Of a DNA stretch of 64,000 bases, positions 1-64,000 are shown piece by piece. Both the position numbers and the translations under genes were made by a program. The DNA lies in assembly GCF_900128725.1 (NCBI RefSeq), contig NZ_LT667500.1, positions 124,001 to 188,000 on the forward strand, written 5' to 3'. Source of the DNA: Buchnera aphidicola. Its GTDB lineage: Bacteria; Pseudomonadota; Gammaproteobacteria; Enterobacterales; Enterobacteriaceae. A model generated the notes under the pieces. It saw nothing but the letters and a program-made list of their open reading frames with translations, was not told where the DNA came from and made no database searches. Each line of letters starts with the position of its first letter. The stretch's first letter is position 1.

Positions 1-1793
1 GCTCTTCAAGAGCTAGCGTAGAAAGCAATGCTGCCTTATGTCATTTAGTAGGACCAGAGAATTTTTCTAACGGCATGTTGTCTGAAGCCGATGAGTGTAT
101 GAAAATTATCACACAGATAGCTCAAAACAGCGATATACATAACCCTTCTCTTGTGGAAATAGAAACATATGATGTGATTTTAATTATTGGCGAAGATATC
201 ACTCAAACAGCTCCTTTAGCAGCTTTGTCTGTGCGTCAAGCAATTAGAAAAGTCAATTCTCATGCCGTAAAAGGTAGCAAGATACCTATATGGCATGTTA
301 ACGCCGTGAAAAACGTTATTCAAAATCAAAAAAATCCTTTATTTATAGTTCAAACTGATTCTACAAAATTAGATGATATTTGCAATATAAGCTACTGCGG
401 CTCAATAAAACAGCAATTGCAGTTTAGTAAATTAATATTAGACGGAATTAATAATTACGGAAATAGTAACGATCAAGATGATGATAGTATATTTTTAAAA
501 ATCGATAGTATTGTTAAGCAATTATGTCATGCAAAAAAACCGTTAATTATTTCTGGAGCATCCTTAAATAATGTAGATATTATTAAAGTATCGTATAATA
601 TTGCCCGGGCATTACAAAAAAAAGATTTACCAATTGGTCTTGCTTTATTTCCTCCATCAACAAATAGCATGGGTCTTTCTTTAATCCCAGCTATTTCTTG
701 TGACGCTATGTTCAATGTTATTAATTCCAATAAAGTAGATGTTTTAATTATTCTAGAAAATGATTTATATAGATTTTATGAATCGAAGGTACTTGATAGT
801 ATTTTTAAAAAAATTAAAACTATAATTGTCTTAGATCACTACAATCACAAAACCATAGAGCGTTCTGATATTTTTTTATCGTGTACTAGTTTTTCGGAAA
901 GCTCCGGTCATTTTGTAAATTATGAGGCTCGTTTACAAAGATTTTTTAAAACACACGATCCTAATTTTTATAATAAAAAAATGCTTAAACTAGAAAGCTG
1001 GCGTTGGATATATGCTATTTATAAAAAAATACGATTATTTTCTTTAATTCAAGCTTTTGGTATTGATCAAATGACGAAGCTATGTTCTTTATGGCATCCT
1101 ATTTTTAAACATATTTCGAGAGTATCTCCTTCGTCTTCTTTTCAGGTTTTAGGCCAAAAAATTGCTAGATCTCCCGTACGTTGTAGTGGTCGAACTGCTC
1201 TTTTTTCCGATAAAGATGTACATGAACCGACTACTCCTAAAGACCCTGATAGTATGTTTTCTTTTTCTATGGAGGGTAATCAACAAACTGAAAATAATTT
1301 TTCCTATTCTCCTTTTTTATGGTCTCCTAAATGGAATTCCAACCAGTCATTTTATAAATCACCAAAAAGATTTTTGGATTTAAATTCCAATGATTATGAA
1401 GGCATTTTATTACTTCGGAACTATAATAAAAAAATCTTTAAAAGCTTTTCTTTAACGAATTCCCCAGAACATTCTCAAAATAGCTTATCTTCCTTTAAAA
1501 TCATTCCTTATTATAAAATATTAGGCAGCGAAGAGGTTAGTCACAGTTATTTTTCGAATATTATGAAAATAAATAATTCTTACGCTAAAGTAAATTATTT
1601 AGATGCTGCTAAAATATTTATTAATGAAGGAGATATATTACAATTTCAAGTTAATGGTATTACTTTTAAATTCCCCGTTCAGTTATCTAATAAAATTTGC
1701 TTGCTTCATATAGGGATACTTTTCGGTTGTAAGGGTTTTCCAATATCTTTGTTTAATCATGTTGCTTATAATTTAATTAAATATAAGGAATAA
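1..1793 (+). CDS. nuoG: NADH-quinone oxidoreductase subunit G, 5'-truncated by window edge
   Basis: The gene enters the window already open: the codons from position 3 read without a stop into a segment (RASVESNAALCHLVG) that matches E. coli NuoG. The ATG at 75 is therefore internal, and about 597 C-terminal codons are visible. NuoG is the peripheral-arm subunit of complex I that carries several Fe-S clusters and a molybdopterin-oxidoreductase-like domain without cofactor. The N-terminal cluster-binding part lies outside the window; what is seen is the degenerate molybdopterin-like portion. It is followed after 28 bp by nuoH, so it is the first visible gene of a nuoG-N operon. The last 250 residues are poorly conserved and low in complexity, which fits relaxed constraint in a reduced genome. 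Confidence 0.93.
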   Translation, partial: SSRASVESNAALCHLVGPENFSNGMLSEADECMKIITQIAQNSDIHNPSLVEIETYDVILIIGEDITQTAPLAALSVRQAIRKVNSHAVKGSKIPIWHVNAVKNVIQNQKNPLFIVQTDSTKLDDICNISYCGSIKQQLQFSKLILDGINNYGNSNDQDDDSIFLKIDSIVKQLCHAKKPLIISGASLNNVDIIKVSYNIARALQKKDLPIGLALFPPSTNSMGLSLIPAISCDAMFNVINSNKVDVLIILENDLYRFYESKVLDSIFKKIKTIIVLDHYNHKTIERSDIFLSCTSFSESSGHFVNYEARLQRFFKTHDPNFYNKKMLKLESWRWIYAIYKKIRLFSLIQAFGIDQMTKLCSLWHPIFKHISRVSPSSSFQVLGQKIARSPVRCSGRTALFSDKDVHEPTTPKDPDSMFSFSMEGNQQTENNFSYSPFLWSPKWNSNQSFYKSPKRFLDLNSNDYEGILLLRNYNKKIFKSFSLTNSPEHSQNSLSSFKIIPYYKILGSEEVSHSYFSNIMKINNSYAKVNYLDAAKIFINEGDILQFQVNGITFKFPVQLSNKICLLHIGILFGCKGFPISLFNHVAYNLIKYKE

Positions 1794-1821
1794 AATATCT
1801 TATCAATAAGGCGCTGATGTT

Positions 1822-2760
1822 ATGAGCAATCCAGTTTTTATTTCTCTGTGTTCAGTGATGTTAATTGTTCTAAGCGCAAGTTTTTTGAGCTTAATAGAAC
1901 GTAAAACATTAGGGTGGTTGCAAAATCGCTATGGTCCTAATCGAGTAGGTTGGCAAGGTTTTATGCAGATCTGTGCCGATGGTATTAAATTGCTTTTTAA
2001 AGAGGACTGGGTTCCTCCTTTTAGTGATAAAGTGTTGTTTATTATTGCGCCGGTTATTTCTTTTGTATCTTTTTTATGTATATGTTCCGTAATTCCTCTC
2101 ACCCCTAAATATATGATTATTAATTTAGATATCGGAATCTTATTTTTTTTAATGATGTCTTCTTTGTCTGTATATGGAATATTATTAGCAGGTTGGTCAA
2201 GTAATAATAAGTATTCTTTGTTAGGAGCCATTCGTGCAGTAGCTCAAATGTTGAGTTATGAAGTATTTTTAGGCTTGTCCGCTATGGGCCCGGTTATTCG
2301 TTGTGGGTCTTTTAACTTAATTGATATTGTTAATTCCCAAAAAAATATTTGGAATATTGTTCCTCAGTTTTTGGGTTTTATTATGTTTTTTATTGCGTGC
2401 ATGGCTGTTTGTCATAGACATCCTTTTGATCAACCTGAATCCGAGCAAGAGCTAGCGGATGGATATCATATTGAGTATTCCGGAATGAAGTTTGGAATGT
2501 TTTTTATAAGTGAGTATATTGCTATTATGTCAGTTTCATCTTTAATGGTATGTTTATTTTTTGGGGGTTGGTTAGGTCCATGGTTTGCTCCTATTGTTTG
2601 GTTTATACTAAAAGCTTTATTTTTTATTTTTTTATTTATCTTATTGAGAGCTTCTTTGCCGCGTCCTAGATATGATCATGTTATGATTTTTGCGTGGAAA
2701 TTTTGCCTCCCGATTTCATTATTAAATATTTTTATTACATCTTTAAAAGTTTTATTATAA
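1822..2760 (+). CDS. nuoH: NADH-quinone oxidoreductase subunit H
   Basis: Membrane subunit of complex I (312 aa; E. coli 325) that helps form the quinone chamber at the joint with the peripheral arm. Diagnostic segments are intact: [21 protein letters not shown] near residue 26, [15 protein letters not shown] near 119, the acidic [20 protein letters not shown] loop near 200, and [10 protein letters not shown] near the end. About eight hydrophobic segments are visible. The ATG at 1822 has an AAGG-type ribosome site about 10 bases upstream. It sits between nuoG and nuoI with short spacers, so it is surely co-transcribed. No odd changes were seen; this is one of the best conserved proteins of the operon. 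Confidence 0.97.
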
Positions 2761-2776
2761 TTTGGGTGCCTGAAGC

Positions 2777-3322
2777 ATGAATATAAAAAATATTCTTTTT
2801 GGTTTTTTTAGCTGTATACGCAGTATTTATATGATTTTTTTTAATATTTTTTCACCAAGAGAAACTCGCTTATATCCCGATGAGCCATTAAATTTATCAT
2901 TGAGATATCGTGGCCGTATTATTTTAACTCGAAGTCCTGATGGTTTAGAGCGTTGTGTTGCGTGTAATCTTTGTGCTGCAGTCTGTCCCGTTGATTGTAT
3001 TTCATTAAAAAAATCAGAAAATAAAGAAGGGCGCTGGTATGCAAAATTTTTTAGAATAAATTTTTCTCGTTGTATTTTCTGTGGTTTATGCGAAGAAGCT
3101 TGTCCAACTGCAGCCATTCAATTGATTCCAGACATAGAATTAAGTGAATTTAAAAGAAAAAATTTAATTTATGAAAAAAGTGATTTATTAATCTCAGGTC
3201 CAGGAAAATTTCCAAAATATAATTTCTATTCTATTTCTGGAGTAAAAAATGATAAAAAATCAAATGACGTAGTTTTAAAAAAGATATCAAACTGCGTTGA
3301 TATTACATCTTTGTTGCCGTAA
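2777..3322 (+). CDS. nuoI: NADH-quinone oxidoreductase subunit I (2x[4Fe-4S])
   Basis: Ferredoxin-like peripheral-arm subunit (181 aa; E. coli 180) holding two [4Fe-4S] clusters, N6a and N6b, that pass electrons toward quinone. Both cysteine motifs are complete: C60, C63, C66, C70 in [14 protein letters not shown], and C99, C102, C105, C109 in [14 protein letters not shown]. The N-terminal hydrophobic stretch matches the helix that docks on NuoH. The gene begins 16 bp after nuoH and ends 12 bp before nuoJ. The C-terminal 30 residues are lysine-rich and diverged. Confidence 0.97.
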
Positions 3323-3334
3323 GGAAAAATTTTT

Positions 3335-3820
3335 ATGGTTTTTATATTTTATTTATTTAATTTTTTTTCTGTTTTTTTTGCAATATTAATAGCACAAAGC
3401 AATAATCCTATTTATGCATTGATGTATTTAATCTTGCTAGCTTGTTCCATTGCCAGTATTTTTTTTTCGATAGGGTCTTTTTTTATTGGAGCTGCAGAAA
3501 TAGTTTTGTACGCCGGAGCAATTTTAGTGTTATTTTTGTTTGTGGTTATGTTAATGAAAATGCAGGCGTATCATACGAATATAGAGTTAAGACAATTAAA
3601 AAAACTTTTTAATTTATTTATTTTAGTATGTGTTTTATTGTTGTTGGGCATATTAATTTTTCAATTTATTATTGAAAAAAATAAAGTATTAATATTTAAA
3701 ACTGTTGCGCTCAAAAAAGTTGGTTTATGTCTATTTGGTAAATATATTTTTTTAGTAGAAATTGCTTCTCTTCTATTGCTATCCGCTTCGCTACTAGCTT
3801 ATTTTTTTTTAAAAAAATAA
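3335..3820 (+). CDS. nuoJ: NADH-quinone oxidoreductase subunit J
   Basis: Small membrane subunit of complex I (161 aa; E. coli 184) with five predicted transmembrane helices. The family signature is present at about residues 47-70 (FIGAAEIVLYAGAILVLFLF), including the pi-bulge helix linked to coupling between quinone reduction and proton movement. It is shorter than E. coli NuoJ, mainly in the C-terminal loop. It lies between nuoI and nuoK. Confidence 0.93.
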   Translation: MVFIFYLFNFFSVFFAILIAQSNNPIYALMYLILLACSIASIFFSIGSFFIGAAEIVLYAGAILVLFLFVVMLMKMQAYHTNIELRQLKKLFNLFILVCVLLLLGILIFQFIIEKNKVLIFKTVALKKVGLCLFGKYIFLVEIASLLLLSASLLAYFFLKK

Positions 3821-3861
3821 AATTTATTTTTATTTTTCTATACGGGATGATATACAAAATT

Positions 3862-4164
3862 ATGGTTTTTTTAAATCACGGAATTATAGTCTCTATTATT
3901 TTATTTTTTATAGGAATTTTTTCCTTGTTAATACATAATAATTTAATATATATACTCATTAGTTTAGAGTTGTTAACCAATTCTATTATGTTAATGATAA
4001 TTTTGATTGGGCATTATTGGGGACAGTCAAACGGTCAGGTTTTTTATATCTTTATTATTACATCGGCGGCTACCGAGGTAAGCATATTATTAGCAATGTT
4101 TGTAAAAATTTATCGACGTTATCATACGTTAGATATATATAAATTAAGCGAGACCCATAAATGA
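3862..4164 (+). CDS. nuoK: NADH-quinone oxidoreductase subunit K
   Basis: Three-helix membrane subunit of complex I in the proton-translocation path. I chose the ATG at 3862 rather than the in-frame ATG at 3847. This start gives exactly 100 residues, aligns the N-terminus (MVFLNHG) with E. coli MIPLQHG, and places the two buried glutamates at 36 and 72, the same numbers as in E. coli. The 3847 start would abut its own GGG with no spacer. The stop overlaps the nuoL start by four bases (ATGA), indicating translational coupling. Confidence 0.93.
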   Translation: MVFLNHGIIVSIILFFIGIFSLLIHNNLIYILISLELLTNSIMLMIILIGHYWGQSNGQVFYIFIITSAATEVSILLAMFVKIYRRYHTLDIYKLSETHK

Positions 4165-6077
4165 ATTTAATTTATTATGCTGGTATTTTTCCATTAATTA
4201 GTTTTTTTTTATTAGTTTTTTTTCAGAATCAACTTTCTAATAAGCGCGTTTCTGCAGTGAGCATTTTATTTCTTTTTTTATCTTTTTGTATTTTTGTATA
4301 TTCTGTATATGATTATTACCACTCACTCAGTACATCAAACGTTTTTTTTATTCCTGTGTTTCGGTGGTTGACATTAGGTGATTATTGTATGCAGTTTAGT
4401 TGCATAATAGATTTTTTTTCCTTATGTATGCTAGGAGTAGTGCTTTTCATTAGTATATGTGTATATTTATTTTCATTTTGGTATATGAAAGATTCTCTTG
4501 AATACATAAAATATTTTATGTATATGAATTTATTTGTATCCTTTATGGTTTTTTTCGTATTAGCAAGTAATTTAATGAGCATGTTTTTTGCCTGGGAGGC
4601 AGTTGGGGTATGCTCATATTTATTAATTGGCTTTTATATGAATAAAAAGAATAATGGATATGCAGCTATTAAGTCATTTTTAATGACTCGTATAGGAGAT
4701 GTATTTTTTTTAATTGCCATTTTTTTAATTATATTAAAATTTCATACATTAGAGTTTTTTGAATTAAAGTATTTTTCTAAAGAAATGATTTTTTTAAATA
4801 ATCATACCAACTATTTGTTTTGGATGACGTTATTTTTAACGGTTGCAGCAATAGGAAAATCTGCTCAAGTGCCAGTACATACATGGTTAATAGGAGCTAT
4901 GTCTGGCCCTACTCCTGCCTCGGCTTTAATTCATGCCGCTACTATGGTGGTTATGGGTATTTATTTAATTATTCGAACATATCCTTTATTTATTTGTAGC
5001 GATCGTGTTATGACATTTCTGTCTATTATTGGTTGTTTTACTATTTTAATATCAAGTCTGTCTGCTATTTTTGAAAAAAATATTAAACGCATTTTAGCTT
5101 TTTCGACGATGAGCCAAATAGGTTATATGTTTGTAGCATTAGGATCTAATAATGTAAAAGGTGCATTTTTGCATTTGGTTTCTCATGCTTTTTTTAAATC
5201 TTTATTATTTTTATCCGCAGGGTCTATTATAAAGCATGTTAACAATGAACAAGATATTTTTAAAATGGGCGGTTTATATAAAAAAATACCCTTTGTGTAT
5301 ATTACTTTTTTAATAGGAAGTGTTTCTTTAGTTTCTTTGCCCTTTATTACATCAAGCTTTTATAGCAAGGGAGATATTTTATTTCATTTGATGCATAGAA
5401 GAGAGCTATGGTTGATCGTATGTTGTTTTTTAGGAGTATTTTTTACATCCATATATTCATTGAGAATGATTTTTTTAATTTTTCACCGACAAAATTCATC
5501 TGATTTAATTTATATTAAAAAAAATGTTTTTTATTATGCGCCTTTATTGGCTCTTAGCGTAGGTTGCACGCCTGTGACTTGGAATATAACGTCTAATATT
5601 TTCTCCAATTTTTTTGGTAAATTGACTTTCTCTAATTCAGAATATGCGTATATGGAATGTATTACTTTTACTATATCAATCATAGGTTTTATTGCCACTT
5701 ATGTGTTCTATAAATACGAAAAGTTTTTTTTGAAAAAAAATTTTTTACAAGTAATATTTTATCCTTGGTATATTTTGAGTACGAATTATTGGTTTTTTGA
5801 TTTTATTTACTCTTATTTATTTGTGCGGGGATACATCAATATATCGAAGTATTTAGACAGTAAAAAGTTTTTTCATGTAGAGAATTTTTTTTACAGATAT
5901 ATTGTTTTTTTCAAGATGGAAATATTTAAGATAGAACCTTTTAGCGTTTTGTACCATGTAAGATGGTATCTTTTGTGCTTAATAGTATCTTGTTTAATTA
6001 TTTTTATTAATCAAAATCATTATATTGAATCAATATACCCGTCAAACATAATGCTTATAAAAATTTCACATATATAA
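4161..6077 (+). CDS. nuoL: NADH-quinone oxidoreductase subunit L
   Basis: Largest antiporter-like subunit of complex I (638 aa; E. coli 613), with about 14 core helices plus the long lateral helix at the C-terminus. Key segments are intact: FFAWEAVGVCSYLLIGFY with the conserved glutamate near residue 144, KSAQVPVHTWLIGAMSGPTP with the channel lysine near 229, and the SALIHAATMV helix. The C-terminal 150 residues, which include the lateral helix, are diverged. The start overlaps the nuoK stop. Confidence 0.96.
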   Translation: MNLIYYAGIFPLISFFLLVFFQNQLSNKRVSAVSILFLFLSFCIFVYSVYDYYHSLSTSNVFFIPVFRWLTLGDYCMQFSCIIDFFSLCMLGVVLFISICVYLFSFWYMKDSLEYIKYFMYMNLFVSFMVFFVLASNLMSMFFAWEAVGVCSYLLIGFYMNKKNNGYAAIKSFLMTRIGDVFFLIAIFLIILKFHTLEFFELKYFSKEMIFLNNHTNYLFWMTLFLTVAAIGKSAQVPVHTWLIGAMSGPTPASALIHAATMVVMGIYLIIRTYPLFICSDRVMTFLSIIGCFTILISSLSAIFEKNIKRILAFSTMSQIGYMFVALGSNNVKGAFLHLVSHAFFKSLLFLSAGSIIKHVNNEQDIFKMGGLYKKIPFVYITFLIGSVSLVSLPFITSSFYSKGDILFHLMHRRELWLIVCCFLGVFFTSIYSLRMIFLIFHRQNSSDLIYIKKNVFYYAPLLALSVGCTPVTWNITSNIFSNFFGKLTFSNSEYAYMECITFTISIIGFIATYVFYKYEKFFLKKNFLQVIFYPWYILSTNYWFFDFIYSYLFVRGYINISKYLDSKKFFHVENFFYRYIVFFKMEIFKIEPFSVLYHVRWYLLCLIVSCLIIFINQNHYIESIYPSNIMLIKISHI

Positions 6078-6110
6078 CTTTAATATATTGGAAAAGGAAA
6101 AATATATTTC

Positions 6111-7595
6111 ATGATGCTTTTAATTTTTATTTTTGTACCTCTTTTAGGGTCTTTTTTATCAATACTAACAGGTTTATTTAATAGCAAGTATCCGCGATAT
6201 GTTGCTTTGTTTTCTATGTTTATTTGTTTATTAGGATCATTATTTTGTATCTATTATCATTATAAGAATCATGATTTAAATTCTGAAATATTTCCATTTA
6301 TGGCCGTATATTATAAAGCGTGGCTTCCTTATTATGGAATTTCTTTTTACTTGGGTCTAGATAAATTATCATGGTGTATGATTTTTTTAACTTCTGTTTT
6401 AGGCTTGTTAGCAGTTTTTTGTGAATGGGACAATGTATACGATAAATCAGAAATATTTTATTTTTTATTATTATGCATGATGTCAGGGATTTTTGGTATT
6501 TTTTTATCTTTAGATATGCTATTGTTTTTTTTATTTTGGGAAATGATATTATTGCCTATGTATTTTTTGATTATTTTTTGGGGGAAGAGTTGTTTTGATT
6601 GTAGTAATAATATTTTTGTTGCTCATAAATTTTTTGTCTATTCCCAGTTATCTGGTTTAGTTTTATTGTTTTCTATTTTAAATTTATCACGTATTTATTA
6701 TAATTTTTCAGGAATTTGGACTTTTAATTATTTTTTTTTAAAAAATGTTTCTTGTTCATTTTATACAGAAGTATTTTTAATGTTGGGTTTCTTGGTATCT
6801 TTTATAATAAAAATGCCCTTAGTTCCGTTTCATAGTTGGCTTCCAGATACTCAAGCATGTCTTTCTACATCAGGATCTATTGATTTAATTGGCGTTGTAT
6901 TAAAACCGGCAATATATGGGTTATTGAGATTCTGCTTAATATTATTTCCTCGTGCTTTTAATTCGTTTTCTTTTTTTTTCGTAACTTTAGGATTATTTTC
7001 TGCTTTTTATAGCTATATAGTAGCTTTTTCTCAGACAAATTTAAAAAGATTAATGTCTTATTCTTCTATTGCTAGCATGGGGATAATTTTTTCTGCTTTA
7101 AGCAGTAAAAACATATTTGCTTATCAAGGCAGTTTTTTGTATTTATTTTCTTATATTATTTCTACGACGGCTTTATTAATATTGATAGGAAAAATTTTTC
7201 ATTATACAGGAACGCAAAATATTTTAAAAATGAAGGGATTATGGTCTTGCATGCGATTTATTCCATCATTTTTTTTATTTTTTTCTTTTGCAAACTTAAA
7301 TATTCCCTTCACTGGTAACTTTAGTGGTGAATTGATGATGTTTTTTGGCATTTTTTCATCATTTCCAGTTCTTGGTAGTTTTTTTGTTGCGACCTTGTTG
7401 CTTTCTTCTATTTATTCTGTGATCGTTATACAGCGTATGTTTTATGGAATCTCTGATTATAAAGGAATAATCGGGGAATTAAATATTTTTGATTTAATAA
7501 CATTATCTTTTTTTGTTTTTTGCATCCTCTTTTTAGGATTATATCCAAAAATTTTTTTAGATTTTTGGCATGAAATACCAAAAAAGTTATTTTAA
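6111..7595 (+). CDS. nuoM: NADH-quinone oxidoreductase subunit M
   Basis: Antiporter-like proton channel subunit (494 aa; E. coli 509). Conserved elements are the FFLFWEMILLPMYFLI helix with the channel glutamate near 144 and KMPLVPFHSWLPD with the channel lysine and the PxH histidine. The LLK-type lysine in the GVVLKPAIYGLLRF helix is also present. The discontinuous helix after LPD is altered: E. coli AHSQAPTAG reads TQACLSTSG here, so the usual histidine (codon at 6852) is glutamine and the proline is serine. ATG codons stand at 6111 and 6114 and the start cannot be decided between them. AAGGAAA lies upstream. Confidence 0.95.
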   Translation: MMLLIFIFVPLLGSFLSILTGLFNSKYPRYVALFSMFICLLGSLFCIYYHYKNHDLNSEIFPFMAVYYKAWLPYYGISFYLGLDKLSWCMIFLTSVLGLLAVFCEWDNVYDKSEIFYFLLLCMMSGIFGIFLSLDMLLFFLFWEMILLPMYFLIIFWGKSCFDCSNNIFVAHKFFVYSQLSGLVLLFSILNLSRIYYNFSGIWTFNYFFLKNVSCSFYTEVFLMLGFLVSFIIKMPLVPFHSWLPDTQACLSTSGSIDLIGVVLKPAIYGLLRFCLILFPRAFNSFSFFFVTLGLFSAFYSYIVAFSQTNLKRLMSYSSIASMGIIFSALSSKNIFAYQGSFLYLFSYIISTTALLILIGKIFHYTGTQNILKMKGLWSCMRFIPSFFLFFSFANLNIPFTGNFSGELMMFFGIFSSFPVLGSFFVATLLLSSIYSVIVIQRMFYGISDYKGIIGELNIFDLITLSFFVFCILFLGLYPKIFLDFWHEIPKKLF

Positions 7596-7632
7596 CAAAG
7601 TATATCTGCTTTAATTATTAGGTAATAAAATT

Positions 7633-9096
7633 ATGATTAGTTTATTAAATAATATTCTGCCAATATTGCCAATTTTAATATTAATTATTTCTATAATAAT
7701 AATTTTTTTTATTTCTTTTTTTGATAACAAGACTAGTTTAGGTGCTATAGTTGTTATTTCTGCTATACTCTTAAGTATATTTTCTGTCTTGTGTTCTAAG
7801 CATTTATTGCTACACTATTTTTCTGAGTTTATTAGATTAGATCAGCATGCTTATCGCTGGATATTAATGTTATTAATATCTAGTTTATGTACTTGTTTAT
7901 TTTCTTGTTCATGGCTAACTTATGATGACACTGCTGCTATAGAGTTTTATTTTTTTATTTTATTGGCTACCATTGGGGGAATCTTAGTAGCAATATCTTT
8001 TCATTTTTTTACTTTATTCCTTGGATTGGAATTATTATTTTTGCCTGTATTAGGTATTTTATCTTTTTTTTCAAAATTAGAAAAAAATTTATTTTCGGTA
8101 ATGATTTATACGATATTATCTATTTTTTCATCAGCTTTATTATTACTAGGATTTTCTTTTGTGTATTTTGCGACAGGTAGGCTTTGTTTTTCTTTTTTAT
8201 CATATTTTTTTTTATATTATCCTTCTATTATGATGGGAAATATTCTGTTGTTAGGAATTTGTATAATTTTTTTATCACTTTTTTTTAAATTATCATTATT
8301 TCCTTTGCATACTTGGTCTCCGGATATATATCAGAACTCTAGTTCTTGTTCGTTAATTTTTTTTTCTACAGTCACTAAGCTTTCCATTTTTTCTTTTTTA
8401 ATACATATATTTAATTATTTTCCTTATATAAATAAAATATACCCTTTGTTTTTAATATTAAATATTGTTTCTTTATTTTCTGTTATATTTGGCAATATAG
8501 CGGCTATTATGCAAGATAATATACAGAGATTAATAGGATATACTTCTATTTCTAATTTAGGTTTTTTACTCATAATATTACTCAATAGCTCGTGTAAAGA
8601 CTATGCGTTGGTTAGTCAACATATATATATATATTTAATTAGTTATACGTTAGGGTTAATTGGTTTTTTTGGCATTAAAAGTATTGTTGATTTCAATACA
8701 TTAGCTAATTTGAATAGCAATATTGCAGGAAATTCGTTCACCGGATTATTTCGTCGAGATTGTATTTTGGGAGCTGCACTGACTATAATTTTACTATCTT
8801 TATCTGGTTTTCCGGTTACATTTGGATTTTGGGGAAAATTTTTTATTTTTAAGTATTTAATGCAAAAAAAATATTTTTTATTGACAGCGCTGATAATGGT
8901 TAGCAGCATGATAGGTATGCAGAGTTATTTGAGAATAATGTTTAGCTTGTACAACAAGCCAATTGACGAAAATACCAAATTAACAATTAATAATAATTAT
9001 TTTATTTATAGATTGCAGAAATTATTAATTATATGTATTAGCTTAATATTAATAATATTAGGGTTTTTTCCGAATTTTATTCATGTGCTTATTTAA
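7633..9096 (+). CDS. nuoN: NADH-quinone oxidoreductase subunit N
   Basis: Third antiporter-like subunit of complex I and the last gene of the operon (487 aa; E. coli 485). The KLSLFPLHTWSPDIYQ segment with its channel lysine and the later TVTKLSIF lysine are present, as is the LSGFPVTFGFWGKFFIF segment near residue 394. As in nuoM here, the discontinuous-helix motif is changed: E. coli QGAPAPV corresponds to QNSSSCS. It faces the convergent prs gene across about 360 non-coding bases. Confidence 0.94.
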   Translation: MISLLNNILPILPILILIISIIIIFFISFFDNKTSLGAIVVISAILLSIFSVLCSKHLLLHYFSEFIRLDQHAYRWILMLLISSLCTCLFSCSWLTYDDTAAIEFYFFILLATIGGILVAISFHFFTLFLGLELLFLPVLGILSFFSKLEKNLFSVMIYTILSIFSSALLLLGFSFVYFATGRLCFSFLSYFFLYYPSIMMGNILLLGICIIFLSLFFKLSLFPLHTWSPDIYQNSSSCSLIFFSTVTKLSIFSFLIHIFNYFPYINKIYPLFLILNIVSLFSVIFGNIAAIMQDNIQRLIGYTSISNLGFLLIILLNSSCKDYALVSQHIYIYLISYTLGLIGFFGIKSIVDFNTLANLNSNIAGNSFTGLFRRDCILGAALTIILLSLSGFPVTFGFWGKFFIFKYLMQKKYFLLTALIMVSSMIGMQSYLRIMFSLYNKPIDENTKLTINNNYFIYRLQKLLIICISLILIILGFFPNFIHVLI

Positions 9097-9457
9097 TAAA
9101 ATCCCTGCTAAGCAGATTTTTGAATAAATATTTTTGTTATTTTATTCGCGGTCAATAAAGATATTTACGTTTTCTAGAATTATAATATGTAACAGATTTT
9201 ATTTTTTATGCCTTCATATAAAATAAACATAGTTCTTGTTATTTAAAACAGTAAAAATAAAGAAGAAGTATATAATATAATGTTGGAATATTTTCCAACA
9301 TTTATTATTTTTCAAACATATTAGTTATTATAAATATAATATTTTTAAAAGTATGTGAAAGTTTTGGTGAACCTTTCAGTAATTCTTTTTTTTAATTGTA
9401 TTTTTATTTAATGTAAATAATGGTTTTATTCGTTATTTAAATATTATTGTGAGGGGA
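9097..9457. other. Intergenic region between convergent nuoN and prs
   Basis: There is no supportable gene in these 361 AT-rich bases. A small CTGC-TAA-GCAG hairpin followed by a T run lies at 9105-9121, just after nuoN, and could act as a weak terminator. From memory, other Buchnera carry folC and cvpA-type genes near here; no recognisable remnant was seen. Confidence 0.5.
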
Positions 9458-10402
9458 TTAAAAAAACATTTCTGAAATTGATTCTTCTTGATTAATTCGT
9501 CGAATAGCTTCTGAGAGTATTTTCGATACTGATAGGACTCGTATATTTTTTAAAAATTTTATTTTTGCAGACAAAGGAATGGTGTCACAGATAATGATTT
9601 CATCTATGTGTGATTTTTGGAGATTGTGGTGAGCGAGGCCAGAAAAAATAGGATGAGTGGCATATGCATAAATTTTGCGTGCTCCATTTTTTTTTAATGC
9701 TTTAGCTGCTTTGCACAATGTAATTCCTGTATCGATGATATCGTCAACTAGAATGCAATCTCTATTTTTTACTATCCCAATAATGTTCATAACTTGAGAA
9801 ACATTAATACTAGGCCTTCTTTTATCAATAATTGCCATGTCTGAATCATATAATAGTTTCGCAATCGCTCTTGTACGAATAATGCCGCCCATATCAGGTG
9901 ATACAAAGATTGGATTGAAAAATTTAATGGTCAATAAATCATTTAACAAAATAGTAGTACTAAATATATTATCTACCGGGATATCAAAAAATCCTTGAAT
10001 TTGTTCAGAATGCAAGTCAATTGTTAAAATTCGATCTACTCCTACGTTAGATAAAGAATCAGCAATAACTTTTGCGGTAATCGGTACTCTGGAAGACCTA
10101 ATTCTCCTATCTTGTCTAGCATAACCAAAATATGGAATTACTGCCGTAATACGTCCAGCTGATGCTCTTCTGAGCGCGTCAATCATAATAATTAATTCCA
10201 TAAAATTATCGTTGGTAGGTGAGCATGTAGATTGTATTAAAAAAACATCCGATCCTCTGATGTTTTCGTTGATTTGTACGCTAATCTCTCCGTCGCTAAA
10301 TTTGCTCACGGTTGCGTTTCCTAACTGGACTTGCAAATAATTAGCAATTTTTTTTGACAATTTTGCAACAGCATTTCCAGAAAATAATTTTATGTTTTCC
10401 AT
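9458..10402 (-). CDS. prs: Ribose-phosphate pyrophosphokinase (PRPP synthetase)
   Basis: Makes PRPP from ribose 5-phosphate and ATP for nucleotide, histidine and tryptophan synthesis (314 aa; E. coli 315). Very well conserved: [16 protein letters not shown] near residue 36, [11 protein letters not shown] near 95, the [17 protein letters not shown] metal site near 128, and the PRPP-binding loop [11 protein letters not shown] near 216. AAGGA stands 6 bases before the ATG. In E. coli, prs is followed in the locus by ispE, lolB, hemA and prfA; here only 244 non-coding bases separate it from divergent prfA. Confidence 0.97.
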
Positions 10403-10646
10403 GGCGGTCCTTTTATATTATTATGCATATAAGTGCAATTATAAATATTTTTTATTATTTAAAAAGCGTGTATATATTTGAATTAATTTTTAAATTTAAC
10501 CATAATTAAAAATAGTATTTTTCTTAAAAATAGGTTTTTAATGCCATTAATTTTTATTAATTGTAATATCCAACTAATTATAGATTAGTTTAGCTATTTA
10601 TCTATCTTTCTATATTTCTTTTTTGCGAATAGAAAAGGTTTATATT

Positions 10647-11717
10647 ATGAAAAAGTCAATAATCATGAAATTAAAAACATTAATAAAAAGGTATAAAGAG
10701 TTAGAGTTGATTTTATCCAATAATTATTCAGAATTTAATAAAGAAGAATTTTTAAAGTTATCTAAAGAAAAATCTGAATTGTTTGATCTAAATGAAACTT
10801 TTGCTTCTTGGTTATTAATACGAACAGAAATAAAAAATATTCAGTTATTATTGCGAGACCCAGAAATTAGTAAATTAGCTGAAGAGGAAATGGATGTAGC
10901 GTTACGCAAAAAAAAAGATATTGAGAAAAAAATTAAAAAATTATTGTTACCTGTTGATCCTTATGATAAAAACAGTTGTTTTATTGAAATTCGGGCTGCT
11001 ACCGGAGGCAATGAAGCGGCTATTTTTTCCGGAGATTTATGTAAAATGTATATGCGGTATGCTGACATTAATTCTTGGAAGGTTAAAGTAATTAATATGC
11101 ACGGTAGTGAGCAAGGAGGTTATAAAGAAATTATATTAAAAGTGATAGGTATTGGGGCGTGCGGGCGCCTAAAATTTGAATCTGGAGGGCATAGAGTGCA
11201 GCGCGTTCCTTTAACAGAGTCACAGGGACGGATACACACATCTTCATGCACTGTAGCAATTATGCCTGAAATTCTTCATACAGAAAAAATTATTTTAAAT
11301 CCAGTAGATCTAAAAATAGATACCTTCCGTTCTTCTGGGGCCGGAGGTCAGCATGTGAATACAACCGACTCTGCTGTACGAATTACTCATATTCCGACGG
11401 GTCATGTAGTAGAATGTCAGGATGAGCGGTCTCAACATAAGAACAAAGAAAAAGCACTATCGGTATTATCGGCTAAAATTTCTTCAGAAGAGCGAGCAAA
11501 AAAAGAATTAGAAAATTCCTTGATGCGTAGAAATCTGTTAGGGACAGGATCAAGATCTGATCGAAATAGAACGTATAATTTTCCACAAAATAGAATTACT
11601 GATCATCGTATTAACTTAACTATTTATCGTTTAAATGAAGTTCTATCTGGTAAGCTAGATTTATTAATAGAACCGCTTTTACAAGAACATCAGGCAGATT
11701 TATTGCTGACAATTTAA
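10647..11717 (+). CDS. prfA: Peptide chain release factor 1
   Basis: Reads UAA and UAG stop codons and triggers peptide release. The ATG at 10647 was chosen (356 aa; E. coli 360) because MKKSIIMKL aligns with E. coli MKPSIVAKL and AAAAGG stands 8 bases before it; an in-frame TTG lies at 10623. The GGQ loop that PrmC methylates is intact ([15 protein letters not shown]). The codon-recognition tripeptide, PAT in E. coli and PVT in many bacteria, reads PLT here. Several genes in the window (pta, gyrA) end in TAG, so RF1 is needed. prmC follows 23 bp later. Confidence 0.96.
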
Positions 11718-11740
11718 TTAAATAAGATTGATGGTGTATC

Positions 11741-12583
11741 ATGAATGTTTCAGAGTGGTTATCATATGCTAAAAACAAATTATTTAGAAGTAAAACGCCT
11801 CAAATAGATGGAGAAATATTACTATGTCATGGATTAAAATTATCAAGAAAAGAATTTTTTTATAGTCAAAACAAAAAAATTAAAAGTAATGATTTTTTAA
11901 TTTTAAATAGTTTTTTGTGTCGGAGGATGTTAGGTGAACCCATTGCATATATTATAGGAAAAAAGTCATTTTGGTCCTTTTCTTTATTTGTTTCCTCTGA
12001 TGTATTGATTCCTAGGCCGGATACAGAGATTTTAGTAGAACAGGTTTTACTAAAAGCTTCTTCTTCTAGAAAAATTATTCTAGATTTAGGCACTGGTAGT
12101 GGAGCTATAGCTTTAGCCTTGGCCTCAGAGTGTTCTCAGTGTAATATTATAGGCGTAGATAATAATTTAAAAGCAGTAGCGATAGCTAGATATAACGCTA
12201 ATTTATTAAATATTAAAAATGTTAATTTTATATATAGCGACTGGTTTTCAAACGTGCCTTTAAAAAAATTTCATATTATCGTTTGTAATCCCCCTTATTT
12301 ATCGGAACAAGATTTTTCTAATTTTTTACCGGAGCTGTTTTATGAACCATATAATGCTTTAGTCTCAGGTCACTACGGTACAGAATGCATACAGCATGTT
12401 ATAAAAAATGCATTTTTATATCTTCGATCGGATGGAGGGTGGGTATATGTAGAGCATTGTTATAAACAAACTCAGCGCGTTCGACTGATCTTCAAGAACA
12501 ATTTTTTTGTAAATATTTTTTCTATACAAGATTATTCTCACCGATATAGAGTAACTTATGGTTATTTGAATAGAGGAAAATAA
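11741..12583 (+). CDS. prmC: Release factor glutamine methyltransferase
   Basis: Methylates the GGQ glutamine of release factors using S-adenosylmethionine (280 aa; E. coli 277). The N-terminal helical domain is followed by a Rossmann methyltransferase fold with DLGTGSGAIALALA near residue 117 and the catalytic/substrate NPPY motif near 184 (VCNPPYLSEQ). It is directly downstream of its substrate gene prfA, as in E. coli, and the two are probably co-transcribed. Confidence 0.95.
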   Translation: MNVSEWLSYAKNKLFRSKTPQIDGEILLCHGLKLSRKEFFYSQNKKIKSNDFLILNSFLCRRMLGEPIAYIIGKKSFWSFSLFVSSDVLIPRPDTEILVEQVLLKASSSRKIILDLGTGSGAIALALASECSQCNIIGVDNNLKAVAIARYNANLLNIKNVNFIYSDWFSNVPLKKFHIIVCNPPYLSEQDFSNFLPELFYEPYNALVSGHYGTECIQHVIKNAFLYLRSDGGWVYVEHCYKQTQRVRLIFKNNFFVNIFSIQDYSHRYRVTYGYLNRGK

Positions 12584-12644
12584 TATTGTAAAATAAATTT
12601 TATTTTTTTATATATTTTTGCTTTTAAAATATTTAGGATGATAT

Positions 12645-13454
12645 ATGATAGATTTAAATAATATTGACTTTTCTAAGATATCAATATGTGAAGCGGTTAT
12701 TAAAATTACCGCTCAAATTCGTGATGACGTCTCTGAAAAAGAAATGATGGACATATGTCAAAATAAGTCACGCGAGGCTCTTTTAGAGATTCCAGAAAAA
12801 TTAGAAGAAGTTCAGAAGTTAAAACGATTATTAGCACTATTTTATAAAAAATGGAGATTCAGTGATTCTTGTCAAGCTTATAAATTATCTGAAATGCTAT
12901 GGTTAAATAAAGTTTTTTTATCTAATTACGGAAACTCTTATTCTTTAGGTATTTTATTTTTATATATAGCTCATCTATTGAAAGTATCGGTAGTTCCTAT
13001 AATTTTTCCGACCCAATTAATTTTAACATTTATAGATTCGGAAAAAAAAAAATTTTATATTAATCCTATTAACGGAGACATAGTAAATGAACATATTTTA
13101 GAAACATGGTTAAAGGGAAATATTAGCCCAGCTGCTGTATTACATATAAATTATTTACAAGAATCTCAACCGTTAGCTATTATAAAAAAAATTTTAGAGA
13201 TGCTGAAGATAGCTTTAATTGAAGAGAAAGATATAGAATTAGCTTTGAGTGTAAGCAATATTTTGCTAACATTAAAACCTAAGGATCCGTACGAGATTAG
13301 AGACAGAGGGTTAATTTTTTCTCAATTAAGTTGTTATCATGTAGCGATGTCAGATTTGTTATATTTTATTGAACAATGTCCCGATGATCCTGTAAGTGAT
13401 ATTATAAAAATTCAAATGCATGCAATTGAACAGAAAAAAATTGTTTTTCATTAA
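12645..13454 (+). CDS. sirB1: SirB1/YchA family protein (transglutaminase-like/TPR)
   Basis: The protein is 269 aa, the same length as E. coli SirB1 (YchA), and aligns along its whole length. Landmarks are VVPIIFPTQLIL near residue 117, WLKGNISPAA near 158 and the C-terminal KPKDPYEIRDRGLIFSQL stretch resembling a tetratricopeptide region. The biochemical role of this family is not established; its place after prfA-prmC is conserved in enterobacteria. It is retained in a heavily reduced genome with no sign of decay, suggesting a needed function. Confidence 0.9.
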   Translation: MIDLNNIDFSKISICEAVIKITAQIRDDVSEKEMMDICQNKSREALLEIPEKLEEVQKLKRLLALFYKKWRFSDSCQAYKLSEMLWLNKVFLSNYGNSYSLGILFLYIAHLLKVSVVPIIFPTQLILTFIDSEKKKFYINPINGDIVNEHILETWLKGNISPAAVLHINYLQESQPLAIIKKILEMLKIALIEEKDIELALSVSNILLTLKPKDPYEIRDRGLIFSQLSCYHVAMSDLLYFIEQCPDDPVSDIIKIQMHAIEQKKIVFH

Positions 13455-13565
13455 TTGAACTCGGGTTATTAGGGTTTTTCTTTTTATATTTTTAGATATT
13501 CTGCATTGTGGTGATTTTATAATTGTTGTTTGGCATAAAAATTAAATATAAAGAGATATGTTATT

Positions 13566-14771
13566 ATGAAGGAAGTAATTTTAGTATTAAATTGTGGAAG
13601 CTCATCAGTTAAATTTTCTATTATTAATCCTATTAAAAAAATTTCCCTGATTCAAGGGATAGTTGAGACTATTCAGGGCGTGGTAGTATTATCAATCCAA
13701 GATTTTGTACTTCATAAAAAAACCATACAACGATTTGGTAAAATAGAAGTTTACGAACAATTAATTGTTCTAATTTTCGATCTTTTATCTAAGAGATATA
13801 AAAGTTATTTAGACAGCCTTATTGGTATTGGGCATAGAGTAGTTCATGGTGGACAGAATATAAAAACATCAATGATTATTAATGATCAAGTTTTGCTAAG
13901 TATTCAGAAAGCATCTATTTTTGCCCCGCTTCACAATCCTTATCACTTGTTATGTATAAAAGTTTCTTTACAAAAAATATTAAAATTAAAAAACTGTAAT
14001 GTGGCTGTATTCGATACTTCTTTTCACCAAACTATGCCAAAAATATCTTTCTTATATGCTATTCCTTATTATTTTTATAGTAATCACGCTATTCGAAGAT
14101 ACGGAGCTCACGGAATTAATCATCTGTACATAACACACCAATGCGCACTAATGTTAAAAAAATCTATTGATCGATTAAATATCATTAGTTGCCACTTAGG
14201 TGGCGGTTCTTCTATTACAGCTATTGTAGAAGGTAAATCAATAGATACTTCTATGGGTTTAACGCCGTTAGAGGGCTTGGCAATGGGCACGAGATGTGGT
14301 GATATTGATCCGTATATAATTTTTTATATGGTTACTGAGTTAAGCATACCTCTTGAAGAAGTAAAAAAAATATTAACCGAAAAGTCCGGAGTATTAGGAA
14401 TTAGCGCTTTAACGAGTGATTTTAGGGAGTTAGAAAGAAATTATTTTACTAACAAGAGAGCTAAATTATCTATTGATATTTTTTGTAATCGTGTATCTAA
14501 ATATATTGGAGGATATTTTACCTCAATGCCGAAAAAACTAGATGCTGTTGTGTTTACTGGCGGGATTGGAGAAAATTCTAGCTTTGTTCGACAAAAAGTA
14601 GTAGAGAAATTATCTCTATTGGGCTGTTTCATAGATAATGAAAAAAATTCGATTCATGGTCTAAAGAATAGAAGGATACACTCTTCAAAAAGTATACCTA
14701 TATTAGTTATACCTGCTAATGAAAATCAAATGATTGCACAAGAAACTTATGCATTATTAAAAAATTTATGA
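13566..14771 (+). CDS. ackA: Acetate kinase
   Basis: Interconverts acetyl phosphate + ADP and acetate + ATP (401 aa; E. coli 400). The ASKHA-fold signatures are present: VLNCGSSSVKFSI at residues 7-19, GHRVVHGG near 93, SCHLGGGSSITAI near 204 and TGGIGENSS near 330. With the downstream pta it converts acetyl-CoA from pyruvate dehydrogenase into ATP. 99 non-coding bases separate it from pta. Confidence 0.97.
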   Translation: MKEVILVLNCGSSSVKFSIINPIKKISLIQGIVETIQGVVVLSIQDFVLHKKTIQRFGKIEVYEQLIVLIFDLLSKRYKSYLDSLIGIGHRVVHGGQNIKTSMIINDQVLLSIQKASIFAPLHNPYHLLCIKVSLQKILKLKNCNVAVFDTSFHQTMPKISFLYAIPYYFYSNHAIRRYGAHGINHLYITHQCALMLKKSIDRLNIISCHLGGGSSITAIVEGKSIDTSMGLTPLEGLAMGTRCGDIDPYIIFYMVTELSIPLEEVKKILTEKSGVLGISALTSDFRELERNYFTNKRAKLSIDIFCNRVSKYIGGYFTSMPKKLDAVVFTGGIGENSSFVRQKVVEKLSLLGCFIDNEKNSIHGLKNRRIHSSKSIPILVIPANENQMIAQETYALLKNL

Positions 14772-14870
14772 TACTAAAATTTTCTACTTGAAAAAATATT
14801 TTCTGTTTCTTGAATTTATTTCAGAATTTATTTTTTTTAATTATCCACTATTATTTCAGTAAAACTTTTT

Positions 14871-15857
14871 ATGAAAAATTACTCAGAAGAATTTAAGTTA
14901 TTTTTACAAAAAAAAGCTTGTAGCCATATTAAAACAATTATTTTTCCAGAAGGGAGCAATTTAAAAATTATAAAAGCAGCTTCAATATGTAGTACATTAA
15001 AAATCTCTAAATGTATTTTGCTGGGAGAGAAAAAATATATTCAAGAGCTATCGCGTCGAAATCATATTGATTTAGATAACAACATTTTAATTATTGATCC
15101 TAGTAGGATTCGTTCAAAATATGTGCGCCAATTAATCGGTCTAAGAAAGAAAAAGGAAGTACTGAGTGATCATCAAGCTCTTCAGCTATTATACGACAAT
15201 GTGATATTATCTCTTCTAATGTTGAGTAGCGGGGATGCAGATGGGGTAGTTGCCGGTATCAATCGTACAACAGCCGACGTCATACGACCTGCCTTTCAGC
15301 TTTTGCAGCATAATTGTAGAGATCCATTCGTATCTTCAGTATTTTTGATGTTATTTTCTAATCAAATATTGGTTTATGGTGATTGCGCAATCAACAGATA
15401 TCCAGATTCTGCGATATTAGCTAAAATTGCTATACAGTCTGCAAATACCGCTACTGCTATAGGTATATTACCGAAAGTAGCTATGCTTTCATATTCTACA
15501 GGATCTTCAGGATCCGGAAAATCAGTAGATAGGGTTCGAGAAGCGGTGAAAATAGCAAAAAACTCTTGCCCTCAGTTATTAATTGACGGACCTATGCAAT
15601 ACGATGCAGCTATTTCACCAGAAATTGCTCAAATTAAATTACCCAATTCGGATGTAGCTGGTAATGCTACGGTACTTATTTTTCCAGATTTAAATTCTGG
15701 AAATATCACGTACAAAGCAGTACAGCAGGCATCACAAATTATATCTATTGGGCCAATTTTGCAAGGTTTAAAAAAACCAGTAAATGATTTATCTCGTGGA
15801 GCGTCCATTGACGATATTGTTTATACTACGGCCATGACTGTAATTCAATCCTTTTAG
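14871..15857 (+). CDS. pta: Phosphate acetyltransferase, catalytic-domain-only form
   Basis: Transfers the acetyl group of acetyl-CoA to phosphate. At 328 aa it covers only the C-terminal PTA_PTB catalytic domain; E. coli Pta has 714 aa. The match starts at the E. coli residues just before RIVLPEG (here KTIIFPEG) and runs to the end. Conserved segments are VSSVFLMLF, YGDCAINRYPD, SYSTGSSGSGKSVDRVREA, DGPMQYDAA and LSRGASIDDIVYTTA. The N-terminal DRTGG and P-loop-like regulatory domains are missing entirely, and no remnant is visible in the 99 bases after ackA. The stop is TAG. Confidence 0.94.
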   Translation: MKNYSEEFKLFLQKKACSHIKTIIFPEGSNLKIIKAASICSTLKISKCILLGEKKYIQELSRRNHIDLDNNILIIDPSRIRSKYVRQLIGLRKKKEVLSDHQALQLLYDNVILSLLMLSSGDADGVVAGINRTTADVIRPAFQLLQHNCRDPFVSSVFLMLFSNQILVYGDCAINRYPDSAILAKIAIQSANTATAIGILPKVAMLSYSTGSSGSGKSVDRVREAVKIAKNSCPQLLIDGPMQYDAAISPEIAQIKLPNSDVAGNATVLIFPDLNSGNITYKAVQQASQIISIGPILQGLKKPVNDLSRGASIDDIVYTTAMTVIQSF

Positions 15858-15946
15858 TAAAAAATTTTAAAAAATTATATTAACTGTTTTTTAAAATATA
15901 ATTCATAAAATTACTATTATAATTATTTTCTATTAGAATAGTAATT

Positions 15947-18445
15947 CTATGATCCTAAGAGGGAAGGCGATAGGTTCTGTAAACCTACTACTTTTTCTTT
16001 TTTTGTCGTTCTGATTAAAATTACTCCTTGGGTATTTCTTTTTAAGACTGCAATTTCGGATACTCTGAGGCGAACAAGGGTGCCCGCATCTGTGATGATC
16101 ATTACTTGGTGACTATGGTGTACTTGTATAGCTCCTACGACAATTCCGTTTTTTGGAGTTAAACGAATTGAAAGAACTCCTTTAGTAGCGCGTGACTTGA
16201 TGGGAAATTGATTAATTTTAGTTCTTTTACCGTATCCGTTTTCTGTAACGATAAGAATATCATCCAGTTTATTTGGCGCGATAAGAGAAACTAATCGATC
16301 ATTTTTAATAATTTTTATTCCCCGAATTCCCGACGCTGTTCGACCCATTTTTCTGATCTTTTGTTCGGAAAATTGAACTACTTTTCCTTGCGAGGTAAAT
16401 ATTAATATATTATCGTTACCATTAGTAAGAGCAACACTTATTAATTCATCATTTTTTCTTAAATGAATAGCAATAATTCCAGAATTTCTTGGTTTTTGAA
16501 ATTGATTTAATGGTATTTTTTTTACATACCCTAAAGTAGTAGCCATAAATATATTAATAGAAGCTTTATATTCCGTGATAGGCAAAATAGCAGTAATTCG
16601 TTCTTTTTGGGTTAAGGGAAGTAAATTAATTATCGGTTTTCCTCGTGCATTTCTGCTAGCTTCTGGTAATTGATATACTTTCATCCAATATAATAAACCC
16701 CTGCTTGAAAAGCATAGAATTGTATCCAGTGAATTTGCAACTAATAAATTTTCTATTCGGTCTTCTTCTTTGGTTTTAGCGGCAGATTTTCCTTTCCCTC
16801 CTCTTTTCTGGGCATTATAATCAGAAATAGGTTGATATTTTACATACCCCGAGTGAGATAAAGTGACTACTACGGTTTCTTTAATGATCATATCTTCTAT
16901 ATGAAGATCGGATGTTTTTTTAATAATCGCTGTTCTTCTGGTATCTGAAAAATTTTCTTTTATTTTTAGTAGTTCTTTTTCAATAATTTTTTTGATTTTA
17001 TGTGAGTGAGATAATATCTTTTTTAGCGTAATTTGTTTTTTGATCAAGCGGTGCAGTTCTTGATTAATTTTAGATTTTTCTAATGTAGTAAGTTTATTGA
17101 GCTTAATATCTAAAATAGCTAATGCTTGTTTTTTACTAAAATGGAAGTCTATGATTTGAGTATTAAGGTTGTTTTGATCGTTTAAAGATATATTTGTTGT
17201 CCATTTTATTTTTTCTAAATTTTTTCTTGCGATCAAATTATTATTTGATATCTTTATAATTCTAATAATTTTATCGATGTTTTTTAATGCAATAGAAAAA
17301 CCTTCTAAGATATGTATTTTTTTTGTAAACTTTTTGAGTTTAAATAAACATTTTCTAATAATTATTTCTTTTCTATGCTGCAAAAATTCTTTAATAATAT
17401 CTGTTAGGCTCAATTGTTTTGGTTGACCGGATGACAAGGCAACCATGTTAATTCCAAAAGATGTTTGAAGAGATGTGAGTGAATATAGTTTATTTAAAAC
17501 AATATTAGTAATAAAATCCTTTTTGATATCAATAACTATTCTCATGCCATCTTTATCTGATTCATCGCGTATACCGGTTATGCCGTTTATTTTTTTTTCT
17601 TTAACCAAGATAGCAATTTTTTCAATTAATCTTGCTTTATTAACTTGATAGGGTAGTTCATGAACAATTAGAGATTCTTTTTTAGTTTTTTTATTTTTTT
17701 CAATAAAGTGTTTAGATCGAATTAATATTTTCCCCTTACCCGTTTTATACGCTTCTTTAATGCCTCGTGTTCCATAGATAATTCCAGATGTCGGAAAATC
17801 AGGTCCAGGAATATACGTCATAAGTTTTTTTAATGAAATACAAGGTTCTTTAAGATAGGCAATACAACCGTTAATAATTTCTTTTAAATTATGTGGTGGA
17901 ATATTGGTTGCCATTCCTACAGCAATACCGGAAGATCCGTTGATTAGCAAATTTGGAAATTGAGTTGGTAAAATTTCTGGTATTTTTTCTGTTCCGTCAT
18001 AATTTAAAACAAAGTTGGTTGTTTTTTTTTCTAAATCATTTAACATTTGATGGGTTATTTTAGACATACGTATCTCTGTATATCTCATTGCGGCAGCGGA
18101 ATCGCCGTCAATAGATCCAAAATTACCTTGACCATCAATTAAAGGGTATCTCAATGAAAAAGATTGAGCCATGCGAACTATTGCGTCATATACTGCTGAA
18201 TCGCCGTGAGGGTGATATTTTCCTATTACATCTCCTACAATACGAGCAGATTTTTTATAAGGTTTATTCCATTCATTATGTAATATGCTCATAGCAAATA
18301 ATATTCTTCTATGAACCGGTTTTAATCCATCTCTTACATCCGGCAAAGCTCGGCCAATGATTACCGACATTGCATAATCAAGATACGATCTCTTTAATTC
18401 TTTTTCAATATCGACTTGTTTGATTTCTCTTGCAAGATCTTTCAT
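15947..18445 (-). CDS. gyrA: DNA gyrase subunit A
   Basis: Breakage-reunion subunit of gyrase (832 aa; E. coli 875). The catalytic tyrosine is Y122 ([10 protein letters not shown]), and S83 and D87 of the quinolone-resistance region keep the sensitive-type residues. The GyrA box in the C-terminal wrapping domain reads QKRGGKG (E. coli QRRGGKG), so negative supercoiling should be kept. The protein ends right after [14 protein letters not shown] and lacks the acidic C-terminal tail that in E. coli tunes supercoiling. Two of the last six blades carry extra lysine-rich loops. Convergent with pta across about 90 bp. Confidence 0.97.
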
Positions 18446-18790
18446 TAATTTAATATCTCAATAATATAATGTTTATTATAGTCAAAATAGCTATATGATA
18501 TTTTTTTTCAAAAAATCATTTTCCGTTTATATGAAGAAAAAAAAAATAATCAAAAAAAGTATAATTCTTTATTGAGCCTAATTGTTGCTGGTTTTATATA
18601 AAATATTGGCTTCTTAAATGTGTTTTTTTGCGAGTTAAGCGTATGTTTATAATAATTTTTATTTATATTGTGGTAGTTATCTTGAGCTATAGTAAGGATA
18701 CACATTAAAACCGGTCATAATATATACTCGGTTTTAAAGATTATTTGATTAACAATAATATATAATTTATTTTATTTTTAATGATTTATT
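18446..18790. other. Intergenic region tsa-gyrA
   Basis: 345 AT-rich bases between tsa and gyrA, both on the minus strand. Apart from the hairpin at 18705-18737 and whatever promoter gyrA uses, nothing recognisable is present. Confidence 0.5.
18705..18737 (-). terminator. Candidate terminator of tsa (9-bp perfect hairpin)
   Basis: TTAAAACCG (18705-18713) and CGGTTTTAA (18729-18737) form a perfect nine-base-pair stem with a 15-base loop, starting about 53 bases after the tsa stop. Read on the minus strand the stem ends in a short U run. The role is inferred from shape and position only. Confidence 0.45.
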
Positions 18791-19384
18791 TTAAAAATTT
18801 TCCGATAAATATTTTTTTACTCCTTCAGCTGTTGCTCGCATAGCTTTTTTCCCTGGCTCCCAATTAGCTGGACATACATCGCCAAATTTTTCATAAAATT
18901 GCAATGCGTCAATGATACGAAGAATCTCTTGGATATTGCGCCCAATTGGTAGATCATTTATGGATTGATGCCTTATAATACCTAAGTGATCTATAATAAA
19001 GGAAGCTCTTAGAGCTACAGATAGCTCACTATGTTCGACTCCATAAGATTTTTGAATACTTTTTGTGATATCTGAAATCATAGGAAAATTTATTTTTCCA
19101 ATACCGCCATCTTTTGGGGGAGTATTTCTCCATGCTTGATGAACATACACTGAATCAATAGAAACACCGAGAATACATGCTTTTCTTTTTTTAAATTCAT
19201 GATATAAATTATTAAATGCAATTATTTCTGAGGGACAAACAAAAGTAAAGTCCATAGGCCAAAAAAATAATACTGCTGTTTTTCCGTTAGAATATTGCGT
19301 GAAATCAAAGTTATTAACTATTTTTCCGTCTTTTAAAACAGCTGATGCTAGAAAATTTGGAGCTTTTTTAGATACTAAAACCAT
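18791..19384 (-). CDS. tsa: 2-Cys peroxiredoxin (Prx1/Tsa type)
   Basis: Thiol peroxidase that removes H2O2 and alkyl peroxides (197 aa). The peroxidatic cysteine is C50 (DFTFVCPSE) and the resolving cysteine C171 (FGDVCPANW). A GGIG loop (residues 93-96) and the overall sequence place it in the Prx1/Tsa branch typical of eukaryotes and some bacteria, rather than the E. coli AhpC branch. The same type of gene sits next to gyrA in known Buchnera, as I recall. AGGAG lies about 9 bases before the ATG. No AhpF-like reductase is in the window. Confidence 0.95.
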   Translation of the reverse strand: MVLVSKKAPNFLASAVLKDGKIVNNFDFTQYSNGKTAVLFFWPMDFTFVCPSEIIAFNNLYHEFKKRKACILGVSIDSVYVHQAWRNTPPKDGGIGKINFPMISDITKSIQKSYGVEHSELSVALRASFIIDHLGIIRHQSINDLPIGRNIQEILRIIDALQFYEKFGDVCPANWEPGKKAMRATAEGVKKYLSENF

Positions 19385-19556
19385 TTTTTATTCTCCTGCA
19401 TATACTAAGAAATATATTTAAATATAAATAATAAAAATAACGTATATTATACTATACCATATTTTTATAGAAACATAATATATTATATTTATTATTTTCT
19501 ATATATAATTTATTATTTGCATAATAATTCTGTTATTATCTTTTTTTTGATTCAGG

Positions 19557-19562
19557 TATAAT
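19557..19562 (+). promoter_or_regulatory. Possible -10 box of ung
   Basis: A perfect TATAAT lies 20 bases before the ung ATG. No good -35 is present at 16-18 bases spacing, so this is a weak call in AT-rich DNA. Confidence 0.3.
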
Positions 19563-19581
19563 GATTTAATTTGGAGTGATT

Positions 19582-20271
19582 ATGACAAATTTACGCTCTC
19601 CTACATCATGGAGAAATTTTTTTGTAAAAAAAAAAAAACAAAAAAATCTTATGCAGTTGTTAAAGAAAGTAAAATTTATTCGAAAAAATATTAATGTATA
19701 TCCGGAACAAAAAATGATTTTCAATGCTTTTCTGTTAACCCCTTTGTTAGGCGTTAAAGTAGTCATTTTAGGTCAAGATCCATATTGCCGTTTTGGTCAA
19801 GCTCACGGGTTGTCTTTTTCTGTTCTTCGCGGGATACGGCTTCCTCCATCTTTAAAGAATATTTTTCAAGAATTAAAAAATAACTTTTCAATTTTTAATA
19901 CACAAAAAATGCACGGCTGTTTAGAATCGTGGGCAGAACAAGGAGTTTTTTTATTAAATTCTATTCTAACTGTTTCAGAGGGTCTTCCGGGGTCGCATCG
20001 AGGAATAGGGTGGGAGATTTTTACCGATGAAGTAATTCAATTAATTAGCGATGTTTGTTCAGGTGTAGTTTTTTTATTATGGGGATCTTTTTCGAGAAGT
20101 AAACAGTATCTTATTGATCAAAAAAAACATTTTATATTACAAGCGTCGCATCCATCTCCGCGATCATGTTATCGAAGTTTTTTTGGATGCAGACATTTTC
20201 TAAAAACAAATATTTTGTTAAAGCGTCAAAACAAAAGTCCTATTAATTGGTTTAAAAATATGAAATATTAA
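19582..20271 (+). CDS. ung: Uracil-DNA glycosylase with altered active-site motif
   Basis: Removes uracil from DNA. The ATG at 19582 with GGAG five bases upstream gives 229 aa, the E. coli length; an in-frame GTG lies at 19576. The catalytic aspartate (D66 in GQDPY) and the HPSP histidine (H190) are kept. The invariant histidine of GQDPYH is cysteine (C69, codon 19786), and the following GP is RF. The leucine after HPSP that fills the gap left by the flipped base is arginine (codon 20161). A run of 13 A at 19626-19638 inside the gene could cause slippage. The frame is otherwise intact, so it may be active, impaired, or on the way to loss. Confidence 0.93.
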   Translation: MTNLRSPTSWRNFFVKKKKQKNLMQLLKKVKFIRKNINVYPEQKMIFNAFLLTPLLGVKVVILGQDPYCRFGQAHGLSFSVLRGIRLPPSLKNIFQELKNNFSIFNTQKMHGCLESWAEQGVFLLNSILTVSEGLPGSHRGIGWEIFTDEVIQLISDVCSGVVFLLWGSFSRSKQYLIDQKKHFILQASHPSPRSCYRSFFGCRHFLKTNILLKRQNKSPINWFKNMKY

Positions 20272-20337
20272 ATATTGGTTTTTATAAAAATAAATATTTT
20301 TTATAGTTAAAAAAAAAACAAAAAAAAAAGAGGTTCT

Positions 20338-20874
20338 TTATAAGCCTACAATAGCTTTTTTAATTATTTTTTTTTTAAAAATATACCCATTTTGAATGAT
20401 AGTTTTAATTATTTTTTTATTTTGCGCAATATCGCTCTCTTGATTTGATTTTAAATTATGTATTTGAGAATCAAAGGGAACGTTAATTTGATTTATTTTT
20501 TTTATACTCCAGGATTTTAAGCTTTTTTCAAATATGTTTTGCGTTAGCTTTATTCCTTCTAGGACAGAATTCTGAGATACATGTGTGTGATGAGAGTTGC
20601 GCACCAAATAGTCAATTTTATCAATAACAGGAAATATAGATTTCAGAAATTCTTTAAATAGCTGTTTTTTAATGTTTTTTATTTCTTTTTTGTTTTTTTT
20701 TATTAAATTGTCTATTTCAGCATAATATCTTAGGCGTATATTTTTTTTTTCTTTTTTACAAGAAACAATTTTTTCTTCTATTTTTTTAACAATAGAAGAA
20801 TTTTTTTTTTCTTTTTTTTCAATATTATCTTTTTTATTGTCATTAGTTTGATTGTGTTTTTTATTTTCTTTCAT
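20338..20874 (-). CDS. grpE: GrpE, nucleotide exchange factor for DnaK
   Basis: Co-chaperone that releases ADP from DnaK (178 aa from the ATG at 20874; E. coli 197). This start was chosen because MKENKKHNQT begins like other GrpE N-termini and has GGA upstream; an in-frame ATG at 20919 would add 15 hydrophobic residues. Lysine-rich residues 1-60 form the long coiled-coil arm, and the beta-domain near the end keeps IIQNGYIFKKKIIKKAIVGL, aligning with the E. coli GYTLNGRTIRAAMV region. Several T runs of 8-10 bases interrupt the gene on the plus strand. Convergent with ung. Confidence 0.9.
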   Translation of the reverse strand: MKENKKHNQTNDNKKDNIEKKEKKNSSIVKKIEEKIVSCKKEKKNIRLRYYAEIDNLIKKNKKEIKNIKKQLFKEFLKSIFPVIDKIDYLVRNSHHTHVSQNSVLEGIKLTQNIFEKSLKSWSIKKINQINVPFDSQIHNLKSNQESDIAQNKKIIKTIIQNGYIFKKKIIKKAIVGL

Positions 20875-21404
20875 AACAACGTCCAACAAAGTGAGTATAA
20901 TTGAGAATGCATTAAGCATAACAATTATTTAAAAAGAAATAGATAAATTAATATATTTTTATAAAATTTAAGAAGTTTAGTAAAAGTTGCGAATGAAATA
21001 TAAGAAAAGTCATTTACAAGATCAACTATTTATGTAAAAAAATATTTTAAATGAAATGCGAGTCTTTATTTTAATATATATCCTTTATATCAAGAATTGT
21101 ATATTTAATTAATTCTTGAGGACCAGATTTTCTCCTTACAATTGTGATTGTTATTAAATTATAATATTTAATTTCTTTCAATGTTTCAACACATAGTTAT
21201 TTAATGTTTTTCTATTTTTTTATTTTTATCTAAATACTTAATTTTATATACATAATTTTTTCAGTTACATTAGCCTCATGTAGGCTATCATTTTTAAATC
21301 TATTGTATTCGACAGGAAAATATATTTTAATAACTCAGATTATACTTTTTTTTTAATGTTCTTTATTGGTAAAAAATGAAATAGAATTGTTTTTATTGTT
21401 ATTT
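20875..21404. other. Intergenic region between tmRNA and grpE
   Basis: About 530 bases with no supportable gene. Read on the minus strand it lies between the tmRNA 3' end and grpE, so it should hold the grpE promoter. A TATACT-like box and a poorly matching -35 lie about 30 bases before the grpE ATG; I could not find a convincing heat-shock promoter. From memory nadK lies near here in other Buchnera; no remnant was recognised. Confidence 0.45.
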
Positions 21405-21776
21405 TGGAGCTGGCGGGATTCGAACCCGCGTCCAAAATTATTGTCAATAGTGCTCTACATGTTTAGTTTATTTGATTTTTTAATAGTTAATACTCAAATC
21501 AACAAAGTATTATTTTTATCTTGATTAATATAGCTTTGCTGCATCAAGAAAAACTGACAAAGCTATCTCTTTTCGTGATTAACCTTTCATAAAGATTTCT
21601 TTTCTATCCAAAGAGAAAAAATAGATTAGAAGAAAGGGCTTTATCTAGTTTTTTAAGCTGCTAAAGCGTAAGTTTGTTCGTTTGCATTTAATTAAATTGG
21701 TTTTTTAACGAGGCAAACCAATCCTCGACATGCAACAATATATTTAATATATTTTGTCAAATCCATAATCAGCCCC
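21405..21776 (-). ncRNA. ssrA: tmRNA (transfer-messenger RNA)
   Basis: Rescues stalled ribosomes and tags the unfinished protein for proteolysis. The 5' end GGGGCTGATT (from 21776) pairs with the 3' end CAGCTCC (21412-21406) to form a seven-base-pair acceptor stem. A perfect T arm (GCGGGATTCGAACCCGC on the plus strand near 21413) follows. The tag frame runs from the resume codon GCA at 21685-21683 to TAA at 21655-21653 and encodes ANEQTYALAA; the E. coli tag is ANDENYALAA. The 3' CCA is not encoded: after the discriminator A at 21405 the sequence is AAAT, so CCA must be added by nucleotidyltransferase. Total about 372 nt. Confidence 0.97.
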
Positions 21777-21952
21777 TATTCTCTTATTATATAGATTTTA
21801 TGGTTTAATTCAATAGAAACGTTATTTTAAATATATTGTTTTATATTTTTATATTGTATATTATTAATATAAAATTTATTTTTTTTATTTCCCTAATACA
21901 TAATTTAATTTTTATTAAACAATAGACCTTTTTAGAGAAATTAACCAATTCA

Positions 21953-22303
21953 ATGAGTAATTTTAAGATGACAGACATCATTAGTAGAATAGAAAAGCAA
22001 TTAAATGATAATACTGTTATCATTTATATGAAAGGCTCCCCGGAACATCCTAGCTGCGGTTTTTCGTCTCAGGCTGTCCAAGCGTTGTCGCTATGCACTT
22101 CAGATTTTGCATATGTTGATGTATTAAAAGATCCTGATATTCGATTAGCATTACCTAAATATGCTCAGTGGCCTACTTTTCCTCAGTTATGGGTTAAAAA
22201 GCGTTTAATCGGAGGATGTGATATTATTTTAGAAATGTTTCGTAATGGAGACTTGTTGTCTTTAATTAAAAGCTGTGCTTCTAAAAATAGAGAAAAGAAT
22301 TAG
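21953..22303 (+). CDS. grxD: Monothiol glutaredoxin (Grx4)
   Basis: CGFS-type monothiol glutaredoxin that binds and delivers [2Fe-2S] clusters with glutathione (116 aa; E. coli 115). The CGFS motif starts at C35; WPTFPQLWV near residue 75 and the GGCDI glutathione-binding motif near 87 are conserved. An alternative ATG at 21968 would align slightly better with the E. coli start. ErpA elsewhere in the window is a likely partner in Fe-S delivery. Convergent with rnt, only 13 bases apart. Confidence 0.94.
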   Translation: MSNFKMTDIISRIEKQLNDNTVIIYMKGSPEHPSCGFSSQAVQALSLCTSDFAYVDVLKDPDIRLALPKYAQWPTFPQLWVKKRLIGGCDIILEMFRNGDLLSLIKSCASKNREKN

Positions 22304-22316
22304 TTTTTTTATTTTT

Positions 22317-22991
22317 TTATATAGACTTTATCTCATCGCGTTTTTTTCGGTGAGATAAATGAGTTGGCCAACCCCCTAGCCTTTTCCATCGATTTACTAG
22401 CTCGCAGAAAAGATGTGCTGTTTGTTTAGTATCGTATAAAGCAGAATGGGCCTGTGAAGTATCAAACGGTATTCCCGCTATCTTGCATGCTTTTGCAAGT
22501 ACTGTTTGGCCGAATACTAGCCCACTGAGTGCAGCAGTATCAAATGTAGTGAATGAGTGAAACGGATTATTAATTATTCCAGTTCTTCTTGTAGCTGCCA
22601 TTAAAAAGTTATGATCAAAGTTTGCGTTGTGCGCCACTAATATGCCCTTTTTACACTGATTAATGTTTATTTTCTTTTTCACGAATTTAAAAATTTTTTT
22701 TAATGCTTTTTTTTCGCTAACAGCGCCTCTAAGCGGATTAAACGGATCAATTTTGTTAAACGCGACAGATTCTGCTTGTATGATTGATCCCCGGAATGGT
22801 ATGACGTGAAAGTGTAAGGTATCATCAATTTGTAGCCAACCTAATGTATTCATTTTTAAAGTGACAATAGCGATTTCTAATAATGCATCAGTTTTTGCAT
22901 GAAACCCAGCGCTTTCTATATCTATTACGACTGGATAAAATCCTCTAAATCTCTTGTTAATAGTATTTTGTGCATCTTTTTTTATGGACAT
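22317..22991 (-). CDS. rnt: Ribonuclease T
   Basis: DEDD-family 3'-5' exoribonuclease that trims tRNA and other stable RNA ends (224 aa from the ATG at 22991; E. coli 215). The exonuclease I motif is D24-I-E26 ([10 protein letters not shown]); later motifs include HNANFDH near 120 and [15 protein letters not shown] near 190. The in-frame ATG at 23012 would add seven residues without a match, and GAG six bases upstream supports 22991. Two basic residue patches that bind nucleic acid appear kept. Confidence 0.95.
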
Positions 22992-23387
22992 GTGAATCTC
23001 AATTGCGATCAATAATATAAATATTAAGAGTATTTTTGTTTAATTATATAAAATTATAATCATCTTAATCTAATAACTCAATATATTTAAAAAAAAATAA
23101 TTATTTAATATGATAAGATAAAGATGATAAATTTAATGAACATGAAGTATTGTTTATATTATTGCCTTAAAGAAATGACTGATATGCATGTAGTAACTTA
23201 TATTGCAGTGAGTTTTTGATGACTAGATTAAATAAATATTTTATATATATTAAATATTCTACTATATATTTTAATTTTATTAATCGCTTAATAGTAACGG
23301 AGTGAGAATTTATTGTAGAAAAACTTTTGTATAATAGCAGTTAAGATTTAATGAAAATATTGTGTTTTTAACGTATCCTAGGTAACG
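22992..23387. other. Intergenic region upstream of rnt and the 23.4-kb small ORF
   Basis: About 400 bases between divergent units. A perfect TATAAT at 23330-23335 without a good -35 lies 52 bases before the small ORF and could start a transcript toward pth-ychF. Nothing else was recognised. Confidence 0.4.
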
Positions 23388-23585
23388 ATGTATAAGCTTT
23401 TTATTAAAAACTGTTTAGAATTTTTTATAAGTTCTCGGGTGATTTTAGCAATATTTCTTAATTACAGGATATATGTTTTCTTTGATAAAAATTATTCTTT
23501 TTTCATGCATATACGGGATAAGCATACATGCTTATTTCTTTTATGGCCTAAGAGAAGAATACATATTTTCGATCAAATAGCATAA
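23388..23585 (+). CDS. Small ORF of unknown status upstream of pth
   Basis: 65 codons starting with ATG, with TAGG six bases upstream, ending 21 bases before pth. I do not recognise it with confidence. The last residues (PKRRIHIFDQIA) faintly recall the C-terminus of ribosomal protein L25 (KPKLQHIDFVRA in E. coli), and SSRVILA recalls its SRRLRA region. In several gammaproteobacteria rplY lies directly upstream of pth and ychF. It is shorter than L25 (94 aa) and the resemblance could be chance. It may equally be a random open frame in AT-rich spacer DNA. Confidence 0.25.
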   Translation: MYKLFIKNCLEFFISSRVILAIFLNYRIYVFFDKNYSFFMHIRDKHTCLFLLWPKRRIHIFDQIA

Positions 23586-23606
23586 TATATTTTAAAAGGT
23601 TGATTT

Positions 23607-24176
23607 TTGAAAAAAATAAAAATGATCGTCGGTTTAGGAAACTCCATTCATCGGTACCTTGGCACAAGACACAACGTTGGTTTTTGGTTTATTGATGCGC
23701 TATTAGATTTTTATAAAGGCGTTTTGAGATATAAAAAAAAATTTTTAGGTTTCGTAACTTCCGTTGTGATAGAAGATAATACAGTTTACGTGCTAAAGCC
23801 TAACTTATTTATGAATACTAATGGTCATGCGGTAGCAAATTTATCATCTTTTTACAATATTCAGTTATCAGAAATTTTAGTAGTGAGAGATGAATTAGAT
23901 TTATTGCCTGGAGAATTACAAATAAAATTTGGAATCAGACACAACGGGCATAATGGTGTTAAAAGTATAATTAAGTATTTTAACAAGAAAAGCGCTTTTA
24001 TGCAGCTATGCATAGGAATTGGTCGCCCTCAATCTATAGGTAGTATAGCTAAATTTGTCTTAGAAGCGCCTAGTTCAGAAGAAAAAAAAATGATCAAAAA
24101 ATCAATTGTAAGATTTATTGCTTTAAACAAAGGAGAGTTATATAAACAAATTACTAAAAAAAAATTCTTTAAATGA
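23607..24176 (+). CDS. pth: Peptidyl-tRNA hydrolase
   Basis: Recycles tRNA from peptidyl-tRNAs dropped by ribosomes (189 aa; E. coli 194). The start is TTG at 23607: AAAAGG lies seven bases upstream and MKKIKMIVGLGN aligns with E. coli MTIKLIVGLAN; the next ATG (23622) would remove the first beta-strand. Catalytic H22 (TRHNVGFW), N12, the DELDL aspartate near 95 and the HNGHNG segment near 114 are present. ychF follows 65 bases later, the usual enterobacterial pair. Confidence 0.94.
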   Translation: MKKIKMIVGLGNSIHRYLGTRHNVGFWFIDALLDFYKGVLRYKKKFLGFVTSVVIEDNTVYVLKPNLFMNTNGHAVANLSSFYNIQLSEILVVRDELDLLPGELQIKFGIRHNGHNGVKSIIKYFNKKSAFMQLCIGIGRPQSIGSIAKFVLEAPSSEEKKMIKKSIVRFIALNKGELYKQITKKKFFK

Positions 24177-24241
24177 ATAGATGTATGTATTTATAATTCA
24201 TGCGCTGGTTTATATTTTTAATTCGATAGGTATAAAATATT

Positions 24242-25333
24242 GTGGTATATAAATTTGGAATTATTGGATTGCCTAATGTAGGAAAGTCAGCATTATTTAA
24301 TCGATTAACGAAACTGAATGTTCCATCTAAAAATTTTCCTTTCTGTACCATTGCTCCAAATTTAGGCATGGTTTCTGTTATTGATAACCGATTAAAGAAG
24401 CTAGCACTTGGTTTTGAATCAGAAAAAATTGTATATAGTGTTGTTCAGTTAGTCGATATAGCGGGTTTGGTAAAAGGAGCTTCTACCGGAGAGGGTTTAG
24501 GAAATAGATTTTTAGAAAAAATTAGAGAATGCCATGCAGTCATACATGTTACGCGTTGTTTTAAAAACGACGATATTATTCATGTATATGATGCTGTTGA
24601 TCCTGCGCGCGATATTGATATTGTGAATTCAGAATTATTGTTATCTGATCTTGATTTATGTGAAAAAACGGTTCAAAGACTTTTAGTGCATAAAAGTCAG
24701 GTTCATGTACGTGATGATAATACAATGAATTTGATGCATCGTTGTATACAAAAACTACAATTAGGTGTAGCACTAAGGGATATTAAGTTTACACATACAG
24801 AATTGATGTATTTGAAACAATATCGTTTTTTAACATTAAAGCCTATGATTTACGCATTAAACATGGCCAACAACTTTGATCTAAATATTGATTTAAAGGC
24901 ATTTTTTAAAAATATCAACATTAATAAATTAACGATTTTTCCAGTTATTGCAGATGCGAAAGATCAAAATAAAAGAAATAATATAGATGATTTACCATGT
25001 CATTTAATGTCAAAACAGATTAATGATCTTAATAATTATGATAAGATTGTTCAAGTCATATGTCATATGTTAAAGCTAAAAACTTTTTTTACTGCTGGGC
25101 CAAAAGAAACTAGGTCGTGGTTGTTTCGTTCAGGTAGCACGGCATTACAGGTAGCTAGCTTAATTCATTCTGATTTTTCTAAAGGTTTTATTAGAGCTCA
25201 GGTTATTTCATATGATGATTTTATTAGCTTGAGAAGTATGTATAAAATAAAAAAATTTGGCAAACTGCGTAGTGAAGGGAAAAAATATCTAGTAAACGAC
25301 GGCGATATTATAAATTTTTTGTTTAATGTATAA
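24242..25333 (+). CDS. ychF: Ribosome-binding ATPase YchF (OLA1 family)
   Basis: Translation-associated P-loop ATPase (363 aa). The start is GTG at 24242 (MVYKFGIIG aligns with E. coli MGFKCGIVG). G1 reads GLPNVGKSALFN (T to A after the GKS), G3 VDIAGLVKGAS is intact, and the C-terminal TGS domain ends with KYLVNDGDIINFLFNV. The specificity loop reads NMAN where E. coli has NVNE, so the acidic residue is lost. The helical middle domain is shortened. It ends 43 bases before a strong hairpin that faces thrC. Confidence 0.94.
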   Translation: MVYKFGIIGLPNVGKSALFNRLTKLNVPSKNFPFCTIAPNLGMVSVIDNRLKKLALGFESEKIVYSVVQLVDIAGLVKGASTGEGLGNRFLEKIRECHAVIHVTRCFKNDDIIHVYDAVDPARDIDIVNSELLLSDLDLCEKTVQRLLVHKSQVHVRDDNTMNLMHRCIQKLQLGVALRDIKFTHTELMYLKQYRFLTLKPMIYALNMANNFDLNIDLKAFFKNININKLTIFPVIADAKDQNKRNNIDDLPCHLMSKQINDLNNYDKIVQVICHMLKLKTFFTAGPKETRSWLFRSGSTALQVASLIHSDFSKGFIRAQVISYDDFISLRSMYKIKKFGKLRSEGKKYLVNDGDIINFLFNV

Positions 25334-25376
25334 GAATAGTTTTCTTCGAAGACAGTATTTCAGGTTAAATGAGTAA

Positions 25377-25421
25377 ATCATTGTTTAGAAAGGAAAAATG
25401 TATTCCTTTCTAAACAATGAT
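25377..25421. terminator. Perfect 19-bp hairpin between convergent ychF and thrC
   Basis: ATCATTGTTTAGAAAGGAA (25377-25395) and its exact complement (25103 offset excluded; right arm 25403-25421) enclose a seven-base loop AAATGTA. On the plus strand it is followed by GCTTTTTAAATTTTT, a usable U tract for ychF transcripts. On the minus strand it starts six bases after the thrC stop codon. Position and symmetry suggest a bidirectional terminator or a 3'-end stabiliser for both transcripts. Confidence 0.8.
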
Positions 25422-25426
25422 GCTTT

Positions 25427-26719
25427 TTAAATTTTTGTTAACAAAAAGTTTTTTAATTTTAAAAAATCGGGTTTCATTTGGTGTGATAAATTTTTTAAAT
25501 GGATTCTCGATTGTAAAGATTCTGGTAGATCTATGTGGGTGTTTAATATTTTTTCTACTGTATCTTGAAATTTTGACGGATGAGCAGTACCTAAAAATAA
25601 TCCGAAATCTGTTTTATGCATATTTTTTTTTAATATTCGATATGCTATAGCTGCATGTGGCTCAGAGGTGTATCCTTGTTTATACAATTCTCGCATGGAT
25701 TTTATAGTTTTTTCATCAGATACGCTTTCAGATTTAAGAGTATTAAGGTTCCATTTCTTTCTTTTAAATATTTCCTCTACTCTTGGCCAATTATTGGGTT
25801 GACTAATGTCCATAGCATTTGAAAGAGTAGATATAGTATAATTAGGTTTCCAGATTCCGGACTCTAAAAATCGTGGAATTGTGTCATTAGCGTTAGTAGC
25901 AGCAATGAATGATTTGATAGGTAGTCCTAATGATTTTGCAATTAATCCTGCCGTTAAATTTCCGAAATTCCCACAAGGAATAGATATCACAATATCGTTA
26001 TGATGTTTTAGCGGAATTAATGCAAAAGCTTCAAAATAATAACAAATTTGAGCTAATAAACGACTAATGTTAATAGAATTTGCGGAATTTAATCCGATTT
26101 TTTTTTTTAACTGAACATCATTAAATGATTGTTTTACTAGGTATTGGCAATCATCAAAACTACCATTAATAGCAATTGTGTGTATATTTTTTCCTAATGT
26201 GCAGAATAATTTTTCTTGTAAAGAACTAATCCTTCCCTTGGGATATAAAATGACTACTCGAATATTGTCCATACGATAAAACGCATGCGCTACCGCTGCC
26301 CCTGTGTCTCCAGAAGTAGCTGTTAATATGGTCATAATAGAATTTTTCTCTTTCCAATGAGAAAGCATTTGAGCCATAAATCTTGCTCCAAAGTCTTTAA
26401 AGGCTAATGTTGGGCCGTGAAATAATTCTAGACAAGAAATATTTTTTTTAATGGATACGAGTTTTGGTTTTGTAAAAGAAAATGCTTTTTTGACTTTTTT
26501 TTTTAGATCTTTTAATGGAATTTCATCGGATATAAAATGTGATAGTATGTGTGTGCTACGATTAATAAAATCCATTTTTATTAAATCGTCTAATGCCCGA
26601 GCACTAAATTTTGGTAAATATTTTGGGAAAAATAATCCTTGTTTTTTTCCTAAACCTTTTTTAATTGCGTTTAAAAAATTCACTTCTTCGCTATTATCTT
26701 TTAAATTGTATAATTTCAT
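25427..26719 (-). CDS. thrC: Threonine synthase
   Basis: Last step of threonine synthesis: PLP-dependent conversion of O-phosphohomoserine to threonine (430 aa; E. coli 428). The PLP lysine sits in HGPTLAFKDFGARFMAQM near residue 107, and TATSGDTGAAVAHAF near 137 and the phosphate-binding IPCGNFGNLTAG segment near 241 are intact. Third gene of a tight thrA-thrB-thrC operon, two bases after thrB. Threonine is an essential nutrient for the insect host, which explains retention. Confidence 0.97.
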   Translation of the reverse strand: MKLYNLKDNSEEVNFLNAIKKGLGKKQGLFFPKYLPKFSARALDDLIKMDFINRSTHILSHFISDEIPLKDLKKKVKKAFSFTKPKLVSIKKNISCLELFHGPTLAFKDFGARFMAQMLSHWKEKNSIMTILTATSGDTGAAVAHAFYRMDNIRVVILYPKGRISSLQEKLFCTLGKNIHTIAINGSFDDCQYLVKQSFNDVQLKKKIGLNSANSINISRLLAQICYYFEAFALIPLKHHNDIVISIPCGNFGNLTAGLIAKSLGLPIKSFIAATNANDTIPRFLESGIWKPNYTISTLSNAMDISQPNNWPRVEEIFKRKKWNLNTLKSESVSDEKTIKSMRELYKQGYTSEPHAAIAYRILKKNMHKTDFGLFLGTAHPSKFQDTVEKILNTHIDLPESLQSRIHLKNLSHQMKPDFLKLKNFLLTKI

Positions 26720-26721
26720 TA

Positions 26722-27654
26722 TTAAGATCCTATCCGTCTTGCGCCTAATTGATCAATTGTACAAATATGTACAAATCCTTGTTCGTTTTTGATAAAGTTT
26801 ACCTCTAGCCATTTTTTTATTTTTTTTGCAACACCAATATCTAAACATATTGAAAATATAGTAGGTCCTGATCCAGATATACTGCAAGTAAGGGCGCCTA
26901 GCTGCATAATTGCATTTTTTGTATTAAGGAATTGTGGTATTAAAGGGATTCTATAGGGTTCCGCAAGAACATCTGTCATAAAGCGTATCGCTAATTCAGG
27001 TTGGTTAGAGTGTAAAGCGTGTATGAAGGTTGATAGGTTTCGACTGTTTGTTATACATATATCTTTATTATACTTTTGCGGAAGTAGATTTCTAGATACA
27101 GAGGTAGGTAGCGCAATACCGGGCCAAGCAATAATCCATAACCAATTTTTGAATACAGGAAGAGACTGTGTTTTATGAAACAAGTCGTTTGTTACGAGCT
27201 GTAATCCGCCTAAATAGCAGGGAGCAACATTGTCGTAATGTACACTACCAGATATAAATCCCTCTAAGCGGCCCATTATATTGATTAATTCTCTTTGCGT
27301 GAGATTTGTTTTATAAAATTTGTTGAGAGCTAAAACGCTTGCCACGATAGAAGAAGCGCTAGACCCTAAACCTGATCCGATTGGCATATTTTTTTTTAGT
27401 GTAATAGATACTGGTGTTTTTTTTTTTGTTTTTTTATTAAACCAATTCCATGCCTGCCATGTAATATTTTTTTTTATATCACCTGGTAATTGTGTAGAAA
27501 AATTGCCATGATTATGTAATTGAAAAGTTTTTGATGATTGTATGGAAACACAATCCCCTAATAAAGTACCGTCTATTGGAGTGATAGCTGCTCCTAAAAT
27601 ATCAAAACCAACACCAACATTTCCTATAGAAGCGGGTGCATAAATTTTTATCAT
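26722..27654 (-). CDS. thrB: Homoserine kinase
   Basis: GHMP-family kinase phosphorylating homoserine for threonine synthesis (310 aa, the E. coli length). The ATP-binding loop PIGSGLGSSASSIVASV near residue 91 and the C-terminal glycine motif TCSISGSGPTIFSI near 257 are intact. It lies between thrA (19 bases upstream) and thrC (2 bases downstream), so translation is likely coupled. Confidence 0.97.
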   Translation of the reverse strand: MIKIYAPASIGNVGVGFDILGAAITPIDGTLLGDCVSIQSSKTFQLHNHGNFSTQLPGDIKKNITWQAWNWFNKKTKKKTPVSITLKKNMPIGSGLGSSASSIVASVLALNKFYKTNLTQRELINIMGRLEGFISGSVHYDNVAPCYLGGLQLVTNDLFHKTQSLPVFKNWLWIIAWPGIALPTSVSRNLLPQKYNKDICITNSRNLSTFIHALHSNQPELAIRFMTDVLAEPYRIPLIPQFLNTKNAIMQLGALTCSISGSGPTIFSICLDIGVAKKIKKWLEVNFIKNEQGFVHICTIDQLGARRIGS

Positions 27655-27673
27655 TATTTTTAAGCTCGTGTGA

Positions 27674-30127
27674 TTATGATATTATACGCAATAAATCAGA
27701 GAAAACCCCTAATGCTGTTACCCTGTTACCAGCGCCATAACCGCGTAGTATTAACGGAATTGGTTGGTAATATTTAGTATAAAAGACAAATATATTTTCT
27801 CCGTTTTTTATATGATACAGAGGATTGTATTTATTTACTGCATGTAGTTGAACCTTACAGATTCCCTGGTCATTAATTGTTCCGATAAATCGTAAGACTT
27901 TTTCTTCTTTTTTAGCTTGTTTAGATTTTTTTAAAAATATATGATTGAGCGCCCTTAAACGGGATAAGAATTTTGTTTTGTTATTTGTTTTTTTAAAGTC
28001 ATCAGGCAAGATTTGTTCAACATGAATGTCTGAAAGCTCTAAAGAATAGCCAGCTTCTCTTGCTAAAATTAATAATTTTCTTGCTACGTCGATTCCCGAT
28101 AGATCATCTTGCGGATTTGGCTCAGTAAATCCTAATTTTTTTGCGCTGTTTACAGCATCCGATAAAGTGTTGTTTGGATCTAATTGTCCAAATATATATG
28201 ACATGGATCCCGAAAGGATGCCTTGGAATTTAACTAATTTATCTCCTGATTCAATTAAACTTTTCAGCGTTTGAATAACAGGTAAGCCGGCTCCTACGTG
28301 AGTTTCATAAAAAAATTTTTTATTATATTTGCACGCTGTTTCTCTGATCTTTTTATATTTTGCAAATAAGGAAGTATTAGATTTTTTATTAGAGGTAATA
28401 ATATGGAATCCAGATTTTATGATTTCATTATATTTATCGGCAATGTCGTAACTCGCTGTACAATCGATGAGAACCGGACATAGAAAACCATATTTTTTGG
28501 GTAATATTAAAATTTTTTTTAAATCAAAGTTCTCTTGAGGCTCCTCGAGTTTCTGGATCCATTCTTCAGAATCGATTTTTTTTTTATTAAAAATAAATTT
28601 TTTTGAGTTAGCAATCAGATTTATATTTAAGCAGATTGATTTTTTTTTAAATTGTTCACGTTGTTGAAAAAAAATTTTTAAAAACTCTAGTCCCACTCCG
28701 CCGACACCTATCAAAAAAATATTAATAAATATTTTTTTATTAATAATTAAATTATGTATTTTATTTGTAATTTGGTCAGTTTGTTTGTTTTTTAATACAA
28801 AAGACAGTGATGTATTAGATGCGTTATGCGAAATATCTAATATAGTATTTTGAAATTTATTTACTACACAGCAAATTTTTTTTAAAATCTCAGAATTATA
28901 TTTTTTTATATTAGTTCCAATAATAGATATCATGCTTAAATTATCGAGCGTGATAATGGGTTCTATCATTTTTCTCTGTATCTCGGTTTCAAAAACTGTT
29001 TCTAAGTCTTTTTTTATATTTTTTGAATTACGTTCTTGTATATAAAAGTTAATTGAATGATTAGACAGAGATTGGTTGAATAGATACGTATTTATATTTA
29101 GACGGTTAAGATATAGAAATAGCTTATGCGTCATCTTTTCTATACAAAAGTTGGTGCAACTAAATATTTTAATTAAAGTAATTTTTTTTAAATTTGTAAT
29201 TCCAGTAATAATACTTGCATTTGTTTTTTTTTGTTTACTAATGAGTGTACCAGCATGGTTATGGTTATTAGTATTTTTGATGATACATGGAATGTTTGTA
29301 TTTTGTAATGGAGCTATAGTAGAAGGATGAATAACTGAGGCTCCAAAATAAGCTAATTCTAGTGCTTCTTGATACGTTATTTCTGATATCCACCGTGCTT
29401 GTGAAATAATATTTGGGTCTCCGGTATATATGCCATTGACATCAGTCCAAATTTCACATGCGGTAGATTGTGTGCAAATAGCTAATATTGCGGCAGAATA
29501 GTCTGATCCGTTTCTTCCCAAAACAACTAGTTCTCCTTTTGCATTTCCAGCAATAAAGCCAGGCATTAAAATAATATTCTGTTTAGAAATATTTAATTTT
29601 TGAAAACTTTTTTTTGATTTTGGGATTTCTACAGTAGCGTTGAGGTAGCTGTTGGTGGCTAATATTGTTTTAACAGGGTTTATTATGGTGACCGTGCGTT
29701 TAAATGTATTTAAAAGGCTTTTCATAATTATTACGGAAAATATTTCGCCTGAGCTTATTATTTGAGCTTGTTTTTTTTCTGAACATATTTTCGACAAATA
29801 TATTTTCTTAAAAATATTATTTAATTTTTCATATTTTTCGATAATTTGTTTTTCTATCTTTTTGAGGGGATATTTTGGGTTTATGTTATATAATTCTTGA
29901 ATTAAGTTTAGAAAAAATTTTTTAATAAAAATGAGAATGGAGGTAGGAATTTTTTTGTGTTTTATGAATTTTTTAATAGATTTTTCTAAATAATTTGTTA
30001 TAGTTGCTGGAGCGGACAGAACAATGGAAATTTGATCATTTTTTGCTTTATCTATAATGATTGAAGATACGTGTATAAATTTTTTTGCATTTGCAAGTGA
30101 TGTGCCTCCAAACTTCAATGTTTTCAT
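27674..30127 (-). CDS. thrA: Bifunctional aspartokinase I / homoserine dehydrogenase I
   Basis: Opens the aspartate pathway (aspartate kinase) and makes homoserine (817 aa; E. coli 820). N-terminal kinase: KFGGTSLANA at residues 5-14 and LVVLGRNGSDYSAAILA near 204. C-terminal dehydrogenase: NAD(P)-binding IGVGGVGLEF near 470, THVGAGLPVI near 620 and DDLSGIDVARKLLILAREAGY near 708. The central ACT regulatory part is the most diverged: the E. coli QGSSERSIS stretch reads HNASNTSLS, so threonine feedback may be weakened (inference). DapD in the window draws on the same pathway for lysine. Confidence 0.96.
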   Translation of the reverse strand: MKTLKFGGTSLANAKKFIHVSSIIIDKAKNDQISIVLSAPATITNYLEKSIKKFIKHKKIPTSILIFIKKFFLNLIQELYNINPKYPLKKIEKQIIEKYEKLNNIFKKIYLSKICSEKKQAQIISSGEIFSVIIMKSLLNTFKRTVTIINPVKTILATNSYLNATVEIPKSKKSFQKLNISKQNIILMPGFIAGNAKGELVVLGRNGSDYSAAILAICTQSTACEIWTDVNGIYTGDPNIISQARWISEITYQEALELAYFGASVIHPSTIAPLQNTNIPCIIKNTNNHNHAGTLISKQKKTNASIITGITNLKKITLIKIFSCTNFCIEKMTHKLFLYLNRLNINTYLFNQSLSNHSINFYIQERNSKNIKKDLETVFETEIQRKMIEPIITLDNLSMISIIGTNIKKYNSEILKKICCVVNKFQNTILDISHNASNTSLSFVLKNKQTDQITNKIHNLIINKKIFINIFLIGVGGVGLEFLKIFFQQREQFKKKSICLNINLIANSKKFIFNKKKIDSEEWIQKLEEPQENFDLKKILILPKKYGFLCPVLIDCTASYDIADKYNEIIKSGFHIITSNKKSNTSLFAKYKKIRETACKYNKKFFYETHVGAGLPVIQTLKSLIESGDKLVKFQGILSGSMSYIFGQLDPNNTLSDAVNSAKKLGFTEPNPQDDLSGIDVARKLLILAREAGYSLELSDIHVEQILPDDFKKTNNKTKFLSRLRALNHIFLKKSKQAKKEEKVLRFIGTINDQGICKVQLHAVNKYNPLYHIKNGENIFVFYTKYYQPIPLILRGYGAGNRVTALGVFSDLLRIIS

Positions 30128-30536
30128 AACTAGAATCTCTTTTTCTCTAAATCTTGTTTTTAAATTTATTTTATTTAAATAAGCGCTTTTTATGTGATAT
30201 ATACTAAATTTTATTTGATAGTACGCATTTATTTAAGTAGCAATTATATGTGTGGTTTTATTATATGAAAATGATGTGAAAAATTTTTAGAGAATAATTT
30301 TGGTACTGCTGTATAAGTAATATTTTTTTTAAAGAAACATTTTTAAATAAATTGTATCATATTTTCTTCTTTTTTTCTTTTTTTTTGGTGCTTTTGGTTT
30401 CTAAGAAAGCGAGAAGTTTTATACATATCCAGTATGCTTAGGGGTTATTAGGTAAAAAAGAAAAAATACTTTTTAAAAAAAAATAATAATATTATATTTT
30501 TTTGGATTTTATATAGTTTATTTTTATAAATATTTA
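30128..30536. other. Intergenic region upstream of thrA
   Basis: 409 bases between pcnB (minus, ending at 30537) and thrA (minus). It should hold the thr operon promoter; several TATAAT-like hexamers occur but none has a good partner. I looked for a thrL-type attenuator with threonine/isoleucine codon runs and found none. A long T-rich stretch lies near 30361-30386. Confidence 0.45.
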
Positions 30537-31760
30537 CTATACATTAATATTTTTTTTTAAAAAAGTATTTTTTTTATTCCAAAAAACAACCATTTTTTTT
30601 AAATCAGTTTTATTTTCCACTGTAGCGCGTAATGAAAATAGCTCTAAAGCTGGAGAAAAATTGTGATGTTGTATAATTTTTTTTGTTTCGTTTTTTTTTT
30701 TAATTTCTATGTCTTTCTGCAAACCCCATATTTTTTCAATAACTATCAAAATATGTTTTGGTATGCCAGTAGAAGCTGCTGATTTTTTTAGGATATAATT
30801 TACGGATACGGAATATGCTCGTGAATATTTTAATGTATTGTTTATTAATAGCATTTGTATTTTTTCTATTAGCGGATACCATAATAGCGATGCGAATAAA
30901 AAAGAGGGACAGCGTATTGATTTTTTTGTCATAGCAGAATCTATTTTTTTTAAACTGAGTTTAATTATTTCTGTTAAAAAAAATGTATTTTTTTTGCTTA
31001 AGTTATTTAATAAAAACGGCATTAAGGGATATATTAAAGAGTATTTTTTTAATCGTATATAAGTTAAATAGCCATATCCAAAGCAAAATAATTTTATAGA
31101 TTCATTAAATAATCTCGCCGATGGTATTTCTTTCAATAAATTTGATAATTTAAATATGGGTTTTTCAGTTTTTTTTTCGATATGCATATGAAGTCTTACA
31201 GAAAACCGAATAACCCTCAACATACGTACCGGGTCTTCTCGATATCGAGTTTCTGCGTCTCCAATTAACCGAATGACTTTTAATTTTATATCTTTAATTC
31301 CTCCGACATAATCTCGAATGCCGTAGTCTCGTATACTATAATATAGGGCGTTAATTGTTAAATCGCGTCTATATGCATCTTCTTCAATTTTTCCAAAGGT
31401 ATTATCAAATAATACAATGCCTGTATTTGTCTTTTTTGTAAAAGAACGTAATGTATTATTATGATATTTAGCTCTAAATGTTGACACTTCAATAATTTCG
31501 CTTTTAAAAATTAAGTGAGCGATAATAAATCGTCTGCCTATCAATCTACAATTTTTAAAAAGTTTTCTAATTTCGTTTGGTTTGGCGTTAGTTGCAATAT
31601 CAAAATCTTTCGGTTTTTTTCCCAACAGTAAATCTCTAACCCCTCCTCCAACAAGATAAGCTTCATATCCTAATTTGTTTAATCTGTATAATACTTTTAT
31701 AGAATTATTACTAATTTGTCTTAAAGATATATTATGATTTTTTTTTATAATTAGATTCAT
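30537..31760 (-). CDS. pcnB: Poly(A) polymerase I
   Basis: Adds poly(A) tails to RNA 3' ends, marking them for decay (407 aa; E. coli 465). Class II nucleotidyltransferase signature GGGVRDLLLGKKPKDFDIAT near residue 38 includes the DxD catalytic pair; RRDLTINALYYS near 128 and RYREDPVRMLRVIRFSVRL near 173 follow. I prefer pcnB over the related tRNA nucleotidyltransferase because the C-terminal body aligns with E. coli PcnB throughout. The basic C-terminal tail of E. coli PcnB is absent. Very AT-rich, with many T runs. Confidence 0.93.
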   Translation of the reverse strand: MNLIIKKNHNISLRQISNNSIKVLYRLNKLGYEAYLVGGGVRDLLLGKKPKDFDIATNAKPNEIRKLFKNCRLIGRRFIIAHLIFKSEIIEVSTFRAKYHNNTLRSFTKKTNTGIVLFDNTFGKIEEDAYRRDLTINALYYSIRDYGIRDYVGGIKDIKLKVIRLIGDAETRYREDPVRMLRVIRFSVRLHMHIEKKTEKPIFKLSNLLKEIPSARLFNESIKLFCFGYGYLTYIRLKKYSLIYPLMPFLLNNLSKKNTFFLTEIIKLSLKKIDSAMTKKSIRCPSFLFASLLWYPLIEKIQMLLINNTLKYSRAYSVSVNYILKKSAASTGIPKHILIVIEKIWGLQKDIEIKKKNETKKIIQHHNFSPALELFSLRATVENKTDLKKMVVFWNKKNTFLKKNINV

Positions 31761-32712
31761 AGGTTAATATCGATATTATTATTGTATTTGTATCTATATG
31801 TAAAATTTAGTATTCGTTCAATGTGTGTGTAATTAATTTATTTTTTTGATATTATCAAATATATCGTATAAAATAACTTTTTTAAGCACATTGTTTTTAT
31901 AATAATTCAGAATATTGAATATCATATTTATTTCTTATTTCTTGTGAGATATTGATTTGTAAATATTTTTATAGTTTGGTCAGAGTTATGAAGCTAGGGC
32001 TCGTGTTTAAAAATATATGTTTGTATAAAAAATAATATTTTATCTAGTTTAGTATGTTATTTATTTTATAATAGATTGTTTAATATGTGAAACACTATAC
32101 TTAGTATTTTTGAGGATTATGATATATTGCGGTATTATACAAATAATTGTTTTGTGGCACCACGGTTCTGAGTAAATAGATTGTGTGTTTTATTGATAAT
32201 ATTTTTTATTATATATAAATTATTATAGGTCAAATATGGCATCATTGATATGTTAATTTTGAAGAGATTTTTTTTAAGAGTTAAAGTATATAAAACAATT
32301 ATTTAGTATATTACAGTATTTTTTACATTTTATTTTGAATATTTTATGATGCATTATTGAACTTTATATCTGCTCAGTATTTAATGCGCTAATTTTTTTA
32401 ATCAATGTGTTTAAAAACTTTTTAAGAACTAGATTTTTATACGGATATATAAAGCTTTATACAAGTGACGGTGAAAATAGCGCTAAATCTAAACATAAGT
32501 TCATAATATTTTGCAAAAAAGTGCTTGCATAGATGTATTTTATAATTGCTTTTCTATGTATAGAAAATGCCATATTTTAATATCTAATGTCAAGTGACAT
32601 TGTTATAATAAAAAGATATTTTTTTGGCAGTTATACTAAATAATCTAGATATATGCATTTTATTGGTATAGATTAGTTTATTTCATAGAATAGGAAGATA
32701 CTGGGGATATAT
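31761..32712. other. 952-bp gene-free region between pcnB and truA
   Basis: Divergent intergenic DNA with stops in all frames and no frame long enough to support. From memory, other Buchnera carry genes such as panC, panB, hpt or dksA in this interval; no remnant could be recognised by eye. Presumed decayed DNA plus the pcnB and truA promoters. Confidence 0.45.
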
Positions 32713-33513
32713 ATGAAGTTTGCTTTAGGTTTAGAGTATGACGGAAGTATTTATTATGGTTGGCAAAAACAAAAATATGTATTAACAATTCAAGAATGCC
32801 TGGAGCTAGCTATCTCTAAAATTGCTGATCGTCAGGTAGATGTTGTTTGTTCTGGTCGAACTGATCGCGGTGTACATGCAATGACGCAGATTGTACACTT
32901 TCATACTGATATTAAACGCAGTTGTTCGGTATGGCTTAGGGGATTAAACGCGCTATTACCTAAAGATATTACTGTATTATGGGTACAAGAAGTGCCATTG
33001 GATTTTCATGCTCGATTTTCTGCTTTATCTCGATCGTATCGTTATTTAATTTTTAACCAAAAACATCGATCTAGTTTTTTTATAAAACACTGCCTTCATG
33101 TCAGAGACATGTTAAATATCATTAAAATAAAGAATAGTATTAAGTATTTAGTCGGAAAACATGATTTTACGTCATTTAAAAGCGTTGGTTGTCAATCTTC
33201 TTCTGCGATAAAAAATATTATGTCTTTAACTGTGCGGAGAATAAATAATTTTGTAGTTTTTGATATTACTTCTAATTCTTTTTTATATCGTATGGTAAGA
33301 AATATTGTAGGATGTTTGCTAGCAGTAGGTTTATCTCGGTGTCGTGCGCGCGGAGTGAAAACAATCTTGAGGAACAGAGATATAAAAAAAAAATATTCTA
33401 CACTTCCGGCGTATGGATTATATTTTATGTACGCTTCATATCCAGAGCGTTATGGTATATTTAAACATTATCGACTGTTTAGTAATAGCGGTTTATTTAT
33501 GAATATTAAATAG
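32713..33513 (+). CDS. truA: tRNA pseudouridine synthase A
   Basis: Converts uridines 38-40 of the tRNA anticodon arm to pseudouridine (266 aa; E. coli 270). The catalytic aspartate is D51 in SGRTDRGVHAMTQIVHF. FHARFSALSRSYRYLIFN near 97, the GKHDFTSFKS segment near 149 and FLYRMVRNIVGCLLAVG near 196 are all family hallmarks. It stands alone between two large non-coding gaps, so it must have its own promoter. Confidence 0.96.
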   Translation: MKFALGLEYDGSIYYGWQKQKYVLTIQECLELAISKIADRQVDVVCSGRTDRGVHAMTQIVHFHTDIKRSCSVWLRGLNALLPKDITVLWVQEVPLDFHARFSALSRSYRYLIFNQKHRSSFFIKHCLHVRDMLNIIKIKNSIKYLVGKHDFTSFKSVGCQSSSAIKNIMSLTVRRINNFVVFDITSNSFLYRMVRNIVGCLLAVGLSRCRARGVKTILRNRDIKKKYSTLPAYGLYFMYASYPERYGIFKHYRLFSNSGLFMNIK

Positions 33514-34075
33514 TTCTTCGTAATACAGTTAAATATTTTGATAAATGCTTTTATTATTATATTTGATATTTTGGTCATGTTTAACTTAAAGTATAGTTAA
33601 GAGTATATGATATAGTTTCTTTTATGTCTAGTTTATATGTTCTACATCTTTAGGCAAATTATATTTTTTATTTCTTAGATATGTGCATATAGTAAACTTG
33701 AGTAGTCATAAAATTATAGACAGATTTTGATGAAGAATGCTATATGATTGTACTGAATTAATATATTCATTGTCCTATATAAAAGTTTTATATATATGGA
33801 TGATAATATTAATGTTTGTATTGTTAATAATATAATTTTTAGGAAAATCATTAAAAAATTTTTGTTTAATTAGTTGACAGTAAATTATTTTTAATTTTAG
33901 ATATTTTTCTTAGTAGCTTTTACTATAAAACATTTAATAATACTGCACTCAATAATCTTCAGTATTATCAATATTATTGATATATATAAAAAATAAAAAT
34001 TGATATGATGATTTATAAAAATTTTTTATTTTATGTATATGTTTACTGTTATATTCGCGAATACGAGATTTTAGT
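33514..34075. other. 562-bp gene-free region between truA and secA
   Basis: No supportable gene. As I remember Buchnera gene order, mrcB (penicillin-binding protein 1b) lies around here; it is absent, with no recognisable remnant. The region presumably holds the secA promoter. It is rich in ATA repeats that hinder any promoter call. Confidence 0.45.
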
Positions 34076-36667
34076 ATGTTAGGTAAATTAATTAGTAAAT
34101 TTTTTCTTAATCGTAACGATCGCATTTTAAATAATTTAAAAGATCTTATTATTAAAATTAATTGTTTGGAAAAAAATATTATACAACTATCAGACGCTGA
34201 GTTAAAAAAAAAAACTACTGAATTTAAACTTCGTTTAAAAAATGGAGATACGTTAGATGTATTGTTGCCAGAAGCATTTTCTGTTGTTCGAGAAGCAAGC
34301 AAAAGAGTTTTGGGAATGCGGCATTTTGATGTACAAATTTTAGGGGGAATTATTTTACATCAGAAGTGTATTGCAGAAATGCGAACAGGAGAAGGAAAAA
34401 CATTGACCGCAACCTTGCCAGCTTATTTAAATGCGCTGTTAGGTCGGGGCGTTCATATTGTTACTATGAATGATTATCTAGCTAAAAGGGATGCAGATAA
34501 AAATCGTGTCTTATTTGAATTTTTAGGCTTAACGGTAGGAGCTAATGTTTCAGGAATATCTTTGGAAGATAAACAAAAAGCTTATCTTGCAGACATTACC
34601 TATGGTACGAATCATGAATATGGCTTTGATTATTTGCGAGATAACATGGTTTTTTGTAATAAAAAGAAAGTTCAAAGAACCCTATACTTTGCTTTGGTAG
34701 ATGAAGTAGATTCTATTTTAATTGATGAAGCGCGTACACCTCTAGTAATTTCTGGCCCTATAGAGGGCAGCAATGCTCTATATAAGAACATTAATTCTAT
34801 TATTCCCTTTTTAGTACTTCAAAGAAAAAAAAGCAATAAGAGTCTTGGTAAAAGAGGAGATTTTTATATTGATTATAAGCAACGCCAAGCGCATTTAACG
34901 GAAAAAGGGTTAAAAAAAATAGAGAGATTATTGGTGAAATATAATTTTTTACCTAAAGAAGAATCATTATATTTACCAAAAAATATTTTTTTTGTTCACC
35001 ACATACTTTTAGCGCTTAAAGCTCACTATGTTTATTTGAAAAATACCGATTATATCGTACAAAACAAAAAAATTGTTATTGTTGACGAGCATACTGGAAG
35101 AATTATGAAAAGCCGGAGATGGTCGGATGGATTGCATCAAGCGATAGAGGCCAAAGAAAAAGTATGTATTCAAAATGATACCCAGACCTTGGCATCAATA
35201 ACTTTACAAAATTATTTTCGTTTATATGATAAGTTATCGGGAATGACGGGTACGGCTGCAACAGAAGCTTTTGAATTTAATTCTATTTATCACCTAGATA
35301 CTATAATTATACCAACAAACAAGCCTATGATTCGGAATGATATGCCGGATTTAGTATATTTATCTACATCAAGTAAATTAAGAGCTATTATTTCTGATAT
35401 ACAGAGTTGTGTTAATCGACAACAACCTGTTCTCGTTGGCACTGTATCTATTGAAAAATCTGAGGAAATTTCTAAGTTATTATGTAAATTAAACATTAAA
35501 CATAATGTTTTAAACGCTAAATTTCATGCTCAAGAAGCGTATATTATTGCCCAAGCAGGGAAACCTAAAGGGGTAACTATAGCAACAAATATGGCTGGCA
35601 GAGGTACTGATATTGTTTTGGGGGGAGCTTTTAAGTATAAAGAAAATACTAATCATGCATCTCAAAAAAACAATTTACTAAAAGGATTGTGGAATGAAAA
35701 AAATCAATTGGCGGTTAAATTAGGAGGTTTGCACATTATAGGAACTGAACGACATGAGTCTCGTAGAATTGATAACCAGTTACGAGGCAGATCTGGAAGA
35801 CAAGGTGATCCTGGTTCCTCACGATTTTATTTATCATTAGAAGATACCTTGATGCGGTTTTTTGTTTCAGATAAAATTATTAGCTTAATGAAAACTCTAG
35901 GAATGACGGATAATCAAGCAATTGAACACCCTTGGCTAAGCTCGGCTATTGAAAGAGCTCAAAAAAAAGTAGAAAATAAAAATTTTGATATTAGAAGGCA
36001 ATTACTAGAATATGATAACGTCATTAATGAGCAACGTTCAGTTATATATAATGAGCGTAATAAATTAATTAACCAATCTAGCATTCACGATTATATTTTA
36101 GAAATTTTAAAAGACCGCGTGAGAGCTTGTATTAAGCGGTATATAAGCGGCGGTCCAGTAAATTTAAATAGCTTTCATGCTTTAGAGCGCGAATTAAAAA
36201 ATAATTTTTACTTTATTCAACCAATAAGGGAATTTTTAGAGATTGGCGCTACATTATATCAAAATGTTGATAAATTAGCTGATTTAATCGTTTCAACTAT
36301 ACAATCTAATTATAGTAAAAAAACTTCAGAAGATTTTGAAGAATATTCAAATATGATTGAAAAGTCAGTAATGATACAAATACTAGATATTTTTTGGAAA
36401 GAACACCTGAATGCAGTAGATTTTTTAAGACAAAGTATTCATTTAAGAGGATATGCCCAACAAGATCCGCAACAAGAATATAAACGAGAATCTTTTTTTA
36501 TGTTTCAATCAATGCTTGTGTCAATTAAAGATAATGTAATTAAAAATTTAATTAATATTTTTTTTGTAGATTTTAAGAAAAATAAAGACATATATATGGA
36601 TATTGTAAATCAACAAGATAATGATACATTACATTTTTTAATTATGAAATTAATTAATATTACGTGA
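34076..36667 (+). CDS. secA: Protein translocase ATPase SecA, lacking C-terminal zinc domain
   Basis: Motor that pushes preproteins through SecYEG (863 aa; E. coli 901). Walker A is MRTGEGKTL near 102-110; [15 protein letters not shown] near 210 is the DEAD-like motif; [12 protein letters not shown] near 508 and [18 protein letters not shown] near 575 follow. Conservation continues to [17 protein letters not shown] near 800. After that only a short diverged tail remains: the flexible linker and the C-terminal cysteine zinc-binding domain (CPCGSGKKYKQCHG in E. coli) that binds SecB and phospholipid are absent. About 285 T-rich bases lie before aceE; mutT and other E. coli neighbours are missing. 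Confidence 0.97.
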
Positions 36668-36951
36668 AACTAGTAAAAACTTTTTATTTTTTTTATTTTT
36701 TTTTATTTTTCTTTTATATTAAGTAATGTATTATATATATTTTATTTGAATAAGTTGTGAGTCATGTAATTTTTACATTCGCATTACTGATGCTTTTTAT
36801 CAAAAAATGTTGATACGCATGATGTATATGCATATAGTAATATGTGTTGCTAGTCATATTATGAAGATTAAAATATTAAATATAACCAAATATTAAAAAT
36901 ATTCATTTATTAGGTTATTAGATCTGTAATGTTTTTAAGGATTAACTAGGT

Positions 36952-39612
36952 ATGTTTAAAAATATTTTTCCAGATAGCGATCCGATTGAAACTTCTGAAT
37001 GGATAGATTCTATGCATTCAGTTATAAAGAGAAGTGGAAAAAAAAGAGCTTATTTTTTAATAAATAAGATTTTAAACTCCAATCTTTTACAAAAGACTAA
37101 TTTTTATACAACAGCCGGATTAGAGTACATTAATACAATTGATGTAAAGGATGAGCCCGAATATCCTGGCAACATATTTTTAGAAAAGAACATTTGCTCT
37201 GCAGTACGATGGAACGCCATTATGATGGTTTTGAGAGCTTCTAAAAAAAACCTAGATTTAGGCGGTCACATTGCTTCTTTTCAATCTTCAGCAATGATTT
37301 ATGAAGTATGTTTTAATCATTTTTTTCGAGCTAGTAATAAAGATGATGGCGGGGATTTAGTTTATTTTCAAGGCCATATTTCTCCGGGTATTTATGCTAG
37401 AGCTTTTTTAGAAAATCGATTAACAGAAGAGCAGTTAGATAATTTTAGACAAGAAGTTGATGGTTTAGGATTATCTTCTTATCCTCATCCTAAATTAATG
37501 CCGAGTTTTTGGCAGTTTCCTTCTGTTTCTATGGGTTTGAGCTCTATTTCCTCAATTTATCAGGCTAAATTTTTAAAATATTTGCACTCTAGAAAATTAA
37601 AAGATACTTCAAAACAAACTGTATATGCTTTTTTAGGTGATGGTGAAATGGACGAACCTGAGTCTAGAGGAGCAGTTACCATAGCTTCTAGAGAAAAATT
37701 AGATAATTTGATTTTTGTTGTTAACTGTAATTTGCAGCGCTTAGATGGCCCTGTTACAGGAAACGGAAAGATTATTGATGAATTAAGTAATTTCTTTTTA
37801 GGGTCTGGCTGGCATGTTATTAGAGTAATATGGGGTAGCCAATGGGATTGTTTGTTAGAGAAAGATCGTTTGGGTTATTTAAAAAAATTAATGAGTGAAA
37901 CTGTAGATGGAGATTATCAAACATTTAAATCAAAAGACGGAGCATATATTCGAAAATATTTTTTTGGAAAATATGAAGAAACGAAAAAATTAGTAGATAA
38001 TATGTCTGATGATGAAATTTGGAAATTAAAGAGAGGTGGCCATGATTTTAAAAAATTGTATTCTGCTTTTCATGCAGCAAAATTAGTAAAAAATAAACCA
38101 GTAGTTATATTGATTCACACAGTGAAAGGGTATGGATTAGGTAATATTGCTGAGGGAAAAAATATAGCTCATCAAATAAAAAGTTTAGATATTCAAGATA
38201 TTCAACATTTAAAAAAACATTTAAAAATAGAATTAAATACTGAATCTATACAAAAATTATCGTATATAAAATTTCCGTTGAATTCTCCGGAATCACAATA
38301 TTTACATGATCAAAGAAAAAAATTAAGCGGTTATCTTCCTTGTCGATCCAATAAATTTTCTGAAATATTAGAAATTCCTGCGTTAAGTGATTTTGATTCT
38401 ATCTTGACAAAACAAGACAGACCTATTTCCACTACTATTGCGTTTGTCCGCATTTTAAATATTTTATTAAAAAATATGAGTTTGAAAAATAGAATTGTTC
38501 CTATTGTTGCCGATGAAGCTCGTACATTTGGGATGGAAGGTTTATTTCGTCAAATCGGAATATATAATTCTCAAGGACAAAGATACACGCCTTCTGATAA
38601 AGATCAGTTTTTTTATTATAAAGAAGCTTGTCAAGGTCAAATTTTACAGGAAGGAATTAGTGAGTTAGGAGCATGTGCATCATGGTTAGCTGCCGCAACA
38701 TCTTACAGTACTAATAATTTTCCAATGATACCGTTTTATATTTATTATTCTATGTTTGGTTTTCAGAGAATCGGTGATCTTTTGTGGTCATGTGGTGATC
38801 AACAGGCTAGAGGTTTTTTAATTGGCGCTACATCTGGTAGAACTACATTAAATGGAGAAGGCTTGCAGCATGCAGATGGACATAGTCATGTTTTGTCATT
38901 AACGATACCCAATTGCATATCTTATGATCCTACATATGGTTATGAGTTAGCTGTAATTATACAATCTGGTTTACAGCGCATGTATGGCCAGCAACAAGAG
39001 AATATTTTTTATTATATTACTACATTAAATGAAAATTATGTTATGCCTAAAATGTCTAATAGTATGATAAAGGGTATTTGTAAAGGGATATATAAGCTAG
39101 ATACTTTATATGGTAAAAAGGGTCATGTACAATTGATGGGATCAGGCGCTATTTTTCAGTGCATAAGAAAAGCAGCTAAAATCTTGCTACTAGAGTACAA
39201 TATAGGCTCTGATATCTATAGCGTTACTTCCTTTACCGAAATCGCTCGTAATGGTCAAGATTGTATGAGATGGAATATGCTTAATCCCTTAAAAACAAAG
39301 AAAAAACCTTATATTGCTACCATTATGAATCAATGCCCCGTTGTAGCTGCGACAGATTACATAAAAGTTTTCGCAGAACAAATTCGAGCATATATTCCGT
39401 CTAAGGCGTTTTATGTTTTAGGATCCGATGGGTTTGGTAGATCAGATAGTCGTCAGAAGTTACGTAATTTTTTTGAAATAGATGAATCATACGTTGTTAT
39501 TGCTGCATTGAAATTATTAGTAGAAGAAGGCACTATTGATGTACAAATACTATCAGATGCTTTAAAAAAATTTAATATTTTTTCAGATAAGCTGAATCCA
39601 CGTTTAGCATAA
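36952..39612 (+). CDS. aceE: Pyruvate dehydrogenase E1 component
   Basis: Homodimeric thiamine-diphosphate-dependent pyruvate decarboxylase of the PDH complex (886 aa; E. coli 887). Well conserved throughout: QGHISPGIYARAFLENRLTEEQ near 139, the ThDP-binding GDGEMDEPESRGA near 230 and HTVKGYGLGNIAEGKN near 385. DEARTFGMEGLFRQIGIY near 522 and GRTTLNGEGLQHADGHS near 637 follow. First gene of aceE-aceF-lpdA, with 11 bases to aceF. No PdhR-like regulator is in the window. Confidence 0.97.
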   Translation: MFKNIFPDSDPIETSEWIDSMHSVIKRSGKKRAYFLINKILNSNLLQKTNFYTTAGLEYINTIDVKDEPEYPGNIFLEKNICSAVRWNAIMMVLRASKKNLDLGGHIASFQSSAMIYEVCFNHFFRASNKDDGGDLVYFQGHISPGIYARAFLENRLTEEQLDNFRQEVDGLGLSSYPHPKLMPSFWQFPSVSMGLSSISSIYQAKFLKYLHSRKLKDTSKQTVYAFLGDGEMDEPESRGAVTIASREKLDNLIFVVNCNLQRLDGPVTGNGKIIDELSNFFLGSGWHVIRVIWGSQWDCLLEKDRLGYLKKLMSETVDGDYQTFKSKDGAYIRKYFFGKYEETKKLVDNMSDDEIWKLKRGGHDFKKLYSAFHAAKLVKNKPVVILIHTVKGYGLGNIAEGKNIAHQIKSLDIQDIQHLKKHLKIELNTESIQKLSYIKFPLNSPESQYLHDQRKKLSGYLPCRSNKFSEILEIPALSDFDSILTKQDRPISTTIAFVRILNILLKNMSLKNRIVPIVADEARTFGMEGLFRQIGIYNSQGQRYTPSDKDQFFYYKEACQGQILQEGISELGACASWLAAATSYSTNNFPMIPFYIYYSMFGFQRIGDLLWSCGDQQARGFLIGATSGRTTLNGEGLQHADGHSHVLSLTIPNCISYDPTYGYELAVIIQSGLQRMYGQQQENIFYYITTLNENYVMPKMSNSMIKGICKGIYKLDTLYGKKGHVQLMGSGAIFQCIRKAAKILLLEYNIGSDIYSVTSFTEIARNGQDCMRWNMLNPLKTKKKPYIATIMNQCPVVAATDYIKVFAEQIRAYIPSKAFYVLGSDGFGRSDSRQKLRNFFEIDESYVVIAALKLLVEEGTIDVQILSDALKKFNIFSDKLNPRLA

Positions 39613-39623
39613 GAGGTGACACG

Positions 39624-40877
39624 GTGGACGTAGAAGTATGTATTCCAGATATTGGAATTGATCGAGTTGAAGTAATAGAAATTTTTGTTCAAGAAGGAGA
39701 GATGATCAAAAAAGAAGACAGTCTGATTTCTGTTGAAGGGCATAAGTCTGTTCTTGAAATTCCATCTCCAACTTCAGGGAAAATAAAAAAAGTTTGTATT
39801 AAGGTAGGAGATATAGTTCATGTTAATAAATTAATTGCTTTAATAGATCAGTCTAATCAAAGCGATTGTATTATAAAAGAAAGGAAATCCGACAACTTAG
39901 GCTCATGTTCTTTAGATATTTCTGATCAATCGGAGTCTAATGAGATATGTCGTGTAAATCGAGGTTTTACAACAAAAAAACCTATTCACGCTGCTCCCAA
40001 TATTCGTCGTATGGCTAGAATGCTTAATATTGATTTATCACAAATAGAAGGAAGCGGGAACAGGGGAAGAATTACACGAGAAGATTTAAAAAAATATAGT
40101 AAAATGAATTCTAATACAAATTTTCAAAAAAAAACTATGAATTTATTTCAAAAAAATCATTTAAAGGATATTAGTAAACAAACAAAATATAAATCTTTAT
40201 CAACTATTCAGCAGGTCTCCGGTAATAACTTATTGAATAATTGGAAAAATATTCCACATGTTACTCAATTTGATGATGCGGACATCACTAATTTAGAAAA
40301 ATTTAGAAAGTCATATAATTTAGCTAAATCTAAGGACAAAAAGTATCAAATGGTTTCATTATTAGCATTTATAGTAAAAGCGGTTATGTGTGCGCTAATA
40401 GAATATCCTAGATTTAATAGTATGTTAGACGTCAGTAAAAAAAGAATTGTTTTGAATCAAGATATTAACATTGGTATAGCGGTAGATACTGAGAAAGGTC
40501 TATTGGTTCCTGTTTTAAAAGATTTGAGATATAAAAATGTGCGACAAATATCTAAAGATATTGCTAACATGGCCTTAAAAGCTAAAAATAATCAATTAAG
40601 TGTTTCAGAAATGACTGGCGGTAGCTTTACTATCTCTAGCTTGGGCGGTATAGGGGGGACTGGTTTTACGCCTATTATTAATGCTCCAGAAGCGTGTATC
40701 TTAGGAATTTCGAAGGCGTCTATTAAACCTGTTTGGAGCACAAAAGAGTTTTTACCTCGATTAATCTTGCCTTTTTCTTTATCTTATGACCACCGTATTA
40801 TTGATGGAGCTGATGGGGTGCGTTTTACAACTTTGTTAAGTCAACTTTTATCCGATATAAGAGTGTTGTTAGTATAA
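39624..40877 (+). CDS. aceF: Dihydrolipoyl acetyltransferase (PDH E2), single lipoyl domain
   Basis: Core of the PDH complex that carries and transfers the acetyl group (417 aa; E. coli 630). The start is GTG at 39624. There is one lipoyl domain (residues 1-75) instead of the three in E. coli; its lipoyl lysine is K41 in VEGHKSVLEI, where the usual flanking sequence is GDKAS. A peripheral subunit-binding domain follows near 118-155 (APNIRRMARMLNIDLSQIEGSG), then the catalytic domain with SYDHRIIDGADG near 387. Linkers are Ser/Asn/Lys-rich rather than Ala/Pro-rich. Confidence 0.95.
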   Translation: MDVEVCIPDIGIDRVEVIEIFVQEGEMIKKEDSLISVEGHKSVLEIPSPTSGKIKKVCIKVGDIVHVNKLIALIDQSNQSDCIIKERKSDNLGSCSLDISDQSESNEICRVNRGFTTKKPIHAAPNIRRMARMLNIDLSQIEGSGNRGRITREDLKKYSKMNSNTNFQKKTMNLFQKNHLKDISKQTKYKSLSTIQQVSGNNLLNNWKNIPHVTQFDDADITNLEKFRKSYNLAKSKDKKYQMVSLLAFIVKAVMCALIEYPRFNSMLDVSKKRIVLNQDINIGIAVDTEKGLLVPVLKDLRYKNVRQISKDIANMALKAKNNQLSVSEMTGGSFTISSLGGIGGTGFTPIINAPEACILGISKASIKPVWSTKEFLPRLILPFSLSYDHRIIDGADGVRFTTLLSQLLSDIRVLLV

Positions 40878-40959
40878 TAACTATTTTTATTGCTTATTTT
40901 TAAGAGATATATTTACTTAGTTATTAACGTAAAATTATTTTTAATTAAACGAGTATTTT

Positions 40960-42378
40960 ATGAAAAAGAATATTAATGTTAACGTAGTGGTGATTGGCGG
41001 CGGGCCGGCGGGCTATTCTTCTGCTTTTAGATGTTCTGATTTGGGTTTATCTGTTGTAGTTGTAGAAAAATACGGAGTATTAGGTGGTACATGCTTAAAT
41101 GTCGGGTGTATCCCGTCAAAATCTTTATTATATTTAGCTACTTTGATAAAAGAAATCAAAGAATTTTCTAAATATGGAATTAATATCGGTAGTATTAAAT
41201 CATTAAATTTTTCTAATGTGATGAATTGGAAGAATAATATCATCTCTAATTTAAGCCGAGGTCTCTTAGATATGGCTAAACATAGAAAAATAAAAATCTT
41301 ACGCGGCATAGGAAAGTTTATTAGCGCGCATTCATTAGAGGTTCAACATGATGATTTAATACATAATATTAGCTTTGATTATGCTATTATTGCTACTGGC
41401 TCTCGTCCAATACAATTGCCTAAACTACCTTACGAAGATAATCGTATTTGGGATTCTACGCAAGCTTTAAATAGTATCGCAATCCCTAAAAAACTTTTGA
41501 TTATTGGAGCAGGTATTATTGGCTTAGAAATGGCAACTATATACAATGCTTTAGGGTCTGAAGTAGATATTATAGATAGCTCTAAAAGATTTTTTCCTTT
41601 AATTGATGAAGATTCTAGTAATTTATTTTTAAGATATACTAAAGAATATTTTAATATTTATTTGAATACTACGTTAGTAACATTAACTGCAGATACGCGC
41701 GGAATATCTGTAACGACAAATGTTAATAATGACTCTGTATCTAATAATTTGTATGATAACGTATTGCTTTCTGTAGGTAGATCCCCTAATACCCAAAACT
41801 TAAATTTAAACGCTGCTGGTGTTCAATCGGATTCCTCAGGTTTTATTAAAACAAATCAGCAAATGTGTACTAATATATCAAATATTTTTGCTATTGGTGA
41901 TGTAGTGGGTCAGCCTATGCTTGCGCATAAAGGGATGTATGAAGCGCATATAGCCGCAGAAGTCATTTCGGGAAAGAAACATTTTTTTGAGCCTAAAGTA
42001 ATCCCTTGTGTTGCATATTGTGATCCTGAAATTGCCTGGACCGGTATTATGGAAGATACAGCCAAATTACAGGGTATTAATTATCGGTCGGTAATTATGC
42101 CCTGGAAGTTTTCTGGGAAAGCAATTAGTTCTAATTGTTCCGATACAGGCATGACTAAATTAATTATTGACAGTGATTGCAATAAAATTATCGGCGGAGT
42201 GATAATAGGCAGACATGCAGGAGAGTTGTTGTCACAAATTAGCTTATCTATTGAAATGGGGTGTGATATAGAGGATATAGCCTTAACTATTCATCCTCAT
42301 CCCACTTTAGCGGAATCTATTCATATATCAGCTCAACTGTATAGTTGCACTGCTACGGATATGATAAATAAGATATAA
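40960..42378 (+). CDS. lpdA: Dihydrolipoyl dehydrogenase (E3)
   Basis: Flavoprotein that reoxidises dihydrolipoamide and makes NADH (472 aa; E. coli 474). FAD-binding GGGPAGYSSAF near 13, redox pair C45/C50 (GGTCLNVGCIPSK), NAD-binding GAGIIGLEMA near 182, FAIGDVVGQPMLAHKG near 310 and the C-terminal HPHPTLAES with the active-site histidine are all present. Third PDH gene, 82 bases after aceF. NADH produced here feeds complex I encoded at the start of the window. Confidence 0.97.
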   Translation: MKKNINVNVVVIGGGPAGYSSAFRCSDLGLSVVVVEKYGVLGGTCLNVGCIPSKSLLYLATLIKEIKEFSKYGINIGSIKSLNFSNVMNWKNNIISNLSRGLLDMAKHRKIKILRGIGKFISAHSLEVQHDDLIHNISFDYAIIATGSRPIQLPKLPYEDNRIWDSTQALNSIAIPKKLLIIGAGIIGLEMATIYNALGSEVDIIDSSKRFFPLIDEDSSNLFLRYTKEYFNIYLNTTLVTLTADTRGISVTTNVNNDSVSNNLYDNVLLSVGRSPNTQNLNLNAAGVQSDSSGFIKTNQQMCTNISNIFAIGDVVGQPMLAHKGMYEAHIAAEVISGKKHFFEPKVIPCVAYCDPEIAWTGIMEDTAKLQGINYRSVIMPWKFSGKAISSNCSDTGMTKLIIDSDCNKIIGGVIIGRHAGELLSQISLSIEMGCDIEDIALTIHPHPTLAESIHISAQLYSCTATDMINKI

Positions 42379-42865
42379 ATAATGTATACACATTTTTAAT
42401 TAGATATTTAACTTTTTTAAATGTCATGAGTCAGTAGTACCTAATATTTAATTATACAATTTATATTAATTTTATTTTTTTTTTTTTTTTAATCTTTGTG
42501 ATGTTGTATGTGTTGATCATTTATCTTAAAAAATATATTTTTTAGATTTTACAAGGTTATATTGAAATGTACAAGTTATTTAAATACAGCTTTATTTTTA
42601 GTTATTTATGAAACATAATAAGCTTTATATACAATATCGGTAACTTTTCGTAATAGTATATTGAGTATACTGTATTTAAATGATTTATTTTATTAAATTT
42701 TTTGTTATTTAGCAGTATATATAATTTATATATTTTAAGAGCAGGTTATTTTCCTGCTCTAAAACTAAAACTCTTGTAGAGTAATTGCAGGATATATAAT
42801 TATTTAAATATTAAATATATAATTTTGTTTCAGCAATGCGCATGCTATGTATTTAATACATGACA
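42379..42865. other. Intergenic region between convergent lpdA and erpA
   Basis: 487 bases without a gene. It contains a run of 16 T at 42475-42490 and a GC-richer hairpin at 42738-42760 (see that entry). From memory, speD and speE occupy this place in other Buchnera; no remnant was seen. Confidence 0.45.
42738..42760. terminator. Candidate bidirectional terminator hairpin
   Basis: AGAGCAGG (42738-42745) pairs perfectly with CCTGCTCT (42753-42760) around a seven-base loop. The stem is notably GC-rich for this genome and sits between two convergent genes, 106 bases past the erpA stop. There is no long U tract on either side, so termination efficiency is uncertain. Confidence 0.4.
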
Positions 42866-43201
42866 TTATATACTAAATGATAATCCGCATCCGCAGGTAC
42901 TTTTAGCATTGGGATTAATAACTGTAAATTTAGATCCTTCCAAGTTTTCTATATAATCTATTTGTCCTCCGGTTAAATATTGAAAACTAATTGGATCTAT
43001 AATTATTTCAATGTTAGATATTGAAATATGTATGTCATTTTTTTTAATATTTTCTTCTAATTTAAAGCAATATTGAAAACCGCTACATCCACCCCCCGTT
43101 ATATATATTCGCAATTTTAATTGTAGATTTTTTTTTATTTCTATTAACTTTTTAACTCTCTTCACTGCTTTTTCTGTGATATTTAATGAATAGATAGACA
43201 T
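42866..43201 (-). CDS. erpA: Iron-sulfur cluster insertion protein ErpA
   Basis: A-type carrier that hands Fe-S clusters to apoproteins (111 aa; E. coli 114). The three cluster cysteines are C39 ([10 protein letters not shown]) and C103/C105 ([11 protein letters not shown]). The C-terminus aligns with E. coli ErpA better than with IscA, including the [20 protein letters not shown] stretch. NuoG and NuoI in the window are plausible clients. It lies 208 bases from ftsZ on the same strand. Confidence 0.95.
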
Positions 43202-43409
43202 GTTTATATATAAACTCTATTTTTATATAAATTATTAATAGAATATTATTCGCGATATTAAACCATTTGGTTATAATGGTATTTAGAGTAATTTTTTAAA
43301 AAATATTTTATTTATAAATAATGATGAAATTAACTATGAAGTTTTTAGTGTTAATTTTTTAATTCATAAACTGACATGATCGCGTATTAAGGTGTATTTT
43401 TTTTTTATT

Positions 43410-44564
43410 TTAATCGTTTTTTTTTCTCAAAAAAGCCGGAATATCTAAAAAATTTTTTTCATATTTTTTCATTGGGTTGATATCATTGTAGTTATTTTTT
43501 TTAATATTTTGGTGATTAAGAATCCCGTTTCTGCGTAATGATTGGTACCTCTGATTTACCGGAAGTTCTTTTGAAGGTGTGTTTCGAATAAAAGAATTTT
43601 CGGATCGTTTTTCTACTCCAATTCCTGTAGCTACCACAGTTACTCTTAATGAGTGATCCATTTGAGGGTCCAGAGAAGTTCCTATCACTACAGTGGCATT
43701 ATCAGATGAGAACGCTCGAATAGTATTACCTACAGTTTCAAATTCGTCTAATCGTAAGTCAAATCCTGCAGTAATGTTTACTAATACTCCTCTGGCTCCA
43801 GAAAGGTCAATATCTTCTAGTAAAGGGCTAGATATAGCAATTTCAGAAGCTTCTTCTGCTCTATTTTCTCCTGACGCAGATCCGGTTCCCATCATGGCAT
43901 AGCCCATTTCTGACATTACAGTTCGCACATCTGCAAAATCAACATTCATTAAACCTGGACGCGTGATTAGTTCAGCTATACCTTGTACAGCACCTTTTAA
44001 TACATCATTAGCTGCCCCAAAAGCATCTAAAAGAGATATTCCTCGCGTCAGCACTTTTAGTAATTTGTCATTAGGAATCGTAATGAGAGAATCTACATAT
44101 TTAGATAATTCGTTTAAGCCCTGTTCAGCAAAATTCATTCTTTTTTTACCTTCGAAATTAAAGGGTTTGGTCACAACGGCTACAGTTAAGATTCCTAGCT
44201 CTTTAGCTACTTCGGCTACTACTGGGGCAGCTCCTGTCCCGGTTCCACCGCCCATCCCTGCGGCTATAAATACCATATCCGCTCCTTCTAATGCCAGCTT
44301 TAATGTTTCTCTGTCTTCTTCGGCAGAATTTTTTCCTACATCTGGATTCGCTCCTGCTCCTAAACCTTTGGTAATGTTATTTCCAATTTGTATTGTTTGT
44401 CCAACTGCTATTTTTCTTAAGGCTTGTGCGTCTGTATTAATAGCAAAAAATTCAACACCTTCTATTTTTTCGCGAACCATATGTTCAACTGCATTACTGC
44501 CTCCCCCTCCTACACCAATTACTTTAATTACTGCATCGTTACTTAATTCAGATGGTTCGAACAT
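43410..44564 (-). CDS. ftsZ: Cell division protein FtsZ
   Basis: Tubulin-like GTPase forming the division ring (384 aa; E. coli 383). The nucleotide-binding [10 protein letters not shown] near 17, tubulin signature [10 protein letters not shown] near 107 and the catalytic T7-loop [11 protein letters not shown] near 207 are intact. The C-terminal peptide [11 protein letters not shown], which binds FtsA, is also kept. The gene is less AT-rich than its surroundings and so under strong selection. ftsA lies 55 bases upstream; lpxC, next to ftsZ in E. coli, is absent. Confidence 0.98.
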
Positions 44565-44619
44565 AAAATAAACTCCGTAAAATAGGAATGATAATACTAT
44601 TATATTTCTGATTCACTCT

Positions 44620-45873
44620 TTATATGGTTCTTAACCAGCGTTTTATTGTTTTAAATAAATGCTCGAGAGGCCCGTATTTTTTTTTCTTTTCTAAAGAGCG
44701 TTTATAAGAATTTTTTCCATAGCATAATAGACCAATACTGGTAGAATACTCGGGCTTAGAGAGATATTCGGGTATTGTGAGTATATTACATGGTTTTTTA
44801 AGTATTATATTAGCATGAAATATTTTTTTGGCGCATTGTGATAAATATTTTACTTGAGAAGAACCTCCGGTTAAAACTATAGTAGATGGTTCCTGTGCTT
44901 CATGATTTTTAAAATTATTTAGGGAATATGTTCTCATAATCTCGTCTTTAGCTAAATTTAACAATTCAGTATATCTTAAATTAATTACTTCGACTAAAGA
45001 ATCATAATCACAGTGAATGATTTTTTTTCCTTTTTTATTATAAATTTTTAATTTCTGGCATGAAATTGAAATATTTGTTTCCGCATATCCGTATTTTTTT
45101 TTTATAAATTCTGCGTCAGAATAAGATAAAGAGAATGCATAAGCAATATCTCGAGTTACTGTATTTCCGGCATAAGGGATCACGATATTATGATACAACG
45201 AACCTCGGGAATACATAGTAATGTTCATTGTTTCTCCCCCCATGTCAATCAAGCAAACTCCTGAATTTTTTTCTTCTTCTGTTAAAAGAGCTAAACTAGA
45301 CGCTAATCCGGAAAATATAGTTTTTTTTATAAAAACTCCGCATTTTTTCACTGCCTTAATAATGTTATCGTTAATGTTTTTATTACATGTAATAATATGC
45401 ACATTAGCTTGTATTCTTTTTCCAGATAACCCGATCGGGTTTTTAATTCCAAATTGTCTGTCAATAATAAAGTCTTGGGGTATAATATGTAGGATGCTAT
45501 GATCGTTATCGATCTTCACAGATGCCGCGGTATCAATGACGGTTTTTATATCCTGTTTGGTTACTTCTTTATGCTTAATGGGGGTAATCCCAATTTCATT
45601 ATGGCAATAAATTTCTTGGTATGACGCTGACAAAAATACAGAATAGATTTGGCAATTAGCCATGACCTCAGCATCATGAATAGATTTATTAATACATTTT
45701 ATTAATAACTCTAAATTATTAATCTTTCCTTTCTCTAGTCCTTGAGATGACGATTTTCCAAAACCAATTATGTTAATAGTTTCGTTGTCTAGAATTTCTC
45801 CTATTAAAACAATTATCTTTGTTGTGCCTATTTCTAATCCTGCAATTATGTTTTTTTTTATTGGAAGGTTCAT
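44620..45873 (-). CDS. ftsA: Cell division protein FtsA
   Basis: Actin-like protein that tethers FtsZ to the membrane (417 aa; E. coli 420). ATP-binding motifs are GLEIGTTKIIVLIGE near 12, VCLIDMGGETMNI near 206 and VLTGGSSQVKYL near 335. The C-terminal amphipathic membrane helix is kept (HLFKTIKRWLRTI). Upstream on this strand lies the 1.7-kb gene-free stretch where E. coli has ftsQ, ddlB and the mur genes. Confidence 0.96.
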   Translation of the reverse strand: MNLPIKKNIIAGLEIGTTKIIVLIGEILDNETINIIGFGKSSSQGLEKGKINNLELLIKCINKSIHDAEVMANCQIYSVFLSASYQEIYCHNEIGITPIKHKEVTKQDIKTVIDTAASVKIDNDHSILHIIPQDFIIDRQFGIKNPIGLSGKRIQANVHIITCNKNINDNIIKAVKKCGVFIKKTIFSGLASSLALLTEEEKNSGVCLIDMGGETMNITMYSRGSLYHNIVIPYAGNTVTRDIAYAFSLSYSDAEFIKKKYGYAETNISISCQKLKIYNKKGKKIIHCDYDSLVEVINLRYTELLNLAKDEIMRTYSLNNFKNHEAQEPSTIVLTGGSSQVKYLSQCAKKIFHANIILKKPCNILTIPEYLSKPEYSTSIGLLCYGKNSYKRSLEKKKKYGPLEHLFKTIKRWLRTI

Positions 45874-47589
45874 ATTTTAGCTTATACTAGAATTTTTTAT
45901 AATATTTTTATAATTCTTTTATGAATCTTTTTATAGATATTAATATAATTAATTTGTATTGCTATGAAATTTATAGAATTAAATATTCGTTTAGAATCAA
46001 GGATTTTTATACGATATATGTTTTATATAATCATCATATTTTTATTTTTTTTTGAATTTGAATGTGTTATAGATTATAGGGGTTGCTCTGTAAATATAAG
46101 AAATTAATTTTTGCAATACTACTCAATAGAGTTGCCAATTTATAATTTTTATTGCGTGTATTATATAAATTATTATTTTATTAATATAAAACATAAATAA
46201 AATAGAAAAATAGTTATGATTGTGGTGTATAAAATTTTAGTTATAAAATTTTATTAAATTTTTTTATATTAGCGAGTTATATTTAATACTCGGATAAAGC
46301 TTTTTTATTATGATGTATGTTCTGATCATAATGAGAAATTTGTATATTTTAAGGATATTAATATATAAAAAATAGTAGATTTTTTTTGGAAGTGATATTT
46401 ATAATAACTTCTTTATACATTATAAAGAATATTTATGCTTTAGTGTTAAGAAAATAAAAAATTTTTATAGCTATAAAGTTTTTATTTTAACTGATAAAAC
46501 GGCGCTGTTGCTATCCGATTTTTATCATCCGATAATTATTCAGGAGGCATGGACGATATAAGAATATTTGATTCATATACTAAATTTACGAATTCTTTAA
46601 AAATATTTTATGAATAAAAACATATATTTTTATTTTATTCAAAAGGGAGAGCTGGGTGAATATGATTTAAATATTTGTATATTTATTCTATTCATATAGA
46701 TATCCATTAACCGAGAATCCTTCCGATAATATTTCTTCTATTATTAGTATAACATATTTTTTATCTTGAGAAAAAATAAATTATATAGATTTTATTTATT
46801 TACATAAGTAGAATTACCTGTTTTTATTGTAAACATATAAACCGTGACTATTTTTTTTTGAGAAAAACGGATTAACGATTTTAATACAAAAAAGAAAGTT
46901 CAGTCATCATTTTTTTTGTAATTTTATAATTTAAAAATTTAAATATACTTAAAGTTTCATTATTTATGTAATTGCTATAAACAATACTCTATTGTAAAAT
47001 TTAAGTTTTATGTATTTAAGATTAAAAGGGTCAGATGTTTTGAATTTTTTTATATTTTGTCGCCTTTGAAGTTTAATAATTAGCATTTATATATAATGAA
47101 TAGCGGGAGCGCTGTACAGGCACAGTATTCTTTATATTTATAATTATGTATTAGCTTAAAATAATTTTATAAAAAATTCGAGCGCTTTTAAGATTGCTGT
47201 AAAATAGAAAAAATGTTATTTTAATAAATATTGTAAGTGTTTTTTTTAGAATACTCCGAGCTATAAGCATCATTTTTATTTTTAAAAATTATTTTTTTGT
47301 TTGAAAAATTTTAGCGGACGATCCAATTTTTTTTCCCGAATGATGACTGTTTATTTAGTAGTTACACTCAAAAAGAAAAATTTTTTATATATATATGAAG
47401 ATTTTTAAAATATGAGAATTATAAATAATTCTGAGCACTGGAAAAACAATATTCATTATTTTGTTTTTTTTTTTAAAAATATTATGGAGGATAAATAATG
47501 TTATTAAAAATATAATTATGAGTAAGTGTAATATATTTAATATTCATTCTCCTTTTTGTAGATGTTAGCTGAATGTCTTTGAAAAATAT
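45874..47589. other. 1.7-kb gene-free region in place of the mur/fts cluster
   Basis: No frame longer than about 60 codons and no recognisable domain on either strand. In E. coli and, as I recall, in other Buchnera this exact interval between rsmH and ftsA holds ftsL, ftsI, murE, murF, mraY, murD, ftsW, murG, murC and ddlB. An AAGGAG followed closely by ATG on the minus strand at 47554-47545, 36 bases after the rsmH stop, opens a frame of about 22 codons only and may be the last trace of the ftsL start. A few patches of higher GC (46500-46560, 47100-47130) may be worn gene remnants. Confidence 0.7.
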
Positions 47590-48507
47590 TTATGAGAGTA
47601 TTTCTGCAGTGCGCAGTATTGCACTTCGTGACCGGGGATTAATTTGAGTTTCTTTATATGCTGGTTTAATTTTTTTAATAATTTTTATTTTTTTCTTTTC
47701 GTATTTTTTTATTTGTTTTTCAGTTATCGGGAGTCCTCTAGGAATAATGAGAGGGTGGTTATGTTCTTTAAAGCAGTTTTTTATTATTTTGCTTTCAATA
47801 GAATGAAAACTAATAATTGCTAATCTTGCTTTAGGTTTTAATATTTTTATTGCAAGATTTAGTGTTTTTTTTAACTCTTCTACCTCTTGGTTAATATAAA
47901 TGCGTATAGCTTGAAAAGTACGGGTAGCGGGGTGCTTGTATTTATCTTTTTTGGGTATAGCTCTTTTTATTATTTCTACTAGATCTAATGTTCGCGTGAT
48001 TATTTTTTTTTTATTTCTTTCAACAATAGCGTGAGAAATTTTTTTTGCGTATTTTTCTTCTCCAAAAGCTTTAAGAATAAATTCGATTTTTTTTTTGTTA
48101 GTTTTTTTTAACCATTTCCAAGCCGGAATGCCTTCCCGAGGGTTCATTCGCATATCTAGAGGACCGTCTTTCATAAATGAAAAACCTCTTTCTGCTATAT
48201 CTAATTGTATCGATGAAACTCCTAAATCTAATAAGATGCCATCAATATTTTTTTTTTGAATTAAGCTAGATATTTGAGTAGAAAAATTTCCATATTTTAG
48301 AGAAAAACGCGAATCTATAATTTTTTTTCCTTGTTTAAGTGCGTAGGGGTCTTTATCAATAGCATATAATTTTCCAAAAGGACCGAGGTGTTTTAATATA
48401 GCTAGTGAATGTCCTCCTAAACCAAATGTTCCATCAATATATGTACCGTTTTTTTTTATATTTAATGCCCTAACAGATTCTTGTAGTAATACAGGTATGT
48501 GTTCCAT
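47590..48507 (-). CDS. rsmH: 16S rRNA (cytosine-1402-N4)-methyltransferase
   Basis: Methylates C1402 in the 16S rRNA decoding centre (305 aa; E. coli 313; formerly MraW). HIPVLLQESVRAL at the N-terminus, DGTFGLGGHS near 25, the DLGVSSIQLDIAERGFSFMKDGPLDMRM block near 98-125 and RAIRIYINQEVEELK-type helix near 205 are diagnostic. In E. coli it heads the division/cell-wall cluster; here it is separated from ftsA by the empty 1.7-kb region. Confidence 0.96.
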   Translation of the reverse strand: MEHIPVLLQESVRALNIKKNGTYIDGTFGLGGHSLAILKHLGPFGKLYAIDKDPYALKQGKKIIDSRFSLKYGNFSTQISSLIQKKNIDGILLDLGVSSIQLDIAERGFSFMKDGPLDMRMNPREGIPAWKWLKKTNKKKIEFILKAFGEEKYAKKISHAIVERNKKKIITRTLDLVEIIKRAIPKKDKYKHPATRTFQAIRIYINQEVEELKKTLNLAIKILKPKARLAIISFHSIESKIIKNCFKEHNHPLIIPRGLPITEKQIKKYEKKKIKIIKKIKPAYKETQINPRSRSAILRTAEILS

Positions 48508-48675
48508 GATATGTGTAGTCGTTAATATGTATTTTATACATTCTCTAGAACATTTTTTTTAAAAAATAAAAATTTTTAAAAATTTAGTAGAAAATGTATA
48601 AATAGTTATAATAAATGTTTTTAAGAGTTTATATAACAATCAATTAAAAACGTTACTGTATATATTTATATGTTA

Positions 48676-49155
48676 TTATCGACAACTAATACTTATTACG
48701 CCAGATCTAGATGAATCTAAAATTACAAAAGATTTTTTTATAATATATAAGAAAGAATCAATAATATGATTGGTGCTTGATATTTGTATCGTGTACTGTT
48801 CTGAAGAAAAATCAATAATTGTTCCTTGATAAATTTCTACTAATTGATTTACTGTATGTAGTGTTTTGAAATTTGTTATTTGAATTTTTATCAACAATAT
48901 TTCTCTTTCAATATAATTGTTTTTTGTGATTTCAGAAACTGCGTGGACATCAATTAGTTTTTGTAATTGTTTTTCAATTTGTTCAATTGTTTTCTTGTTT
49001 CCGAAGGTTTGAATAGTGACTTTGGATATTTTCCGGTTTTCAGTAGGCGCTACAGATAAACTATCAATATTATAACCTCTTTGTGAAAATAGCCCAACGA
49101 CTCTCGATAATGCTCCCGATTCATTTTCTAGTAAAATTGACAAAATTCTTCGCAT
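48676..49155 (-). CDS. ilvH: Acetolactate synthase III small (regulatory) subunit
   Basis: ACT-domain subunit that activates IlvI and gives valine feedback (159 aa; E. coli 163). MRRILSILLENESGALSR and GLFSQRGYNIDSLSVAP match E. coli closely. The residues known from E. coli mutants to mediate valine sensitivity (G14, S17, N29) are unchanged, so feedback may persist. Follows ilvI by 14 bases. Confidence 0.96.
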   Translation of the reverse strand: MRRILSILLENESGALSRVVGLFSQRGYNIDSLSVAPTENRKISKVTIQTFGNKKTIEQIEKQLQKLIDVHAVSEITKNNYIEREILLIKIQITNFKTLHTVNQLVEIYQGTIIDFSSEQYTIQISSTNHIIDSFLYIIKKSFVILDSSRSGVISISCR

Positions 49156-49169
49156 AATTTCAATACATC

Positions 49170-50891
49170 CTATTTTTTTAATAACATATCATTCATGCCG
49201 CCGTTTTTAATCTGCATAGGATACACGTGTTCCTGTGGATCAACATCGACGTCCACAAATACCAAGGATCCAGAACGTACTTTTTTAATAGCTTTTTTTA
49301 GTTTTTTGATTATTTCGTCTGATTGTTTAATTTGCATTCCGATATGTCCGTAAGATTCAGCTAGAGCCATGAAATTAGGTAATGACTTCATGTATGAGTG
49401 CGAATGTCTTCCTGAATAAATGATATCCTGCCACTGTTTAACCATGCCTAAAGATTTATTATTTAAGTTAATAATTAAGATAGCTAAACCATATTGTTTT
49501 GCAGTGGATAATTCTTGTATATTCATTTGAATGCTTCCATCTCCTGTAATACAGATTACAAATTCTTGAGGAAATGCTATTTTTACTCCCAATGCTGCGG
49601 GTAATCCAAAGCCCATTGTACCCAATCCACCTGAATTAATCCAACGACGCGGTTTATTAAACGTATAATGTAAAGCGGTAAACATTTGGTGTTGACCCAC
49701 GTCTGATGCGATATAGGCATCTCCTTTAGTCATTTTATGTATAATTTTAATTAAATGTTGTGGTTTAATAATTTTTTGTGAATTACTATAATGAAAGGTG
49801 GTTATATTTTTCCAATTTTTAATTTTTTTCCACCATCTTTCTAGATTAGGAATGGAGTAGTAAGTTTTATTGGTGTGATATATTTTTAGTATTTTTTTAA
49901 GTATTTTTTTTGCGTCTCCTATAACCGGAATATCTGCTGTAATAGTTTTGGAAATAGAAGTTGGATCAATATCAATATGTATTATGGTTGCGTTAGGGCA
50001 ATATTTCTCTACATTATTAGTTGTTCTATCGTCAAATCTCACACCAATAGCTAGAATTACATCAGAATGATGCATTGCCATGTTAGCTTCATAAGTGCCG
50101 TGCATTCCTAACATAGAAAGGTTTTGTGGGTTATTTCCGGGAAAAGAGCCGAGCGCCATCAAGGACATTGTTACAGGAATATTAAATATCGTAGCTAAAT
50201 TATATAATTCAGAATGACAGTTAGCGCTAATAACCCCTCCTCCCGCATAAATAATCGGTTTTTTAGCTTTTAGAAGTGTTTTTAAGGCTTTTTTTATATT
50301 TTTAATATTTTTTTTTGTTTCAATGAATTGGTAATATTGAATATGTTTATATTTAGGCCAAATATATTCTTTTTTTATTTTTTGATCTAAAATATTTTTT
50401 GGCAAATCAATTACTACCGGTCCCGGCCTTCCTCTCGAAGCTAAGAAATATGATTTTTGAAAAATTAGGGGAATATCTTCGGATTTTTTAACTAAAAAAC
50501 TGTGTTTTACAATAGGTCGCGAGATACCAATCATATCACATTCTTGGAAGGCATCAAATCCAATTAATTCAGAAGATACTTGTCCAGAAATAATGATTAA
50601 AGGGATAGAGTCCATATAAGCTGTTGCAATCCCAGTTATAGCATTCGTAGCTCCCGGGCCAGATGTTACTAATACAGCTCCTGTTTTTCCAGTACATCTA
50701 GCATATCCATCAGCCATATGAGTAGCTGCTTGCTCATGTCGCACTAGAATATGTTGTATTTTTTTATGACCTATAGTATGTATGGCATCGTATATATCTA
50801 GTACAGCTCCTCCAGGATACCCGAATATCACTTCTATTTTGAGATCTATTAAAGACTGTATAACCATTTCAGCGCCAGATAATAGCGTCAT
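49170..50891 (-). CDS. ilvI: Acetolactate synthase III large subunit
   Basis: ThDP-, FAD- and Mg-dependent enzyme making acetolactate and acetohydroxybutyrate for valine, leucine and isoleucine (573 aa; E. coli 574). [16 protein letters not shown] near 45 includes the catalytic glutamate, [13 protein letters not shown] near 75, and the ThDP motif [12 protein letters not shown] near 440 with [12 protein letters not shown] following. With threonine from thrABC as isoleucine precursor it covers host-essential branched-chain amino acid supply. First gene of ilvI-ilvH on this strand. Confidence 0.97.
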
Positions 50892-51017
50892 GTTTTTTAT
50901 ATTCCTTGTCTAATAAAATATTTTTACGGCATTAACTTGATTTTTCGGTAGAAATAACTTTAATTATAAATATTTATATGTTATATTTTTTTCTATTTTT
51001 ATTTTTATAAATGAGAA

Positions 51018-51035
51018 TCCGCCGAGTAAGGCGGA
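51018..51035 (-). terminator. GC-rich hairpin after dapD
   Basis: TCCGCC (51018-51023) and GGCGGA (51030-51035) form a six-base-pair, all but AT-free stem around GAGTAA, extendable by a G-U pair. It lies 27 bases past the dapD stop and 127 bases before the ilvI start on the minus strand, so it probably ends the dapD transcript. A role as an ilvI leader structure is possible. Such GC-rich sequence stands out in this genome. Confidence 0.5.
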
Positions 51036-51061
51036 CAGAAATATATATAAATTTTTAAAAT

Positions 51062-51895
51062 TTATTGTTTGGTGGTTTCATTACGTAACAAGGAATTCAG
51101 TTTTGTTTTTCTTAATGTACTAGAATCTACTTTTTTTACAATAACCGCGCAATAGAGGTGTGCATCGCTATGTTTAGACGGCAGTGTTCCAGGAACTACA
51201 ACCGATCCCTCAGGAACTCGTCCATAGAATATTTTTTTATTTTTTCTATCATAGATTTTAGTGCTTTGGCTAATATATACACCCATAGAGATAACAGAAT
51301 TTTTTTCGATAATAACTCCTTCAACAATTTCCGAACGAGCCCCAATAAAGCAATTATCCTCTATAATAGTAGGATTACTTTGTAAGGGTTCTAATACACC
51401 CCCTATGCCGACTCCCCCAGATATATGCACATTACGGCCAATTTGAGCGCATGAACCAATAGTTGCCCAAGTATCGATCATAGTATTTTTTCCAATGTAC
51501 GCTCCAATATTAATAAAACTAGGCATCAGTACTACATTTTTATCGATAAATGCGCCAAATCTTACAATTGCATTTGGTACTGAACGTACAGAATCTCGAA
51601 TAAATTGGGATTCGTTATAATGACGATATTTTAAAGGTATTTTATCATAAAAGGTGTTACTTGATGTTTTAATCACCTTATTTTCTGAAGAATATAAATA
51701 AAGCAATACACATTTTTTAATCCATTGATGTGTAATCCATTCGTCATTAATTTTTTCTGCAATTCTAATTTTTCCAGAATTTAAGAGAGATATTGTTTCG
51801 TAGATATGTTTTTTTTCTTGTGTTGTAATTTTATAGTTTTTTATTTTTATTTTTTTATCAAAAATTTCTTCTATATTATTTTCTTTTTTTATCAT
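51062..51895 (-). CDS. dapD: 2,3,4,5-tetrahydropyridine-2,6-dicarboxylate N-succinyltransferase
   Basis: Succinylase step of diaminopimelate and lysine synthesis (277 aa; E. coli 274). The left-handed beta-helix hexapeptide-repeat core is clear: [30 protein letters not shown] near 125-155 and [12 protein letters not shown] near 160. [19 protein letters not shown] near 175 and [17 protein letters not shown] near 225 complete the match. With the murein cluster missing, its product is presumably used only for lysine. Confidence 0.97.
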
Positions 51896-52055
51896 GGAAA
51901 TTGTTTACCTATATGAAATTATATAAACTATATATTATAAAAACATAAAATTTTACTACAATTATTAAAAATAGTGAAACAAAGTAATTTAATTGAAATA
52001 AATTAAATATTTTTCAACGAGAATGAGGATGGATTTTTTTAAAAACACTATTTTT

Positions 52056-52847
52056 TTATATATTGATAAAGATTTTTGGAATTTTTTCGCCTTTTTGGTG
52101 AGTGATGACTTCGCATCCGTTATTCGTAACTAAAATTGTATGCTCGTATTGTGCAGAATAACCTCCTTCGCGCGTTTTTACTGTCCATCCGTCATCCATA
52201 CATTTAACGTAAGGCGAAGCAGTATTCACCATCGGCTCTATAGTAAATATCATTCCAGGTTGCATAGTTAAGGTATCATGTGCTTCATAATAATGTAAAA
52301 TATGCGGAAATTCATGAAATTTTCTTCCTATTCCGTGACCACAGTACTCTCTAACTATATACAATTTTTTTTTTTGTATATATTCTTGAATAATTTTTCC
52401 AATATTATTTATTTTTATTCCCGGTCTTATACATTGCAGTGAAAGATACAAGCTTTTTCTAGTTTTTTTACATAAAAAAAATTTTTTTTTATTAACTTTT
52501 CCTACTAAAAACATCTTGGATGCATCAGTATAGTAACCATTTTTTATAATTGAAACGTCAATATTTAAAATGTCATTATTTTTCAATAATTCGTATTTAT
52601 TTGGAATACCGTGGCATACTACATCATTAACTGATATGCATATAGATTTAGGGAAATTATTATATCCTAAACATGCAGGAATAGCTTTTTTCACGTTTAC
52701 TATGTAATTATGGCAGATTTTGTTAATCTCGTCGGTAGAAATATCGGGAACTACATAGGGTTTAATCATTTCTAAAACACTAGCTGTTATTTTTCCCGAT
52801 ATTCGCATTTGCTCAATGTCATATTTATTGTTTAAAGTGGTTTTCAT
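52056..52847 (-). CDS. map: Methionine aminopeptidase, type I
   Basis: Removes the initiator methionine from new proteins (263 aa; E. coli 264). Pita-bread metal ligands are in place: NIDVSIIKNGYYTDASKMF (two Asp, near 97 and 108), EYCGHGIGRKFHEFPHILHY (His near 171), FTIEPMV (Glu near 204) and AQYEHTILVT (Glu near 235). Divergent from rpsB as in E. coli, with 293 bases between. Confidence 0.97.
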   Translation of the reverse strand: MKTTLNNKYDIEQMRISGKITASVLEMIKPYVVPDISTDEINKICHNYIVNVKKAIPACLGYNNFPKSICISVNDVVCHGIPNKYELLKNNDILNIDVSIIKNGYYTDASKMFLVGKVNKKKFFLCKKTRKSLYLSLQCIRPGIKINNIGKIIQEYIQKKKLYIVREYCGHGIGRKFHEFPHILHYYEAHDTLTMQPGMIFTIEPMVNTASPYVKCMDDGWTVKTREGGYSAQYEHTILVTNNGCEVITHQKGEKIPKIFINI

Positions 52848-53070
52848 GTGGGTATCAAGTATTATTTTAAAATTTTATATATTAAGTGTCTTAAGGAGAA
52901 AAATAATAAATTTATTCAAAAAAATAACCTTGTTTAAGGAATTTTTTGTTTTATTGGAAATATTTGAAACGATATAAATAATATTAAATAGATTATGATA
53001 TAATAAAAAATATTTGAAAATAATATAAAATACAAATATTTATAATACGATCATTCAATCATGTTAGACA

Positions 53071-53099
53071 TTTAACTGTTATTTAAATTAGAATATAAT
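53071..53099 (+). promoter_or_regulatory. Candidate sigma-70 promoter of rpsB-tsf-pyrH-frr
   Basis: TTTAAC (53071-53076) and a perfect TATAAT (53094-53099) are 17 bases apart and lie about 40 bases before the rpsB ATG, which has a strong AGGAGA site. The -35 matches only partly; the call rests on the -10, spacing and position. Confidence 0.45.
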
Positions 53100-53140
53100 A
53101 GCATATTTTTTTTTATTTTAACAATTATAGGAGAATAGTT

Positions 53141-53866
53141 ATGGATGTTGCTCTAATGAAGGACATGATTAAAGCTGGAGTCCATTTTGGGCATCAAACT
53201 CGATACTGGAATCCAAAAATGAAACCTTTTATTTTTGGCGTAAAAAATAAAGTACATATAATTAATTTAGAAACGACTCTTCCGTTGTTTCAATCTGCTA
53301 TTGTTGCGCTAAAAAAAACTATTCAGTATAATGGAAAAATTTTATTTATAGGCACCAAGCGAGCAGCAAGTATAGCGATTAAATCAATAGCTCTGTCTTG
53401 TAATCAATTTTATGTAAATCATCGTTGGTTGGGTGGAATGCTGACAAATTGGAAAACTGTTAGACAGTCTATTAACAAGTTAAAAGATTTAGAACAACAG
53501 TCTATTGATGGTACTTTTGATAAATTAACAAAAAAAGAGGTATTATTGCGCACTCGTTTATTGAAAAAACTAGAAAACAGTTTAGGCGGCATTAAAAATA
53601 TGGGTGGTTTGCCAGATGCTGTTTTTATTATTGATACATCATATGAACATATTGCAGTGCAAGAGGCGAATCATTTAGGCATTCCTGTATTTGCTGTAGT
53701 AGATACGAATTCTAGTCCTTCGGGGGTAAATTATATTATACCCGGTAATGATGATGCTGTTCGATCGATAAACTTATATTTAAGTATTTTATCTCAATCT
53801 TTATCTAAATGTTATCAGAAAAAAAAAGAATCTTTAATGTTAAAAAAAAGATTACAAGCGTCATGA
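53141..53866 (+). CDS. rpsB: 30S ribosomal protein S2
   Basis: Small-subunit ribosomal protein (241 aa; E. coli 241). [22 protein letters not shown] near the N-terminus, [11 protein letters not shown] near 68, [17 protein letters not shown] near 98, and [26 protein letters not shown] near 190 are typical. AGGAGA stands 7 bases before the ATG, one of the best ribosome sites in the window. It heads the conserved rpsB-tsf-pyrH-frr group. Confidence 0.98.
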
Positions 53867-53917
53867 TATTTTTTATAATGTATTTTACATATGTATTCAA
53901 ATTGGGTAATAATGATA

Positions 53918-54727
53918 ATGGAAATTTCGATCAAACTTATAAAAGAATTACGTAGGAAAACTGGATCGGGTTTTGTGGAATGTAAAACAGCTTTACAGAA
54001 ATCTAATGGAAACTTAATGCACGCAATAGATTATCTAAGAACACTAGGTTCATGTATAGCAGAAGGCAAAGCATTACATTCAACGCAATTTGGTCGAATC
54101 TTTATTTATCAGGATAGCCGTATAGGTGTTTTATTAGAGGTTAACTCAGAAACAGATTTTGTTGCAAACAACGATAGTTTTAAGTTGTTTGGTCAAAAAA
54201 TTGTTGATTTTTCTGGTATGAATAAATTATTTCAGTTAAGCGAATTAAATAAAATTTTTGATTCAGAAAAAAATTCTTATATTGCTAAATTTAGAGAAAA
54301 TATCGTTATTCAGCGTATTCAGCATGTTATTGGGGACCAGATTGGTTCTTATAACCACTTAGGTAAAATAGGGGTTGTTCTCTCTGGAACAATATCATCT
54401 CTTAAAAGTAAAGATAAAAATTTGAAGTATATAGCGATGCATATTGCTGCATCAAAGCCCCTTTATCTGACAGAAAAGGAGATTCCTGAAGATGCTCTAA
54501 CTAGAGAGAGGAACATTCAACAAAAAATAGCCGAAAAGACAGGAAAAAATGCTCATGTATTAGATGCAATTGTATCTGGTAGGATGAATAAATACATAAA
54601 TGACATTACATTGATGCGTCAAAATTTTATTATAAACCCTAAAATAATTGTAGGCGAGTATCTAAAAGAAAATAATATTTCTATAAATTCCTTTGTACGT
54701 TTTCAAGTTGGAGATAATATCGTATAG
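53918..54727 (+). CDS. tsf: Elongation factor Ts
   Basis: Nucleotide exchange factor for EF-Tu (269 aa from the ATG at 53918; E. coli 283). MEISIKLIKELRRKTGSG aligns with E. coli MAEITASLVKELRERTGAG; in-frame ATGs at 53891 and 53912 would add unmatched residues, although a GGG at 53904 would suit 53912. The EF-Tu contact motif TDFVAN near residue 80 (TDFVAK in E. coli) and the HIAASKPLYL segment near 186 are kept. The C-terminal helix is shortened. Confidence 0.95.
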   Translation: MEISIKLIKELRRKTGSGFVECKTALQKSNGNLMHAIDYLRTLGSCIAEGKALHSTQFGRIFIYQDSRIGVLLEVNSETDFVANNDSFKLFGQKIVDFSGMNKLFQLSELNKIFDSEKNSYIAKFRENIVIQRIQHVIGDQIGSYNHLGKIGVVLSGTISSLKSKDKNLKYIAMHIAASKPLYLTEKEIPEDALTRERNIQQKIAEKTGKNAHVLDAIVSGRMNKYINDITLMRQNFIINPKIIVGEYLKENNISINSFVRFQVGDNIV

Positions 54728-54847
54728 TCTGTATATATCTATGAATAATAGTTTGAATAATAATTATTCAGGTAGTCGCTTGATTTTATTACTTATTTTC
54801 CGGTTTATCGTTTAATACAATTAAAATGCAGGATTGGTATAATTTTT

Positions 54848-55567
54848 ATGAAAAAAATAAAGTATAAGCGTATTTTATTAAAAATTAGCGGAGAATTTTT
54901 GAAAAGCGCTGCCGAAGGCAGCATCAATGCTGTATTTATTGATGATTTAATCAAACAGATACAGTTATTAACGAAGCTAGGTGTTCAAATTGGTTTAGTC
55001 GTAGGGGGCGGTAATTTATTTAGAGGGTCAAATTTAGAAAAGTTAGGTATGAGGCGAACTATATCTGATCAAATTGGTATGTTATCTACCGTGATTAATG
55101 GATTATCAATTTATGAGTTAATGTTTAAAAGACATATGCAAGCTAGAATTTTTGCCTCTACAACTCTAGCAGGTGTTTGTGAGCGGTATCGGTTAGATAA
55201 AGTTAATAAATCATTTCAATCGGGCGCAGTAGTAATTTTTTGTTTTGGTTTGGGTATACCATTATTTACGACTGATTCGTCAGCATGTGTGCATGGAGTA
55301 GAAATACAGGCAGATATTTTTTTAAAAGGAACGAAAGTAAACGGCGTTTATTCGGGAGATCCTCGAAGCAACCCATCAGCCACGCTATATCAGACACTAA
55401 CATATGATGATGTTTTAAATAAAAAATTGCAAGTTATGGACTATACTTCATTAGTTTTGGCTCGTGAAAATAAATTACCTATCTTAGTATTTAACATGAG
55501 TGATCCAAAAATTTTATATAATATTGTAACGGGAAAGCATCCGGTTGGTACATTAATAACCGAATAA
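54848..55567 (+). CDS. pyrH: UMP kinase
   Basis: Phosphorylates UMP to UDP (239 aa; E. coli 241). Amino-acid-kinase fold motifs are present: [14 protein letters not shown] at the start, [12 protein letters not shown] near 55, [34 protein letters not shown] near 140-175 and a C-terminal VFNMSD segment. Located between tsf and frr as in E. coli. Confidence 0.97.
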
Positions 55568-55614
55568 ATGATGAATCCTTTATTTCAGTTAATATAATTT
55601 TGAAGAGAACAATT

Positions 55615-56172
55615 ATGATTGATTTTTTGTCAGAGAGCACATATGTTCAAATGAACAAATGTTTTTTGTTGTTTAAAAAACATTTAACTCAAGTCCGGAC
55701 AAGCCGCGCTTCTCCTAATCTCCTTGATAGTATTTACGTAGATTATTACGGATCAGAAACAGCTTTGTGTAAATTATCTAATATTATTGTAGAAAATAAT
55801 AATACACTTAAAATTACTCTTTTTGATGTATCGATCAAAAATATTGTAGAAAAAGCTATTATAAATTCTCCTTTAGGATTAAATCCTGTTTCAACTAATG
55901 CTAATATACGAGTCCAAGTTCCAGCTTTAACAGAATCTCGTAGAAAAGATTTAATTAAAATGATTCGGAATGATTCAGAGAGCGCTCGTGTTTCAATTAG
56001 AAATATTAGAAGAGAAGCTAATGAAAAAGTAAAACATTCTTTCAAGAAAAAAGAAATCAATCAGGATCGAGAACAAATAATAAAAAAAGATATTCAAAAA
56101 AATACTAATTTTTTTATTAAAAAAATAAATGAAATTACTCATATCAAGGAACAAGAGATATTAACTATATAA
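55615..56172 (+). CDS. frr: Ribosome recycling factor
   Basis: Splits ribosomes after termination with EF-G (185 aa, exactly the E. coli length from the ATG at 55615, with GAAGAG eight bases before; an in-frame TTG lies at 55600). The three-helix bundle and hinge are clear: [26 protein letters not shown] near 12-37, [19 protein letters not shown] near 95, and the [14 protein letters not shown] helix near 128 with the functional arginine. In E. coli dxr and uppS follow; here there are 176 non-coding bases and then bamA. Confidence 0.97.
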
Positions 56173-56348
56173 TAATTGTATTGTTGTTTGCATGATTTTG
56201 CTAGTTCATATGCTACGCAGTAGTTTTTAGTTACCTAAGAAGAAATATTTTTTTTTTAATTCTTAATACTATTTTATGCTTAAAATATATTAATAGTCTA
56301 ATAAATATTTTAAGAAATTTATCTATTACAAAGGAATACGGTTTAAAT

Positions 56349-58784
56349 ATGTTATTTAAAAATTTTTTTTTCATATTTTTTTTATTTGTTTCTACGACTA
56401 TTTCTATTGATAAGATAAGCTCGGTTAAAGATATTTTTTCAAATGACGTTCAAAGCAGGCGTATAGCGTTGGACTTACAAGCTATACAATCGCAAGAATG
56501 TATAAATAATAAAAACATGGATTTTTTGAAAACGGCTCAAGATTTATTTAGTAAAAATAATTTTGTGACTATAAATATCTCTAAAATAAAAGAAAAATCA
56601 ATTTATACAATGAATGATCGTATAATGATTGATGAAGTCAAGTTTTCTGGTAATCAGAATATTTCTGATAAGAATATTCAGGGATTGCTCAATCAGCTTA
56701 ATATTCAAAAAAATAATCTTTTTAATTTATATATGTTTCAAAAATATTTCTTTTTGTTAAAGCAAATGTATAACGATAGCGGATATTTTAATGCGCATTT
56801 TGGAGTTGATATTACACTTACTCCAGGCAATAGAGTGTGTATAAAGTTGGTTATTTCGGAAAATGCAGAATTTGGAGTATCTCGTGTTATTATTCGGGGA
56901 AACCAGAGTTTTTCTGAAGAAGAAATATTAAACCATGTTTCATGTTATAACACTAACTCTTTATGGAATTATATTATTTGTTATAAATATACGAAATCAA
57001 ACGTTGCAGTATTGTTGAATGATATAAAAAATTTTTATATGAAACATGGATTTGCGGCTTTTAAATTCGATATTGTAGAAATAGAACCTTCAAAACATAA
57101 TCCACAAGTCAGTATTATCATTACAGTCTGCGAAGGGTCGAGCGATCAAATACAAACCTCTAATACACAGCGATTGCCCCATAGCTGGCGTCAGATAGAT
57201 ATAAATAAGATTTCAAACAAACTATTAAATTCATTTAATGCTCATAACTATATTAATATAACGAAGAATAAAATAAAAAATGTTTTTATATCCTTTCGAA
57301 ATGCTTATGATTATGTGTTAAATTATGCAAAAGTCAGTCGAATAAATAAAAAGATATTAAAACATTTTCTCCTTAATGTCGATAATCCAAATTTACTTAA
57401 TAAAAAACGTTACACTAAAAGCAAAAATATGCGAAAGATAGCGCTAAACCAGGCTATTCGTCAAGACAAAAAAGGTTTTTTTCAAACCATTAAATTTACA
57501 AACCTATACAGCAAGTTATGTAAAAACCATTTATTTAAACCTATACGCAGTTATATATCGCAAAAATTAGGAATCGCCCACAACATAGCTTCCAGTTATT
57601 TATTTCAAAGTCAGAAGAATACAAGAACAACAAATATCTTTACTAGTTACGAGAAAGGTAGGGGCTTATTCGTTAATTTTTCTATTTTAGAAAAAAATTT
57701 GTTTAATTCTGGTAATCAATTGTATTTGAAGGTGCTAAAAAATATTTATGATACTAACCTTCAGTTATGTTTATTCAAACCATTGAGTATAGTTAAAAAT
57801 TTGATGTTAAAATCGAATTTATTCCTTAATATTTTACAGAAACGTGGTTATTTATTGCGTGACGGTATAAATAAAGTGTTGGGTCTGAGCTGCTCACTTA
57901 ATTCACCGACAATTAAAAATAAAAATTTTTCTATCGCTGGCGGATACGATAGCACGAATATTACGTACACATCTCCCCATACAGCGCTCTTGCGATATTT
58001 AGAATCGTTTCCTAAAAAACGTTTATTAAAAAAAAATATTCATAATTTTTTTATTCACGATTATTTTCTTAAGTGTATTTTTAATTTTAATAAAATTAAA
58101 GAAAAAAATTTTCAGAAATTAGGTACGCAGATACAATCGATATATAAATTAGTATTGCCTATTTCTGATAATTGTTATCACAAACTTTTTATTAGTTTAA
58201 ATCAATATACGCTATTAAAAAAAATATATAACATAATTATACATAATTTTTTAGAAATTGGTCTTGGCTCTTCTTTGGGAAATAGAGTTTTTCCCTTTTA
58301 TGAAAATTATAAATTTTATAAAAAAGAAACAAACAGTGCTTTTAAGGATAACTCAATTGGAACTCGTGCTGTATATTATCACAAAAAAAATGAATTAGCG
58401 CCTACTATAAACTTAAAGAACGGTTTTTCGCCAGATTTAAACTCTTCTTCTAGTGTTTTAGGGGGTAATATAATGGTTCACGCTAATATGGAAGTATTGT
58501 TTCCCGGCATACAAACATTCAAGAAATTATTTAAATTTTTTCAAGCGGGTTTATTTATAGATTTAGCGAGTATATGGGATACTCAATGGAAACAGGGTTT
58601 GCCATTATCTTCTGTTAAAAATTCTATTCCTTGCAATAAACCTAGTTGTCCGAATATATCTTTGGGTTCTTTTGTTCGCATCCATTCTTTTTTTTGCCCG
58701 TTGACATTTATGTTTGCTTTGCCAATAAGTGCTCATGATATCCCTAATCACTGTTTAGAAAATTTTAGTATTAATATTCGATAA
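56349..58784 (+). CDS. bamA: Outer membrane protein assembly factor BamA, degenerate
   Basis: Inserts beta-barrel proteins into the outer membrane (811 aa; E. coli 810). A hydrophobic signal peptide (about 1-20) is followed by three recognisable POTRA domains (about 25-91, 92-172 with IDEVKFSGNQNISD, 175-263 with VIIRGNQSFSEEEIL) and two badly diverged ones (264-420), then the barrel. Two hallmarks are lost. In loop 6 the E. coli FYENFY...VRGF...IGPKAVY stretch aligns without gaps to FYENYK...NSAF...IGTRAVY, so VRGF is NSAF (codons 58332-58343). The protein ends in ENFSINIR, stopping before the terminal GKTW of the beta-signal. It may be impaired or specialised. Confidence 0.93.
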   Translation: MLFKNFFFIFFLFVSTTISIDKISSVKDIFSNDVQSRRIALDLQAIQSQECINNKNMDFLKTAQDLFSKNNFVTINISKIKEKSIYTMNDRIMIDEVKFSGNQNISDKNIQGLLNQLNIQKNNLFNLYMFQKYFFLLKQMYNDSGYFNAHFGVDITLTPGNRVCIKLVISENAEFGVSRVIIRGNQSFSEEEILNHVSCYNTNSLWNYIICYKYTKSNVAVLLNDIKNFYMKHGFAAFKFDIVEIEPSKHNPQVSIIITVCEGSSDQIQTSNTQRLPHSWRQIDINKISNKLLNSFNAHNYINITKNKIKNVFISFRNAYDYVLNYAKVSRINKKILKHFLLNVDNPNLLNKKRYTKSKNMRKIALNQAIRQDKKGFFQTIKFTNLYSKLCKNHLFKPIRSYISQKLGIAHNIASSYLFQSQKNTRTTNIFTSYEKGRGLFVNFSILEKNLFNSGNQLYLKVLKNIYDTNLQLCLFKPLSIVKNLMLKSNLFLNILQKRGYLLRDGINKVLGLSCSLNSPTIKNKNFSIAGGYDSTNITYTSPHTALLRYLESFPKKRLLKKNIHNFFIHDYFLKCIFNFNKIKEKNFQKLGTQIQSIYKLVLPISDNCYHKLFISLNQYTLLKKIYNIIIHNFLEIGLGSSLGNRVFPFYENYKFYKKETNSAFKDNSIGTRAVYYHKKNELAPTINLKNGFSPDLNSSSSVLGGNIMVHANMEVLFPGIQTFKKLFKFFQAGLFIDLASIWDTQWKQGLPLSSVKNSIPCNKPSCPNISLGSFVRIHSFFCPLTFMFALPISAHDIPNHCLENFSINIR

Positions 58785-58855
58785 TTCTTTTTTGTATACA
58801 ATACAATAGTTATAAATATTATCGTCATTAAAAATGAGATAGTAGAACTCAAGAT

Positions 58856-59296
58856 ATGAAACATACTTTAAGCCTCAACAGTATTTTGAAAATTTTACCT
58901 CATCGATTTCCTTTTTTGCTAATCGATAAAGTACTAGATTATAAAAAAAATAAGTATTTGTATGCTTTAAAAAATATTACAGAAAATGATTTTTTTTTAA
59001 GAGGTCATTTTCCTAACAATTTTATTTTTCCAGGCGTTTTAATTGTAGAGTCCGTTGCGCAGTCGAGTGGTTTATTATTATTTTATTGTGATGATAACGG
59101 ATATAAGCAAGGTCATACGTTTTGTTTGGCGGGAATAAAGAATACTAAATTTATAACCCCTGTATACCCTGGCGATCAAATGATCATAAAAGTTTTTTTT
59201 AAAAAAAAAATATGTAATATTTATTTATTTCAAGGAATTGTTGTAGTTAACCGCATAATTGCGTGCAAATCGACTATTTCGTTATCTCATTTATAA
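58856..59296 (+). CDS. fabZ: 3-hydroxyacyl-[acyl-carrier-protein] dehydratase FabZ
   Basis: Hot-dog-fold dehydratase of fatty acid elongation (146 aa; E. coli 151). Catalytic H51 (RGHFPNNFIFPG) and E65 (VLIVESVAQSSG) are present, as are ILPHRFPFLLIDKV near 12 and the FCLAGIKNTKFITPVYPGD stretch. In E. coli it lies in bamA-skp-lpxD-fabZ-lpxA-lpxB-rnhB-dnaE; here skp, the lpx genes and rnhB are gone and fabZ alone is kept, arguing for use in fatty acid rather than lipid A synthesis. Confidence 0.95.
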   Translation: MKHTLSLNSILKILPHRFPFLLIDKVLDYKKNKYLYALKNITENDFFLRGHFPNNFIFPGVLIVESVAQSSGLLLFYCDDNGYKQGHTFCLAGIKNTKFITPVYPGDQMIIKVFFKKKICNIYLFQGIVVVNRIIACKSTISLSHL

Positions 59297-59319
59297 TTTT
59301 TGTCTTTTTTAGGGTAAAT

Positions 59320-62300
59320 ATGCATTTAAAACATTTTGTTCATTTGCGCGTACATAGTGATTATTCTATGATAGACGGGCTTGCAAAACCTGAAAAATTA
59401 GTAAGATATGCAAAAAGTATGAATATGACAGCTCTGGGGATAACTGATTTTAGTAATTTGCACGGAGTTATTAAGTTTTATTCCGAAGCCTGTAAGTCTG
59501 GTATTAAGCCTATTATCGGTACAGATATTATAGTTGCATCTAATATTATTTCTCACGGAAGATACCCTTTAACTTTATTGGCTTCTAATAATATTGGTTA
59601 TAATAATATAATGGGACTATTGTCTCAATCTTATCGACTAGGATATAGTGATCGTATTGGATTAGTAATAAATATAAATCATTTATTAATGTTTAAACAG
59701 GGTTTATTAGTGTTGTCTGGAGGAATGAGAGGCGATATTGGTTATTGTATATTGAATAAAGATATAAAGTTATTAAACCGTTGTATTTTATTTTATAAAA
59801 AATATTTTCCTAATAAATATTATCTAGAAATTTCTCGATTAGGGCATCCGACGGAAAAGCAATATATTCAGTATATTCGATATCTTTCCTATACTCACGA
59901 TATACCTATTTTAGCAACTAACGAGGTAGTTTTTTTAAAAAAAAACGATTACCAGGTTCATAAAATAAAAGTAGCAGTTTATAAAAAAAAAACTATTACT
60001 GATCCGAAATTTATATATCGATACACTAAAAATCAATTTTTAAAAAGTGCACGAGATATGATCGAAATCTTTTCTGATTTCCCTGAAGCAATTATAAATA
60101 GCATTGAGTTATCAAAACGCTGTAATGTAGTGATTCCTACGGGGTCTTATTTTTTACCCGTTTTTCCTACAGGATCAATAGATCCTTATTGTTTCTTAGT
60201 CCAAAAGTCTATAGAGGGGCTGAAGGTTCGATTAAAAAACTTATTCCCTAACAAGAGTCACCGAAGCAAAAAAACCAAAACATATTTGGACAGATTAGAA
60301 TATGAATTGTTAATTATTAAGAAGATGGGCTTTGTGAGTTATTTTCTGATAGTTATGGAGTTTATTCAATGGGCTAAGAATAATAATATACCTGTAGGTC
60401 CTGGAAGGGGATCGGGAGCAGGATCTTTAGTATCTTTTTCTCTTAATATCACGGAAATTGATCCCTTGCAGTTTGATTTGCTATTTGAAAGATTTTTAAA
60501 TCCTGATCGCATATCTTTGCCAGATTTTGATATTGATTTTTGTATGGAAAAAAGAGATTTAGTAATTGATCACGTATCTAAAAAATATGGTCGTGATTTT
60601 GTTTCTCAAATTATTACTTTTGGAACGATGGCTGCCAAAGCTGTAATTAGAGATGTAGGTAGAGTTCTTGGTTATCCTTACGGCTTAATAAATAAACTTT
60701 CTAAGTTAGTCCCCTTAGATCCTCGAATGAATTTAAAAAAAGCTTTCTCTATACAAAAAGAATTAGTAGATTTGTATAATTATAATCATGATATAAAAAA
60801 ATTAATTGATATAGCAAGAAAATTAGAAGGAGTTACCCGTAATATTGGAAAACATGCTGGCGGAGTAGTGATTTCTCCTACTAAAATTTCTGATTTTGTA
60901 CCTATATTATGCGATTCTGCTGGTATGAATCAAGTGACTCAATTTGATAAAAATGATATTGAATTTGTTGGTCTTGTAAAATTTGACTTTTTAGGTTTAA
61001 AGACTTTAACTATGATTCATGCAATTATTAGGTATATTAATAAACGCAATCAATATTATGGAAAAAAAGAATTTTTTCTCCATAATATTCGTTTAAATGA
61101 TAGAAAAAGTTTTCTATTATTAAATGTATCGGCGACAACTTCTGTATTTCAGTTGGAGTCAATTGGAATGAGAAATTTAATTAAACGTTTGCAACCAGAT
61201 TCCTTTGAAGATATTGTAGCATTAGTAGCGTTATATCGGCCAGGGCCGTTACAGTCAGGAATGGTGGATAATTTTATTAACCGTAAGCATGGTAAGGAAA
61301 AAATTTCTTATCCAGATCCTAGGTGGCAACATAAATTGTTAAAACCTATTTTAAAATCCACATACGGGATAATCTTATATCAAGAACAAGTTATGCAAAT
61401 TGCTCAGATTTTATCTGGTTTTACTCCGAGTGAAGCAGATATCTTAAGAAGAGCAATGGCTAAAAAAGACCCGAAAGAGATGAACAATCAAAGAAAATTA
61501 TTTCAATTAGGAGCTGGTAAAAAATTGATTTGCTCAAATTTATCAAAAAAAATTTTTGATTTGTTGGAGAAGTTTTCTGCTTATGGTTTTAACAAGTCCC
61601 ATTCCGTTACTTATGCGCTATTGGCGTATCAGACGTTATGGTTAAAAGCTAATTATTCTGCTGAATTTATGGCATCTGCTATGACTTTAGATATGACAAA
61701 TACAAATAAAATAGTAAATTTAGTTTATGACGCTCGTCGGATGAAGTTAACAATAATTCCTCCCAATATTAATATAAGCGATTATTCATTTTCTATAAAT
61801 AAGCGAGGAGAAATAATTTATGGATTGGGAGCCATAAAGGGGTTAGGTAAATCATCTATCGACATTATTATTAAAGAAAGAAAAAATTATAAGCAACCCT
61901 TTATTAGTTTTTTAGACCTCTTCGTTCGGTTGTGTTTAAGAAAAATAACGCGCCATATTTTTGAAATTTTAATAATGTCGGGAGCTTGCGATTGTTTTCA
62001 AGTCTGTCGAGTTCAATTGTTTAATAATATTACATACATAATGCAAGTGGCAAAACAAAAAATTATGTCTGTACAATCTCAACAGAATGATTTATTTAAA
62101 TTTAACGACTCTTCATTGCCCAAGCTTTTAAAAAGTAGAGATAGGCATCAGAAATCAATGTATGATATTAGTTTTTATCAGATAACTGAAAAAAAATTAC
62201 AATGGGAAAAAGAAACGTTGGGATTATGGTTAACTAATCACCCTAGTAAGAACTTTTTAAAAGAAATGCAATTTTATACTAAAAGAATTAAATTATACGA

Positions 62301-62850
62301 TTGTTTATTACGAAATGAAACGAGTAAAATAATACTATCTGGGGTTATTTTTTCGATTAAAACTGCTTTTACAAAAAGTAAAAGAAAATTTTTTATTATT
62401 ACGTTAGACGATTCATATAGTCGATTAGATGTGTTTTTTTTTAATTATAATAATATTCCTATGGAGCAATTTTATGATCAAAAACATGTTATTGTTGTCA
62501 TTCAAGGGAAATTATCATTTGATTCTTTTACTCATCGTTCAAGAGTACTGGTCAACCAAATAAATAGCATAGAACAATTCCGATTAAGCCAACTTTCTTG
62601 TATAAAAATTTATTTTAAAGATAATATTTTAAGAGATAATAATATATTTAATTTGTTATATAACTATTTAATCAATAAAACTTGTAAAGGGAATATTTTA
62701 TTAGATTTTATTTTACCTTCAACTATATCCAGACAACATAAATTATTTGAAGCCGTGTATATGATATTTCCAGATAATAATCTGTTAAACTATTTAAAAA
62801 CTTTAGAAGAAAATATAGTAATTAAGTTAAGCTATTCTACACATGAATAA
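59320..62850 (+). CDS. dnaE: DNA polymerase III alpha subunit
   Basis: Replicative polymerase (1176 aa from the ATG at 59320; E. coli 1160). The start has AGGG five bases upstream and matches E. coli from FVHLRVHSDYSMIDGLAK; a longer frame from 59263 overlaps fabZ and has no match. PHP domain at 1-270; polymerase core with GPGRGSGAGSLVSF near 378 and catalytic PDFDIDFCMEKRD near 416; EGVTRNIGKHAGGVV near 510 and LVALYRPGPLQSGMVDNF near 644. The beta-clamp-binding motif is kept as QQNDLFKF near 925, followed by a diverged OB fold and tail. The stop is only four bases from the convergent proS stop. Confidence 0.97.
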   Translation: MHLKHFVHLRVHSDYSMIDGLAKPEKLVRYAKSMNMTALGITDFSNLHGVIKFYSEACKSGIKPIIGTDIIVASNIISHGRYPLTLLASNNIGYNNIMGLLSQSYRLGYSDRIGLVININHLLMFKQGLLVLSGGMRGDIGYCILNKDIKLLNRCILFYKKYFPNKYYLEISRLGHPTEKQYIQYIRYLSYTHDIPILATNEVVFLKKNDYQVHKIKVAVYKKKTITDPKFIYRYTKNQFLKSARDMIEIFSDFPEAIINSIELSKRCNVVIPTGSYFLPVFPTGSIDPYCFLVQKSIEGLKVRLKNLFPNKSHRSKKTKTYLDRLEYELLIIKKMGFVSYFLIVMEFIQWAKNNNIPVGPGRGSGAGSLVSFSLNITEIDPLQFDLLFERFLNPDRISLPDFDIDFCMEKRDLVIDHVSKKYGRDFVSQIITFGTMAAKAVIRDVGRVLGYPYGLINKLSKLVPLDPRMNLKKAFSIQKELVDLYNYNHDIKKLIDIARKLEGVTRNIGKHAGGVVISPTKISDFVPILCDSAGMNQVTQFDKNDIEFVGLVKFDFLGLKTLTMIHAIIRYINKRNQYYGKKEFFLHNIRLNDRKSFLLLNVSATTSVFQLESIGMRNLIKRLQPDSFEDIVALVALYRPGPLQSGMVDNFINRKHGKEKISYPDPRWQHKLLKPILKSTYGIILYQEQVMQIAQILSGFTPSEADILRRAMAKKDPKEMNNQRKLFQLGAGKKLICSNLSKKIFDLLEKFSAYGFNKSHSVTYALLAYQTLWLKANYSAEFMASAMTLDMTNTNKIVNLVYDARRMKLTIIPPNINISDYSFSINKRGEIIYGLGAIKGLGKSSIDIIIKERKNYKQPFISFLDLFVRLCLRKITRHIFEILIMSGACDCFQVCRVQLFNNITYIMQVAKQKIMSVQSQQNDLFKFNDSSLPKLLKSRDRHQKSMYDISFYQITEKKLQWEKETLGLWLTNHPSKNFLKEMQFYTKRIKLYDCLLRNETSKIILSGVIFSIKTAFTKSKRKFFIITLDDSYSRLDVFFFNYNNIPMEQFYDQKHVIVVIQGKLSFDSFTHRSRVLVNQINSIEQFRLSQLSCIKIYFKDNILRDNNIFNLLYNYLINKTCKGNILLDFILPSTISRQHKLFEAVYMIFPDNNLLNYLKTLEENIVIKLSYSTHE

Positions 62851-62854
62851 AATA

Positions 62855-64000
62855 TTATAAATTTTTAGTTTTTATTATTGTCTTAATTAGCCCAATAATC
62901 ATAGATATCAAAATTCTAGTTTTTTGATTTTTTTTTCTACAATAAAATTCAATTTCTTTTGATTTTATTGTATTTTGGCTAATAATAATCCCATAGGGAA
63001 TGCCAATTAAATTCATATCTGCAAATATTTTTCCAATACTTTCCTTTCGATTATCGAATAAAACATCAATTTTTTCATGAATTAATTTCTTGTAAATAGA
63101 TTTTGCGACTTCTTTTATTTTTTTACATTTATGCATGTTTATAGGAATAATAAATACCTGAAATGGTGCAATGCAAAGCGGCCATATAATTCCATGATTA
63201 TCATGATTTTGCTCGATAACTGAAGATAAAATTCTATTAATACCTATTCCGTAGCAACCCATATATAATAATTTATTTTTATTGTACTTATCTTGAATTA
63301 AGAAGTTTCTATCTTTAGAATATTTTTTTCCAATTTGAAAAATATGACCAATTTCTACGCTGTTCTTTTTCTTTAATATGGCGCTTTTAGTTTTGTAATA
63401 AAAAACATTATCAATATTATTCATAGTAATGATTTTATTAAAAATAATTTTTTTATTCCATACGATAGGGGTTAATTTTTTATTGAATCTATGTGTATGA
63501 AAAACAAAATAAGGTAAATTAATTATTTTAGATTCAGCGATAACAAACATCCTTTTATTAATACAGAAGTCTTTGAAATTTGTCCATTGATAAGACAGTT
63601 TTTTTGACTTAGATGTTATAAACCGGATAGGGCTACTAAGCACAGGAATGTTCTCTAAATCTTGAACGTTTATGGGATCATTTTCACGTATGAGAAGAAT
63701 GGCTGTGGTATATTTAGATTGATCAGATTTTGTTTTTAATAAATAGGTTTTTATTTTATTTTCTTGTTGATTAAATTTACTTGAAGGTACAGCATAATTA
63801 GATGTTTCAGAAAATATAATTTCATCTTCTCCAATGTTAGTAATGGCATGAAATTCATGTGATAGCGATCCTCCCATCATTTTAGAATTTGATTTGACGA
63901 TTTTAAAGTGCAATTTAAAATAATTAAATATTTTTATATAGAGCTCTTTAATTGTTTCATATGTTTGTTGGAGTGATTTTTTATTAATATGAAAAGAATA
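62855..64000 (-). CDS. proS: Prolyl-tRNA synthetase, N-terminus beyond window, reduced editing domain
   Basis: Charges tRNA-Pro. The frame stays open to the window end; codons before 63913 still match E. coli (QQTYETIKELYIKIF), so the TTG at 63913 is internal. MMGGSLSHEFHAITNIGEDEIIFSETSNYA matches the class II core before the inserted editing domain. Between SNYA and KTYLLK only about 19 residues replace roughly 50 in E. coli, so the INS editing domain is shortened. Motif 3 and the anticodon-binding domain follow: VEIGHIFQIGKKYS, MGCYGIGINRILSSVIEQNHDNHGIIWP, APFQVFIIPINMHK and LFDNRKESIGKIFADMNLIGIPYGII. Confidence 0.95.
   Translation of the reverse strand, partial: YSFHINKKSLQQTYETIKELYIKIFNYFKLHFKIVKSNSKMMGGSLSHEFHAITNIGEDEIIFSETSNYAVPSSKFNQQENKIKTYLLKTKSDQSKYTTAILLIRENDPINVQDLENIPVLSSPIRFITSKSKKLSYQWTNFKDFCINKRMFVIAESKIINLPYFVFHTHRFNKKLTPIVWNKKIIFNKIITMNNIDNVFYYKTKSAILKKKNSVEIGHIFQIGKKYSKDRNFLIQDKYNKNKLLYMGCYGIGINRILSSVIEQNHDNHGIIWPLCIAPFQVFIIPINMHKCKKIKEVAKSIYKKLIHEKIDVLFDNRKESIGKIFADMNLIGIPYGIIISQNTIKSKEIEFYCRKKNQKTRILISMIIGLIKTIIKTKNL

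Follow-up and report, generated by a model that had tools for sequence, protein, structure and literature searches.

The VRGF/Y motif is conserved across the Omp85 superfamily (PMC4890855; PMC6887485), and in loop 6 of E. coli BamA it is reported to be stabilised by a salt bridge between R661 and E717 (PMC12505904). Residues 657 and 666 of that loop, beside the motif, crosslink to substrate (PMC6887485). In E. coli lacking both BamB and BamE, four of the six rescuing substitutions described lie near VRGF in loop 6 (Tellez and Misra 2012, as reviewed in PMC4890855), and suppressors of this type have been proposed to shift BamA toward an assembly-competent state (PMC6529638). The defects of bamB bamE and bamD strains have been attributed largely to jamming by RcsF, and the suppressors owe at least part of their effect to its prevention (PMC6529638; PMC12421809). 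BamD can itself be bypassed in E. coli (PMC12772190; PMC12421809), with BamB becoming essential in one bypass background (PMC12421809), and Fusobacterium nucleatum is cited as having a BamA without accessory lipoproteins (as cited in PMC12772190). Within Buchnera, the symbiont of Cinara cedri was reported to encode YaeT (BamA), OmpA, BamD and BamE and to have lost OmpF, SurA, DegP and LspA (Charles et al. 2011; PMC3246468); the symbiont envelope is also the subject of a further paper (PMC12176269). The titles and abstract openings of the papers listed yielded no report of a loop-6 change in Buchnera BamA, which is not to claim that none is in print.

The stretch of DNA analysed here, termed the window, comprises 64,000 nucleotides (G000:C1:124001-188000) of a Buchnera aphidicola genome of 456,703 bases in three contigs, and contains the bamA gene whose features are collected in Table 1. 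It was compared within a sample of 16 genomes of the same genus (main contigs of 416-448 kb), which are probably Buchnera of Cinara aphids. Outside the genus, 20 BamA proteins were picked among the smaller genomes with a PF01103 match, a choice that leaves aside at least six matched genomes of 0.7-0.8 Mb (G052, G061, G080, G130, G143 and G145) as well as G116, and 30 BamA from large genomes were taken as the best-scoring loci of a search of the family with PF01103, rather than as a random sample.

Table 1. Position of bamA and its parts in the window.
Feature	Position	Strand	Basis and remarks
bamA (yaeT)	56349..58784	+	811 codons and stop; frr upstream, fabZ then dnaE downstream; Pfam Omp85 and POTRA
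Putative signal peptide, about 20 residues	56349..56408	+	Hydrophobic N-terminus of the translation
POTRA2-3 region, still recognisable	56625..57140 (approximate)	+	25% and 22% identity to E. coli
POTRA4-5 region, scarcely recognisable; includes the E. coli E373 column (Lys here)	57141..57611 (approximate)	+	9% and 13% identity
Beta-barrel domain, by homology	57612..58781	+	Pfam Omp85 450-799; phmmer 422-809 to BamA barrel chains
Loop-6 tip (E. coli 647-674), PFYENYKFYKKETNSAFKDNSIGTRAVY	58293..58376	+	Alignment with E. coli BamA
NSAF replacing VRGF	58332..58343	+	Alignment
C-terminus ENFSINIR, ending at E. coli position 807	58758..58781	+	Translation and alignment

Homology identifies the gene clearly as a true bamA, even without the [VI]RG[FY] hallmark. 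It is the sole PF01103 match of its genome (83.2 bits against a curated cut-off of 24; E 3.2e-23), PF07244 matches it in two stretches (2.8e-17, the better covering residues 94-171), with the other POTRA domains placed by alignment only, and phmmer aligns residues 3-809 to an E. coli-type BamA chain at 1.7e-61. It shares with the E. coli protein this near-complete alignment, the residues F738, E717, D740 and G771, and the place between frr and fabZ, and differs in the loss of Arg661 and Gly662, in the stop at position 807, in the exchange of E373 for Lys and in POTRA domains 4 and 5. The latter had been called unrecognisable in the preliminary description, which holds: 7/81 and 10/77 residues are identical, compared with 98/381 (26%) in the barrel. 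The same description noted a full-length frame of 811 codons without stops; 46.8 stops would be expected from the gene's own positional base composition (P of none, 1.2e-21), and the other two forward frames over the gene hold 58 and 95. A long open bamA frame is kept in all 16 genomes of the genus. A single-sequence AlphaFold2 model of the window's BamA alone, in which a 16-strand barrel with loop 6 in its lumen was sought, had a mean pLDDT of 32.9, too low for the model to be of use. In one relative (G010; L014:1291-3003), BamA is an open frame of only about 571 residues, from which most of the POTRA region is deleted while the N-terminus and barrel remain.

A further departure is in loop 6. 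As first described, NSAF (residues 662-665 of the frame) faces V660-F663 of E. coli BamA with ungapped flanks; [VI]RG[FY] is absent and F663 alone remains. Column 661 is Ser in 12 of the 16 BamA of the genus, the window's included, and Arg in two (L013 and L015), while L016 and L017 have unrelated tips with Pro or Asn in this column, leaving Arg661 absent in 14. Outside the genus it is present in every one of the 50 BamA tabulated, 20 from reduced genomes (two of them with the variants IRCL in L049 and VRNL in L051) and 30 from large genomes of the same family, and the BamA of G073 reads IRGF by eye. The preliminary description would have been refuted had all other Buchnera BamA shown the same changes with proven normal function; they do not, five other lineages with the frr-bamA arrangement keeping Arg661. 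In G009 (L016), the tip of loop 6 in BamA contains an acidic insertion rich in Pro and Thr.

That the window's protein lacks VRGF, as had been claimed, is correct and yet an understatement, since the loop of the R661S clade has had its motif replaced by another, conserved one rather than erased. The new consensus is YENYKFY....KSGFxDNS[IV]GP. Asp665 is present in 12/12 clade members, and position 660 is Lys or Arg in ten, His in one and Asn in the window. Lys and Asn are frequent in AT-rich genomes, so that the Lys at 660 may mean little. With the window set aside, the tip (residues 647-674) has in the 11 remaining members of the clade a conservation of 0.857 against a barrel mean of 0.706, the 100th percentile of barrel segments of the same length, for a cut that takes in the formerly conserved flank PFYEN; the shorter segments 658-674, 660-663 and 661-671 rank between the 92nd and 96th percentile in the same 11. 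Of the acidic partners of Arg661, E717 is retained in 16/16 BamA of the genus and D740 in 15/16, with Glu in the remaining one, and both are kept in the window; together with F738 and G771, all four barrel landmarks, counting an acidic residue at 740, are thus present throughout. The window's protein retains N666 and departs from its clade by K660N, G662A and P670T, being the only one of the 12 in which Gly662 is changed.

This last change, confined to one genome of the clade, could be taken to point to an error of sequencing or assembly at 58332-58343 or at the stop codon, a possibility that had been raised at the outset. As the whole cause, such an error is highly improbable, because 11 further genomes carry R661S as well and none of the 16 retains the terminal tryptophan; the frame, moreover, is open over 811 codons.

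At the C-terminus, the absence of a terminal aromatic residue was likewise confirmed: in the alignment with E. coli the window's BamA ends with Arg in place of G807, and the final K-T-W is missing. The terminal tryptophan is lost in 16/16 BamA of the genus, and 14 of these have no aromatic last residue at all, the exceptions being L013 (Phe) and L014 (Tyr). Loss of the C-terminal aromatic is wider than that of Arg661 and not special to the genus, because it extends to four of the 20 reduced-genome BamA outside it (L051, L054, L063 and L066) and to G073. BamD has been reported to recognise the C-terminal beta-signal (PMC10945584), which fits an eroded end in BamA itself where this reader is missing.

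Components of the assembly machinery were sought with phmmer, using 49 E. coli proteins against the frames of at least 35 residues of the window's own chromosome (the two small contigs lay outside the search) at E up to 1. BamB, BamC, BamD and BamE had no match in this search, which is weak and no proof of absence, for it also missed a diverged OmpA described below. BamD was for this reason tested further. Its family PF13525 was over the cut-off in 0/16 genomes of the genus, compared with 14 of 30 other reduced genomes, and a weak, sub-cut-off BamD-like match in G004 was read as chance, lying on the strand opposite two frames that are shared with the window's genome. Between the rluD match and the gene that follows it, each of the 16 genomes has 319-509 bp, compared with 1125 and 1144 bp in two Buchnera-type genomes with bamD at this place; bamD is gone from its syntenic position throughout the genus sample. 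BamE (PF04355) was matched in 0/16 genomes of the genus and in 4/30 other reduced genomes. The machinery differs in this from the E. coli BAM complex and also from that reported for the Cinara cedri symbiont (PMC3246468), which is alike in keeping YaeT and OmpA and in the losses of OmpF, SurA, DegP and LspA, but for which BamD and BamE were reported; here neither was found in any of the 16 genomes, G010 included.

BamA itself carries marks that are consistent with this loss. POTRA5 is the docking domain for BamD; in G103 and G022 no other domain is as well conserved, but in the core members of the genus its identity is 10-22%. In E. coli, exchange of E373 for Lys weakens BamD binding (PMC11592675). 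This residue is Glu in 20/20 references (six large genomes and 14 reduced genomes with a BamD match) and Lys in 13/16 genomes of the genus, among them 12 of the 13 core members, with Ser, Ile or Leu in the rest. Of 14 conserved acidic columns, 373 is the only one to become mostly basic in the 13 core members; columns 362 and 797 have lost their acid in 13/13 without turning basic. The link between E373 and BamD is not strict, because four of six other tabulated genomes without a BamD match retain E373 (G021, G105, G137 and G146). Two further columns were set aside. E470K bypasses BamD in E. coli, and Lys occupies this column in 7/16 members of the genus (Gln in the window), yet also in L052 and L058, which have a BamD match, and this removes its diagnostic value. 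F494L acts as a suppressor in E. coli (PMC6529638), and the window has Leu, but the change is common and adjoins an alignment gap, and was given no weight.

In a tree built from seven proteins encoded nearby, for which four other frr-bamA-fabZ lineages served as outgroups (these having data for part of the proteins only), R661S falls on a single branch that unites 12 genomes, the window's among them, with a support of 100. The pair G011/G013 splits off just before this branch and retains Arg, the tip disappeared independently in the basal pair G009/G014, and G004 is the window's closest relative in the sample (support 82). R661S is later than the loss of BamD, and BamD and BamE are missing also from G011 and G013. 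Because these two keep Arg661, loss of the lipoproteins alone does not explain the change.

Two readings of the rewritten loop compete most closely. In the one we favour, at about an even chance on the sequence evidence assembled here, BamA would act as an insertase on its own for few clients, with a loop 6 that has been rewritten and is relaxing further in the window's lineage. The main rival, possible though clearly less probable, is late decay, in which an outer membrane with little or no demand for barrel assembly leaves bamA, though its frame is as yet uninterrupted, to drift toward a loss already seen elsewhere. Such losses do occur, and the lineage of the window may be moving toward one: no bamA stands between frr and fabZ (with dnaE) in G066 (L177) and G106 (L173), and PF01103 is missing from 8/149 genomes of the family, seven of which also gave no match to a profile of the genus; this profile search matched G073 but is insensitive, having missed G116, where PF01103 had found the gene. 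Beside frr in G047, a genome with no PF01103 barrel, there is a stretch (L170:41-428) that resembles E. coli BamA residues 9-149.

Rates of change speak on both sides. In seven close pairs of the clade, none of which involves the window, omega for BamA is 0.29-0.57 (OmpA 0.31-0.58; other neighbours 0.02-0.59) and is lower in the barrel than in the POTRA region in every pair, which answers a comparison that the preliminary description had proposed and argues, like the long open frame kept in 16/16 genomes and the retention of F738, G771, E717 and the acidic 740 in every protein including the window's, against a gene that merely drifts. The loop-6 tip is also more conserved than the rest of the barrel: over its 29 residues, six pairs gave nonsynonymous to synonymous changes of 16:22 compared with about 520:327 in the remainder, a difference whose Fisher p of 0.026 is nominal, as pairs share branches. 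At deep distances, BamA pN/pS rises to 0.91-1.01 (five pairs, of which three involve the window) compared with 0.19-0.66 in other genes. A ratio near 1 would suit decay, but it probably stems from saturated synonymous sites, synonymous differences being 0.36-0.51 in all genes at these distances, and the window's own lineage is therefore not scorable by this measure. Counts of broken columns, that is, columns invariant among the representatives, speak for decay. The window breaks 72 of these in BamA compared with 9-27 in the others, whereas its dnaE is ordinary (29 compared with 15-31), and in two further genes it is highest by a small margin (16 compared with 3-15 and 11 compared with 3-9). 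OmpA, with 19 broken columns compared with 1-9, follows BamA, and both are accelerated in the window's lineage. The deletion of most of the POTRA region in G010 would also fit a gene under decay.

The inventory of possible clients bears on what BamA may still do. In the single-sequence search of the window's chromosome (E up to 1), no match was obtained for SurA, Skp, DegP, LspA, LolA, LolB, LolC or LolE, nor for TolQ, TolR, TolA, TolB, Pal, LptD, LpxB, LpxC, LpxK, OmpF, OmpA, MraY, MurC or FtsI. The lpxA and lpxD queries both matched weakly one other protein (0.001 and 0.019), and those for lolD and msbA the same two ABC-transporter frames; SecA, SecY and LepB are present. LspA is missing in 15/16 genomes of the genus, with a match in G014 only (G014:C1:107608-107961), and is matched in 4/4 other frr-bamA-fabZ lineages. 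A profile of the genus recovered OmpA in the window's genome (C1:263769-264956, minus strand, 1.9e-60), which makes a diverged OmpA the sole barrel protein found among the few sought. Fifteen of the 16 genomes have a Pfam match to OmpA, 14 over the cut-off, the window's being the one without. The last barrel strand of OmpA conforms to GxxWx[L/F], as counted by eye, in 9/16 (G001, G002, G004, G006, G007, G008, G010, G014 and G015); elsewhere it reads GxxFxL in the window, keeps Trp and Phe and loses Gly in G011 and G013, has Arg for Trp in G009, and Cys for Trp in G003, G005 and G012. The OmpA of G014 (L115) contains a long Pro/Ala/Glu-rich repeat within the barrel domain. A short FlgH-like fragment (weak, 0.005) and FlgI-like fragments at G000:C1:268827-269472 are perhaps remnants of flagellar ring genes.

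The preliminary description had proposed a machine reduced to few substrates or one with a changed job, in an envelope that had lost other layers. The first part fits these searches, which are weak where they used single sequences, and fits OmpA as the only outer-membrane protein found; a changed job has no positive evidence. If assembly activity had been given up and the barrel had become a diffusion pore or a protein conduit in place of OmpF, the missing OmpF match (single-sequence search of the window's chromosome) and the retention in G010 of a barrel stripped of most of its POTRA region would be understandable. The C-terminal kink of the barrel plays a role in the lateral gate of BamA, and the loss of G807 and the last three residues would alter it, which would likewise suit such a change of job. 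This alternative is nonetheless quite unlikely: no positive sign of a transport function was seen, and OmpA is kept in 16/16 genomes, in nine of them with a last strand like a beta-signal, as would be expected only of a protein that is still being inserted.

According to the preferred reading of an insertase working alone, BamA would still fold as an Omp85 barrel and insert a very small set of proteins, OmpA and itself, without BamB-E. In the absence of the lipoproteins that hold the barrel in its active state, the change in the loop may re-set the barrel alone, by analogy with the E. coli bamB bamE double mutant, and the salt bridge of Arg661 may have been taken over by a Lys nearby (653 or 660). 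The loop of the clade would then be a fixed version of a suppressor-type change in a lipoprotein-free machine, and the window's lineage may have moved on from there, shedding some of the new motif as BamA and OmpA accelerate. The likeness to the E. coli bamB bamE suppressors, as far as these are described in the sources cited above, lies in loop-6 changes near VRGF when accessory lipoproteins are missing; those, however, are single laboratory substitutions with BamD present, whereas here the tip is rewritten and BamD is gone too. The parallel may not carry over to the clade, being weakened by the role of RcsF jamming in much of the E. coli defect. The described likeness to Fusobacterium nucleatum is that assembly is assigned to BamA alone, and does not include loop 6 or the clients. 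Counting against the preferred reading is the report that an E. coli deletion taking out the RGF tip is non-functional (PMC3871556). A stronger version, that the whole clade has reached a second stable solution to the loop-6 lock, in which the otherwise universal arginine is replaced, the charge is shifted to a neighbouring lysine and BamA works without accessory proteins once BamD, the docking at POTRA5 and its own C-terminal signal have been lost, is rather doubtful, and can be advanced only tentatively from the alignments.

A clade that lives without Arg661, and with a BAM machinery in which no lipoproteins were detected, constitutes a natural test of the roles of loop 6 and of BamD. The genomes compared here also form an ordered series in the dismantling of an outer membrane, in which BamD was lost, the loop was then rewritten and further erosion followed in the window's lineage, with some other lineages having no bamA.
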